Made by a program: the position numbers and the translations under genes. The notes beneath the pieces are model-generated. The model ran no database searches and was not told where the DNA came from. It saw nothing but the letters and a program-made list of their open reading frames with translations. Shown one piece after another: positions 1 through 49,942 of a DNA stretch of 49,942 nucleotides. Each line of letters begins with the position of its first letter. Positions within the stretch are counted from its first letter, which is position 1. This DNA is from Ignavibacteriaceae bacterium (GTDB taxonomy: Bacteria; Bacteroidota; Ignavibacteria; Ignavibacteriales; Ignavibacteriaceae): NCBI GenBank assembly GCA_031292455.1, contig JARLHC010000013.1, positions 1 through 49,942 on the forward strand, in the 5' to 3' direction.

Positions 1-183
1 TCTTCCGATCAGGTTAAAGAATGGGGCTCCGGGGGGATGGGCAACCTGAAGCCACGCAGCGGCAGCCGAACATTCTCCACAGTCCCAGAATGATACGGAA
101 GACTGGACTGTCATTGCAAATACAATCCCTGTTATCAGTGCGATAAAAATTGCAATAATATTCTGATATTTTTTATAACTCAT
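1..183 (-). CDS. DUF2723 membrane protein, N-terminal fragment (cut by window edge)
   Basis: This is the first 61 codons of a minus-strand gene that runs off the left edge. It starts at an ATG with a good Shine-Dalgarno (AGGAG, about 5 nt upstream). A hydrophobic segment at residues 8-26 is followed by SFWDCGE (31-37) and HPPGAPFF (49-56). That pairing is characteristic of DUF2723 (TMEM260/O-mannosyltransferase-like) proteins of Bacteroidota, which are large multi-pass membrane proteins thought to use lipid-linked sugars. Only the first membrane segment and the conserved loop after it are visible, so the function is inferred from family resemblance. The break is the window edge, not a stop codon. 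Confidence 0.75.
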   Translation of the reverse strand, partial: MSYKKYQNIIAIFIALITGIVFAMTVQSSVSFWDCGECSAAAAWLQVAHPPGAPFFNLIGR

Positions 184-535
184 CGTTCTCCTAAAATTAG
201 AAAAATCAAAAAGGTAAAGAATTGAAAGAAGTAATAGATTAATATAACCTTTTAAAATATTAACTTTTTTATCAGATTACAAAACAAAACTGCATCAATT
301 TACTTGTATTTAGAACAAAGAATAGAATTGAAAGGGAGTGATCCGGAATATCAATAATTTGAATATCCGAGGCCGAATAAATATTTAGTAGAGATACCGA
401 CAGTAAAATGTCCTTTCAGACCAATAACTGTCCAAACGCCGGGGGGGAAAAATGGTCAAAATTAAGGATCCCGGAATATATATTATATGATGGGAAAACA
501 TATTTGAATTAATCCTACGTTCAAAATTAAAACCA
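184..535. other. Intergenic region without recognisable gene
   Basis: About 350 bases separate the DUF2723 start from the terminator of the next gene. It is very AT-rich, with no convincing ORF, tRNA or conserved RNA. On the minus strand GATATTC occurs twice around 344-366, 15 nt apart. A run of seven G lies near 441-447. The promoter of the DUF2723 gene must lie here, but I cannot place -35 and -10 boxes with confidence. A 68-codon minus-strand frame (385-591) lacks a plausible product and overlaps the terminator, so I do not call it. Confidence 0.4.
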
Positions 536-562
536 TCCCGGCTGAGATAAACACAGCCGGGA
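536..562 (-). terminator. Rho-independent terminator after the SprA-like lipoprotein gene
   Basis: A perfect 9-bp GC-rich stem (536-544 pairs with 554-562, 9-nt loop) begins 16 bases past the stop of the minus-strand lipoprotein gene. On the transcript it is followed by a T-rich stretch (ATGGTTTTAATTTT). Position and shape fit an intrinsic terminator. Confidence 0.75.
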
Positions 563-577
563 ATTACACTAATTTTA

Positions 578-1582
578 TTAATCAGGAACAATGGACCCTT
601 TGATTACAAACCCATCCTTTTGAGTTAAAGAACTTTTGGACGAATCATAAATGGCATGATAACTTAGATCTAGTACCTGCTTAGGGCAGTTATTACCGAA
701 TGGCTGCAGAACAGGAAAGATTATATCTGAAGTTGAGGGGAGATAGGTAAAATATGGTCTTTGATCAAATTTTCCATCAGGCACCGGAGCTTCCGAACTG
801 TTAATTTGATCGAATCCGAACAATCTAAGGAAACTATCACTATACCAACTGCTAAAGAGCAGGTTGTTAATTTTATAATATATATTCAGATCAATACTTT
901 TAATAATAGTTCCAAGGTCTATTCGATAAATATTCTTTAACTGAAGTTTCCAGGCATCTTTCATATCAGGGTTCAAGTAAGGAGGTTTAATCATTTTCAG
1001 GACGATCTGATCTTTTTGGCCATTTATTATTTCAGATTCAAATTCGCCATAAGAGCCTTCATCAGTTTTATAAGCAACAGCGAGCAAAGCCCCATCTGCC
1101 GGTTCATTTATTAAATTTATATATCCTGTCTCCGATTGGAATATATAGTCCTGACCATATTCCAATCTTCTAAAATTACCGGAGTATTTTTCTCCAATAA
1201 CCGGCGTTTGATTATACCTTAGGCTATCGTCATATAAAGCAGCTGATTTTCTGACCGGAAGATTAAGATAGGCCCACCCTTTTATATTAGTAACCGGATA
1301 GAAGTAAGAATCAGAAATGTAAAGTTCAAAAGAAGAAATCCTATACCGGGGTACAATTACAGGTACAATATTGCCATAATATTTATTAAACAAATTCAAT
1401 TGTGCAGAGGTATCGGCATAAACCGCATCAATAAAATAGCAGCAATTTGAGTAATCTGTATAATTGATTTCAAAGGAAACTGAATTGTCGTTTGCGGGAG
1501 CAGCAACCGGAGTTATATTATTGTATTCACATCCCGCAAAGAAAAACAAGACCATTATCCCAAACAAGAAGGAGAGTTTCAT
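578..1582 (-). CDS. SprA-like lipoprotein (single repeat unit of the type IX secretion protein)
   Basis: 334 residues. The N-terminus is a lipoprotein signal ending in FFAGC (Cys18). The body matches my recollection of one internal unit of SprA/Sov, the giant outer-membrane translocon of the type IX secretion system. The matching parts are FRRLEYGQDYIF then GYINL (beta-hairpin), LLAVAYKTD, IVLKMIKPPYLNP, AWKLQLKNIYRI, FLRLFGFDQ with PDGKFD, and IIFPVLQPFG near the C-terminus. These are evenly spaced and in SprA order. Full SprA is over 2000 residues, so this is either a free-standing single-unit paralogue or a relic. The reading frame is intact and has its own RBS (AAGG), lipobox and terminator, which favours a real protein. 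It probably sits in an outer or periplasmic leaflet. No other type IX gene is visible nearby. Confidence 0.65.
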   Translation of the reverse strand: MKLSFLFGIMVLFFFAGCEYNNITPVAAPANDNSVSFEINYTDYSNCCYFIDAVYADTSAQLNLFNKYYGNIVPVIVPRYRISSFELYISDSYFYPVTNIKGWAYLNLPVRKSAALYDDSLRYNQTPVIGEKYSGNFRRLEYGQDYIFQSETGYINLINEPADGALLAVAYKTDEGSYGEFESEIINGQKDQIVLKMIKPPYLNPDMKDAWKLQLKNIYRIDLGTIIKSIDLNIYYKINNLLFSSWYSDSFLRLFGFDQINSSEAPVPDGKFDQRPYFTYLPSTSDIIFPVLQPFGNNCPKQVLDLSYHAIYDSSKSSLTQKDGFVIKGSIVPD

Positions 1583-1807
1583 AATTTACCTTTTATTTTA
1601 TTATTTGATATTAATACAACCTCCACCAAGGTTATATTGAAACTCAAATACAGGAAATACTATTTTTCCTTTAAATGGTAATAATAATCTATAACTACTC
1701 TTTTATATTAATAAACCCGCACACTGAGTGATTTGATTTCGAATGGTTTAACGTAAAAAATAAATTTATATTTGTCAATACAAATTATTAGATCCACCGG
1801 AAGGTTA

Positions 1808-3415
1808 TTATTTTCTTCTATTATAATTTCTTTGAGGACGCGGATAATTACTTTTAACCGGTTCAACCTTTTTAGCTTCCCGTTCATATGGAGGTGGCTG
1901 TTTAAGAAGCTCCTCGGGAGGATTTATGCAGACAAATGGTTTCCCGATTAATTCCTCGATAGCAGGAATGCTGAATGAATCATCTTCGGTAGCAAAACTG
2001 ATTGAGATACCGGTTGCACCTGCCCTGCCTGTCCTTCCGATCCGGTGGACATAATCCTGAGGGTCGCCCGGCAGGGAAAAATTTATTACATGCGAAATAT
2101 TATCAACATGTATTCCTCTACCAGCTACATCAGTAGCAATAAGAACCTTAACCGCACTTGATTTGAAATTGTCAAGAACTTTAATCCGTTTACGCTGATC
2201 TACTTCGCCGGATATAATTTCACATTCGATCCCGTTCCTGAAAAGTTTTCTGCCAAGATCCCTTGCTTCATCCCTCCGGTTTACAAATACGAGTATCTTT
2301 CCGGGTTTTTCTTTCATTAAGATATTATACAGCAGATAATATTTCTCACGGGAAGAAACTATATACACAATTTGTTCTATACTTTTTACAATCAACTCGT
2401 CGGGCTCAATTTCTACTGAGAAGGAATCCCTGGTCCAGCTTCCGGCAAGATTTCTTACATCGGTATTGATTGTAGCACTGAAGAAGAGGGTTTGTCTTGC
2501 TTCTTTGGGAGGGCAGGCGCGCACAATTTTCTTCACATCAGGAATAAAGCCCATATCGAGCATACGGTCCGCCTCATCGAGAACGAGAGTATCAACATTA
2601 TTAAGGTGAAGTTCATGCTTATTGATAAAATCAATAATCCGGCCGGGGGTACCTATCAGAATATCGACAGTTTTATTTACAAGATAATTGCGCTGTTTAT
2701 TATAATCCATCCCGCCGAAAACAGTAAGTATATTTAAATTCAGATATTTAGAAAGGAGAAGAGCATCCTGTGATATCTGCATAGCAAGCTCTCTTGTAGG
2801 AGCGAGAACCAAAACCCTTGGAGAACCGGGTCTCTTATTTTCTGCTGATTTATTCCTGAGAATTCTGGTTAATGAGGTGATCAGAAATGCAGCAGTTTTA
2901 CCGGTACCCGTTTGAGCCTGTCCAATAGCATCCTTTCCTTCAAGACCCTTACCGAGAATTTCCATCTGGATTGGAGTACAATACTGGAAATTAAGATCAA
3001 AGATAGCATGCATTATTTCTTCAGGAAGACCGAAATCATGAAACCTTTTTTTACCTTCAATTACGGGGACTTTAAATTCATCCGGATTCCATTTTACAGC
3101 AATTTTGGAAACCGGTTTAATTAAAGGTTTGGCAGAAGTTTTGGGCGCAGATGCATGTTTAACCGAATCAGTCTGAGGTGGTTTTCTGTAGGGAGATCTA
3201 GGGAGTGAATATCCTCGGGGATTTGAACCCTTATAATTTGGATTTACATAGCTGCCCTTTACATCCCCTCCCTGAACGGTAACCTCATTTTTTTTGTCCT
3301 GCACCTTTTTTTGAACAGAATCCTTTTTCTTCTCAATCTCTTTTAATTCTTTTTTCTTTGAAGATGATTTCCCCTGTAGTTTCCTGCCTATAAGCTTTAA
3401 TAAATTTAGTACCAA
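1808..3415 (-). CDS. DEAD-box ATP-dependent RNA helicase (RhlE/RhlB-like)
   Basis: 535 residues. It unwinds RNA duplexes using ATP, probably in ribosome assembly or mRNA turnover. Visible motifs: Q motif region (CTPIQ, 146-150), Walker A AQTGTGKT (167-174), PTREL (206-210), GG, DEAD (280-283), SAT (314-316), ATDVAGRG (427-434) and HRIGRTGRAG (457-466). The core is preceded by about 120 residues of Lys-rich, low-complexity sequence and followed by a short basic tail, both typical RNA-binding extensions. The start is a TTG (3415) with AGGA 5 nt upstream; the first in-frame ATG lies inside the helicase core, so TTG is preferred. It is preceded by a lipoprotein gene and a hairpin and is probably its own transcript. 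Confidence 0.9.
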   Translation of the reverse strand: MVLNLLKLIGRKLQGKSSSKKKELKEIEKKKDSVQKKVQDKKNEVTVQGGDVKGSYVNPNYKGSNPRGYSLPRSPYRKPPQTDSVKHASAPKTSAKPLIKPVSKIAVKWNPDEFKVPVIEGKKRFHDFGLPEEIMHAIFDLNFQYCTPIQMEILGKGLEGKDAIGQAQTGTGKTAAFLITSLTRILRNKSAENKRPGSPRVLVLAPTRELAMQISQDALLLSKYLNLNILTVFGGMDYNKQRNYLVNKTVDILIGTPGRIIDFINKHELHLNNVDTLVLDEADRMLDMGFIPDVKKIVRACPPKEARQTLFFSATINTDVRNLAGSWTRDSFSVEIEPDELIVKSIEQIVYIVSSREKYYLLYNILMKEKPGKILVFVNRRDEARDLGRKLFRNGIECEIISGEVDQRKRIKVLDNFKSSAVKVLIATDVAGRGIHVDNISHVINFSLPGDPQDYVHRIGRTGRAGATGISISFATEDDSFSIPAIEELIGKPFVCINPPEELLKQPPPYEREAKKVEPVKSNYPRPQRNYNRRK

Positions 3416-3539
3416 AAATTCCTGCCTTAATTAAAATAATAACATGGAAGGCAAATACCCGCCAATTTTAGTATGATAAATATATACAAAAAGAAGCTCA
3501 AAAACAGTTAAATAACCCGCCCCCTACCCCTTTAGATGG

Positions 3540-3566
3540 AAAGGAAGCTAAGTATCAGCTTCCTTT
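3540..3566 (-). terminator. Hairpin overlapping the stop codon of the OB-fold lipoprotein gene
   Basis: A perfect 10-bp stem (3540-3549 with 3557-3566, 7-nt loop). The upstream arm on the transcript encodes the last codons and the TGA stop (3555-3557) of the lipoprotein gene. Only three Ts follow on the minus-strand transcript, while the plus strand has five, so it could work in either direction. I infer a terminator separating this gene from the helicase. Confidence 0.5.
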
Positions 3567-4292
3567 TTCAACTGTTAGATTTGCATCTTCAATCATGACC
3601 TTATAGGTATAACCTGCACCAAAATCTTTATTGGTAGCAATCTTACCCTCAACAATGATAATCTGGCCTACTGATGTCTGATCCTTACTGGTAACCATGA
3701 GATCGTAGTTGCTGCCGGATTCAGTCCCATCCTGGATATGGATCCAGTTCCTTCCCATAATTTCCGGGTTATATTTAACAACCTTACCTCTGACCTTTAC
3801 CATTTGCCCATTCAACATATCCATATTATTATAGATCTGTGCAATAGTTTTTCCGTTTTTAACATGTTCTAAATTTATATCAATTTTAGGAGTAGCCATT
3901 ACCTGCGAATGGGCAGTCTTTGGGTCAACGGGGGGAACGGCATTAGGATTATTCATATTATGAGGAGTCTTTGTTATGTCATCAACAAATAGAATGGATT
4001 CAAAGGTTTTTTTGAGAGTAGGGCTAGGAAAATTCTTCATTTCCATACTTTTAGTATAATACAGAATATCTCCTTTAACGGCATCCACCTTATTTGCTGC
4101 TATCCAATATTTTCTCCCGTTATTCTCACTTACCTGAAGGTAGGAATAATCTTTAGCGTCAATCTTATCCTCAACTTTAACAACATGAGCTCCGGCAGGT
4201 GCATTAACCTGTTGAACTTTTTCTTCTTTCTTTTCGCAGGATGCAAGGATGAATAACGACAAAAAACCAAGGAAGAATAAAGTACTTCTCAT
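3555..4292 (-). CDS. Lipoprotein with OB-fold domain (NrfJ-like)
   Basis: 245 residues with a lipoprotein signal, lipobox LASC (Cys19). The first domain (about 35-110) has the pattern YSYLQVSENNGRKYWIA followed by KGDILYY and MEMKNFPSPTL; the same arrangement occurs in small exported proteins of Geobacter and relatives annotated as NrfJ-like. A His/Pro-rich linker follows, then a second domain (about 145-240) with VKVRGKVVKYNPEIMGRNW and IHIQDGTESG, an OB-fold seen in exported nucleic-acid- or ligand-binding proteins. Biochemical role unknown; probably periplasmic or surface. ATG start with GGAG nearby. It is divergent from the PLP enzyme gene. Confidence 0.65.
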   Translation of the reverse strand: MRSTLFFLGFLSLFILASCEKKEEKVQQVNAPAGAHVVKVEDKIDAKDYSYLQVSENNGRKYWIAANKVDAVKGDILYYTKSMEMKNFPSPTLKKTFESILFVDDITKTPHNMNNPNAVPPVDPKTAHSQVMATPKIDINLEHVKNGKTIAQIYNNMDMLNGQMVKVRGKVVKYNPEIMGRNWIHIQDGTESGSNYDLMVTSKDQTSVGQIIIVEGKIATNKDFGAGYTYKVMIEDANLTVEKGS

Positions 4293-4364
4293 TCAGATTC
4301 TCCAATTTTATAAATAATAATCTTTTAATATATGAAATTGATATTAAAACTCCGAAGCTATAAA

Positions 4365-4426
4365 ACACCCGGTTGTTTAGCACACGATGAATTTGTGCTG
4401 TATTTCCATTACATTTTACAGGGTGT
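4365..4426 (+). promoter_or_regulatory. Possible structured leader of the PLP enzyme gene
   Basis: Two nested inverted repeats lie just before the gene: an outer 6-bp pair ACACCC (4365-4370) with GGGTGT (4421-4426), and an inner 6-bp pair AGCACA (4379-4384) with TGTGCT (4394-4399). The outer arm ends 24 nt before the ATG. It could be a cis-acting RNA or an operator. It does not match any riboswitch consensus I know, including the SAM-I class expected for sulfur metabolism. Confidence 0.3.
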
Positions 4427-4450
4427 ATTAAATAATATGGAGAGGAGAAA

Positions 4451-5548
4451 ATGGAAATAAAAGAAACAACAGAACAGTCAACCATACCTACAGACGATTC
4501 CAAATATTCAATGCAGACACATATGATATACGGAAAGAATGTATCCAGAAAATGGGATTATTCCCATCATGTAGTAGCCCCGATATCATCATCAGTTATC
4601 TTCCGGCTGGATTCAGTAGAAAGAGGCGCCGAAGGGTTCAGGGAATTTGCCAATTCAAAGATGCTTGGTGAAGAATCGATTCCTATTTATATATATGACA
4701 GACTCGGGGAACCGAATAAAGACATGCTTGAGGAAAACCTGGCATATATTGAAAGGGGTGAAATGGCTGTTACATTTGCAACCGGGATGGGGGCCATATC
4801 GGGAATACTTGGGGTATTAACAAAATCAGGAGATGAGATAATAACACATAAAACTTTATACGGATGTACTTTTTCGCTTCTTAACAACTGGTACCCGCGA
4901 TATAATATAAAATTCACTCCTTTGGATCTCACAGAGACCGCTAGCCTGAAGGATATAATAACAGACAGAACCAAGGTTATCTATTTTGAGTCTCCTTCGA
5001 ATCCTAATCTGGATATCATTGATATCGAGGAAATAAGAAGAATATGCGAAGAGGTGAATAGCAAGAGGATTGCCGGGAATTTCATACATATAGTTGTAGA
5101 TAATACTTTTGCTACCCCGTATTGCCAGAGACCTATCGAACTGGGTGCAGATTTTACAATTCATTCATTAACCAAAGGAATCGGCGGATTCGGAACTGAT
5201 ATGGGGGGTGTAGTTATTGGTCCCAGTAAGTATCAGGACCTGATACTCCTTTACAGGAAAGATTTCGGGGCAGTATTAAGTACAAAGGCTGCATGGACTG
5301 TGTCAACATACGGACTCCCTACTCTTCACCTGAGAATAAGCCAGCAAATTAAAAATGCTATAGTAGCGGCAGAATTTCTTAACACACATCCTAAGATTGC
5401 ATTTGTTAACTACCCCGGACTGCCTGAATATAAATTTCATGAGCTTGCAAAGAAGCAGATGAGAGACTACAATAACAATTTCGCCCCGGGCAGTCTTATC
5501 TATTTCGGATTAAAAGGGAAAGACAGTATTGAAAGAAAAGAGAATTGA
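4451..5548 (+). CDS. Cys/Met metabolism PLP-dependent enzyme, N-terminal part (interrupted by in-frame TGA)
   Basis: First 365 residues of a trans-sulfuration family enzyme (cystathionine gamma-synthase, methionine gamma-lyase or O-acetylhomoserine sulfhydrylase type). The SD is GGAGAGGAG and the start ATG. It has YIYDRLGEPNKDMLEE, ATGMGAISGIL, the PLP-stacking region HKTLYGCTF, ESPSNPNLDIID, DNTFATPY and SLTKGIGGFGTDMGG with the Schiff-base lysine at K242. It stops at TGA 5546-5548 just where the C-terminal domain begins. The family continuation (AVSLGHTRTLLEHPASMTHS) lies immediately downstream in the same frame. The substrate cannot be fixed from sequence. As read, the product lacks the last 77 residues, including the SLG and HPASMTH segments near the active site, so it is probably inactive unless the stop is an error or read through. 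Confidence 0.85.
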   Translation: MEIKETTEQSTIPTDDSKYSMQTHMIYGKNVSRKWDYSHHVVAPISSSVIFRLDSVERGAEGFREFANSKMLGEESIPIYIYDRLGEPNKDMLEENLAYIERGEMAVTFATGMGAISGILGVLTKSGDEIITHKTLYGCTFSLLNNWYPRYNIKFTPLDLTETASLKDIITDRTKVIYFESPSNPNLDIIDIEEIRRICEEVNSKRIAGNFIHIVVDNTFATPYCQRPIELGADFTIHSLTKGIGGFGTDMGGVVIGPSKYQDLILLYRKDFGAVLSTKAAWTVSTYGLPTLHLRISQQIKNAIVAAEFLNTHPKIAFVNYPGLPEYKFHELAKKQMRDYNNNFAPGSLIYFGLKGKDSIERKEN

Positions 5549-5554
5549 AGAAAG

Positions 5555-5779
5555 ATGATGAACTTTGCTGCAAAGAATGCTTATACAATCACCCTTGCAG
5601 TAAGTTTAGGACATACAAGAACATTGCTTGAGCATCCTGCATCGATGACCCATTCTATGATTCCTCCGGAAAAGCTGACCGATTTTGGTATAGACCCCGG
5701 AGGAATCAGGATGGCAGTAGGGCTTGAAAATATCGATGATCTGTTAATGGATTTGGATAAGTGCCTTGGAATAATTTAG
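5555..5779 (+). pseudogene. C-terminal remnant of the same PLP-dependent enzyme
   Basis: 74 residues in the same frame as the upstream part, separated only by TGA and two sense codons. It carries AVSLGHTRTLLEHPASMTH, then GIDPGGIRMAVGLENIDDL, the standard end of Cys/Met metabolism enzymes (substrate-binding arginine region). A separate ATG exists at 5555 with weak purine-rich sequence before it, but a free C-terminal domain of this family is not known to act alone. With the stop read as a sense codon the whole protein would be 442 residues, normal for the family. Confidence 0.75.
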
Positions 5780-5889
5780 AAAATAGAATTTTCATCCTAT
5801 ATTAGTGCGGGTTAGTATATATGATAGATAAAAATCTGAAAATATTGTACTGGTAAAAAGAAATCAAGTGAAGTGTTAGCAGGAAAGTG

Positions 5890-5922
5890 CCTGAAAACGT
5901 TTTGAAATCGTTTTGAAACCGT
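5890..5922. repeat. Three tandem 11-nt repeats (block A)
   Basis: Three consecutive 11-nt units at 5890-5900, 5901-5911 and 5912-5922 share the core TGAAANCGT (CCTGAAAACGT, TTTGAAATCGT, TTTGAAACCGT). They lie in the 203-nt gap between the convergent PLP gene and truA. A related block is at 49733-49776. Confidence 0.65.
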
Positions 5923-5982
5923 ATTTTTAGGAAAATAATTAAGGTCAAAAAGAACGGTACTATTATATTATTTAGTTCCCGC

Positions 5983-6759
5983 CTATATCGATATAATCGG
6001 AAGAAGTTTACGTGAGTTAATTTCATTTTTATAAAGCACTGATTCAAGGAATAATCCTGAAGGAGGGGCTGTAAATCTTGATGGGTCTTTACTTTTATTG
6101 TTTAGATAAAAGAGAAGGTCTTTCTCATTCAGTTTTCCCCTCCCGATTTCTACCAGAGTGCCTACCATCCTTCTAACCATTTTCCAAAGGAAGTGAGATC
6201 CGGTTATACGGATAAGAATAATGCTGCCTGCTTCCTTCATTTCAATATTCTCTATCTGAACTTTAGTTGATTTTTCTTCCTTGTCTTCATCAGAGAAGGA
6301 TGTAAAATCATGCATGCCTATAAAATTAAACGAAGCAGAGCTCATTAAATCGAAATTAAGGGTATCCTTTATCCACCAGACATAATTCTTCCCGAATGCT
6401 GTTCTTCTTCTAGAAACCTGATAGATGTAACTGCGAGACACAGCATCATGCCGTGCATGGAAATTACTATTTATCTTCTGCACTTCAAGAATATTGATAT
6501 CGGAGGGAAGGAGATCATTGAATTTTAACCTGATTATTTCAGGGCTGAGCATAGTCTTTACGTCAAGATGAGCAATCTGGCAAAGCGCATGCACACCGCT
6601 ATCTGTTCTTCCCGAACCCTGCAAATCAAAACCGGATGTCTTAAATATTTCTGTTCCGATATTAAAGAGAGTCCCCTGAATGGTTTTTGCATTCTGCTGC
6701 TTCTGCCAGCCGCTGTAACGAGTGCCTTCATATTCTATATATAACTTAAATTTTGACAT
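5983..6759 (-). CDS. truA: tRNA pseudouridine(38-40) synthase TruA
   Basis: 258 residues. It converts uridines 38-40 in the anticodon stem-loop to pseudouridine. The family start YIEYEGTRYSGWQKQ is present, and the catalytic Asp is D53 in GRTDSGVHA. FLWKMVRRMVG and the C-terminal APPSGLFL segments match the second half of the fold. It is the last gene of a three-gene minus-strand cluster: its ATG overlaps the queD stop as TAATG, implying coupled translation. All three genes act on tRNA modification. Confidence 0.97.
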   Translation of the reverse strand: MSKFKLYIEYEGTRYSGWQKQQNAKTIQGTLFNIGTEIFKTSGFDLQGSGRTDSGVHALCQIAHLDVKTMLSPEIIRLKFNDLLPSDINILEVQKINSNFHARHDAVSRSYIYQVSRRRTAFGKNYVWWIKDTLNFDLMSSASFNFIGMHDFTSFSDEDKEEKSTKVQIENIEMKEAGSIILIRITGSHFLWKMVRRMVGTLVEIGRGKLNEKDLLFYLNNKSKDPSRFTAPPSGLFLESVLYKNEINSRKLLPIISI

Positions 6760-7178
6760 TATTCATTTATCCTGATTTCTTCTTCCGCATAATCGTCAGG
6801 TGTTTCACATATCCGCACCTTAAGTGATTTTATATTTGAAGGTAAGTTGGAATTTTTAATTCTTTCCAGGAAATAGGAACAAATATTTTCAACTGTTGAT
6901 TGAAATCCGGCGACAATCTTTTTAGAATTTATTTTAGTCAGAAAATTGAGTACCTCTTCATCGTCCTTATATACAAGGAAAGCATGATCGAGTTCCTCAA
7001 CAATCGGATTAACTATCTTTTTAAGTTCAAAGTAATCGAGTATCATGCCATTCTTATCAACATCACCTTCCAGTTCAACAATCATTTTATATGAATGGCC
7101 ATGTATATTTTTGCATTTGCCAAAATGTTCAGGGAGCCGATGCCCCATTTCCCAAGAAAACTCTTTTGCTATTTTCAT
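6759..7178 (-). CDS. queD: 6-carboxy-5,6,7,8-tetrahydropterin synthase QueD
   Basis: 139 residues. It converts 7,8-dihydroneopterin triphosphate to carboxytetrahydropterin, the second step toward preQ0 and queuosine. Zinc ligands H13, H26 and H28 (in NIHGHSY) and the likely catalytic Cys22 are visible. DYFELKK and ELDHAFL (D64, H65) and the late CETPDDYAEEEI match QueD. The gene overlaps queE upstream and truA downstream by one base each (TAATG). Its SD (GAGGAG) lies inside the last codons of queE. queC and queF are not in the window. Confidence 0.96.
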   Translation of the reverse strand: MKIAKEFSWEMGHRLPEHFGKCKNIHGHSYKMIVELEGDVDKNGMILDYFELKKIVNPIVEELDHAFLVYKDDEEVLNFLTKINSKKIVAGFQSTVENICSYFLERIKNSNLPSNIKSLKVRICETPDDYAEEEIRINE

Positions 7179-7816
7179 TATACTCCTCTTTCATCAGGTT
7201 TCCAGATGAATTTATGCATCTGCAATTGAAACCTTATATTTAATTTATCTTCCAAAATCCAATTCACTAATTCGACGGGCAGAAGCTTACCGAATACTAC
7301 AGAGAAAAGAACATGACATTTATTATTAAGAGAATATGTCTCTACAATATTTTTAGACCACAAATAGTCTTCCCTGCTGCCGATAACAAATTTAACTTCA
7401 TCTTCTTTTTTAAGGTAATTAATATTCTCATACATATTTTTCTTCAGCATACCACTTGACGGGGTCTTAAGATCCATAATTATTTTAACTCTTTTATCGA
7501 CATTATTTACCGGCAAGCTGCCTCCGGTTTCAAGGAGAACCTCAAATCCATTATCGGCAAGCTGCCTCATTAGGCCAAAGGACTCTTCCTGGAACAGAGG
7601 CTCCCCCCCTGTAATTTCAACAAGAGAGCAGTCATATTTCCGTATTTCAAGTATAATATCCTCTATGCTTAGGTCCTTTCCTTCATAAAACGCATATTCT
7701 GTATCACAATAGGAACACCTTAAATTGCAGTAAGTAAGGCGGACAAAGACACAGGGCAGCCCTGCTTTAGTGCTTTCCCCTTGTACAGAATAGTAAATTT
7801 CGTTGATTTTAAGCAT
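7178..7816 (-). CDS. queE: 7-carboxy-7-deazaguanine synthase QueE (radical SAM)
   Basis: 212 residues. A radical SAM enzyme that contracts the QueD product to 7-carboxy-7-deazaguanine. The N-terminal substrate motif SVQGES is followed by the iron-sulfur cluster triad C30, C34, C37 (CNLRCSYC) and then ITGGEPLFQ. It is the first gene of the queE-queD-truA cluster and divergent from rpsT, with about 109 nt between them. Its RBS is weak. The C-terminal LQMHKFIWKPDERGV is typical of the shorter QueE form. Confidence 0.95.
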   Translation of the reverse strand: MLKINEIYYSVQGESTKAGLPCVFVRLTYCNLRCSYCDTEYAFYEGKDLSIEDIILEIRKYDCSLVEITGGEPLFQEESFGLMRQLADNGFEVLLETGGSLPVNNVDKRVKIIMDLKTPSSGMLKKNMYENINYLKKEDEVKFVIGSREDYLWSKNIVETYSLNNKCHVLFSVVFGKLLPVELVNWILEDKLNIRFQLQMHKFIWKPDERGV

Positions 7817-7856
7817 ATTTATGAATTATTGTAAAAGAAATTTAATAAAGTAGATG

Positions 7857-7885
7857 TTGACATCAAATCCTATAATAACTATATT
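7857..7885 (+). promoter_or_regulatory. Sigma-70-type promoter for rpsT
   Basis: TTGACA (7857-7862), 17-nt spacer, TATATT (7880-7885), placing transcription start near 7892 and the rpsT ATG about 34 nt beyond it. It is the best -35/-10 match found in the window and indicates a conventional housekeeping promoter. Confidence 0.65.
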
Positions 7886-7925
7886 TATAGTCAATTTTTT
7901 ATTATTTCTATAAAGGTTTCATTTA

Positions 7926-8192
7926 ATGGCTAACCATAAATCGGCAAAGAAAAGAATACGTACTACAGCAAGAAGAAGAAAAGTAAATCAGATGACAGAA
8001 TCGAAGATTAAGACTTCTATTAAGAAAGTTCTATCAAGTACCGATAAAACCGAAGTAGAAAAACTTTACAAAGAAGCTGTTGCCATATTAGACAGAAGTT
8101 CTGTAAAAGGAAAGATACCTAAGAACAATGCATCAAGGAAAAAAGCTGCTCTGACTAAACATTTGAACGGCTTAACCGTAGCGACAGCATAA
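7926..8192 (+). CDS. rpsT: 30S ribosomal protein S20
   Basis: 88 residues, Lys/Arg-rich, all helical, binding 16S rRNA in the body of the small subunit. Starts MANHKSAKKRIRTTARRR, with the family segment GKIPKNNASRKKAALTKHLN near the C-terminus. AAAGG lies 9 nt before the ATG. Monocistronic: promoter at 7857-7885 and a strong terminator about 30 nt after the stop. Confidence 0.98.
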   Translation: MANHKSAKKRIRTTARRRKVNQMTESKIKTSIKKVLSSTDKTEVEKLYKEAVAILDRSSVKGKIPKNNASRKKAALTKHLNGLTVATA

Positions 8193-8218
8193 TCTGATTT
8201 ATAAAAAAGTAATTGGTG

Positions 8219-8254
8219 AAATGAAATTAGCTCTATTAAGAGCTTTTTTCATTT
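8219..8254. terminator. Bidirectional terminator between rpsT and the GlmU-like gene
   Basis: Inner stem AGCTCT (8229-8234) with AGAGCT (8239-8244) and a 4-nt loop. After a 2-nt internal mismatch a further 8-bp AT-rich stem (8219-8226 with 8247-8254) contains A and T tracts on both sides. It sits between convergent genes and can end transcription from both strands. Confidence 0.8.
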
Positions 8255-8261
8255 TAAACTG

Positions 8262-9767
8262 TTACAGTTCCTTAATAGCATTTATTCCTTCGGGATCAGG
8301 GATATAGAACCTGACTGGTTTAGTAACTCCTTTCTGATCAGCAAGCCGCACAATTTTTTTCCTGATAATAACGCTGTTCTCAATATGAACGCCATCTTCA
8401 AGAACAGACCCGAAGATATAGGTAGTTCCCTTTATCAAAACATTATTACCAATATGCAAAGGAAATTCATTACTGCCTGTAAGACGAACACTGGATTCTA
8501 TCCTGGATCCTTTGCCTATTTCAATATTTCCTTTAATAGTATTGCCCCATAGGATTTCGACATCCTCCCCGATCTTCATAGTTTGACCCGATAATACGGA
8601 GATATGGACATTTTCCCAGATAACAATATTCTTCCCGAAAATAATATTCCCCTCAATGAATGAATTCTGTTTTATTTCAACATTATAATTCAGCTTTACA
8701 CCTTTACCGATATAAACTCCTTTACCCACAGCAATATCAAGAGGAATATTTAATTTATCAAGTTCAAGGATCTGATCAATTACAGAATCATGAATAAAGA
8801 AATCATCCGGATCTTCTATTTCTATTATATCTTTTAACCTGTTATAATTCTGCCTACGCGCAACAATTTCCATCTCCTTAAGAACAGATTTATTATTAAA
8901 GCCCATGACAACATGCGGTTCCATAGGGCTTACAGCCATAACTGAATAATTGTTTTTATTGAATATGGAGATCAGATCTGTAATATAAACTTCACTCTGC
9001 GCATTATTACTTGACAGATTTTTAACAAGGCTAAGAAGTATTTTATAATTAAATGCATATACTCCTGAATTAAATTCATTTATCCCCAGGAGTTCCTCCT
9101 TAGCAAATGAATAGACCATACCATTAAAATTGACTTTATATGGTAGGTCTTCCGGTAGAGCCATTATGTCCTTAAACTCCATTATTTCAATCACCTTACC
9201 ACAGGCTTTACCAGAAGGTTTTCCATTCTCATCTTTTTCTTTTACTCTTATTATTCTTCCATAATGATTTTCTAAAGGATCTCCCTCATAATTGCCGGTA
9301 AGTACCATCATGTTGCTTCCCGATTTTATAAAATCCTGTCTAAACATGGACATAGTATCCTGGTTTATGAGTCCCATATCTCCCGGGAGAACATAAATGT
9401 TTCCATCAAAGCTTTTATCACTTATTTTCTTCAGGGCAATCTGCAGGGCATGTCCTGTTCCCTTTTGAACTTCCTGATATGCATATGCAGTAAAATTTCT
9501 TTTACCAAGAACATTCATTACATCTACTGCTTTAATACCAACCACAACAATAATATTAGTATCATAGATTCCGTTACTGCATGCATTAAAAACTCTTTCT
9601 ACTGTAGGAACGCCCCAGATTGTATGCAGCATTTTAGAAAGGTGGGATTTAATTCTTTTCCCATGACCTGCAGCGAGAATGATTGCTATTTCATTCTTCT
9701 GATTATTAAGTGGGGAAGAATAATTTTCTGCCATCTCGTATACACGGTTATCTGCCATTGTATCCAT
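8262..9767 (-). CDS. GlmU-like sugar nucleotidyltransferase with left-handed beta-helix
   Basis: 501 residues. The N-terminal nucleotidyltransferase domain has IILAAGHGKRIKS (29-41), the GlmU-type QKGTGHAL motif and PGDMGL, fitting transfer of a uridylyl group to GlcNAc-1-phosphate. The C-terminal third is hexapeptide repeat (GKGVYIGKGVKL, IGKGSRIESS and similar), a left-handed beta-helix. However, the GlmU acetyltransferase active-site segment (NYDG...K.KT) is absent, and the end (FYIPDPEGINAIKEL) is unlike GlmU. So the uridylyltransferase activity is plausible, but acetyl transfer is doubtful. Length exceeds GlmU (about 456) because of an N-terminal tail of about 25 residues. SD GAGAG precedes the chosen ATG. 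Confidence 0.75.
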   Translation of the reverse strand: MDTMADNRVYEMAENYSSPLNNQKNEIAIILAAGHGKRIKSHLSKMLHTIWGVPTVERVFNACSNGIYDTNIIVVVGIKAVDVMNVLGKRNFTAYAYQEVQKGTGHALQIALKKISDKSFDGNIYVLPGDMGLINQDTMSMFRQDFIKSGSNMMVLTGNYEGDPLENHYGRIIRVKEKDENGKPSGKACGKVIEIMEFKDIMALPEDLPYKVNFNGMVYSFAKEELLGINEFNSGVYAFNYKILLSLVKNLSSNNAQSEVYITDLISIFNKNNYSVMAVSPMEPHVVMGFNNKSVLKEMEIVARRQNYNRLKDIIEIEDPDDFFIHDSVIDQILELDKLNIPLDIAVGKGVYIGKGVKLNYNVEIKQNSFIEGNIIFGKNIVIWENVHISVLSGQTMKIGEDVEILWGNTIKGNIEIGKGSRIESSVRLTGSNEFPLHIGNNVLIKGTTYIFGSVLEDGVHIENSVIIRKKIVRLADQKGVTKPVRFYIPDPEGINAIKEL

Positions 9768-9892
9768 TCAATACTCTCATGTTGTTATATCTAAAAAAGT
9801 AAAAAAACAGATAGTAAATATAAGTGAAAGAATTCTTAATGAGTCTAAAAAGTGGTAGTTTTGTAAAAATAATCATGAGAGGATACATAAGT

Positions 9893-10360
9893 ATGAAGAA
9901 ATCGGCATATTTTGCAATTATATTTTTATTATTGGGTATAATAAGTCCTGCCCAGGATAAAGGTTATGGAATCGGCATTATGGTTGGAGAGCCCTCAGGG
10001 TTAAGCGGAAAATACTGGTTAAATAATACAAATGCTTTGGATTTCGGTTTAGGATTTTCATTTACAAATTTTAACAACAGCAGGATGCAGTTAAACTGTG
10101 ATTACTTATGGCATAATTACGATTGGTTAAAAACTTCAGAAACGCTTGTTATCTATTACGGCCCTGGATTAAAACTTCAGACCGGTGGAAATAACGATGC
10201 CAAGTTTGGTGTAAGAGGAGTTGCGGGAATTGGGTGGTATGTAAAAGATGCCCCAATCGATGTGTTTTTTGAAATAGCACCGGTAATTTACATGATTCCA
10301 GGAACATCCTTAAAAATTGATGCCGGAATAGGAGCAAGGTACTATTTTCAGACTAATTAA
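9893..10360 (+). CDS. Small exported beta-barrel-like protein
   Basis: 155 residues from the ATG at 9893, chosen because AGAGG lies 11-12 nt upstream and because a clean signal peptide (KKSAYFAIIFLLLGIISPAQ) then starts the protein. An upstream in-frame ATG (9824) would add 23 residues before the signal. The mature part is rich in Gly and aromatic residues in alternating strands (YGIGIMVGEPSGLSGKYW, ALDFGLGFSF) and ends in a terminal aromatic-type strand (GIGARYYFQTN), as in 8-stranded outer membrane proteins. No specific function is recognisable. Its last 8 nt overlap the convergent O-antigen ligase gene. Confidence 0.7.
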   Translation: MKKSAYFAIIFLLLGIISPAQDKGYGIGIMVGEPSGLSGKYWLNNTNALDFGLGFSFTNFNNSRMQLNCDYLWHNYDWLKTSETLVIYYGPGLKLQTGGNNDAKFGVRGVAGIGWYVKDAPIDVFFEIAPVIYMIPGTSLKIDAGIGARYYFQTN

Positions 10361-11498
10361 GGTGTTCAATTTTAAATGAATTAAGCAATGTAATAACTAA
10401 GACAAATAATACCGATAAGACAGCAGAAGTGATAAAACCTGATGTAAATGCAGAGAGAATAAAGCTGCTTACCGAGAACAATAGACCAATTATAACATCC
10501 GTGTAAATGCGAGATTTCAATAATTTTATCCCGATAAAATAAATACAGGCAATTAAAAGCAGATAGGCTGTAAGCCCAAAAATACCGGAATCAAAATAAA
10601 TCTGAAGAAATTCATTATGCCATCCGCCGACACCTTTATCAGTCATCTCACTAAACAAGGGGAATATGCTTTTGAATGTACGAGGGCCATACCCCAGGAT
10701 AGGATGATTAAATAATATTTCCTTTGCTCCTTTATACAATACGTCCCTGTCGGAAAGCCCAACGGGATTGTCAATTCTACCAATTACCTGATGGGAATTA
10801 TTATGAAAAGAGAGGAGTGCAAGAAGGGAAACCACAATAAGAATAATCAGAATGTCCCTATAGCTGATCTTTTTTAATATAACGCCAAAGACCAAAAATA
10901 AAACAGCTAAGGCAATACTTGTTCTTCCTAAGGATGTTACAAGGCCAATAACAATTATTATTATACCAATAACTCTTAAATACCTATCTTTTTTATCATC
11001 TTTATTAAGGGGAGAAAATATCAGGATGGGCAAAGCGGCCAACAGATAAGTAGAAAAAACGGTATAGCCTGATGAAAAAGACTGGGCCCTATCATAATAA
11101 TTCAGATTAAACGAAATAATACCTGTCAATGATGCAATAGCGGCAGCGAACAGAAAAATCTGAATAATAATAAGACGCTTCTCAACTGAGAATATTTTCA
11201 GATAAAAGTTTGCGGAAAAGAAAAAGAGATAGAAGATTCCCTCCTTATATAGCACTTCATAACTAACGTTCGGATATTCTGAAGTGAAAACTGTAATTAA
11301 CCTGATAATACCGAAAGTTAAAACAGCGGCAGTTAAGATATCGAATGCTTTCTTCTTCTCTATGTTTTTTTCAAATAACCAGAGCAGAGCTGCAATTCCG
11401 GCAAAGATTTGCAGCAGGAAAATGGAAAAGACAAATGTACAGGCTGCCGCAATGATAAAATAGAAAGGTAGATTTTGGTTATATCTTGAGGATATCAC
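10353..11498 (-). CDS. O-antigen ligase/polymerase family membrane protein
   Basis: 381 residues with about ten hydrophobic spans. The large periplasmic loop carries GLSDRDVLYKGAKEIL, HPILGYGPRTF and GGWHNEFLQIYFDSGIFG, the Wzy_C pattern of WaaL/Wzy proteins that join or polymerise lipid-linked glycans. Which of the two it does cannot be told from sequence. The start is GTG at 11498 with AGGGA about 8 nt upstream; that SD overlaps the end of the upstream MsbA-like gene (TGA at 11502-11504), so the two are translationally coupled. Confidence 0.85.
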   Translation of the reverse strand: MISSRYNQNLPFYFIIAAACTFVFSIFLLQIFAGIAALLWLFEKNIEKKKAFDILTAAVLTFGIIRLITVFTSEYPNVSYEVLYKEGIFYLFFFSANFYLKIFSVEKRLIIIQIFLFAAAIASLTGIISFNLNYYDRAQSFSSGYTVFSTYLLAALPILIFSPLNKDDKKDRYLRVIGIIIIVIGLVTSLGRTSIALAVLFLVFGVILKKISYRDILIILIVVSLLALLSFHNNSHQVIGRIDNPVGLSDRDVLYKGAKEILFNHPILGYGPRTFKSIFPLFSEMTDKGVGGWHNEFLQIYFDSGIFGLTAYLLLIACIYFIGIKLLKSRIYTDVIIGLLFSVSSFILSAFTSGFITSAVLSVLFVLVITLLNSFKIEHLN

Positions 11499-11501
11499 TT
11501 A

Positions 11502-13358
11502 TCAATCCCTAAACTGCATTTCATAAAATTTATTATAAAGACCTTTATCATTTTGGATTAACTCATCGTGAGTTCCGTATTGAACGATTTTGCCCCTGTC
11601 AAGGACAATTATTTTATTAGCATTCCTAATTGTACTAAGGCGATGTGCAATAACGAAAGTTGTCCTATTAATCATTAATCTTTCAATGGCCTCCTGAACA
11701 AGTAGTTCTGATTCATTATCAAGAGCGGAAGTGGCTTCATCAAATATCATAATTTCCGGATTTTTTAATAACGCACGCGCTATAGATAAGCGCTGGCGTT
11801 GACCACCTGATATTTTCACTCCCCTTTCTCCTATTTTTGTATCATATCCATCAGGCATCTCCATGATAAAATTATGAGCGTTTGCAGTTTTAGCAGCTTC
11901 TATAATTTTTTCAAGAGGAAATTCGGTTAAGCCATAAGCGATATTGTTTTTTATCGATTCATTAAACAGGAATGTTTCCTGAGTTACAATTCCCATAAAT
12001 CCGCGAAGGGTTTCTATACTTATTTCTTTAATATCGATGTTATCGATAAGAATAGTTCCTGAAGTGGGGTCAAAAAAACGAGATATCAGATCAACAAGGG
12101 TTGATTTTCCGCCGCCAGAGGGACCAACGAATGCAAGTATTTCCCCTTTTTTGACTTTGAATGAGATATCATCCAGAACAAGTTCATCCGAATCATCATA
12201 ATGGAAGGACACGTTACGGAATTCAATGGATTCCTTAAAGTTCTTTAGTTCCAGAGGTTTTTCAATATTCCTTATAGAGGGCTGCGTATCCATTATTTCA
12301 AATATCCGGTCGGCTGCCGCACTTGATTCCTGAATCCTATTATTAACACTGCTGAGTTCTTTAATAGGAGGCATTAATTGAAAGATAGCCAGCAGGAAAC
12401 CAATAAATTCGCTCCCCGTTAACACATGTTTCTCAAGGACCAGAATTCCTCCATAATAAATAATAATAACCCCGACAACAACGCTTAATATTTCCGTTAT
12501 TGGAGATGCGGCATTTCTGATCCTTGCTACTTTAATGACTAGTTTAAGAAAGCCATGCGTTTCATCCATGAATTTATGGTTTTCATATTTCTCCATGCTG
12601 AATGCCTTCACAATTTTTACTCCAGAAATGGTCTCCTGAAGAATACTTGTTATATCCGCCATTTTTGATTGAATCCTAGTGCTATACCTTCTAAGCTTAA
12701 AACCAATCCATGAAATAATTACCATTATAAAGGGAAGAATAACAAGAGAAAGAAGAGTGAGTCTCCAGCTAATACTTACTGCTATACCGAAGAATACCAG
12801 AATGTTAAGTGGCTCACGGATTAAATTAAGGAAGGTGGCAGAAATACTTGCCTGAACCGCAGTTACATCATTTGTCAGCCGGGAAATCAGATTTCCGACT
12901 CTTTCCTGCTTGAAATAACTCATAGGCAGCTGGTGAAGATGCTTATAGGCATCGTCCCGTAAATCCGTCATTGATGCGTACTCCGTATACGCAAGGAAAT
13001 ATGCCTGCAAATAACCAAAGATGTTTTTAAGAAGGAACGAAATCAAAACCAGCAAACAGATACTAAATAATTTATGGGTATTATCGCCATTAAATACAAA
13101 ATTGTGAAACGAAGATGCTACTCCATCTTTTAACTTAATTATCCAATCTGGTAGAATAGACATTGTTTTATCAACAGCAGAGGGTTGGGTAACAATCTCA
13201 TTTTTTGTATTATCATTGAATAATGTATCCAGGAGAGGGATAGTCAAATAAATAGATATTCCGTTGAGAAATGCAAACAAAACTGTACATACAATGGAAA
13301 GCAGGAGAGACTTCCAGTAAGGTTTAACGTATTGTAATATTCTTAAATAAGTTTTCAT
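11502..13358 (-). CDS. MsbA-like ABC transporter, fused permease and ATPase
   Basis: 618 residues, a half-transporter that dimerises. Six membrane helices occupy about 15-335. The ATPase domain has Walker A GPSGGGKST (412-420), Q-loop VTQETFLF (458-465), signature ISGGQRQRL (516-524), Walker B IMIFDEATSALD (537-547) and H-loop H572. An insertion between the first two helices (about 45-95) is longer than in E. coli MsbA. Position next to O-antigen ligase and glycosyltransferase genes suggests export of lipid A or another lipid-linked glycan, by inference. Confidence 0.9.
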   Translation of the reverse strand: MKTYLRILQYVKPYWKSLLLSIVCTVLFAFLNGISIYLTIPLLDTLFNDNTKNEIVTQPSAVDKTMSILPDWIIKLKDGVASSFHNFVFNGDNTHKLFSICLLVLISFLLKNIFGYLQAYFLAYTEYASMTDLRDDAYKHLHQLPMSYFKQERVGNLISRLTNDVTAVQASISATFLNLIREPLNILVFFGIAVSISWRLTLLSLVILPFIMVIISWIGFKLRRYSTRIQSKMADITSILQETISGVKIVKAFSMEKYENHKFMDETHGFLKLVIKVARIRNAASPITEILSVVVGVIIIYYGGILVLEKHVLTGSEFIGFLLAIFQLMPPIKELSSVNNRIQESSAAADRIFEIMDTQPSIRNIEKPLELKNFKESIEFRNVSFHYDDSDELVLDDISFKVKKGEILAFVGPSGGGKSTLVDLISRFFDPTSGTILIDNIDIKEISIETLRGFMGIVTQETFLFNESIKNNIAYGLTEFPLEKIIEAAKTANAHNFIMEMPDGYDTKIGERGVKISGGQRQRLSIARALLKNPEIMIFDEATSALDNESELLVQEAIERLMINRTTFVIAHRLSTIRNANKIIVLDRGKIVQYGTHDELIQNDKGLYNKFYEMQFRD

Positions 13359-13438
13359 TCTTGTAGTCAGAAATTAGATTATTCCGGAATAACATAAGCA
13401 CTGCTCATAAAACATTCAAATATTTCCGGTTTAATTTT

Positions 13439-13474
13439 ACTTTAGGATATTTTGACATTAAAACCACCTAAAGT
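13439..13474. promoter_or_regulatory. Inverted repeat overlapping the GT9 promoter (possible operator)
   Basis: Perfect 8-bp arms ACTTTAGG (13439-13446) and CCTAAAGT (13467-13474) with a 20-nt spacer. The left arm is just upstream of the -35 box and the right arm abuts the -10 box, a layout expected of a repressor operator. It could also fold as RNA on the opposite strand. Confidence 0.4.
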
Positions 13475-13480
13475 TATTTT
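13452..13480 (+). promoter_or_regulatory. Sigma-70-type promoter for the GT9 gene
   Basis: TTGACA (13452-13457), 17-nt spacer, TATTTT (13475-13480). Predicted start near 13487 lies after the GTG at 13484, so translation must begin further in; this supports the ATG at 13550. Confidence 0.55.
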
Positions 13481-13549
13481 AGAGTGCAACTTTTCCATTG
13501 TAAATTTAACTATATAAATGATGCATACAAATGGGGCCTGGTAAATAAT

Positions 13550-14533
13550 ATGAACTATTCGTCAATGAAAAAAGTGCTAATCATTCGTCTAGGAAAAATA
13601 GGCGATATAGTTACCACTTCATTTGTATTTGAGATATTTAAAACCAATTTTCCTCATATTGATATATATCTTCTAACCTTAAATTTAAACAGGGATGTGC
13701 TCGAATTTAATCCAACCCTGAAGAAAATATATTATTCAAAAAACAATCTGGTGCTTTTGTGGAATCTGCTAAAATTAAAATTCTTAAAATTCGATCTCAT
13801 GCTTGATTTTAATGATAATGAATCCGTCACCAGTTCATTGATATTCCGCTTTCTCAAAGCAAGATTTAAGGCCGGATATAATTTTAAAAGATACGAGAAT
13901 ACCATTAATATAAAAGTCAATTCATTAAAGAAAGAAGAATCGCATATAATTGAGAGAATGAGAGATTTTCTAATTCAAATTGGAATACCTGTTGAAGAGA
14001 GCAAAGTAAAGCCATTTTTCTATATCGGTCCTTCCATCCGTTCAGAAATAGAAAAAAATATAGATCATAAAGGAAAGCTAATAGCTGTAAATCTTTCTGC
14101 CGGAGCAAAGATACGGTACTGGAGCAAAGACAAATGGGTTGAGTTGCTTAATAGAATATTAAAGGAGTATCCGTCATTCAAGCTATTACTTCTTTCAACT
14201 CCCGCGGATAAAGTGTTACGTCAGGCAATATACTCAGAACTCTCACGTGTACAATGTCCGGATGCTGATCAATTGTCGATACAGTATTTCGCAGCTTATA
14301 TTCAGATATCGAATATCTTAATAACGCCGGATACCAGTGCGGTTCATATTGCTTCTGCATTTGGTGTGCCGTTGATAGCATTATATCCAAATTATACTGA
14401 TAATTTCATAAGCTGGCAGCCGTACAAAACTCCTCATCGTTCTATTAAAAGTAGCGGTGAATCAATAAATCAGATTTCTGTCGCTGAAGTACTAATGAAC
14501 TTTAAAAGTTTAGTTAAGGAGCTCAATCTCTGA
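13550..14533 (+). CDS. Glycosyltransferase family 9 (heptosyltransferase-like)
   Basis: 327 residues from the ATG at 13550. The reading frame extends to a GTG at 13484, but that lies before the predicted transcription start. A GT-B fold enzyme related to LPS heptosyltransferases WaaC/WaaF and WaaQ: KKVLIIRLGKIGDIV at the N-terminus, AVNLSAGAKIRYWSKDKW in the middle, and TPDTSAVHIASAFGVPLIALY in the donor-binding C-terminal domain. Acceptor and sugar are unknown. It converges with the GT2 gene, their ends overlapping by 11 nt. Context (MsbA-like, O-antigen ligase, GT2) supports LPS core or similar glycan assembly. Confidence 0.85.
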   Translation: MNYSSMKKVLIIRLGKIGDIVTTSFVFEIFKTNFPHIDIYLLTLNLNRDVLEFNPTLKKIYYSKNNLVLLWNLLKLKFLKFDLMLDFNDNESVTSSLIFRFLKARFKAGYNFKRYENTINIKVNSLKKEESHIIERMRDFLIQIGIPVEESKVKPFFYIGPSIRSEIEKNIDHKGKLIAVNLSAGAKIRYWSKDKWVELLNRILKEYPSFKLLLLSTPADKVLRQAIYSELSRVQCPDADQLSIQYFAAYIQISNILITPDTSAVHIASAFGVPLIALYPNYTDNFISWQPYKTPHRSIKSSGESINQISVAEVLMNFKSLVKELNL

Positions 14534-15284
14534 GAGAGTGATCCTGTGAGTTTTGTAATTCCCAGATTTTCACATATACCAAAAGTGTCGTAATTCCACT
14601 TATCAAAGAAACAATAAAACCATATATTCCATCCCTATATCCCCTCAAGGAAATAAAATCTTTCATAAAAGCTGATAATGCATGGAGGATGATAGTATGG
14701 ATTTTAACTTTTTTAGTCTTATTAAACTTTTCCTGAGCCTGAAGTGAAGAATAGATGTTGACTTTAGAAATTGTTCTTTCAGTTGAGGTAAATGTAAGAT
14801 GAATAAGTGAGGATTTAAGATTATCGAAACTGCCATTAACTTCAAATCCTTCATGGACAAGCCGTTCTGTAACAGATGCCTTTGATTTTCTAAACAGCCT
14901 AAGCTGGTAATCGTTATTCCAGCCACACGAAGAAATATGGCGATCAAGAAGATAATTTTCCCTAGGGATTTTATAGCCATCAACTGCGCCTGAATTAAAT
15001 GTCATGATTTCTTTTTTCAGATTATCAGATACTCTTTCATCGGCATCAATATTAAGTATCCATTCATTAGAAGCTAAACTCAAAGCATATCTTTTCTGGG
15101 CAGCGAACCCTTCCCATTTATGAACAAAAATCCTGTCAGTATATTTTGAAGCAATACTAATTGTACTATCTGTACTTTCAGCGTCCACGACGATAATTTC
15201 ATCTGCCCAGTTAACACTTTTTAAGGCATCCTCCAGACAGGATTCTTCATTTTTTACAATCATTATAACAGATATTTTTTCCAT
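14523..15284 (-). CDS. Glycosyltransferase family 2, WaaE/KdtX-like
   Basis: 253 residues. A GT-A fold enzyme starting MEKISVIMIVKNEESCLEDA, with VVDAESTDST, WEGFAAQKRYAL and the metal-binding motif IDADER (D80-A81-D82). The order matches WaaE/KdtX-type enzymes that add a hexose to the LPS inner core, usually about 250 residues. The C-terminus has a hydrophobic stretch (GIYGFIVSLISGITTLLVYV) that may anchor it to the membrane. It lies 17 nt downstream of the site-2 protease gene in the same orientation. Confidence 0.85.
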   Translation of the reverse strand: MEKISVIMIVKNEESCLEDALKSVNWADEIIVVDAESTDSTISIASKYTDRIFVHKWEGFAAQKRYALSLASNEWILNIDADERVSDNLKKEIMTFNSGAVDGYKIPRENYLLDRHISSCGWNNDYQLRLFRKSKASVTERLVHEGFEVNGSFDNLKSSLIHLTFTSTERTISKVNIYSSLQAQEKFNKTKKVKIHTIILHALSAFMKDFISLRGYRDGIYGFIVSLISGITTLLVYVKIWELQNSQDHSLRD

Positions 15285-15300
15285 GTAAAACTAATTATTT

Positions 15301-15951
15301 TCAGGTTCCGGCAATTTTAATAAAGAATTGAAGAATTAAATTTATCAAATTCATAAAATATTTCCACAGAGGGCTATATATAAACAGCATTAGAACTATT
15401 GAGCCATAAATTCCCAGGTTAAGAAACGCGGCAGTAATTTTAGAAGGGAAAAGATCAAATAAAATATGGGAACCATCCAGCGGAGGAAGCGGGAGGATAT
15501 TAAATGCAAATAGAAAAACATTAAGGAAAACTCCATACCAGAAAAAATTAATTAACTGAATATGATATTCCGATTCCCAGTTCCTTGACAAACTAAACAA
15601 TAGAAGGAAAATAAGAGCAAGTACCAGGTTTGATAATGGGCCGGCAAAGGACACTATAGCATCATCGCGTAATGGGTTGCTAAAATTTTTCCTATTTATC
15701 TGAACAGGTTTAGCCCATCCTATCAAAGCGAAACCGGTTGCAAATGAAGCAATAGGCATAATTACAGTTCCGATCAGATCAACATGTTTTAACGGATTAA
15801 GTGAAAGTCTTCCCTGTTTTTTAGCCGTATCATCACCCATTAATTTTGCCGAAAAAGCGTGAGCAAATTCATGAAAGGTAATAGAAATAAAGAATACAGG
15901 TAAAAATGTCAGGAATGATATTAGTCTTTCACTTATCTGAATATTTTCCAA
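15301..15951 (-). CDS. Site-2 protease family membrane metalloprotease (M50)
   Basis: 216 residues from a TTG start at 15951, chosen because a strong SD (AGAGGA) lies 4 nt before it inside the end of xerD. The frame extends to an ATG at 16041, but that would overlap xerD by 89 nt, and no other ATG precedes the active site. The zinc motif HEFAH (H27, E28, H31) lies in the first membrane helix, and NILPLPPLDG supplies the third ligand (D159) in a later helix. Such proteins cleave membrane-embedded substrates; this short form, without PDZ or CBS domains, resembles YwhC/Rv-type family members of unknown target. Confidence 0.85.
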   Translation of the reverse strand: MENIQISERLISFLTFLPVFFISITFHEFAHAFSAKLMGDDTAKKQGRLSLNPLKHVDLIGTVIMPIASFATGFALIGWAKPVQINRKNFSNPLRDDAIVSFAGPLSNLVLALIFLLLFSLSRNWESEYHIQLINFFWYGVFLNVFLFAFNILPLPPLDGSHILFDLFPSKITAAFLNLGIYGSIVLMLFIYSPLWKYFMNLINLILQFFIKIAGT

Positions 15952-15952
15952 A

Positions 15953-16846
15953 TTATCCTCTTGGATGAAAATCTTTATGAACCTGTTTAATATAGTCCCT
16001 GTCAATATGAGTATATATCTGCGTAGTTGAGATATCCGCATGACCGAGCATTTCCTGAACAGCTCTTAAGTCTGCCCCTCCCTCTATGAGGTGAGTAGCA
16101 AATGAATGGCGAAAAGTATGGGGATGAACGTCTCTTTTGATTTCAGCTTCCTTAAAATATCTATCTGTTATTTTCCATATACCCATCCTGGACAGCTTTT
16201 TCCCGCGGTTATTTAGGAAAATATAATTTTCGCTTATCGGTCTTTTTAATAAAAGTGGACGGCTATCGGCAAGATATTTCATAACCCAACTTACCGCACT
16301 TCTGCCAATTGGGACCAATCTCTCTTTGGACCCTTTTCCAAACACGCGAATTATTTCTTCTTTAAAATAGAGGTTGGAAATCTTAAGGTTGAGGACTTCA
16401 GAAACCCTAAGACCACATGCATACATAATCTCAAGTAAAGCTTTATCCCTTAGACCAAGTTTATTCTTTGTATCGGGCCTTGACAGCACAGATTCCATTT
16501 CAGGTATGGTTAATACTTCAGGCAGATTCTTTTTACGTTTTGGAGTTTCAATTTTGTCAACAGGATTCCTTGTAATATAATTGTTATGAAACATGTAATT
16601 AAAGAATCCTTTCAGGGAAGAGAGATATCTTGCAGCCGAGCTGCCTGAAAGCCCCAGCTCAAACAAAAGCTTAAAGAAAGAGGAGATATGGTTATAAGAG
16701 ATTTTTTCAGGATCTTCAATATTAAAGTCGCTTTTAATAAATGATATAAAGGCAGTCAAATCATTTTTATAAGATATGATTGTATTATCAGACAGATTTT
16801 TTTCAAGCTTAAGAATATTGAGATATTCTCTTAAGAAGAGGTTCAT
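15953..16846 (-). CDS. xerD: Tyrosine recombinase XerD
   Basis: 297 residues. It resolves chromosome dimers at dif together with a partner XerC-type protein. N-terminal SAM-like DNA-binding domain (1-95), then the catalytic domain with R147 (CGLRVSEVL), K174 (GKGSKERLVP), H243 and R246 (HPHTFRHSF), H269 (LGHADIS) and nucleophile Y278. All catalytic residues are intact and the length is normal. The ATG overlaps the end of the PgpH-like gene by 4 nt. The chromosomal context argues against a phage integrase. Confidence 0.93.
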   Translation of the reverse strand: MNLFLREYLNILKLEKNLSDNTIISYKNDLTAFISFIKSDFNIEDPEKISYNHISSFFKLLFELGLSGSSAARYLSSLKGFFNYMFHNNYITRNPVDKIETPKRKKNLPEVLTIPEMESVLSRPDTKNKLGLRDKALLEIMYACGLRVSEVLNLKISNLYFKEEIIRVFGKGSKERLVPIGRSAVSWVMKYLADSRPLLLKRPISENYIFLNNRGKKLSRMGIWKITDRYFKEAEIKRDVHPHTFRHSFATHLIEGGADLRAVQEMLGHADISTTQIYTHIDRDYIKQVHKDFHPRG

Positions 16847-19038
16847 TTCTTATATTCATTCCCCGATGTTCCCTTTTCCATCTCTTCCTGTTGCGGATAT
16901 TTAATTCTCTTATGATGCTGGCCGATTAGGATACTAATAAAAGCATCTTTTATTTTGGCTATATCACTAAAAGTCAGGGGTGACTCATCCAGCTGGCCTG
17001 AATCTATCCTCACTTTAATTATATTATCAATAACATTTTCCATAATGTCAGGATTCGGTTCATCAATTGATCTTACAGCGGATTCACAACTATCTGCAAG
17101 CATTACTATAGCAGTTTCTTTTGAATTAGGTTTAGGGCCGGAGTAGGAGTAGTCCAGCAGATTAACATTTCCCTCGCCATAAGTCTTTTGGGCTTTATCA
17201 TAGAAAAATGAAATTACGGTAGTACCATGATGCATAGGGATGAAGTTTATTATTTCTTCAGGAATTTTATTCTCCCTAGCTAATTCAATTCCCTCGTTAA
17301 CGTGTCTTTTAATCAGGTTGACACTCTCTTCGGGAGTTAGGTTTTCATGGAGATTATGATTATCCAATTGGTTTTCCACAAAGTTCTGAGGAGTAATTAT
17401 CTTACCGATGTCATGGTAATATGCCCCGACTCTTGCGAGCAAAGGATTAGCGCCAATGCTTTCTGAAGCAGTTTCCGCAAGAGTACCCACAGTCATAGAG
17501 TGATTGAAGGAACCGGGGGCTTTTCGTGCAAGTTCTTTTAATAATGGCCTATCAAAATTTGATAATTCCATCAAAGTAAGATCAGTTGTAATATTGAATA
17601 TCCTTTCAAAAAAAATCAGAAGTCCATAAGTAAGAACCGGGCTAATAAGTGCATTAGAACCTGCGAAGGCGAATTCAAGAAGTAGTGTTTCGGGAGAAGC
17701 AAATTGTTCCAGACCGAAAGCAAAAGCCGAAAAAGCATAGCCAAGAAAGATAAAGAGGAAAGAGCGGAAAATCTGAGATCTGTTTTTAATATCTCTTACG
17801 GTATAGACAGACAGTGCACCGGCAAATACATTCATTGCCGTAAAGGAATAATCATTTCCTCTAAGAGCGCCTATCACCAAAGAGAAAATTATTGTGGTAT
17901 AGAATCCAATTCTTGAATCAAAAATAATGGTCATCAGCATTGATGCTGCCGGAATAAAAATAAGGAAGTAAACCGGGACCGGAAGAATAAGCAGGTTAGT
18001 TATAAATGCAATAAATGAAAGGAAGATCAGGTTACTTGCAATCAAGAGGATTTTTTTATTATCAAAAAATATCTTTTTTCTAAACAGGAAAAGATATATA
18101 ACGAATATTGTTAAAAGGAAAGTGACATGGAGAAATTTACCAACTGACTGAAGGAAATACTCTCCAAGACCTATCTTTTCTCCTTTGGCCTTTTTATAAG
18201 ATTGAATTTTAAGCCAGGAATCTTTTAGAACCCGGTCGTGTTTGCCAATTATCTTTTCATTTTCGTTAACGATACCGGAGTATTTGGAAACATTCTCTTC
18301 GGCCTGCTGAATTTCCTCATTTGTTAATTTAGGTTGATAAATCAGGGTAGGGAGAACAAAATGCTCAGTATATTCCACTAAAGCAGATCCAAATGGTTTT
18401 GAATAATCCCTGCTATAAATATCCCCGATTATCTTATTTTTTAACTGTTCTATTGAAAAAAAACCTTTTGTTGTTTCAATTTTATCTATACTGCCTATTC
18501 TTACCGCAATGCTGTCAAAGCTGATATTATCAGACATAATGCTTGCAGTACCACCGACATATTCATTACTTAAAATTTTTTGTGCATCGGAAAAAAATTG
18601 TTTAAGGTTTTCCTGCTTCCCAGAGATTGCATGGTCTCTTAGATTCTTTAATTCTTCTAACGAACTTCGGCTTAAGAATGCAGAATTATCACCTGAATTA
18701 TCAGAATCAAATTGATCAAGCAAAATAAGCAGGTTAGCATTGAAGGATTTCATGGAATCGGAAATCTTGGAAGCAATATCATTTTCTGTAGTAAAGATTG
18801 GAAACACAGATTTGGCAGCATCTTTTAATTCTTTTTTGTAGACTTCAGCATCTTTATAGACAGGAAAACTAAAAGAAGCGATAAGGTCATCATGAATCCA
18901 TATTGAACCGATTGATGCTTCAGATTCAATTGATTCCCCTTTTGGAAACATGAATACGACGAAAAAGACAGTAACCAGACCAATCAGAATTTTCAGTTTC
19001 AGATTGTCATTTGATTTCAGTTTATCAAGGTCAGACAT
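16843..19038 (-). CDS. PgpH-like 7TM-HD phosphodiesterase (c-di-AMP hydrolase family)
   Basis: 731 residues. One N-terminal membrane helix, an extracytoplasmic 7TMR-HDED domain (about 40-290), seven membrane helices (about 300-470) and a C-terminal cytosolic HD domain with APGSFNHSMTVG and GAYYHDIGKI, followed by MHHGTTVISFFYDKA. This is the architecture of PgpH, which degrades c-di-AMP in Firmicutes; related FCB proteins are often given as HD-family phosphohydrolases. The HD metal ligands look intact. The start ATG overlaps the stop of the upstream HAD gene (TAATG) and the end overlaps xerD, so it is part of one operon. Confidence 0.88.
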   Translation of the reverse strand: MSDLDKLKSNDNLKLKILIGLVTVFFVVFMFPKGESIESEASIGSIWIHDDLIASFSFPVYKDAEVYKKELKDAAKSVFPIFTTENDIASKISDSMKSFNANLLILLDQFDSDNSGDNSAFLSRSSLEELKNLRDHAISGKQENLKQFFSDAQKILSNEYVGGTASIMSDNISFDSIAVRIGSIDKIETTKGFFSIEQLKNKIIGDIYSRDYSKPFGSALVEYTEHFVLPTLIYQPKLTNEEIQQAEENVSKYSGIVNENEKIIGKHDRVLKDSWLKIQSYKKAKGEKIGLGEYFLQSVGKFLHVTFLLTIFVIYLFLFRKKIFFDNKKILLIASNLIFLSFIAFITNLLILPVPVYFLIFIPAASMLMTIIFDSRIGFYTTIIFSLVIGALRGNDYSFTAMNVFAGALSVYTVRDIKNRSQIFRSFLFIFLGYAFSAFAFGLEQFASPETLLLEFAFAGSNALISPVLTYGLLIFFERIFNITTDLTLMELSNFDRPLLKELARKAPGSFNHSMTVGTLAETASESIGANPLLARVGAYYHDIGKIITPQNFVENQLDNHNLHENLTPEESVNLIKRHVNEGIELARENKIPEEIINFIPMHHGTTVISFFYDKAQKTYGEGNVNLLDYSYSGPKPNSKETAIVMLADSCESAVRSIDEPNPDIMENVIDNIIKVRIDSGQLDESPLTFSDIAKIKDAFISILIGQHHKRIKYPQQEEMEKGTSGNEYKK

Positions 19039-19889
19039 TACTTTCTTTTTTTTGCTTTAAGCACCATTTCTAAAAAATCAGCAGTGCCATCTTCGTTATT
19101 ACTTTTCTCAAGAATAATATCGGAACATCCTTTTATCTCAGAAACAGCATTTGCAACAGCGACCTTTAAAGCCCTGGTTTGAAAAAGGCTAAGATCATTA
19201 TACCAGTCCCCACAAACCGCAGCTTCTTTAATATTAAGCCTGAAGTATTTAAGAAGGCGAAAAACACCTGTTCTTTTTGAGGAACCTTTTCTACGAATCT
19301 CGAGATAATAAATATCTTTATGTCTTTGGGATTTGAAAGAGGCACTAGTCAAACCAAACATATATGGAAAATCCATTCTACTTTGGACAAATTTAATAAG
19401 ATCATAATTTTCTCCTGCCAGTAGTATTTCAAGAGTATTATCCATACATTCATCGTAGGAATGCACCTCTTCATACCTGGCACCAAATTTATCAGTAATG
19501 CGAGGAATAATAGAATTATACTCAGTATAATAAATTGCATCCCCATGGCACAAAGCAATATTTATTAGAAAATTTTCAGCAAAACTTATTGCTTTAAGTA
19601 CATGTTTCCTTTTCACATTGGATTCAAAAAGCAGATTATTATCAGGAAAGCTTTTAATAAGACATCCATCGAGAGAAATAAGAGGAGATTTTAACTGAAG
19701 TTCTTCTGCAAATGCTGTGATGGCAGAATGAAGGCGACCTGTAGCAAAAGAAAAATGAACATCTCTTTCTTCGAGTTGTTTAATCAATTGTTTTGAGCGG
19801 ATACCGATCATCCCGTCATCATTCAGGAGAGTCCCGTCGAGATCAAAAACAATTAGTTTAATTCCTTTTAATCTATTTTCAAATTCCAT
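19038..19889 (-). CDS. Cof-type HAD-IIB phosphatase
   Basis: 283 residues. HAD motif I FDLDGT with nucleophile D16 and acid D18, motif II in HFSFATGR, a C2-type cap domain in the middle (about 85-200), then motif III/IV AAVCGDWYNDLSLF. Members dephosphorylate sugar phosphates, FMN or other small metabolites; the substrate cannot be read from sequence. It starts at an ATG with no clear SD, 21 nt after the STAS gene, and overlaps the PgpH-like gene by one base. Confidence 0.9.
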   Translation of the reverse strand: MEFENRLKGIKLIVFDLDGTLLNDDGMIGIRSKQLIKQLEERDVHFSFATGRLHSAITAFAEELQLKSPLISLDGCLIKSFPDNNLLFESNVKRKHVLKAISFAENFLINIALCHGDAIYYTEYNSIIPRITDKFGARYEEVHSYDECMDNTLEILLAGENYDLIKFVQSRMDFPYMFGLTSASFKSQRHKDIYYLEIRRKGSSKRTGVFRLLKYFRLNIKEAAVCGDWYNDLSLFQTRALKVAVANAVSEIKGCSDIILEKSNNEDGTADFLEMVLKAKKRK

Positions 19890-19910
19890 AAATATATGTT
19901 ATAGGGAAAA

Positions 19911-20258
19911 TTATTCGTTTTCCAATTCCTGAAACGCTTCATCAACAGTATCACAGACAGGAAGGACCCTGTCTAATTGTGTAATTTTTATTAAAGAATT
20001 AACTTTATTAGTAGGAGCTGCGAGGCGGATTTTCCCTCCAACTGAATTAATCAACCTATTGGCTACAAGAATTGCGCTTAAACCTGAACTGTCACATGTT
20101 TCCACTTCACTTAGATCCATTATAAGTTTATTGATGCCATCAACCTTTAGAAGAAGAGTAATTTCCCCTTTAAGCAATCCAGATATATTAGTATCAAGCC
20201 GTCTTTCCAGGAGCTTAAAAATGGTGATGTTGTTTATTCTTTTTGTTTCAAAATTCAT
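19911..20258 (-). CDS. STAS-domain protein (anti-sigma factor antagonist-like)
   Basis: 115 residues, a single STAS domain. The SpoIIAA-like phosphorylation loop CDSSGL (55-60) retains the Ser pair, so it may be switched by a serine kinase of the RsbW/SpoIIAB type; no such kinase is in the window. KLIMDLSEVETCD and AILVANRLI match the family. The SD AGAG lies 7 nt before the ATG. It may regulate a sigma factor or, as in many Gram-negative bacteria, another signalling partner. Confidence 0.88.
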   Translation of the reverse strand: MNFETKRINNITIFKLLERRLDTNISGLLKGEITLLLKVDGINKLIMDLSEVETCDSSGLSAILVANRLINSVGGKIRLAAPTNKVNSLIKITQLDRVLPVCDTVDEAFQELENE

Positions 20259-20267
20259 TATAAATCT

Positions 20268-23690
<3,423 letters not shown>

Positions 23691-23691
23691 A

Positions 23692-25056
23692 TTATACTTT
23701 TCTCATTAATTTTGCGGCAAAAGCTCCATCCATAAAATGAATATGGGGAAGAGTCTGAGTACAACCATTTTCATCGATTAAAGATTTTGGAAAAACCTCT
23801 TCGGCATTTAATAAAATAAAATCCGAATTAGCTTGCAGAAATTTCTTAACAACGCCGAAATTTTCTTCAGGTTCAATTGAGCACGTGCTATAGACAACAA
23901 TCCCACCCGGTTTAACCAGTTTAGACGCCTTGGATAGCAATTTACCCTGAAGTTCCGTCAATTTATGAATATCAAGCAGATCCCTTTTCCATTTAATATC
24001 CGGTTTTTTTGACAAAGTGCCTGTGCCGGAGCAAGGGACGTCAGCAAGGATTCTATCAAAATTATTATCATTATATTCAAGGGCGTCTGCAGCAACAGTT
24101 TTTACACAATTAAAATTCATCCTAGTAATATTTCTCTTTAAAATTTCCAGCCGGCTTTCATAACGGTCGAGCGCAACCAGTTCGCCATTATCCTCCATCA
24201 GAGAAGCAATAAACATTGTTTTACCTCCTGGTGCAGCGCACAGGTCAAGAACCCTCATACCTGGATGGGGATCAAGCATCCGGCAAGCAATTCCAGCACT
24301 TTCATCCTGAATATTGAAATAACCTTCAGTAAAATAGTTCCAAGCTGTTATATTAGTAAGGTTATGCAATTTAAAGAACTCGGGTAAATATTTCCCTGGA
24401 GTATATTTTAGATTTACAGAGTAAAGAAGCCGACTGAATTCATCACTGCTAACCTTAAGAGTGTTAATTTTCAAAGTAAGATAAGGTTTCTCATTATTAG
24501 CAGCTAGAAGTTTTTCTACGGCCTCCTGTCCAAATCTGTTCAGATAACGCTTAACCATCCAAGAAGGGTGAGAATAGTATGCACTTAAATAACCGGGCAG
24601 ATCCTCCTTGGGATCAGGAAACCGAATAGAATTTTTACTTCTTATAATGTTTCGTAAGACTGCATTAGTAAGGTCCGCGGGCTTCTGACCCTGAAGTTTT
24701 TTAACAAATTCCACAGCTTCATTAACAGCAGCATGATCAGGGACCTTATCGAGAAAAAGGATCTGGTAGAGAGCAACACGAAGCCCGTTTTTCAAGTTGG
24801 GTATTGCTTTTGAGAATTGGCCTTTATAGAAACCGTTAAGGACCCAATCGAGTCTTCCCATCCACCTGACAACGCCATGCACAATTTCAAAGAGAAGAGC
24901 TTTATCTGGTCCACTTAATTCTGAATCACGCATTTCCTTATCAAGAAGTTTATCGAGGTAGGCATCACTTCTTTCGACACTATTAAGTGTTTTGACAGCT
25001 AAGCCTCTTACACCCTGATAGAGATCTTTTACAGTATGTTCGCTAATCTCAGTCAT
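23692..25056 (-). CDS. rsmB: 16S rRNA (cytosine-967-C5)-methyltransferase RsmB
   Basis: 454 residues. An N-terminal NusB-like RNA-binding domain (about 10-145) and a Rossmann-fold methyltransferase with SAM motif LDLCAAPGGKT (270-280). The two catalytic cysteines of m5C enzymes are present: C342 (DVPCSGTG) and C392 (YSTCSIEPEE). Length and order match RsmB (Sun/Fmu). Just upstream is the sugar nucleotidyltransferase gene with a 2-nt gap. Confidence 0.95.
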   Translation of the reverse strand: MTEISEHTVKDLYQGVRGLAVKTLNSVERSDAYLDKLLDKEMRDSELSGPDKALLFEIVHGVVRWMGRLDWVLNGFYKGQFSKAIPNLKNGLRVALYQILFLDKVPDHAAVNEAVEFVKKLQGQKPADLTNAVLRNIIRSKNSIRFPDPKEDLPGYLSAYYSHPSWMVKRYLNRFGQEAVEKLLAANNEKPYLTLKINTLKVSSDEFSRLLYSVNLKYTPGKYLPEFFKLHNLTNITAWNYFTEGYFNIQDESAGIACRMLDPHPGMRVLDLCAAPGGKTMFIASLMEDNGELVALDRYESRLEILKRNITRMNFNCVKTVAADALEYNDNNFDRILADVPCSGTGTLSKKPDIKWKRDLLDIHKLTELQGKLLSKASKLVKPGGIVVYSTCSIEPEENFGVVKKFLQANSDFILLNAEEVFPKSLIDENGCTQTLPHIHFMDGAFAAKLMRKV

Positions 25057-25058
25057 AT

Positions 25059-26312
25059 TTAAAATGGCAATCCTTTTATCATTCGTTCATTCTTTGTAAA
25101 ATCGAAGATATTCCTGAAGAGGTCTTCGTCAGTTTTTTTGAATTCTATTTTTCTTCTTGACATAACAACTTTAGCAGTATCCAAACATTTATCAACATTG
25201 TAGGTCTGTAGGTTGTCACTGCCGCCCCATGAGAAAGAAGGAAGGTATTTAGAAGGGAATCCAGATCCATAGATATTACAGGAGAATCCTACAATAGTTC
25301 CGGTATTAAACATAGTATTGATTCCAGTTTTTGAATGATCCCCCATTATTAGACCAAGGAACTGCGACTTAGTATTTATCTCCTGCCCGTTCACATGTAC
25401 TTTTACGAATCCATAATTATTCCTAAGATCGGAACAATTAGTATCTGCACCAAGATTAATCCAACTTCCAAGATATGCGTGACCGAGAAATCCATCATGC
25501 TGCTTATTTGAATATGACATTATAATAGAATCCTCAACCTCCCCGCCCACTTTGCAGACATCTCCGATGCTTATATTTTCATAAATCTTTGCAAGACTTT
25601 TAATAAGAGTTGAACGACCTATATATACCGGGCCAATAATAACAGAGTTTGGAAACACTACACTATTATCGCCGATATAAATTGGACCATTTGAGGCGTC
25701 AAGAACAACGCCGGGTTTAATAATTGCATTTCCTTCAATGAAGATATTATCTTTATTGATTAAATGGACTCCGGCCAGATGGTTATGAAATAAATTTTTT
25801 GAAGCAAGATAGTTAATATCGGAAATAAGTTCTGCGTTGTTTTCTCTAATGAGATCCCATATAAAACCAGCAGTTTTAACATCTACATCTTCCTTTGGAA
25901 CTGTGGGGAATAAGGGAAGTTCAAATGGTATATTTAAATTCTGTTTGAATTTCTTAAGGTTATTTCCAGACAGACGAGCAGCGACTAAATCATTATTATT
26001 ATTCAGGTAGAGTTTATCCTCGTTATCATTCAATGGAATGACTGAAGATAAATTCATACCTGCAATAACTCTTCCATTAATAAACAAGCAACTATCACCC
26101 AGGATCTCATTCACAGGAATGCCAGGATTTTGCTCCTTAATAATTGGCGCAAGATACTCCCTGCAATGAAGAGAATAATTTACTCCAGGATAAGCCCTAA
26201 GAATTTTATCTTTTAGGGAAGAGCCACCGCAAATAAGGTTATACACCCCCCTTGAATAAATGAGTGGTTCCAAAAAATTGACTGCATTATCCTCAAATAA
26301 GCATAATTGCAT
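25059..26312 (-). CDS. Putative sugar nucleotidyltransferase with beta-helix (GlmU-like, NTP_transf_4 type)
   Basis: 417 residues. The start MQLCLFEDNAVNFLEPLIYSR fits the N-terminal domain found in FCB-group GlmU-like proteins (PF13562). Hexapeptide repeats follow (IYIGDNSVVFPNSVIIGPVY, SIGDVCKVGGEVEDS), then GHAYLGSWINLGADTNCSDL and a loop with NTGTIVGFSCNIYG. The classical GlmU nucleotide-binding LxAGxGTRM is not present, so the activity is inferred only. It is the second GlmU-like protein in the window, besides the one at 8262-9767. It begins a minus-strand run ending with ligA and beyond. Confidence 0.75.
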   Translation of the reverse strand: MQLCLFEDNAVNFLEPLIYSRGVYNLICGGSSLKDKILRAYPGVNYSLHCREYLAPIIKEQNPGIPVNEILGDSCLFINGRVIAGMNLSSVIPLNDNEDKLYLNNNNDLVAARLSGNNLKKFKQNLNIPFELPLFPTVPKEDVDVKTAGFIWDLIRENNAELISDINYLASKNLFHNHLAGVHLINKDNIFIEGNAIIKPGVVLDASNGPIYIGDNSVVFPNSVIIGPVYIGRSTLIKSLAKIYENISIGDVCKVGGEVEDSIIMSYSNKQHDGFLGHAYLGSWINLGADTNCSDLRNNYGFVKVHVNGQEINTKSQFLGLIMGDHSKTGINTMFNTGTIVGFSCNIYGSGFPSKYLPSFSWGGSDNLQTYNVDKCLDTAKVVMSRRKIEFKKTDEDLFRNIFDFTKNERMIKGLPF

Positions 26313-26503
26313 ATGAGCTCTTATTTATTATTAAGATATGTAATTTAATGTTTTTTGTTGAAAGAATCCTGGATATTGGAATATGATCACTTTATGCCAA
26401 AGATCATAACCCTTTCTTATTTTATATGTTTTGAAAAAGGCGCAATGTGCTGTCGTCAGAAAAATTTTTTATTGGAAATAAATTAAATGTGGCTGGTACC
26501 GGT

Positions 26504-27199
26504 TCAATCGGCAACGGAAGTGAAATATGTATTTGTTATACTATCGGCTGCTTCACGGTAATACTTATAAGTATTAAAATCTACTTTTTTTATAAGGAAA
26601 CGTTTTTCCGCCCTTTCAAGAAAATCAGAATCTTCACTGTACTCGAGGTTTCTGAAGCCATTAAGCAAGAGAAATACTTTCCTTCTACCGAAAAAAGTAG
26701 CCCCTATAGTACATTCAGAGAGGTGAATAAACCTTAATGGATTATTTTTATCTCTAACATATTCATTACCGATAATTTTTACTCCTCCTCGAATCATATC
26801 TATTTGCGGATGCTGTTCCATATAATCGACCCGTTTAAGGAGGTGTTCTTTTTCATATTCATCATCGCTATCAAGAAAAGTAATATACTTACCTTTTGAT
26901 GCCAATATACCTTTATTCCGGCTTAGGGGTAATTTCATATTTTTATGGGATATTATATTAAATTCAGGATAATAAGACTTGTATTCTTTTAAGACCTCGA
27001 ATGATCTATCCCAACTTCCATCATCAATTGCTATGAGCTCCCAGTTTTTAAATGTTTGTGCCAAAAGTGAGTCGATACATCTTTTAAGATATTGTTCCCT
27101 ATTATAAACAACCAAAATTACAGAAACTTCGGGAAGATATTTAGTATTTTCAGGCAAAAGAATTTTCCTTAGTAGAATATAATTTTTGAAATTATTCAT
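26504..27199 (-). CDS. Glycosyltransferase family 2
   Basis: 231 residues. A GT-A fold transferase with VSVILVVYNREQYLKRCIDS, AIDDGSWDRS, LSRNKGILASKGKYITFLDSDDEY (the DSDD metal and nucleotide site) and GGVKIIG in the acceptor part. No transmembrane segment, so cytosolic or peripheral. Donor and acceptor cannot be assigned. It has no clear SD and lies between the rpmE terminator and a 190-nt gap, so it is probably transcribed alone. The plus-strand frame that overlaps its end (26447-26737) is a shadow. Confidence 0.88.
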   Translation of the reverse strand: MNNFKNYILLRKILLPENTKYLPEVSVILVVYNREQYLKRCIDSLLAQTFKNWELIAIDDGSWDRSFEVLKEYKSYYPEFNIISHKNMKLPLSRNKGILASKGKYITFLDSDDEYEKEHLLKRVDYMEQHPQIDMIRGGVKIIGNEYVRDKNNPLRFIHLSECTIGATFFGRRKVFLLLNGFRNLEYSEDSDFLERAEKRFLIKKVDFNTYKYYREAADSITNTYFTSVAD

Positions 27200-27253
27200 A
27201 AAATGCTATAGCAGAAGTGCAATACATCACTTTCAAATCAAGTTTAAAATAGA

Positions 27254-27275
27254 AAAAGCCAGCGAACCGGCTTTT
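27254..27275 (-). terminator. Terminator after rpmE
   Basis: Arms AAAAGCC (27254-27260) and GGCTTTT (27269-27275), with the stem extending inward apart from one A-C mismatch. The T-tract follows on the minus strand. It sits 26 nt past the rpmE stop. Confidence 0.75.
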
Positions 27276-27300
27276 AATATCTTAATCAAAAAGAGAAATG

Positions 27301-27546
27301 CTATTTCTTTGCGTATTTCTTATTGAACTTTTCTACTCTTCCGGCTGTATCCATTAGTTTTTGTTTCCCGGTAAAAAATGGATGAGAGCCGCTAGAAATT
27401 TCCAGTTTTACCAACGGATAAGTATTGCCATCTGTCCATTGAATTGTTTCGTTGGTTTTAATAGTAGACCGAGTAAGGATCGAAAAGTCACAAGATACAT
27501 CGTGAAAAACCACCGCTCTATATTCAGGATGAATTCCTTTTTTCAT
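27301..27546 (-). CDS. rpmE: 50S ribosomal protein L31, type B
   Basis: 81 residues. Starts [16 protein letters not shown] and continues with the family pattern [21 protein letters not shown]. It lacks the zinc-binding cysteines of type A L31 (the only Cys is in VSCDF), so it is the zinc-independent form. AGG precedes the ATG. It has its own terminator, so it is likely monocistronic. Confidence 0.96.
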
Positions 27547-27623
27547 TATATCAACCTATCAGATTTTTTATTATAAAGTAATTTTAAATATAAATAATAT
27601 GAAGGAATTAACAAAACAAATAA

Positions 27624-28106
27624 CTATTGAGTTTTATTAAAATAGGCTTTTATCTGCTCTTTTAATTTATTGATCTTGGCTCTCTCAGCATCATTTATCC
27701 GAATTTGAAGAAAATTAAGCCCTTCTTTATTTATTTTTAAGGAATTGTTAACCGAAGCTTCGGCAAATTCATGTGGCACTGTGGAAAGATTTCGGTTGGT
27801 TGAAACACGTGAAATGTCCTCCCTCATAACAGGTTTTACAAGGAAAGGATTTTCGTATTCGGTGGAGTTAGGGTTATAAAAATAAAGAATGGCGACTACG
27901 GATGCGGCAACAGCTGCAGAAGGAATAACCCGTGATGGAAGCAAAATTTTATCCCACCATTGGACTTTATATTTTTCCTTAAAATTTCCTGAATTGATTC
28001 TTCTCATTAAATCTGATTCGAAATTAGGAGGGGCCGAAACTTTGGACATGTATTTAAGAAGATTTATAATGCTTTTATAGTGAAAATCATCATCATCTGG
28101 TATCAT
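27624..28106 (-). CDS. Putative anti-sigma factor, membrane-anchored, without zinc motif
   Basis: 160 residues, placed 4 nt after the ECF sigma gene with AAGGA overlapping that gene's end; the pairing is the main reason for the call. N-terminal cytosolic part of about 55 residues (HYKSIINLLKYMSKVSAPPNF), one hydrophobic span (60-77, with VIPSAAVAASVVAILYFY), then an extracytoplasmic tail. It has no cysteine at all, so the ZAS HxxxCxxC motif of many anti-sigma factors is absent. Role inferred from context only. Confidence 0.6.
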   Translation of the reverse strand: MIPDDDDFHYKSIINLLKYMSKVSAPPNFESDLMRRINSGNFKEKYKVQWWDKILLPSRVIPSAAVAASVVAILYFYNPNSTEYENPFLVKPVMREDISRVSTNRNLSTVPHEFAEASVNNSLKINKEGLNFLQIRINDAERAKINKLKEQIKAYFNKTQ

Positions 28107-28110
28107 TTAT

Positions 28111-28698
28111 TCATTCCTTATAAATATCTTTAAGCAACTTCTGTAATTGAGTTCTTCCACGATTAATTCTTGATTTAACAGTGCCAACGGTAATTCCTGT
28201 AATATTAGCTATTTCTTCATAGGACATTTCTTGAATATCCCTTAGAATAACCATCTCGCGATATGAATCTGAGACCTGAAGCAGGGCTTTTTGGATTATT
28301 TCATCCTTAATTCCGCTGTCAGCAATTACATCAGGACGAGCGCTTTGATCCGGAATATCAAAAGGTTCTTCATCATCTCCATGAGAGCTAATGGAAAATA
28401 TATTTCTTCTTTTGCGCCTCTGATACTCGGTCCTTGCCAGATTTCCAGCTATGGTATATATCCAGGTAGAAAATTTAGCTATGGATTTATAAGAATCTTT
28501 ATTCTTATAAACCTTGATCATTGTTTCCTGAACAATATCGGCACATGTTTCATAGTCACCTAAAAATCTATAAATGTAATTGATTAGAGGGTTTTTGTAC
28601 CTCTGAACCAATATTTCATAAGCCTTTACCGTGTTATTCAGTTGAAACTCAAGTATCAGTTCCTCATCAGTCAGATCGCTGAGTTTTGTATTTGTCAA
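28111..28698 (-). CDS. ECF-type RNA polymerase sigma factor
   Basis: 195 residues. Region 2: YRFLGDYETCADIVQETMIK with FSTWIYTIAGNLARTEYQRR. Region 4: LLQVSDSYREMVILRDI, then EMSYEEIANITGITVGTVKSR, the -35-binding helix-turn-helix. Sigma-1 and sigma-3 are absent, as expected for ECF factors. The start is TTG (28698); an in-frame stop lies a few codons upstream, so there is no ATG option. A weak AGAAG serves as SD. The anti-sigma-like gene follows directly, and the pair probably answers an envelope signal. Confidence 0.93.
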   Translation of the reverse strand: MTNTKLSDLTDEELILEFQLNNTVKAYEILVQRYKNPLINYIYRFLGDYETCADIVQETMIKVYKNKDSYKSIAKFSTWIYTIAGNLARTEYQRRKRRNIFSISSHGDDEEPFDIPDQSARPDVIADSGIKDEIIQKALLQVSDSYREMVILRDIQEMSYEEIANITGITVGTVKSRINRGRTQLQKLLKDIYKE

Positions 28699-28756
28699 AG
28701 TTCTTCTTTTATACTTTAATGAATTTGAAATGTTTCATAATTATAAGATATAATTA

Positions 28757-29770
28757 TTATTTGAGAATGTCTGTAATTAGTACCGTAAAAATGGATTTAG
28801 GGTCAATGGTGGTTGTTTTAAGAAGAATATCTGCATTAAGCAGGGCAGAAATAGAACGGAAAAGATCTTTATCGGAAAATATTTTTCTCGCTGATTGATA
28901 ATTCTTATAAAAGAAGGGATGAGTACCTACTATCCTGGCAGCAACAGCATCTGGAATTTTCTGATTCATTTCATCAACACGAGACAAACCAGTAAAGTAT
29001 TTGGTAAGCATAGCAATAATAAAGGATGGATCTGTTCCTTTTTCAAGTAAATTATATATGACTTTAACAGATTGTACTTTATTCTTTCTTCCAAGAGAGT
29101 CGTTAAGTTCAAAAATCGTATTCTCCTTCAAAGAAGCAGAAAGGGCTTTTATAGTTGTATAATCGATTTCCTTATTAGGTTTTAAATAGATGAAAAACTT
29201 TTCAAGCTGATCCTCCAGCATAGAGCGGTTATCGCCGGTAATTTCTATTAAAAGAGTTGCGTTTTCATGAGATAATTGTCTGCCATTTTTATGGGAAATT
29301 TCAATAAGCCAATTGATCAGGTTTTCCCCTTTTAATTCTTTAGCTTCAAATACAAACTTTTGTGCAATAAGCGATTTATATGGTTCTTTGTCAGCAGATG
29401 GTAAGTCACCATTATAAATAAATAAAATGGTAGTAAAGTCAGGAGGATTTTGCACATAGGCAGTTAAAGATTTTAAGTCCTTAATCTTATCAAGTTCCTT
29501 AACAACTATAAATTTTTTTTCTGATCCGAATGGGAATGAAGATGCCATACTTAAAAGCTGCGAAAGATTGGTTTTCTCATCACCATAAATAATTTCTTTG
29601 TCAAAATCAGAACCTATTAAGGAAGTGATCGAATTCTCGAGTTCTTTAACTACAGCATCTATGCTATATGAATCATTCCCACAGAAGAAATAAACCGGAA
29701 GGAATTTATCTTCAGCGAAAGAAACGGGGGCTTCCTGAATTGAAGGAATATTCGCTTTGCTTTTTGCCAT
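28757..29770 (-). CDS. holA: DNA polymerase III subunit delta HolA
   Basis: 337 residues. The clamp-loader subunit that opens the beta clamp. LPVYFFCGNDSYSIDAVVKE at the N-terminus, FPFGSEKKFIVVKELDK in the Rossmann core, KELKGENLINWLIEISHKNG, and the C-terminal collar helices follow the family order. Like HolA elsewhere it lacks a functional Walker A. It is transcribed after the cyclophilin genes but separated from them by a terminator. Confidence 0.92.
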   Translation of the reverse strand: MAKSKANIPSIQEAPVSFAEDKFLPVYFFCGNDSYSIDAVVKELENSITSLIGSDFDKEIIYGDEKTNLSQLLSMASSFPFGSEKKFIVVKELDKIKDLKSLTAYVQNPPDFTTILFIYNGDLPSADKEPYKSLIAQKFVFEAKELKGENLINWLIEISHKNGRQLSHENATLLIEITGDNRSMLEDQLEKFFIYLKPNKEIDYTTIKALSASLKENTIFELNDSLGRKNKVQSVKVIYNLLEKGTDPSFIIAMLTKYFTGLSRVDEMNQKIPDAVAARIVGTHPFFYKNYQSARKIFSDKDLFRSISALLNADILLKTTTIDPKSIFTVLITDILK

Positions 29771-29797
29771 TACTAGATTTGAATATTTTAGAAAAAA

Positions 29798-29819
29798 AAT
29801 TCCCGCACAAGCGGGAATT
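29798..29819 (-). terminator. Terminator after the cytosolic cyclophilin gene
   Basis: Perfect 9-bp stem (29798-29806 with 29811-29819, 4-nt loop) with GC-rich core CCCGC. On the minus strand it is followed by about eight Ts. It starts 6 nt beyond the cyclophilin stop and separates it from holA. Confidence 0.88.
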
Positions 29820-29824
29820 AAATA

Positions 29825-30325
29825 TTACCTTTTTTCTATTATAACTTCCTTGATTACAACATCATTTACGGGTCGATCATTTTTCGTCTGGGTTTTCCCA
29901 ATAGCTTGTACAACATCGATCCCGTTTATTACTTTCCCGAAAATTGTATGATGATTATTGAGCCATGCTGTTGGAGCCAAGGTTATAAAGAACTGGCTCC
30001 CGTTTGTACCAGGACCTGCATTAGCCATCGCAATGATTCCTTCCTTATCAAAAGTAAGCTTTGGGCTGAATTCATCTTGGAATTTCCCGCCCCAAGCACT
30101 TTCACCGCCTCGTCCTGTTCCGGTAGGATCACCCCCCTGAATCATAAAGCCGTCGATTACCCTGTGGAAGATTACTCCATTAAAGTAATTCTTCTTTGAA
30201 AGTTCAACAAAGTTCTCAACAGTTTTAGGCGCTTCATCGGGAAACAGTGCGATTTCTATTTCTCCCATGTTTGTTTTTATATTCGCGATAAGAAGCTGTT
30301 TATCATTTTTTAAATTTTCTGCCAT
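29825..30325 (-). CDS. Peptidyl-prolyl isomerase, cyclophilin type (cytosolic)
   Basis: 166 residues. Catalyses cis-trans isomerisation of proline peptide bonds. [35 protein letters not shown] and [15 protein letters not shown] cover the active site (the FHR arginine, QFF, and the H in HHTIFG). No signal peptide, so cytosolic. It lies 31 nt from an exported paralogue, and the two share long identical stretches, indicating a tandem duplication with one copy gaining or losing the export signal. Confidence 0.93.
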
Positions 30326-30356
30326 TAAATTAATCTCGTTTTTTATTATATATTTT

Positions 30357-30935
30357 TTATCTTTTTTCTATTACAACTTCTTTCATCGATACCGGTTTAA
30401 CAGGTTTATCCCCAGGACCTGTTTTAACAACGCCTATTGCGTTAACAACATCCATTCCCTTAATAACTTTCCCAAATATTGTATGATGACCATTTAGCCA
30501 AGGAGTCGGAACTAACGTAATAAAGAACTGGCTCCCATTTGTTCCAGGTCCTGCATTAGCCATTGCAAGATATCCAGGTTTATCAAATTTAATCGCTGGA
30601 ACGATCTCATCATCAAATTTTCCACCCCATGCACTTTCACCGCCAGTTCCGGTACCTGTAGGATCTCCACCTTGAATCATAAAGTTCTTAATTACACGAT
30701 GAAAAATAATTCCTTTATAGTAACCTTTCTTTGCTAAAAGCACAAAGTTCTCTACAGTCTTTGGTGTTTCTTTTGCGAATAGTTCGACTTCGATGTTGCC
30801 CATATTGGTTTTAATAATCGCGATGGTTTTTTTACCGTCGTCTTTTTTTACTACCTTGGACTGCTCATTCTTATTCTGAGCGTAACTTACAATTAATAGA
30901 CATAGCGCAAAAATCATGATTGCTATTTTTTTCAT
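30357..30935 (-). CDS. Peptidyl-prolyl isomerase, cyclophilin type (exported)
   Basis: 192 residues. Same catalytic pattern as the neighbouring copy ([48 protein letters not shown]) but with a signal peptide ([20 protein letters not shown]), so it probably works in the periplasm on outer membrane proteins. A very strong SD (AGGAGG) lies 4 nt before the ATG. The gene follows uppP after 8 nt, so it may share a transcript with the uppP-lolA-ftsK run. Confidence 0.92.
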
Positions 30936-30943
30936 TTTACCTC

Positions 30944-31813
30944 CTATGGAAGAATTATATTGTTAAATAAAAGTGTCAGGATTGTGATTCCTAATACTAT
31001 CCTATAAATAATAAAGACGAATGTTGTATTCTTCTTTAAGAATTTGAGAAGAAAATCGATTGCTAAATAGCCACAAATACCGGCCACAATAGTAGATACA
31101 ATTAAATGTGTCGCCATACTTCCATCAATGTTGGGGAGCGATTCTTTCAATTCGAGAAGACCACTAGCCAACACGGCAGGAATACTTAAAAGGAAAGAAA
31201 ATCTTGCTGCAGATTCTCTTTTTAATCCCATGAACAATCCTCCAGTTATAGTAGTGCCTGACCGAGAAGAACCTGGAATTAGTGCAAAACATTGAGCGAT
31301 TCCAATAATCAAAGCATCTTTAATTGTTATATCCTTTATTTCTTTTTTGAATTTTGCTTTTTTCTCTGCGATAAATAGGATTATAGCAAGAAGAATAAGG
31401 CTGCATGATATTACCCATAAATCCTTAGTCAAGTTCCCCTCGATAATATGTTTAAAGGATAGACCTATAATAACCACAGGAATTGTTCCTAAAATAATAA
31501 GCCATCCAAGCCGAGAATCAGTACTTTGATTTGCAAAGGATTTTCTTTCTTTCAGATTTTCATTAAGGAATGAACGTATAATATTAATAATATCTTTCAG
31601 AAAATAAATGAGCACAGCCGCCAATGTTCCAAGTTGGATAACAGCAATGAACGCCGTCCATTTTTCCGGACTATCAGGGTTTATAAGATGATTAGGCGTA
31701 CCCAATAAATCCATAAGCCTAGCTGCAAGTGTAAGATGCCCAGTGCTGCTGATAGGTAAAAATTCCGTAATACCTTGAATAATGCCAAGAATTATTGCTT
31801 CAATTAAGCTCAA
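30944..31813 (-). CDS. uppP: Undecaprenyl-diphosphatase UppP
   Basis: 289 residues, multi-pass membrane protein that regenerates the C55 lipid carrier for peptidoglycan and LPS synthesis. Signature motifs [14 protein letters not shown] (residues 15-28) and [16 protein letters not shown] are intact. Start is TTG at 31813 with a strong SD (AGGAGG, 5-6 nt upstream); the next residues [13 protein letters not shown] begin the family normally. Also called BacA. Confidence 0.95.
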
Positions 31814-31822
31814 TATATCCTC

Positions 31823-32461
31823 CTAAAATATGTAAGTAATTCCAAGACTAAGACCCAAAGATAATGAATTCAAATTTACGCTGTTATTGAGTACCGTATT
31901 TTGAATTGGATTTCCATTATTTTTAGGAGTACCGTTCAGATCATATCTAATATCACCAGTAATATTCGCATAAACATTGCTGCTAAGAGCAGTATTCCCT
32001 AATGCTCTAAGCAGGATCCCGAAGCCAATTGAATTGTAATTATTTGAGCTCGATGAAAATTCCTTTGTTTCAGTTATGGAAGCAAACCTTAACCCTAGTC
32101 CTCCACCAAATTTAAAATTATAACCCTGACCCTCTATAACATAATAGCTGGTTATAGTTGGCATTAAAACGCCATAGGATAGTTGATACCTGCCTCCATT
32201 TGGAGAAAAATTAAAGGAATTATAGAGGTATGCAAATTCAAATCCAAGATCATAGTTATTAGCAGCCCTAAAATCTGCTTCACCAAAAAAATTGATTGCA
32301 GTATTAAAAGCTGATTGCTGAATACCCGTGAGAGAACTTAGATAATCCTTCAACGACGGGGTGCTCATAAAATTAATTCCCATCCCTCCCCTTAAAGATA
32401 TTTGCGGATATGCTTCAGCACTTAGGTAAATCAACAATAATAAGATATACATTTTTTTCAT
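31823..32461 (-). CDS. Outer membrane beta-barrel protein of unknown role
   Basis: 212 residues. Signal peptide (KKMYILLLLIYLSAEAYPQ), then alternating strands rich in Gly, Asn and aromatic residues (YDLGFEFAYLYNSF, YNFKFGGGLGLRFA), ending LSLGLSLGITYIF, a terminal Phe as in BAM substrates. Probably a small porin-like or structural barrel. Its ATG overlaps the end of the flippase-like gene (ATGA), so it is translationally coupled to it. No specific family recognised. Confidence 0.75.
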   Translation of the reverse strand: MKKMYILLLLIYLSAEAYPQISLRGGMGINFMSTPSLKDYLSSLTGIQQSAFNTAINFFGEADFRAANNYDLGFEFAYLYNSFNFSPNGGRYQLSYGVLMPTITSYYVIEGQGYNFKFGGGLGLRFASITETKEFSSSSNNYNSIGFGILLRALGNTALSSNVYANITGDIRYDLNGTPKNNGNPIQNTVLNNSVNLNSLSLGLSLGITYIF

Positions 32462-33513
32462 AATTCATCCGGATCAGACGTTACAATTTTTAATAATTGA
32501 GGCTGCTGCTTATTGAGCAAGAAAAATGAAACTAAGGCGAGAAAAATAATCAAAATAAAGGAAATAATATGCGTCAAAAAAGCATAGGCAAGACTGATAT
32601 TAAGACTAAATCCAAAGAACATGAGAACTGATTTTGCAAGAGTATGATAAGAACCAGTCCCACCCGGAGTAGGAATTACTACTCCAATTGAACTTATACT
32701 CATTAGAACCCATCCTAATTTATAACTTACAGGAACACCATTCATATTCTGCATTCCGAGTGTGAAGAACCCGATATATGAGGTAAGAGCATAAGTTGAT
32801 ATAATACTTGCACTTAACAGGATTGTTATTAGATAATTTTTTGTGCCTTTTAAGCTTGCGAACCCTTCGGTTAACATTTTAAAGATATACGCTGCTTTGC
32901 CAGCCAACCTAATTGAAATACGGGATACCAGTTTGATAATTATATTATAAAACTTTTCTTTTAACCTGATTGTTAGGTAAAGGAATATTATGGCAAGAAC
33001 CATTAAGCCGAAGGTTATATATAATGTTGATTTAAGCCAAGGAAAATTCGCAAATAAATCATTTGATAAATAAACTGAAATAAGAAGAGTCAGTCCTAGA
33101 AAGATAACATCTATAACACGTTCAACTATTACAGTACCGAACATTGAAGAACGGGAGAGGCCTTCCCATTTACCTAATAGTGCTGCACGTGAAATCTCCC
33201 CCAGTCTTGGAAAAATAAAGTTAACGCCATACCCAATCATTAATGCTCCGAACGTGTTTTTAATTGATACATCTTTTTTTACTGAATGAAGTATGACTTT
33301 CCATCTTAAGGCACGAAGGAAATGGGAAAATAGTGTTGTGAGAAGAAAAATAATTATCCAGAATGCAGAGGGGTGGGAGACAAATTGAAAGACAGCTTTT
33401 AGATCACTGTTATAAAAAGCGATATATAAGAATATAATACTTAACAATATTGGGAGAGTAAAATTTATTACTTTCCTAATCTGCTCACTACATTTTTTAT
33501 TTCCTGAGATCAA
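32458..33513 (-). CDS. Lysylphosphatidylglycerol synthase TM-region (flippase-like) membrane protein
   Basis: 351 residues, eight or more hydrophobic spans. The UPF0104/AglD-like pattern includes FLRALRWKVIL, GYGVNFIFPRLGEISRAALLGKWEG and PTPGGTGSYHTLAKSVL; these are shared with the membrane part of MprF, which flips aminoacylated lipids. The catalytic aminoacyl part is missing, so it is flippase-like at most. The start is uncertain: TTG at 33513 overlaps lolA by 17 nt and has no good SD. A well-placed SD instead precedes an out-of-frame ATG immediately followed by TAG. Confidence 0.85.
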   Translation of the reverse strand: MISGNKKCSEQIRKVINFTLPILLSIIFLYIAFYNSDLKAVFQFVSHPSAFWIIIFLLTTLFSHFLRALRWKVILHSVKKDVSIKNTFGALMIGYGVNFIFPRLGEISRAALLGKWEGLSRSSMFGTVIVERVIDVIFLGLTLLISVYLSNDLFANFPWLKSTLYITFGLMVLAIIFLYLTIRLKEKFYNIIIKLVSRISIRLAGKAAYIFKMLTEGFASLKGTKNYLITILLSASIISTYALTSYIGFFTLGMQNMNGVPVSYKLGWVLMSISSIGVVIPTPGGTGSYHTLAKSVLMFFGFSLNISLAYAFLTHIISFILIIFLALVSFFLLNKQQPQLLKIVTSDPDEL

Positions 33514-34108
33514 TAATGTTTGTTCCTTCAGGAGGTGAAAAAGTAAACTTAGAGGCAGGCAGATTCTGGTTCAGCTTATAATTAGAGAACAGCAGGTTTA
33601 TGATGCTGCCCGAAAGGTTCTCAATCGATATTCTCATAATCAGAAAATCGTTGTTTACCCATATTCTCGCTTTTTTAAAATTCAATTCACTCTCTTTATG
33701 GGGGATAAGAAGAATATTATTATTTTCATTTTCCGAAGTAATATTAGATTTTGAAGGATAATCATAAAGTAACTGGTCTATTGAAAAAAAAGAGGGATCA
33801 GAGTTCGAAACATTATTTATTATAACCTTTTTCTGTGATCTATTATAATTCCAAATCATAGCTCCATCGGATATTATAGTTGAATTCTTTAATTCAAGTC
33901 GTAATTTATTTCCATTGGAATAAAAGATTTTCCCGGTTTGAACTACTTTTTCACTTATCGATTGTTTAAAATCAGCACTGATGTCATTAGTAGATTTATA
34001 TTTTTTCTGAACATTCTCAAGAAAATCTTTCCCTTTATCCTGTGCTGCAGCAGAAAAAATAAATACCAAAATCATACAAAGCGTTTTCAAAATACTTCTC
34101 ATTATCAT
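33497..34108 (-). CDS. lolA: Outer membrane lipoprotein carrier protein LolA
   Basis: 203 residues with signal peptide (about 1-22). A periplasmic chaperone that shuttles lipoproteins from the LolCDE complex to the outer membrane. ISADFKQSISEKVVQTGKIF, NKLRLELKN, WNYNRSQKKVII and LPASKFTFSPPEGTNII follow the LolA order. It follows ftsK by 8 nt. It would serve lipoproteins such as those at 578-1582 and 3555-4292. Confidence 0.85.
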   Translation of the reverse strand: MIMRSILKTLCMILVFIFSAAAQDKGKDFLENVQKKYKSTNDISADFKQSISEKVVQTGKIFYSNGNKLRLELKNSTIISDGAMIWNYNRSQKKVIINNVSNSDPSFFSIDQLLYDYPSKSNITSENENNNILLIPHKESELNFKKARIWVNNDFLIMRISIENLSGSIINLLFSNYKLNQNLPASKFTFSPPEGTNIIDLRK

Positions 34109-34116
34109 TATACCTA

Positions 34117-36600
34117 TTACAAATTCCTAAGGATTGTTTCCAGTTGTTCATCATTTTCCACAATAACAGTACGGGCTTTACTTCCATCGTTAGGCCCAAC
34201 AATTCCTGCTTCCTCAAGCTGGTCCACTATTCTTGCTGCTCTTGAATACCCCAGTTTTAAACGCCGCTGAAGCAGAGAAACCGATCCCTGTTGATGCCGA
34301 ACGATAACACGTGCGGCATCTTCAAACATAGGGTCCATTTCACCCAAAAAGCCTGAAGCCGAATCTTTTTTCTTATCATACAATGAAGGGAGAAAATATG
34401 GTTTAGAATATCCTTCCTGTAAGGAAATGAATTCCGTAATCTTTTCAACTTCCTCAGCGGAGATGAAAGCATTTTGAATACGAGTAGGTTTTGGAGAACC
34501 CGAAGGCAGAAACAGCATATCCCCCTTACCCAAAAGCTGCTCAGCTCCATTCATATCAAGAATTGTTCTTGAATCAATTTTAGTTGCTACCTGATATGCG
34601 AGTCTTGCGCTGAAGTTTGCTTTAATTACTCCGGTTATTACATTAACCGAAGGTCTCTGCGTAGCCAAAACAAGGTGAATTCCAACAGCGCGTGCCAGTT
34701 GTGCCAGCCGAGCAATTGGTTCTTCTATTTCTTTACCTGCGGTAATCATCAAATCTGCAAGTTCATCAATGATAACAATAATATAAGGCAGATGGTGATG
34801 ATGCATTTCATCAGTATCCTTTGGTTTACGTTCAGGATCGGCAACTTTAATATTATAATCTACAATATTTCGTACACCAGCTTTAGCAAGTTTATCATAT
34901 CGCTGCTCCATTTCGAATTCCACCGACTTAAGAAGAAGAACAGCATTCTGTGGATTTGTTATTATTTCCTCATCAAGGTCCGGAGAAACAGCAAGAAAAT
35001 GTTTTCTTAGTTTATTATAGAAGGAAAGTTCAATTTTTTTGGGATCGAGTAGAATAAGTTTAACATCTTCAGGGTTCTTAGAATAAAGAAGACTAGCGAT
35101 TATCATATTTATTCCGACAGATTTTCCTGCACCAGTAGAACCTGCGATAAGCATATGAGGCATTTTTGCAAGATCAGTAAAGTATACATCTCCGTTAATT
35201 TGCTTTCCCAGAGCGAGTGGTAGCTCAAATTTGGATTCGTCTATTTTACCCAGAACGGAACGAGCGTTAACAATTGATGCCTCTGCATTCGGAATTTCTA
35301 CTCCGATAGCACTCTTACCTGGGATCGGCGCAATAATTCTTATTCCTCTTGCAGCAAGTGCCAGGGCAATATCATTTTCAAGTCCGACTATCCGACTTAT
35401 TTTAACACCAGGTGAAGGAACTATTTCATAAAGTGTAACTACAGGACCAGGGGTTACGGAAATATCCTCAATTGCAATATCAAACAACTTCAGTTTTTCT
35501 TTCAATAATTCCGCATTACGTGTCAGTTCTTCTTCGGCTACTTTGATATTTTCTTTTGGATTAGGTTCAAGAAGGTCAAGGCCTGGTTTCTTATAGTTTA
35601 TTTTTTCATTCCATTGATCAGGTAATGCAGCATCTTTGTCATGATCAATCTTTTTTTCAGTTTCAGCAACAGGAACAGCAGGTTTCTCGCTATTGTCAGC
35701 TTTTTCTTTCTTCCCTTTTCCTTTTACAGGTTCCAGTTGAGGAATTTCTTCGTTTTTCCTAATGATCCTGATCTTAGTCTCTTCCTCTTCTTTTTTAAGA
35801 AGTTCCTTTGGAGATAATAATTCGGGAAGCGGAATCACTTTCTTTCTCTTTTTATCTTCTCTTAAAGATTTAATTTTGTCAAGATTTGCCTCCTGCTTAG
35901 ACTCAGGTTGATTTTCTGATTCATTTCCATTATTAAACTTTCCAACAATCTTGCCGTAAAGATTCATTATAAATTGGAAAATGTTTTCAATCTTGATATC
36001 GAAAGCAAAGATGAGTATCGCAAGCATTAATGCGATTAGGAAGATGATACTTCCGACTCCTCCAATAAACCTGTTTAATATTGTCCCAAGCTGCTGTCCA
36101 ACATTTCCATATAATTCGATGGATGAGAACGATGGATAATGCAGACTCAAAACACCAAAGAAAGAAGATATGATCAAGCCGCTTATGAGTAGGAAATTCG
36201 ACAAATGGATGAGAATTCTGAAATCAAGTTTTTTAAATAATCTAAGTCCCCAAAGAAAAATGACAGCAGGTAATACAAGTGCGAAATAGCCCATTATTGA
36301 CCGAATAAAAAAGAAAGAGATATAGACTCCTGCTATCCCCATCCAATTATTTATATCGGACAGATTATTAGATCCATTATTTGAATTTGCAAGGAGGTTA
36401 AGCAGGTCTTTCCAAAATTGGGAGCTAATCCGCGCTTCATCTGATCTAGAATATGAAACGATACTTAGAGTAATAATAAGTGAGAGTACAATAAGAAGAA
36501 TCCCCAGAATTTTCTTTTTCTTCCCGATCGAGATTGTGAAGTACTTTCCAATCTCCGCAGGTTTTTCAACTTTCGGTTTAGATCTTTTTTTCAGCGCCAT
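34117..36600 (-). CDS. ftsK: DNA translocase FtsK
   Basis: 827 residues. Four N-terminal membrane helices (about 25-200), a charged Lys/Glu-rich linker (about 225-330), and the motor domain with Walker A AGSTGAGKS (about 483-491), VIIDELADLM (Walker B) and LVLATQRPSVNVITG. The C-terminal gamma winged helix has YSRAARIVDQLEEAGIVGP, which reads KOPS-type sites. It pumps DNA at the division septum and activates XerCD at dif; xerD is in the same window. Length is normal for the SpoIIIE/FtsK short-linker type. Confidence 0.96.
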   Translation of the reverse strand: MALKKRSKPKVEKPAEIGKYFTISIGKKKKILGILLIVLSLIITLSIVSYSRSDEARISSQFWKDLLNLLANSNNGSNNLSDINNWMGIAGVYISFFFIRSIMGYFALVLPAVIFLWGLRLFKKLDFRILIHLSNFLLISGLIISSFFGVLSLHYPSFSSIELYGNVGQQLGTILNRFIGGVGSIIFLIALMLAILIFAFDIKIENIFQFIMNLYGKIVGKFNNGNESENQPESKQEANLDKIKSLREDKKRKKVIPLPELLSPKELLKKEEEETKIRIIRKNEEIPQLEPVKGKGKKEKADNSEKPAVPVAETEKKIDHDKDAALPDQWNEKINYKKPGLDLLEPNPKENIKVAEEELTRNAELLKEKLKLFDIAIEDISVTPGPVVTLYEIVPSPGVKISRIVGLENDIALALAARGIRIIAPIPGKSAIGVEIPNAEASIVNARSVLGKIDESKFELPLALGKQINGDVYFTDLAKMPHMLIAGSTGAGKSVGINMIIASLLYSKNPEDVKLILLDPKKIELSFYNKLRKHFLAVSPDLDEEIITNPQNAVLLLKSVEFEMEQRYDKLAKAGVRNIVDYNIKVADPERKPKDTDEMHHHHLPYIIVIIDELADLMITAGKEIEEPIARLAQLARAVGIHLVLATQRPSVNVITGVIKANFSARLAYQVATKIDSRTILDMNGAEQLLGKGDMLFLPSGSPKPTRIQNAFISAEEVEKITEFISLQEGYSKPYFLPSLYDKKKDSASGFLGEMDPMFEDAARVIVRHQQGSVSLLQRRLKLGYSRAARIVDQLEEAGIVGPNDGSKARTVIVENDEQLETILRNL

Positions 36601-36611
36601 TTGATAATACT

Positions 36612-37340
36612 TTATTCTCTAACCAGCAATTTAACAACATTCCCTGAAAAACAGGGAATTGCATGAATCGTGTTTAATTTACTACAAAATTTTATATCTT
36701 CTTCGAATCCATTTTCAAGAAGCAATTTACCATGTTCAGTTTCACAGAGCATTTTAAACAGATTTTTTCCGAAGGATTTGTTTAGCGCAATACTTGCTTG
36801 TGCTGTATCTGATAATTCCAGATCCTTTTTATTTTTTAATATTTCAGAGATAAGCTTACCGGCGCATACTGTATCTTCAAGCGAAAAAGAATTATTTCTT
36901 CCTGCACACAAGATTTCAATATCGGTATCCATCGAATTGATATGATCTGCCATTGCAGAAAGATTCAGGAATGAGCAGATATAAAGGTTTTTTGAGAATT
37001 TAGCTTTAACAACTGCTTTTGTTCCATTAGTAGTGAATAAAATTATCGATTTTCCTTTAACTAAACGGGACGAATATTCCAAGGGAGAATTACCCAGAGC
37101 AAAACCTTCAATTTTTTTAGTATTTCTTTCTCCTCCAAGCAGGGTTAAACCGCCAAACATTCCGCCTGAAACTTTAACTGCAAATTCTACAGATGCAACC
37201 GGGATGATCTCTTTAGCTCCGTTATTCAATGCACTCACAATAGTTGAAGTTGCTCTTAATACATCAATTATGACCGTGGTTTTACCCGAAAATGAAAGTT
37301 CATCCAGATTAGAAGGGGTCAACAGAACATTTATTTTCAT
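36612..37340 (-). CDS. comB: 2-phosphosulfolactate phosphatase ComB
   Basis: 242 residues. ComB hydrolyses 2-phosphosulfolactate in coenzyme M synthesis; many bacteria without coenzyme M also carry it, probably for sulfolactate or a related sulfonate. The family pattern TTVIIDVLRATSTIVSALNN, GGERNTKKIEGFALGNSP and LFTTNGTKAV is clear. comA and comC are not in the window. AAGGA lies about 11 nt before the ATG; 11 nt separate it from ftsK. Confidence 0.88.
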   Translation of the reverse strand: MKINVLLTPSNLDELSFSGKTTVIIDVLRATSTIVSALNNGAKEIIPVASVEFAVKVSGGMFGGLTLLGGERNTKKIEGFALGNSPLEYSSRLVKGKSIILFTTNGTKAVVKAKFSKNLYICSFLNLSAMADHINSMDTDIEILCAGRNNSFSLEDTVCAGKLISEILKNKKDLELSDTAQASIALNKSFGKNLFKMLCETEHGKLLLENGFEEDIKFCSKLNTIHAIPCFSGNVVKLLVRE

Positions 37341-37406
37341 ATACTTAATAATCCTTCAAGTTATTTATAACAGGAGTATTTGTCCGAACCTGTAAAAATA
37401 ATAATA

Positions 37407-38489
37407 CTACTTTTTAATGAATGGTAGTTTTACAATATTAACAGAAGACTCCTTGCCTCTTACAACAAAATTAACTTCATTACCTTCAGAAGCATGAGAA
37501 ATATCCACATAACCCATGGCGATCGGTCTTTCAAGAACAGGACTTATAGTTCCACTTGTAATCTCACCGATATTCTTATTATCTGCTTTTATTTCATATC
37601 CATGACGGGGGAAGGACTTATCATGGCCTAACATGCCAACGAGTTTCCTTTTTAATCCTTCAGCTTTAATTTTCAAAAGCATCTCCCTGCCTAAAAAACT
37701 TCCTTTATTGAGTTTTGTTATCCATCCAAGTCCTGCTTCAAGAGGGTTGGTTGTTTTATCAATATCATTACCATACAACATAAAACCCATTTCCAAACGA
37801 AGAGAATCACGAGCAGCAAGTCCTACCGGCTGTATATTAAACTCTTTACCAGCCTCAAATATTTTATACCAGACTTGTTCTGCTATTTTTTCATCTCCTT
37901 TGAAATAAAGTTCATACCCAAGCTCACCTGTGTACCCAGTCCGGGACAAAATCATTTCAACATCAGCAATTTTTGCATTGAAGAAATGATAATACTCAAG
38001 GTTTAAATCCTTATTACAGATTTTCTGAAGTACCTTATTGGAATTTGGCCCCTGAACAGCAACAAGACTATACTCATCACTTTTATTTTCAAGAGATACG
38101 CCAAATTTATTGTTCTCATTCATCCAACTGAAATCTTTTTCAATATTAGAAGCATTAACAACAAGCAGAAACTTATCATCCGAAATTTTATATACTAGCA
38201 GATCATCAACAATACCCGCATCATTATAGCACATGGCAGAATATTGTACTCTGCCCGGGAATAATTTTGATGCATCATTTACAGTTATATACTGAACAAA
38301 GTCCTGCGCTTTTTCGCCGGTGACGAATATTTCTCCCATATGAGACACATCAAAAACACCAACTGAATTACGTACTGACTTATGTTCAGCTATTATTGAT
38401 GAATACTGGATAGGCATAAGGTAGCCGGCAAATTCAACTAATTTTGCCCCTAATTTTTCATGAATATTAAATAAAGTGGTTTTCTTCAT
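37407..38489 (-). CDS. gcvT: Aminomethyltransferase (glycine cleavage T protein)
   Basis: 360 residues. It transfers the aminomethyl carbon of glycine to tetrahydrofolate, releasing ammonia. Start KKTTLFNIHEKLGAKLVEF, then VGVFDVSHMGEI, the folate-site segment RTGYTGELGYELYF and GLAARDSLRLEMGFMLYGND, then ISPVLERPIAMGYVD in the C-terminal domain. gcvH and gcvP are not adjacent, so the genes are scattered in this genome or lie elsewhere. 26 nt separate it from rng. Confidence 0.95.
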   Translation of the reverse strand: MKKTTLFNIHEKLGAKLVEFAGYLMPIQYSSIIAEHKSVRNSVGVFDVSHMGEIFVTGEKAQDFVQYITVNDASKLFPGRVQYSAMCYNDAGIVDDLLVYKISDDKFLLVVNASNIEKDFSWMNENNKFGVSLENKSDEYSLVAVQGPNSNKVLQKICNKDLNLEYYHFFNAKIADVEMILSRTGYTGELGYELYFKGDEKIAEQVWYKIFEAGKEFNIQPVGLAARDSLRLEMGFMLYGNDIDKTTNPLEAGLGWITKLNKGSFLGREMLLKIKAEGLKRKLVGMLGHDKSFPRHGYEIKADNKNIGEITSGTISPVLERPIAMGYVDISHASEGNEVNFVVRGKESSVNIVKLPFIKK

Positions 38490-38515
38490 ATTTAGACTCT
38501 AGATATTTATTCTAT

Positions 38516-40081
38516 TTATTTGAAATCATCTGTTATTTCCTGTTGAGTCTTTTTAGAAAAGAGTTTAATTTCGTTGAGAGGGACTGATTCATCCTCAATC
38601 AAATTAAGTCTTATCATATACTTCAACTGAAGTTTAAAAAGAGTTTTTATTTTACCTTCCTTAAACTTCTGGGCTATAGCGGGATGGCATTTAATTATTA
38701 ACGATCTTTCTTTCGATTTCTGTTTGACTTTCTTAATTAGTTCTTCGAGATCATATACCACGTGTGATTGTTTTGTTAATAGTCCAGTACCGAGACAATA
38801 AGGACAAATCTCCTTCATAGCCTGCATAATATTCTGTCTGATTCTCTGTCTTGTTATCTGGACGAGACCGAAATCAGACATTGGCAGCACAGACACTTTG
38901 GCTCTGTCTCTTCTAAATTCTTTTCTCAGTTCGTCATAAATTTTCTTTCTGTTTTTATCCTCTTCAAGATCAATGAAGTCTATTACAATTATTCCTCCAA
39001 TATCTCTTAATTTCATCTGACGTGAAATTTCACGGGCAGCTTCAAGATCGGTTTTCAGTGAATTTAGCTCCTGATCCTTGCTCTTTGCATATCTTCCGCT
39101 ATTAACATCTATCACCACCATGGCTTCTGTATGTTCAATAATCAGATACCCACCACTTGGTAGAGGGACTTTTCTTCCCATTAGAGTTTTGATCTGTTCA
39201 TCAATTTTGAATGCTTCAAAAATTGAAGTACTAGATTTAAAATTTTCTATTTTATCTGCCAGACCTGGCTGTACCAGCTGTACATAATTTTTTATCTGCT
39301 TATAAAGTTTTTTAGAATCAATAAATACCTTAGAGATATCGGGAGTAAACAGATCTCTGATTACGCTCGAAGTTGTATTCAGGTCCTGGTAAATCAATGA
39401 AGGGGGACTTTCAGTATGGACAGTAGCTTCTATGGTCTGCCAAGTTTTCATAAGATTATTCAAGTCATCCCGCAGAGAATCTTCCGTCTGATTCCGGGCT
39501 ACAGTCCTGATAATCAACCCGTAGTTTTTAGGAAGTATACTTCTTGCTATGCTTCGCAGTCTTCTTCTTTCCCTAAAATCGGATATTTTTTTGGAAACAC
39601 CTATTTTACCATCAAACGGAAGAAGGACACAGAATCTACCGGGAAGGGATATGGCGGAACTTACACGTACCCCTTTATTGTTAACGGGCTCTTTTGTAAT
39701 CTGGATTAATATATCCTGCCCTTTAGCAAGTTTCGGAATTACGGGCTGACGATTCTCATCTCTGTTTGGTCTGGGATGAGCCGGAGGGGAATCCTCATCT
39801 TCATCTTCATCCACCTCAGAATCGTCACCAAGCATATCCTGAAGCTGCTGAGTATTTTCTCCTATATCGGAAAAGTGAAGGAATGCATCATGCTTCATTC
39901 CAATATCTATAAAGGCTGCTTTTATCCCAGGTAAAACTCTAGCGACTTTACCAAGATAAATGTCCCCCACCATTCTTCTATTTTCAGGATAGTCAACAAA
40001 AAAGTCGGCTAAATACCCATCTTCCGTGATTGCTACACGTGTCTGCGTTGTGGAAGAATTTATAATTATTTCTTTTGTCAT
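38516..40081 (-). CDS. rng: Ribonuclease G (RNase E/G family)
   Basis: 521 residues from the ATG at 40081; the frame extends to a TTG at 40090, but the ATG gives the usual MTKEIIINSSTTQTR start. A 5'-end-sensing endoribonuclease for rRNA 5' maturation and mRNA decay. S1 domain (about 35-125) interrupted by a very acidic insert (DDSEVDEDEDEDSPP), then the RNase H-like and DNase-like core with catalytic aspartates in VVIDVN and IVIDFIDLE, and the zinc-link ICPYCLGTG. The membrane anchor and degradosome arm of RNase E are absent. Confidence 0.93.
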   Translation of the reverse strand: MTKEIIINSSTTQTRVAITEDGYLADFFVDYPENRRMVGDIYLGKVARVLPGIKAAFIDIGMKHDAFLHFSDIGENTQQLQDMLGDDSEVDEDEDEDSPPAHPRPNRDENRQPVIPKLAKGQDILIQITKEPVNNKGVRVSSAISLPGRFCVLLPFDGKIGVSKKISDFRERRRLRSIARSILPKNYGLIIRTVARNQTEDSLRDDLNNLMKTWQTIEATVHTESPPSLIYQDLNTTSSVIRDLFTPDISKVFIDSKKLYKQIKNYVQLVQPGLADKIENFKSSTSIFEAFKIDEQIKTLMGRKVPLPSGGYLIIEHTEAMVVIDVNSGRYAKSKDQELNSLKTDLEAAREISRQMKLRDIGGIIVIDFIDLEEDKNRKKIYDELRKEFRRDRAKVSVLPMSDFGLVQITRQRIRQNIMQAMKEICPYCLGTGLLTKQSHVVYDLEELIKKVKQKSKERSLIIKCHPAIAQKFKEGKIKTLFKLQLKYMIRLNLIEDESVPLNEIKLFSKKTQQEITDDFK

Positions 40082-40100
40082 AAAGAACAAACTCTGTTAA

Positions 40101-40117
40101 TGAAATATAATATTTCA
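40101..40117 (-). promoter_or_regulatory. Palindrome in the rng leader
   Basis: Perfect palindrome TGAAATAT-A-ATATTTCA, located between the putative -10 box and the rng ATG, about 20 nt upstream of it. It could be an RNA hairpin controlling rng or a protein-binding site. Confidence 0.35.
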
Positions 40118-40137
40118 TATAAATAAAATTAAAAATT

Positions 40138-40143
40138 ATTATA
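40138..40143 (-). promoter_or_regulatory. Putative -10 box for rng
   Basis: TATAAT on the minus strand, preceded by GG, about 57 nt before the rng ATG. No good -35 box is seen at the right distance (TTCCTG at 18 nt), so confidence is limited. Confidence 0.4.
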
Positions 40144-40285
40144 CCCGATTGAGGAAAACAGCAGGAAGGTGATGATATGTTGGTTTCTTTATCAGCATTT
40201 AATAAAAATAAAATAAAGAGATTTATCACATATAATTCCGCAACAGGGCAAATTTGTTTAGTCATCTAAAAAATCTAATAAATAT

Positions 40286-40320
40286 AGCTTGAATGAATAT
40301 TTCTCATACTCATTCAAGCT
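40286..40320 (-). terminator. Terminator after pnp
   Basis: Perfect 11-bp stem, AGCTTGAATGA (40286-40296) with its complement (40310-40320) and a 13-nt loop. On the minus strand a T-rich stretch follows (ATATTTATTAGATTTTTT). It lies 41 nt past the pnp stop and marks the end of the rimP-pnp operon. Confidence 0.65.
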
Positions 40321-40360
40321 TTCATAATATATAATTGTAATCCTTAAAAAAGACTTAGGA

Positions 40361-42472
40361 TCAACCTTCTTTAGGAGTTTCGCTTATATTTGTGCCTTCC
40401 GGTTTTAATAACTCTTTCCTGCTCAGAGAAAATTTGCCATTTTCAATTTTTATGAGTTTTACAGTAACCTTATCACCTTCCTTATAATAATCAGTTACTT
40501 TGTTAACCCGTTTATTATCAATCTGAGAAATATGGAGCAAACCTTCTTTACCCGGAATAATTTCAACGAATGCACCGAAATCCATGATCTTTGTAATGAC
40601 ACCCTCATATATTTCACCGACTTCCGGATTGGATGTCATCCTTTTAATATGATCTTTTGCACGTTGAGCATTTTCTTTATTTGGAGAGGCAATACTGACA
40701 GTGCCGTCATCTTCAATATTGATTTCGACACCAAACATTCTCTGCATACCCTGTATGACTTTCCCGCCGGGACCGATAATCATACCTATTTGATCCTGTT
40801 CAACCTTTATGGTTAATAATCTGGGTGCATACGGGGAGAGGCTTTCATTTGGTTTTGAAATTGCTTCATTCATTATACCAAGGATATGAAGTCTTCCTTC
40901 TTTTGCCTGATTCAGAGCCTGTTCCATAATTTCAAATGAGATTCCCTGGATCTTAATGTCCATTTGGAAAGCAGTGATGCCTTCTTTTGTGCCTGCAACT
41001 TTAAAATCCATATCTCCCAGATGATCTTCATTTCCCAAAATATCTGAAAGAATAGCAAATTTGTCATTTTCTTTAACCAGTCCCATTGCTATCCCAGCAA
41101 CAGCTTTTTTCATCGGGACGCCCCCATCCATAAGTGCAAGGGAACCGGCACAAACTGATGCCATGGAAGAAGAACCGTTTGATTCAAGTATATCGGAGAT
41201 AATTCTAACAGTATATGGAAAATCGTTTTCCGGGAACATTATTTTTAATGCTCTTTCAGCCAGGTTTCCGTGACCAATTTCTCTTCGTCCTACTCCACTC
41301 ATTCTTCCAACCTCACCAACGCTGAACGGAGGAAAATTATAGTGAAGCATGAATTTCTTGGAATATTCCTGGAGAAGTCCCTCAATATTCTGTTCATCGC
41401 TTTTTGTTCCCAGAGTTACAGAAGTCAAACTCTGAGTTTCGCCCCTTGTAAAAAGAGCTGAGCCATGTGTCCTTGGGAGAACGCCGAGGTCAATGGAAAT
41501 ATTTCTTATTTGTTTAGTATTTCTGCCGTCTAACCGAATGCCCTCTTCAAGAATACGTTTACGCATAAGATCTTTCTCAAGATCGTGTATAATCCCACCA
41601 ATAACTTTTTCTTGTTCAGGATATTTTTCAGACAGAGTTTCAGTAACTGACTTTACCAACTCTTTATTAGCAGAGCTTCTTTCTTCCTTTGCCAGGATTG
41701 AATAAACGAGTTCCTTTAATTTAGGATAAGCCAAATTATAAACATCATTATTCAGAGCCTCGTCAATTGTTTTTGCGCTAATCTCCCATTTAACTTTACC
41801 TGCTTCATTCATTAATTCTTTCTGGAGCTGCACAATTTTTTTAATTTCAGCCTGAGCTAATTTAAGAGCGTTAAGGAGATCATCTTCACTAACCTCATGG
41901 GATTCGCCTTCTACCATCATGATCGAATCAGAGGTTCCTGCTACAACGAGTTCGATATCGCTTTCAATGACCTGCTGATGAGTTGGATTACAGATAAATT
42001 CACCATTTACTCTTCCGATTCTTACTTCACCGATCGGGCCATCAAACGGGATTTGAGAAATACCCAATGCAGCTGAAGCACCTACGGCAGCAAGAACATC
42101 TGGATCATTTTCACCATCATATGAGAGAACAAATGCAATGACCTGTGTTTCATTAGTAAAATTATCCGGGAACAAAGGCCTGATGGGGCGATCTATTAAG
42201 CGTGAACTTAATATTTCTTTTTCAGTAGGTCTTCCTTCTCTTTTAATATATCCGCCGGGAAATTTACCAGCGGCAGAAACTCTTTCTCTATATTCAACCT
42301 GAAGAGGGAAAAAGTCCTGATCTTCTTTTGCTTCTTCGGAGGCAACCGCAGTAACAAGGACCATTGTATCTCCATATCTAACCATAACGGCGCCATTAGC
42401 CTGTTTGGCAAATCTTCCGGTCTCCAACGATAATATTTTACCACCTATCTCAGCTTCTTTTATAACAATCAT
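40361..42472 (-). CDS. pnp: Polyribonucleotide nucleotidyltransferase (PNPase)
   Basis: 703 residues. A phosphorolytic 3'-5' exoribonuclease. Two RNase PH domains (about 10-140 and 315-450; the second with RGETQSLTSVTLGT), a helical linker, then KH (MIIGPGGKVIQGMQ, about 560-610) and S1 (YEGVITKIMDFGAFVEIIPG, about 625-695). All domains are intact and the length is standard. AAAGGA precedes the ATG by 6-7 nt. It directly follows rpsO (10-nt gap), the conserved bacterial rpsO-pnp pair. Confidence 0.98.
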   Translation of the reverse strand: MIVIKEAEIGGKILSLETGRFAKQANGAVMVRYGDTMVLVTAVASEEAKEDQDFFPLQVEYRERVSAAGKFPGGYIKREGRPTEKEILSSRLIDRPIRPLFPDNFTNETQVIAFVLSYDGENDPDVLAAVGASAALGISQIPFDGPIGEVRIGRVNGEFICNPTHQQVIESDIELVVAGTSDSIMMVEGESHEVSEDDLLNALKLAQAEIKKIVQLQKELMNEAGKVKWEISAKTIDEALNNDVYNLAYPKLKELVYSILAKEERSSANKELVKSVTETLSEKYPEQEKVIGGIIHDLEKDLMRKRILEEGIRLDGRNTKQIRNISIDLGVLPRTHGSALFTRGETQSLTSVTLGTKSDEQNIEGLLQEYSKKFMLHYNFPPFSVGEVGRMSGVGRREIGHGNLAERALKIMFPENDFPYTVRIISDILESNGSSSMASVCAGSLALMDGGVPMKKAVAGIAMGLVKENDKFAILSDILGNEDHLGDMDFKVAGTKEGITAFQMDIKIQGISFEIMEQALNQAKEGRLHILGIMNEAISKPNESLSPYAPRLLTIKVEQDQIGMIIGPGGKVIQGMQRMFGVEINIEDDGTVSIASPNKENAQRAKDHIKRMTSNPEVGEIYEGVITKIMDFGAFVEIIPGKEGLLHISQIDNKRVNKVTDYYKEGDKVTVKLIKIENGKFSLSRKELLKPEGTNISETPKEG

Positions 42473-42482
42473 TTAAAATCCT

Positions 42483-42746
42483 TTATTTCCTTATGTTCAA
42501 TTCTTTAATTATTGCTCTGTATCTCTCGATATCCTTTTTCATTAAATAGTCGAGCAATCTTCTTCTTTTACCTACAAGCTGCATAAGACCTCTTCTTGAA
42601 TGATGATCTTTTTTATGCACGTTAAAATGGTCAGTCAGGTCATTTAATCTCTTTGTTATTAAAGCAATCTGAACTTCTGATTTGCCGGAGTCTTTATCCG
42701 AAACTCCAAATTTCTTGATTATTTCAAGTTTTTCTTCTTTGGTCAT
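42483..42746 (-). CDS. rpsO: 30S ribosomal protein S15
   Basis: 87 residues. Binds the 16S rRNA central domain and nucleates platform assembly. [39 protein letters not shown] and [17 protein letters not shown] are family hallmarks. AAGGA lies 8-9 nt before the ATG. A leader hairpin is present upstream (42776-42799). Confidence 0.98.
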
Positions 42747-42775
42747 TTTATTTATCCTTATTTATTTATACAATA

Positions 42776-42799
42776 TAATCCCAGAACCTACCGGGATTA
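42776..42799 (-). promoter_or_regulatory. Hairpin in the ribF-rpsO spacer (possible S15 leader element)
   Basis: 7-bp stem TAATCCC (42776-42782) with GGGATTA (42793-42799), 10-nt loop. It is 29 nt before the rpsO ATG and has no T-tract on the minus strand, so it does not look like a terminator. rpsO leaders in several phyla fold into S15-binding structures; whether this does is unknown. Confidence 0.35.
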
Positions 42800-42804
42800 A
42801 TCAA

Positions 42805-43740
42805 TTAACTTGCTTTTTTAAAAATCTCAAGTCCTTTAATTTTATCCTTCTGCATTTGCTCAACCAGCGCTTCAGCAGACGGAAATTTCTCTTCCCCTCT
42901 TACCCAATCAATAATTTTCACTGTTATTTTTTTATTATAAATATCCCTGTTGAAATCATATAAATATACTTCAGGTACAATTTCCCCTGAATTATAAAAT
43001 GTCGGACGAATTCCTATGCTTAATAAACCCTTATATTTTTCATTATCAAACAAGAATTCAACTGCGTAAATTCCAAGTGATGGAAGGAGTTTTTCATCAT
43101 TATCAATTCTTATGTTTGCAGTTGGAAAACCAAGCTGTCTGCCTCTTTTATCTCCCTCGACAACAGTACCGCCAAATGAGAATTCTCTCCCCAGAAAAGA
43201 ATTTGCAACTTTTATATTCCCTTCAGATAAAGCTTTCCTGATTTTTGTACTGTTAACTGCTTCATCGTTGATCTTGAATGGTTCAACAGTTGTTACATCA
43301 AATCCGAATTCTACTCCCATTTTTCGCAAAGTATTTACATCACCACTTCTTCCTTTACCGAAATGATGGTCATATCCTACAATTATTTCTTTAATTCCAA
43401 TTTTTTCAATGATATATTCTTTAAAGAACATTTCAGAGGAAAGCTGAGAAAATTCCTTAGTAAAATTTATAATCAGAAGGTTTTCAATGCCAATTTCCTC
43501 AAATAATTTAATTTTTTCCTCGATAGTGGTTAAAAGCATTATATTTCCATTTTCGCTGATAACATTACGAGGATGAGGAGAAAAAGTAATAACGATATTC
43601 CTGCAGTTTAATACGGCAGATTTTTTCTTTAATTTTTCAATAATTTTCTTATGCCCTAAATGAACCCCATCAAAAATACCCAATGTTAAAATGGTATTTT
43701 CTGCCTTAGGCAAAGTTGAAAGATCATTAAAAATCCGCAT
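42805..43740 (-). CDS. ribF: Bifunctional riboflavin kinase/FAD synthetase RibF
   Basis: 311 residues. The N-terminal FAD synthetase domain has LTLGIFDGVHLGHKKII (nucleotidyltransferase H/GH motif at 23-30), NFTKEFSQLSSEMF and GYDHHFGKGRSG. The C-terminal riboflavin kinase has KRGRQLGFPTANI and VYLYDFN. It makes FMN and FAD. Follows truB after 26 nt; AAGGA lies about 15 nt before the ATG. No FMN riboswitch is seen. Confidence 0.96.
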   Translation of the reverse strand: MRIFNDLSTLPKAENTILTLGIFDGVHLGHKKIIEKLKKKSAVLNCRNIVITFSPHPRNVISENGNIMLLTTIEEKIKLFEEIGIENLLIINFTKEFSQLSSEMFFKEYIIEKIGIKEIIVGYDHHFGKGRSGDVNTLRKMGVEFGFDVTTVEPFKINDEAVNSTKIRKALSEGNIKVANSFLGREFSFGGTVVEGDKRGRQLGFPTANIRIDNDEKLLPSLGIYAVEFLFDNEKYKGLLSIGIRPTFYNSGEIVPEVYLYDFNRDIYNKKITVKIIDWVRGEEKFPSAEALVEQMQKDKIKGLEIFKKAS

Positions 43741-43766
43741 GTTAAAAACTACAATTCCTTCTAAAA

Positions 43767-44504
43767 TTAGTAAATATATTCTTTTTTTTGTTCAATTGAA
43801 ATTGATATTTTTAACCTTTTCTTAAACTCTTCGACAGAGATCGCATCATCAACAGAAAATTGGCCAATTTTAGTTCTTCTTAAAGAGCTTAAAACACCTC
43901 CACAACCAAGCTTTTCACCGAAATCATTAGCTATTGCACGCAAATAAGTTCCTTTAGAGCATTTAATTTCGAAATGGATTTCCGGAAGATTAATACTTAT
44001 AATTTTAAAGTCAGATACATTAATCTCCCGTGCCTGACGTTCAACAGTTTTTCCTTCACGGGCAAGTTTATAAAGATTTTTACCTTTTTGCTTTACAGCC
44101 GAATACATTGGCGGGACCTGCATAATTTTACCAGTGAATTCCTCTTTAAGAAGATTTATGTTAGCTTCGGTTATATGCTCAAAAGGTTTTTCAGAGAGAA
44201 TTTCAGTTTCGAGATCCATCGATGCCGTGGCTTTACCCAGAGTAATTGTTCCGACATAAGTTTTTTCAAGATCCTGAAAATCAGAAATAGACTTTGTCTT
44301 TTTGCCAGTGCATAAAATCAATAAACCGGTAGCAAAGGGGTCCAATGTGCCTGCATGACCTATTTTCAGCCAACCGATTGCATTTCTTATTTGGTAAACA
44401 ACTTTAAAAGAAGACCATCCAAATGGTTTGTCAATAAGAATCTCCTCCCCGGCGTGGAAATCCAAACCGTTAAAGTCAACTCTCTCTTTGTCTATCATCA
44501 TCAT
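43767..44504 (-). CDS. truB: tRNA pseudouridine(55) synthase TruB
   Basis: 245 residues. Makes pseudouridine-55 in the T loop of tRNAs. LIDKPFGWSSFKVVYQIRN, then GHAGTLDPFATGLL with catalytic Asp55, QVPPMYSAVKQKGKNLYKLAR and CSKGTYLRAIANDFGEKLG. Starts with three Met in the first three positions (ATG ATG ATG), so the exact first codon is ambiguous. The gene overlaps the end of rbfA by 29 nt, implying coupled translation. Confidence 0.96.
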   Translation of the reverse strand: MMMIDKERVDFNGLDFHAGEEILIDKPFGWSSFKVVYQIRNAIGWLKIGHAGTLDPFATGLLILCTGKKTKSISDFQDLEKTYVGTITLGKATASMDLETEILSEKPFEHITEANINLLKEEFTGKIMQVPPMYSAVKQKGKNLYKLAREGKTVERQAREINVSDFKIISINLPEIHFEIKCSKGTYLRAIANDFGEKLGCGGVLSSLRRTKIGQFSVDDAISVEEFKKRLKISISIEQKKEYIY

Positions 44505-44832
44505 GGATCTTTTTTATCAGGTTCTCAATCTTTTCCACATAATCTGCGGTATCATCAATAAAGAACTTTAATTCCGGGATATACCTTATCCTGATTCTTT
44601 GGGCAAGTTCTGATCTTAAATAACCTGTGGATGTCTTAATTTTTTGAAGTACTAATTCTCTCTTATCTTTGTCAAAAACCGATAAATAGATCTTACAAAG
44701 TTTTAGGTCGGGACTTACTTTGACATTTGTTATAGTCAACAGACTCAAAGCCGGGTCCTGCATTTTATTTAAAAATATCAGACTTATTTCTTCTTTAATT
44801 AGATGTTCTATTTTCTCAATTCTATGAGACAT
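44476..44832 (-). CDS. rbfA: 30S ribosome-binding factor RbfA
   Basis: 118 residues. A KH-type cold-shock ribosome maturation factor acting on the 16S rRNA 5' helix. RIEKIEHLIKEEISLIFLNK, LLTITNVKVSPDLKLCKIYL and LRSELAQRIRIRYIPELKFF follow the family. It lies 78 nt after infB with a hairpin between them, and overlaps truB by 29 nt. Confidence 0.94.
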   Translation of the reverse strand: MSHRIEKIEHLIKEEISLIFLNKMQDPALSLLTITNVKVSPDLKLCKIYLSVFDKDKRELVLQKIKTSTGYLRSELAQRIRIRYIPELKFFIDDTADYVEKIENLIKKIHDDDRQRES

Positions 44833-44864
44833 ATTTAATTCTTGACCTCTTCATAAAAAACAAA

Positions 44865-44886
44865 GATGCCGAAATATTCCGGCATC
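44865..44886 (-). terminator. Internal terminator-like hairpin between infB and rbfA
   Basis: 7-bp stem GATGCCG (44865-44871) with CGGCATC (44880-44886), 8-nt loop. On the minus strand it is followed by TTTGTTTTTT. It lies within the operon, so it may partly stop transcription or stabilise the upstream mRNA end. Confidence 0.6.
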
Positions 44887-44910
44887 AGTATAACTAACAA
44901 TATTATTCAG

Positions 44911-47631
44911 TTAGAGCAATTTCTTTTTAGTTTCAATAATCTTAAATGCTTCAATAATATCACCAACTTTAATATCATTAAAGTTAGCGAGATTGAGTCC
45001 GCATTCATATCCTGCATCAACTTCACGTACATCATCTTTAAATCTTTTTAGAGATCCGATTTCTCCCTCGTGAACAACGATTCCGTCTCTGATAAGTCTA
45101 ATTTTACTATTTCTAGTAATTTTCCCATCCTGAACATAACAGCCTGCAATAGTGCCTAATTTAGGAACTTTGAATGTATCTCTTATTTCTACAGTGGCAA
45201 CAACCTCTTCGGATAATACAGGTGATAACAGACCTTCCAGGGCAGATTTAACTTCACTAATTGCATTATAAATGACTGCATAAAGACGGATATCAACATT
45301 TTGAGATTCTGCAAGTTTTCTTGCATTTACATTCGGTCTTACGTGGAAGCCAATAATAATAGCATTCGAAGCAGCGGCAAGAAGCACATCATTTTCTGAA
45401 ATACCTCCGACGCCTTTATGGATTACTCTTATTATAACTTCTTCATTTGAGAGTTTCATTAATGAATCAGAAAGTGCTTCGACAGATCCGTCAACATCTC
45501 CTTTTACTATCAAGGGGAGTTCTTTAACTCCACCCATACTAATTTGCTGAGCAATTTCATCAAGGGTAATATGATGAACCTGCTTCTGATCCTGTTCTCT
45601 TCTAAGCTGTTGTCTTTTAATTGATATTTCACGCGATGCTCTTTCTGACTCAACTACCACAAAAGTATCGCCGGCCTGAGGCGAACCCTCAAATCCTAAC
45701 ACCTGCACAGGTGTAGAGGGGGGTGCCTCAATTACCTTATTTAATCTTTCATCAAACATAGCACGGACCTTACCGAAATAAATACCCGCTACAAAAGGAT
45801 CTCCTATACGAAGGGTTCCTTTTTGGACAAGTATAGTACATTGGATACCCCTTCCTTTATCAAGTTCGGATTCGATGACAACTCCCCTGGCAATACGATC
45901 AGGATTAGCTTTAAGATCCAAGAGTTCTGACTCAAGCAGGATTACTTCCAAAAGATTATCGACATTTAACCCTGTCTTTGCAGAGATTTCGACGCATTGG
46001 TATTTTCCGCCCCATGATTCGACAAGGATATTCCGATCAGCAAGCTGCTGCTTAATTTTTTCAATATTTGCGCCCGGCTTATCAATCTTATTTATTGCAA
46101 TTACAATCGGAACTCTTGCTGCCTGGGCATGATTTATAGCTTCAATTGTCTGCGGCATTACCGCATCATCGGCAGCGACAATTAAAACAACAATATCGGT
46201 TAACTGGGCTCCTCTGGCTCTCATTGCAGTAAACGCTTCATGACCAGGAGTATCAAGAAATGTTATAGTTTTTCCATTTCCTACGTCGACTCTATAAGCG
46301 CCAATATGCTGAGTAATGCCGCCTGATTCACCCGCGACAACATTTGTCCTTCGGATATAATCGAGAAGAGATGTTTTACCATGATCTACGTGTCCCATTA
46401 TGGTTACTACCGGGGACCTGAACTTAAGAGTTTCAGGAGGATCAACTATGTCCTCGAGTATTTCTGAGGTGTATTCTTTCTGGAATTCAACTTCAAATCC
46501 GAATTCATCGGCAACAAGGGTAATAGTTTCCACATCCAATCTTTGGTTAATTGAAACCATAAGACCAAGTTCTATACATTTTGAAATTACATCCCCGACC
46601 GGAACTCCCATCAGGTTAGCCAGTTCATTAACTGCAATAAATTCGGTAACCTTGATTTTAGCTTCTTCAATATTTCTTAATTCCTGCTGTCTTTCCTCTT
46701 CAGCTTCACGTTCTTTTCTTTTCCTTTTCCTGACACTAGCACGTCCCGAAACGATAGAATCATCCATACTCAGGAGGGTTTTTCGAATTGCTTCTTTAAC
46801 TTCCTTCTGATCTATTTCAAATTTCTTAACTTTCTTTCTTTTTTTAACAACCGGACTTTCATCCGCGACAACATCTTCAACCTTTTTCTTTGTTTTAGGT
46901 TTTTTCTTTTTCTTTATTATGGTTTTATCTTTATCCTGATCAGTTATTAAAACAGAAGCAACAGGTCCTGCAGAAGATCTTCTATCAGGATATCTCGGTT
47001 GAGATTTGGTTTCACCAAGATCCATTTTGCCGACAACAGTAAGTCCTTTTCTTTTAGCAACTTCTGCATCCTTAGGTGTAATAAAGACTTTTACATCCGG
47101 TTTTTGTTCAGCTGGTTCTAATCGAACAGGAGTTTCTTCAGGTAACTGTTTAGTATCAGGAACCTGTTCAGAAGTATCTCCAACTTCCGGAGCCTCTTCA
47201 GAAACTTCTTCAATTTTCTCTGTACTCAGATCACCGGGTTTCTGATTTAACTCTTCATCAATCACTTCTAAGGTTTCAAGTTCAACTTCAGAAGTAGATT
47301 CCGGTTCCTGAGGAATATTCTCCGATACTAATTCAACCTCAGATATTTGTTCTTCATGTTTAGCTGCAGATTTCTTGTCATCTTCCTCCCCCTTTTCGAC
47401 TCGTTTCTTGTTGAAATCCGCAATTTTCTTATAATGCTTTTCTGCTTTTTCAATATCTTTTTTGAAATGATTATTTATTTCAACAATCATATCATCGGAT
47501 AAAATAGATTGTATCGATTTTACAACATGCCCCTTCTTTTGTAAAAACTCTACAAGCTGTTCAGCCGAAATATTGATTTCAGATGCTAACTTATAAACTC
47601 TTAATTTTTTACTTTTAGTTTCATCGGTCAT
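44911..47631 (-). CDS. infB: Translation initiation factor IF-2
   Basis: 906 residues. A GTPase that delivers initiator tRNA and joins the subunits. N-terminal IF2_N domain (LRVYKLASEINISAEQLVEF), a long Glu/Lys-rich linker (about 60-310), a second IF2_N-like segment (ELANLMGVPVGDVISKC), the G domain with GHVDHGKTSLLD (about 413-424), DTPGHEAFTAMRARG and NKIDKP, then EF-Tu-like domain II and the C-terminal fMet-tRNA-binding domain. Length is at the long end for the family because of the acidic linker. Between nusA and rbfA, the standard order. Confidence 0.98.
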   Translation of the reverse strand: MTDETKSKKLRVYKLASEINISAEQLVEFLQKKGHVVKSIQSILSDDMIVEINNHFKKDIEKAEKHYKKIADFNKKRVEKGEEDDKKSAAKHEEQISEVELVSENIPQEPESTSEVELETLEVIDEELNQKPGDLSTEKIEEVSEEAPEVGDTSEQVPDTKQLPEETPVRLEPAEQKPDVKVFITPKDAEVAKRKGLTVVGKMDLGETKSQPRYPDRRSSAGPVASVLITDQDKDKTIIKKKKKPKTKKKVEDVVADESPVVKKRKKVKKFEIDQKEVKEAIRKTLLSMDDSIVSGRASVRKRKRKEREAEEERQQELRNIEEAKIKVTEFIAVNELANLMGVPVGDVISKCIELGLMVSINQRLDVETITLVADEFGFEVEFQKEYTSEILEDIVDPPETLKFRSPVVTIMGHVDHGKTSLLDYIRRTNVVAGESGGITQHIGAYRVDVGNGKTITFLDTPGHEAFTAMRARGAQLTDIVVLIVAADDAVMPQTIEAINHAQAARVPIVIAINKIDKPGANIEKIKQQLADRNILVESWGGKYQCVEISAKTGLNVDNLLEVILLESELLDLKANPDRIARGVVIESELDKGRGIQCTILVQKGTLRIGDPFVAGIYFGKVRAMFDERLNKVIEAPPSTPVQVLGFEGSPQAGDTFVVVESERASREISIKRQQLRREQDQKQVHHITLDEIAQQISMGGVKELPLIVKGDVDGSVEALSDSLMKLSNEEVIIRVIHKGVGGISENDVLLAAASNAIIIGFHVRPNVNARKLAESQNVDIRLYAVIYNAISEVKSALEGLLSPVLSEEVVATVEIRDTFKVPKLGTIAGCYVQDGKITRNSKIRLIRDGIVVHEGEIGSLKRFKDDVREVDAGYECGLNLANFNDIKVGDIIEAFKIIETKKKLL

Positions 47632-47651
47632 AAATAAAATACCTGTTTTAG

Positions 47652-48899
47652 CTACTCTTCTTCTTCAAACTGCGATTTAATTGTTTCTATAATGAAGGCA
47701 ATCTTCTCATCATCAAGCCCTTCAATTTCTTTTAATTTTTCAGGACCAGCGGTAAGAACTTCAATCGCTGTATCATACCTATGATTTATCAGCAATTCAT
47801 AAATATCATTTCCGAGCTCTTCTTTTATATCGATAAGTTCGATGTCTTCTTCATACTCTTCGAACGGTTTTTCTTCTCTTAATATTTCAATTTCGTAACC
47901 TGTAAGCTTCATAGCCAGACGTATGTTCACTCCATTGCGACCTACGATCAAGGAAACCTGGTCACTGTCTGCGGTTACAACAGCTTTTTTTGCATGTGTA
48001 TCTATATCAATCTTCTTGAGTTTAGCAGGAGCAAGAGATCTCTGGATAAAGACCAAAGGATCTTCAGAATAGTTTATTACATCGATATTCTCGTTGTTTA
48101 ATTCTCTAACTATTGCATGAATTCTAACTCCTTTCATTCCGACACAAGCGCCTACAGCATCAATTCTTTTATCGCCTGATTCGACAGCTACTTTTGCTCT
48201 TTCCCCGGGTTCGCGGGCAATAGCTTTAAGTTCAATAATACCGTCATATATTTCCGGAATTTCGATCTCAAATAATCTGCGGAGAAACATATTATCAGAC
48301 CTTGAAATAATGATCAAGGGTCCAGAGTTACCTTTCTTAACTTCCTTAACAATACCCCGGATAGTTTCACCCTTTTTGTATCTTTCATAAGGAATCTGCT
48401 CATTGCGTGGAAGCAACAGCTCATTCTTATTATGATTTACCAGGATATCGTTTTTGCGGATCTGATAAATATCGCCGACAACAATCTCGCCAAGGAGTTC
48501 ATTGTATTCATTATAAATAATATCTTTTTCAAGTTCACGTATTTTCTGATTAAGGCTTTGTTTGGCTAAAGTAACCAATCTTCTACCAAGGCTTGTGAGT
48601 TCAATTTTTTCGACATAATCGTCCCCGACCTCGAGTTCATCCTCATTTCCTTTTTTGTTGATTTCTTCAAGACTGACTTGGGTATTAGGATCGGTTACCT
48701 GATCAACAACTGATCTCTCAAGAAATATTTCAATATCTCCCCTATCCATATTAACGACGACATCAAATTTAGCTTCCTCGCCATATTTCTTTTTTACAAG
48801 TAGACCAAATATCTCCTCAAGAATGCCACCAAGAACATCCTTATCTATTCCCTTATCTCTTACCATCTGGGCAAAGGATTCAACAATATCGAAATTCAT
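47652..48899 (-). CDS. nusA: Transcription termination/antitermination protein NusA
   Basis: 415 residues. Binds RNA polymerase and nascent RNA, promoting pausing, intrinsic termination and antitermination. NusA N domain (1-130), S1 (about 135-200), then two KH domains (KGVRIHAIVRELNNENIDVI and VSLIVGRNGVNIRLAMKLTG). A short C-terminal helix-hairpin-helix unit (EKLKEIEGLDDEKIAFIIE) replaces the long acidic repeats of E. coli NusA. Strong SD GGAGG. Between rimP and infB, as in most bacteria. Confidence 0.97.
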   Translation of the reverse strand: MNFDIVESFAQMVRDKGIDKDVLGGILEEIFGLLVKKKYGEEAKFDVVVNMDRGDIEIFLERSVVDQVTDPNTQVSLEEINKKGNEDELEVGDDYVEKIELTSLGRRLVTLAKQSLNQKIRELEKDIIYNEYNELLGEIVVGDIYQIRKNDILVNHNKNELLLPRNEQIPYERYKKGETIRGIVKEVKKGNSGPLIIISRSDNMFLRRLFEIEIPEIYDGIIELKAIAREPGERAKVAVESGDKRIDAVGACVGMKGVRIHAIVRELNNENIDVINYSEDPLVFIQRSLAPAKLKKIDIDTHAKKAVVTADSDQVSLIVGRNGVNIRLAMKLTGYEIEILREEKPFEEYEEDIELIDIKEELGNDIYELLINHRYDTAIEVLTAGPEKLKEIEGLDDEKIAFIIETIKSQFEEEE

Positions 48900-48914
48900 T
48901 AAACGACCTCCAGT

Positions 48915-49370
48915 TTAGGAAAAACTTACTATTACTTTAGCTTTTTTAATGTTATTAAAATTTATACTGATTTCATTCTGATTTGAAAGGAAAACAAGAG
49001 TATCTCCTTCCACTCTGACCAACTTTCCCGAAAGTTTTTTTGTTTCATCATTTGAAAAATAGCTTACATCAAACTTACGGTTTACGTGCTTGGGGAACTG
49101 TTTTAAGAATTTTAACGGTCTCTCAATACCGGGAGAGGATACATCCAAGCGGTACCTTGAGTTAAGAAGGACATTGTCTTCAATTCTTGAATTAATTAAA
49201 CGATTTAATTCAGCCAGATCCTCAGCTGTTACATTCTTTTCGCCATCAACAAATATTTCAATGATCCATTCTTTAGGATTACCTCTAAAGACGAAATCGA
49301 CCATAAAGAATTTTTTATCTTCTATGATCCCGTTGGCGATATTATAAATATTTTTTTCTTCTAAATTCAT
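48915..49370 (-). CDS. rimP: Ribosome maturation factor RimP
   Basis: 151 residues. Assists 30S assembly before RbfA acts. DFVFRGNPKEWIIEIFVDGE, DLAELNRLINSRIEDN and LDVSSPGIERPLKFLKQF (the family signature) are clear, followed by a C-terminal SH3-like domain with LSGKLVRVEGDTLVFL. First gene of the rimP-nusA-infB operon. It has no ordinary SD: the only purine-rich stretch before the ATG (AGGGCG) is in the arm of a leader hairpin at 49382-49399. Confidence 0.93.
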   Translation of the reverse strand: MNLEEKNIYNIANGIIEDKKFFMVDFVFRGNPKEWIIEIFVDGEKNVTAEDLAELNRLINSRIEDNVLLNSRYRLDVSSPGIERPLKFLKQFPKHVNRKFDVSYFSNDETKKLSGKLVRVEGDTLVFLSNQNEISINFNNIKKAKVIVSFS

Positions 49371-49381
49371 ACAAATAAAAA

Positions 49382-49399
49382 TCGCCCTTGAGAGGGCGA
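49382..49399 (-). promoter_or_regulatory. Attenuator-like hairpin in the rimP-nusA operon leader
   Basis: 7-bp GC-rich stem TCGCCCT (49382-49388) with AGGGCGA (49393-49399), 4-nt loop, followed on the minus strand by five Ts (49377-49381) and then, within 10 nt, the rimP ATG. It has the shape of an intrinsic terminator placed inside the leader of the operon that encodes NusA. It could also hide the only possible SD. Confidence 0.6.
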
Positions 49400-49942
49400 A
49401 CTAGAGAGCGTAAAATTAGCATTAATTATATCCATAAGCAAGAAGATGTGTTTTAAATAAAGACAGAAACATTATTTTTGTATTTGGAGGGAATAATGTG
49501 AGTGGTGGGTGAAATTTACGTTTTCTGAAAGAATTCTTATTTTTGATAAAGGGGAGAGATACTGAAATTCTTAATAATGAAAAAGCAGAAAAACGGCTGA
49601 TACTGAAGAATTTGCCAAAAACAGAGGGTGTGATTTGGCATTAAACTTGTTGCCTACATAAATGACAAAAAGTTAAAGGGGAAAGGGACGGAAGGGGGAT
49701 TATTTCAAACCTATTAAATAAAATCAAGTTTCCCGAAACCGCTTTACAGTCGCTTTAATGTCGCTTTATAGTCGCTTTAAGGAATCAGCGATGACAGGTA
49801 ATTCATAAATATTCCATTAGAAATCAGGGGAGTTGTTGTTTGTAAAAAATTGTTACAATTTAATGGCAAACCAATAATATTATATTGAGACAAGGAAATA
49901 GACATACTTAAAAACGAGTTTTGGGGGCTTAAAGGGAAAAAA
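49400..49942. other. Upstream region of the rimP operon without recognisable gene
   Basis: About 540 bases with no convincing ORF or RNA gene. A TATAAT -10 box on the minus strand at 49425-49430 could start the rimP operon about 48-50 nt before the ATG; no good -35 box is seen at 17 nt. Near 49614-49639 a GCCAAA/TTTGGC inverted repeat is present. At 49733-49776 there is an 11-nt tandem repeat block. Unlike in E. coli, no initiator tRNA gene precedes rimP here. Confidence 0.45.
49733..49776. repeat. Four tandem 11-nt repeats (block B)
   Basis: Four consecutive 11-nt units at 49733-49743, 49744-49754, 49755-49765 and 49766-49776. Each ends in CGCT and the last three follow TTANNGTCGCT. The first (CCGAAACCGCT) resembles the units of block A at 5890-5922. 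A degenerate fifth unit may follow. Confidence 0.7.

What the first reader, a model, noticed from the sequence alone, without database searches (positions are those of the whole stretch)
578..1582. Free-standing single-unit SprA-like lipoprotein
The protein looks like one internal repeat unit of SprA, the roughly 250-kDa translocon of the type IX secretion system, but it is only 334 residues and carries a lipobox. Several SprA-type segments occur in the right order (FRRLEYGQDY, IVLKMIKPPYLNP, AWKLQLKNIYRI, LFGFDQ...PDGKFD, IIFPVLQPFG). An intact frame, own SD, lipobox and terminator suggest a functional gene. A one-unit SprA lipoprotein could be a plug, an assembly partner or a periplasmic cap for type IX secretion.
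Basis: partly seen in the sequence, partly recalled or inferred. Interest (0 to 1): 0.65.

Follow-up and report, generated by a model that had tools for sequence, protein, structure and literature searches.

The report
Stand-alone SprA cap-domain lipoprotein family
A bacterial lipoprotein gene consists of just one piece, probably the outer cap, of the giant channel that exports proteins by type IX secretion; the same piece appears to have been set free repeatedly in related bacteria, in one family often beside genes for exported cargo, which suggests an unstudied accessory of that export machine.

Summary
The gene (minus strand, 1582 to 578) encodes 334 residues: a lipobox, then a complete copy of one SprA domain. 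TIGR04189 matches at E=1.7e-29; a profile of 28 stand-alone homologues matches F. johnsoniae SprA 6H3I at residues 266-364 and 419-684, E=6e-41. It is no assembly break: sprA lies elsewhere, across two overlapping contigs, and all 25 genomes found with a stand-alone copy also have SprA. The domain is normally single-copy in SprA, not a repeat unit; it lies between barrel strands and holds the equivalent of Q452, which contacts T9SS cargo, so it is probably the extracellular cap.

Stand-alone caps occur in at least 22 of 391 class genomes. They are not one clade (AU p=6e-52); 13 of 27 are closest to their own genome's SprA: recurrent release or concerted evolution. In family f15, 6 of 11 close co-directional neighbours encode type-A T9SS cargo; elsewhere 0 of 13, and the window's gene has none. 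One genome fuses an extra cap to SprA's N terminus.

Best guess, unproven: a lipoprotein binding cargo C-terminal domains or the translocon at its periplasmic face.

The parts
578..1582 (-). CDS, 334 aa, stand-alone SprA cap-domain lipoprotein
   Evidence: TIGR04189 E=1.7e-29; stand-alone homologues in 24 other genomes
1529..1582 (-). Signal peptide with lipobox FFAGC; the Cys to be lipidated is residue 18 (1529-1531)
   Evidence: Read, by eye; Cys column invariant in 28 of 28 stand-alone sequences
593..1477 (-). Domain homologous to the SprA segment between barrel strand '..LTLTALASQKKGE..' and '..FNVVENSVRV..' (residues 36-330)
   Evidence: Alignment with SprA segments; stand-alone profile on F. 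johnsoniae SprA 266-364 and 419-684
1589..1594 (-). SD-like AAAAGG, 6 nt before the ATG
   Evidence: Read; upstream stretches of this gene and 6 homologues printed
536..562 (-). Terminator-like hairpin (stem 536-544 with 554-562, loop 545-553) followed by a U-rich tail
   Evidence: dG -22.3 kcal/mol and z -4.35 for 515-580; coordinates read; not listed by the scan

Best explanation
Shown: the gene encodes a protein with a lipobox and a single SprA domain; the same domain exists as a separate lipoprotein-like gene in a patchy set of genomes of one class of the phylum (probably Ignavibacteria, inferred from one named relative); every such genome found also has SprA; and the stand-alone copies are not one clade, so the domain was released from SprA several times or is kept similar to the resident SprA by concerted evolution. 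Inferred: the domain is SprA's extracellular cap, whose inner face helps hold the folded C-terminal domain (CTD) of type IX cargo inside the pore. Proposed mechanism, unproven: the lipoprotein sits in the outer membrane, most likely facing the periplasm near the mouth of SprA, and uses the cap surface to bind the CTD of cargo (or SprA/PorV), acting as a cargo receptor, holding factor or gatekeeper for the resident translocon. Having to recognise the same CTDs as the resident SprA would explain why many copies resemble their own genome's SprA and why, in one family, they lie next to cargo genes.
For: Homology. Cys invariant in 28 of 28. 25 of 25 genomes found with a stand-alone copy also have SprA, full-length or in frames of at least 1032 aa, and 80 of 80 class genomes with a single match, re-listed as a check, have it in a SprA frame of 766-2404 aa. 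The domain contains the residue aligned with SprA Q452, which contacts the RemZ CTD (PMC10994853, Extended Data Fig. 3 legend; Fig. [quoted passage not shown] passages). Family f15: 6 of 11 same-strand neighbours within 200 bp carry TIGR04183 Por_Secre_tail above its cut-off, against an estimated 6-9% of genes (binomial 1.7e-5 at 6%, 3e-4 at 10%). Natural fusion: a 2572-aa SprA with an extra cap domain right after its signal peptide, the end that is periplasmic in the F. johnsoniae translocon (PMC10994853, passage). 13 of 27 free/SprA pairs are more similar to the own SprA than to any other sequence in the set. Core residues kept, while the SprA-conserved [ED]GF element is in 46 of 54 SprA caps but only 2 of 28 free ones.
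Against: No structure: the AlphaFold model failed (pLDDT 31, two-sequence alignment), so cap fold and position are inferred. The cargo neighbours are confined to f15, a group picked after seeing the data: outside it 0 of 13 neighbours carry a CTD, over all 24 the binomial is 0.0025 (6%) to 0.028 (10%), and L060 and L065 are syntenic, which leaves 5 of 10 in f15 (1.6e-3 at 10%). The background is estimated from candidate counts, not counted. CTD genes may cluster anyway. The window's own nearest gene is an RNA helicase. 14 of 27 pairs are not closest to their own SprA. The side of the membrane is unknown. The fusion is seen in one metagenome-type assembly only.
Confidence: 0.38

Rival explanations
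1. Surface-exposed lid or decoy: the lipoprotein is flipped to the cell surface and mimics the exposed cap of SprA, either as a detachable lid (as SusD lids SusC, recalled) or as bait for phages, toxins or other agents that recognise the cap.
For: The cap is presumably surface-exposed in SprA; release more than once and similarity to the resident SprA fit mimicry; patchy distribution, at least 22 of 391 class genomes, fits an arms-race gene.
Against: Cargo-gene neighbours in f15 and the N-terminal (periplasmic-side) fusion are not predicted. No surface-export signal was tested.
Confidence: 0.2
2. Accessory for SprA biogenesis or a plug: the free cap occupies the empty translocon or helps the barrel fold, without touching cargo.
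For: Found only in genomes with SprA, 25 of 25; it lacks the barrel and keeps the cap core.
Against: A generic assembly factor should be widespread, but most class genomes with SprA showed no stand-alone copy. The known Plug occupies the periplasmic opening (PMC7463736, passages); no relation to it was tested.
Confidence: 0.2
3. Duplication by-products without a retained job: caps are copied out of SprA now and then, survive a while and are lost.
For: Several origins or homogenisations, patchy distribution, and one partial copy with a stop (G666, L073).
Against: The 28 collected copies are frames without internal stops, share 13 invariant columns including the lipobox Cys, and the window's lineage is a clade of 5 (100/100) at 39-45% identity to the window protein, so it has lasted. 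Random fragments would not be expected to gain a lipobox each time. Selection (dN/dS) was not measured.
Confidence: 0.12

Closest known systems
SprA/Sov, T9SS outer-membrane translocon (TIGR04189; 6H3I, 6H3J)
   Same: The mature protein is homologous to SprA residues about 266-684; fold-core residues conserved
   Different: 334 aa instead of mostly 2100-2700; no barrel stretch, no Pfam match, lipobox, 101.8 bits against the 200-bit cut-off; stand-alone copies mostly lack the [ED]GF element
T9SS Plug and PPI subunits (PMC10994853, PMC7463736, passages)
   Same: Possible small partner of SprA
   Different: No relation tested
SprE/PorW, periplasmic part of the extended translocon (PMC10994853, passages)
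   Same: SprE is lipid-anchored and bound to SprA at the periplasmic side
   Different: No sequence comparison was made; the present protein is a SprA domain

Membership tests
SprA/Sov translocon | TIGR04189 equivalog score of at least 200 bits | tested here: not met
   101.8 bits, profile 371-571 of 2319 only
SprA/Sov translocon | Barrel sequence and SprA_N (PF14349) region | tested here: not met
   334 aa, no Pfam match; the one PF14349 match in this genome lies in the full sprA
SprA cap-like domain (residues about 266-684 of F. johnsoniae SprA) | Sequence homology over the whole domain | tested here: met
   (E=6e-41 for the stand-alone profile)
SprA cap-like domain | Same three-dimensional fold and extracellular position | tested here: inconclusive
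   Model pLDDT 31; position inferred from flanking strands and Q452 (PMC10994853 passages)
Bacterial lipoprotein | Signal peptide with lipobox Cys | tested here: met
   FFAGC18 by eye; Cys invariant in 28 of 28; lipidation itself not tested
T9SS component | Required for, or bound to, type IX secretion machinery | not testable with these tools
   Co-occurrence with SprA 25 of 25; cargo neighbours in f15 only

The most novel reading that the evidence does not exclude
The SprA cap is a portable CTD-recognition module that has been released many times as a lipoprotein, sometimes in an operon with its own cargo and once fused to SprA's periplasmic end: a cargo-receptor layer of type IX secretion that is not among the known components.
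Probability: 0.28. Interest if true: 0.8.

Novelty: new variant of a known kind. Interest (0 to 1): 0.58.

Why it matters
How the SprA translocon recognises and admits cargo is only partly understood. A domain of SprA that evolution sets free more than once, with a lipobox, and in one family places beside cargo genes is a ready-made handle on that question: it can be expressed alone and tested for CTD binding, which the 36-strand barrel makes hard. The repeated release (or repeated homogenisation with the resident SprA) is itself an unusual evolutionary pattern.

Tried and rejected
Assembly break or pseudogene of sprA: rejected; frame intact, sprA elsewhere in the genome, and stand-alone copies in 24 other genomes. 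Internal repeat unit: rejected. Single origin of the stand-alone family without later exchange: rejected. Gene conversion in patches as the cause of similarity to the own SprA: identities are broadly even over four quarters, though in several quarters of several pairs another sequence is closer; whole-domain homogenisation is not excluded. Weak PDB matches of the profiles to leucine-rich repebodies look like short PDGxFD similarities and are not taken as homology. G013 C84 hit: the frame looks unrelated beyond its signal peptide (by eye). GldL (TIGR03513) in the own genome: no match, but the control rang nowhere, so it says nothing. AlphaFold failed, so no fold search was run. Literature: searches listed nothing on stand-alone SprA domains among the papers shown; the library lacks most subscription papers, and the single hit (PMC11705866) was not opened.

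Full report
Observation. The window is contig C132 of the genome, whole. The gene runs on the minus strand from ATG 1582 to the stop at 578 and encodes 334 residues. It has a signal peptide ending in FFAGC, an SD-like AAAAGG 6 nt upstream of the ATG (read), and a GC-rich hairpin with a U-rich tail downstream (not listed by the consensus scan). The quoted SprA-type segments are all there, in order.

Identity. NCBIfam TIGR04189 (surface_SprA) matches residues 136-316 at E=1.7e-29, 101.8 bits against a cut-off of 200, over profile positions 371-571 of 2319. Pfam gives nothing, and a single-sequence PDB search nothing. As a query the protein matches in 38 of 41 genomes (own plus 40 relatives), with one match per intact SprA frame, so the stretch is not a repeat unit. 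Aligned with SprA segments, the mature protein covers the stretch between the barrel strand 'LTLTALASQKKGE' and 'FNVVENSVRV'. A profile of 28 stand-alone copies (A4) matches F. johnsoniae SprA (6H3I/6H3J) at E=6e-41, residues 266-364 and 419-684; the smaller three-sequence profile had not found it.

Which part of SprA is it? In F. [quoted passage not shown] PMC7463736, passage). Q452 contacts the bound cargo CTD (PMC10994853, Extended Data Fig. 3 legend), and the CTD is said to interact with 'the SprA cap' (Fig. 5 legend). Q452 lies in the homologous segment (aligned). Tight turns before and after the insert suggest that it leaves and re-enters the barrel at the extracellular end (inference from sequence). 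Of PMC10994853 I saw outline, passages and section 7; of PMC7463736, PMC12635249 and PMC9251779 passages; of other papers search listings only.

Not an artefact. The own genome has sprA in two contigs that share an exact 135-bp overlap at their ends (C97 end, C145 start). Stand-alone copies were found in 7 of 164 genomes of the order and in 22 of 391 sampled genomes of the class. The second figure is a lower bound: one search scored only the best five candidates per genome, its list of places was cut, and only genomes with two or more matches were re-listed. As a check, 80 of about 170 class genomes with a single match whose place had not been listed were searched again with the better profile A4: in 80 of 80 the match lies in a SprA frame of 766-2404 aa, and no stand-alone copy turned up; about 90 were not looked at. 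In all I collected 28 copies from 25 genomes; all 25 also have SprA, some in partial frames (1032 aa or more). The Cys column is invariant in the 28. Outside the class no stand-alone copy was seen: in a sample of 257 phylum genomes, 44 outside genomes had several matches; 43 were re-listed and every match lies in a frame of 2353-2753 aa, and the other, G282, has two SprA frames. Places of some single-match genomes were cut from the list. The class is probably Ignavibacteria: the one named relative found is an uncultured Ignavibacteriales bacterium.

Evolution. In a tree of 83 domains (28 free, 55 within SprA; 304 columns) the free copies need 15 changes of state, 13 of them forced by well-supported branches; holding them as one clade is rejected (p-AU 6.2e-52). 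Seven free copies are sister, with starred support, to the cap of the same genome's SprA (G624, G583, G609, G626, G629, G601, G394). 13 of 27 pairs are most similar to the own SprA, 14 are not. Along the domain the similarity is broadly even, with exceptions in single quarters. So either the cap was released many times, each time with a lipobox, or an older lipoprotein is homogenised with the resident SprA. The window's copy groups with four copies of its own family (100/100) and not with one genome's SprA. A SprA-conserved element after 'NIY' ([ED]GF) is kept in 46 of 54 SprA caps and in 2 of 28 free ones; 8 SprA caps lack it too, so it is a tendency. It would fit a contact with the rest of SprA.

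Context. Clustering of the neighbours found no family shared by all loci besides the cap itself. Neighbours were ORFs of at least 90 aa by a simple rule, so small genes may be missed. In family f15, 6 of 11 same-strand neighbours within 200 bp encode proteins with the type-A T9SS sorting domain above the TIGR04183 cut-off: at L058, L060, L061, L062, L063, L065. Four lie directly downstream with gaps of 8 to 80 nt. The two tandem caps of L059, neighbours of each other, were left out of the count, as was L071's downstream gene (gap 3 nt), which is propeller-like but cut by the contig end before any CTD. In the other families it is 0 of 13; one further gene, 266 bp from L066's cap, scores 20.0 bits against the cut-off of 23. 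One search used a stricter E of 1e-6, L055's neighbour was scanned with Pfam only, and one of L054's is cut by the contig end. The share of such genes in f15 is about 6-9%, estimated from 156-324 first-look candidates per genome (at most 150 scored) and genome size. f15 was singled out after the fact; over all 24 neighbours the binomial is 0.0025 to 0.028. The window's gene has no such neighbour: upstream is an RhlB-like RNA helicase, and downstream the contig ends.

Fusion. In G697 one 2572-aa SprA frame has a nearly complete extra cap domain (profile 9-310) right after its signal peptide, followed by an ordinary SprA with its own cap. SprA's N terminus is periplasmic in the F. johnsoniae translocon (PMC10994853, passage). 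This is the best pointer to a periplasmic, SprA-linked role, but it rests on one assembly of about 430 contigs. In the tree this extra cap groups, with weak support, with SprA caps of its own family.

Mechanism. 'SprA cap domain, lipoprotein, works with the resident SprA' is well supported as to descent and co-occurrence; 'binds cargo CTDs at the periplasmic face' is inference. The attempted structure failed, so neither fold nor interface was tested.

Noticed in passing
L072:1511-9229:- (G697): SprA of 2572 aa with a second, N-terminal cap domain fused in frame after the signal peptide
   Followed up: partly
G549, G593, G515, G658, G363; G282: Genomes with two full-length SprA frames (in G282 the second is 1747 aa); G658 also has two stand-alone caps
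   Followed up: no
L059:6488-8619:- (G583): Two stand-alone caps in tandem, one sister to the own SprA cap, the other outside that pair
   Followed up: partly
L073:5881-6222:- (G666): Partial cap with a stop nearby, in a locus that shares neighbour families with L064, L067 and L069
   Followed up: no
L064:7575-8204, L067:5980-6579, L069:7185-7796: Unnamed secreted-looking protein family (about 200 aa, '..EILPLKIGNEW..') directly downstream of the cap lipoprotein in family f11; no NCBIfam match
   Followed up: partly
window 3555-4292 (-): A second lipoprotein-like gene near the finding, no NCBIfam match at 1e-6
   Followed up: no
own genome G000: 112 Por_Secre_tail matches but no GldL (TIGR03513) match; the GldL control rang nowhere, so inconclusive
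   Followed up: no
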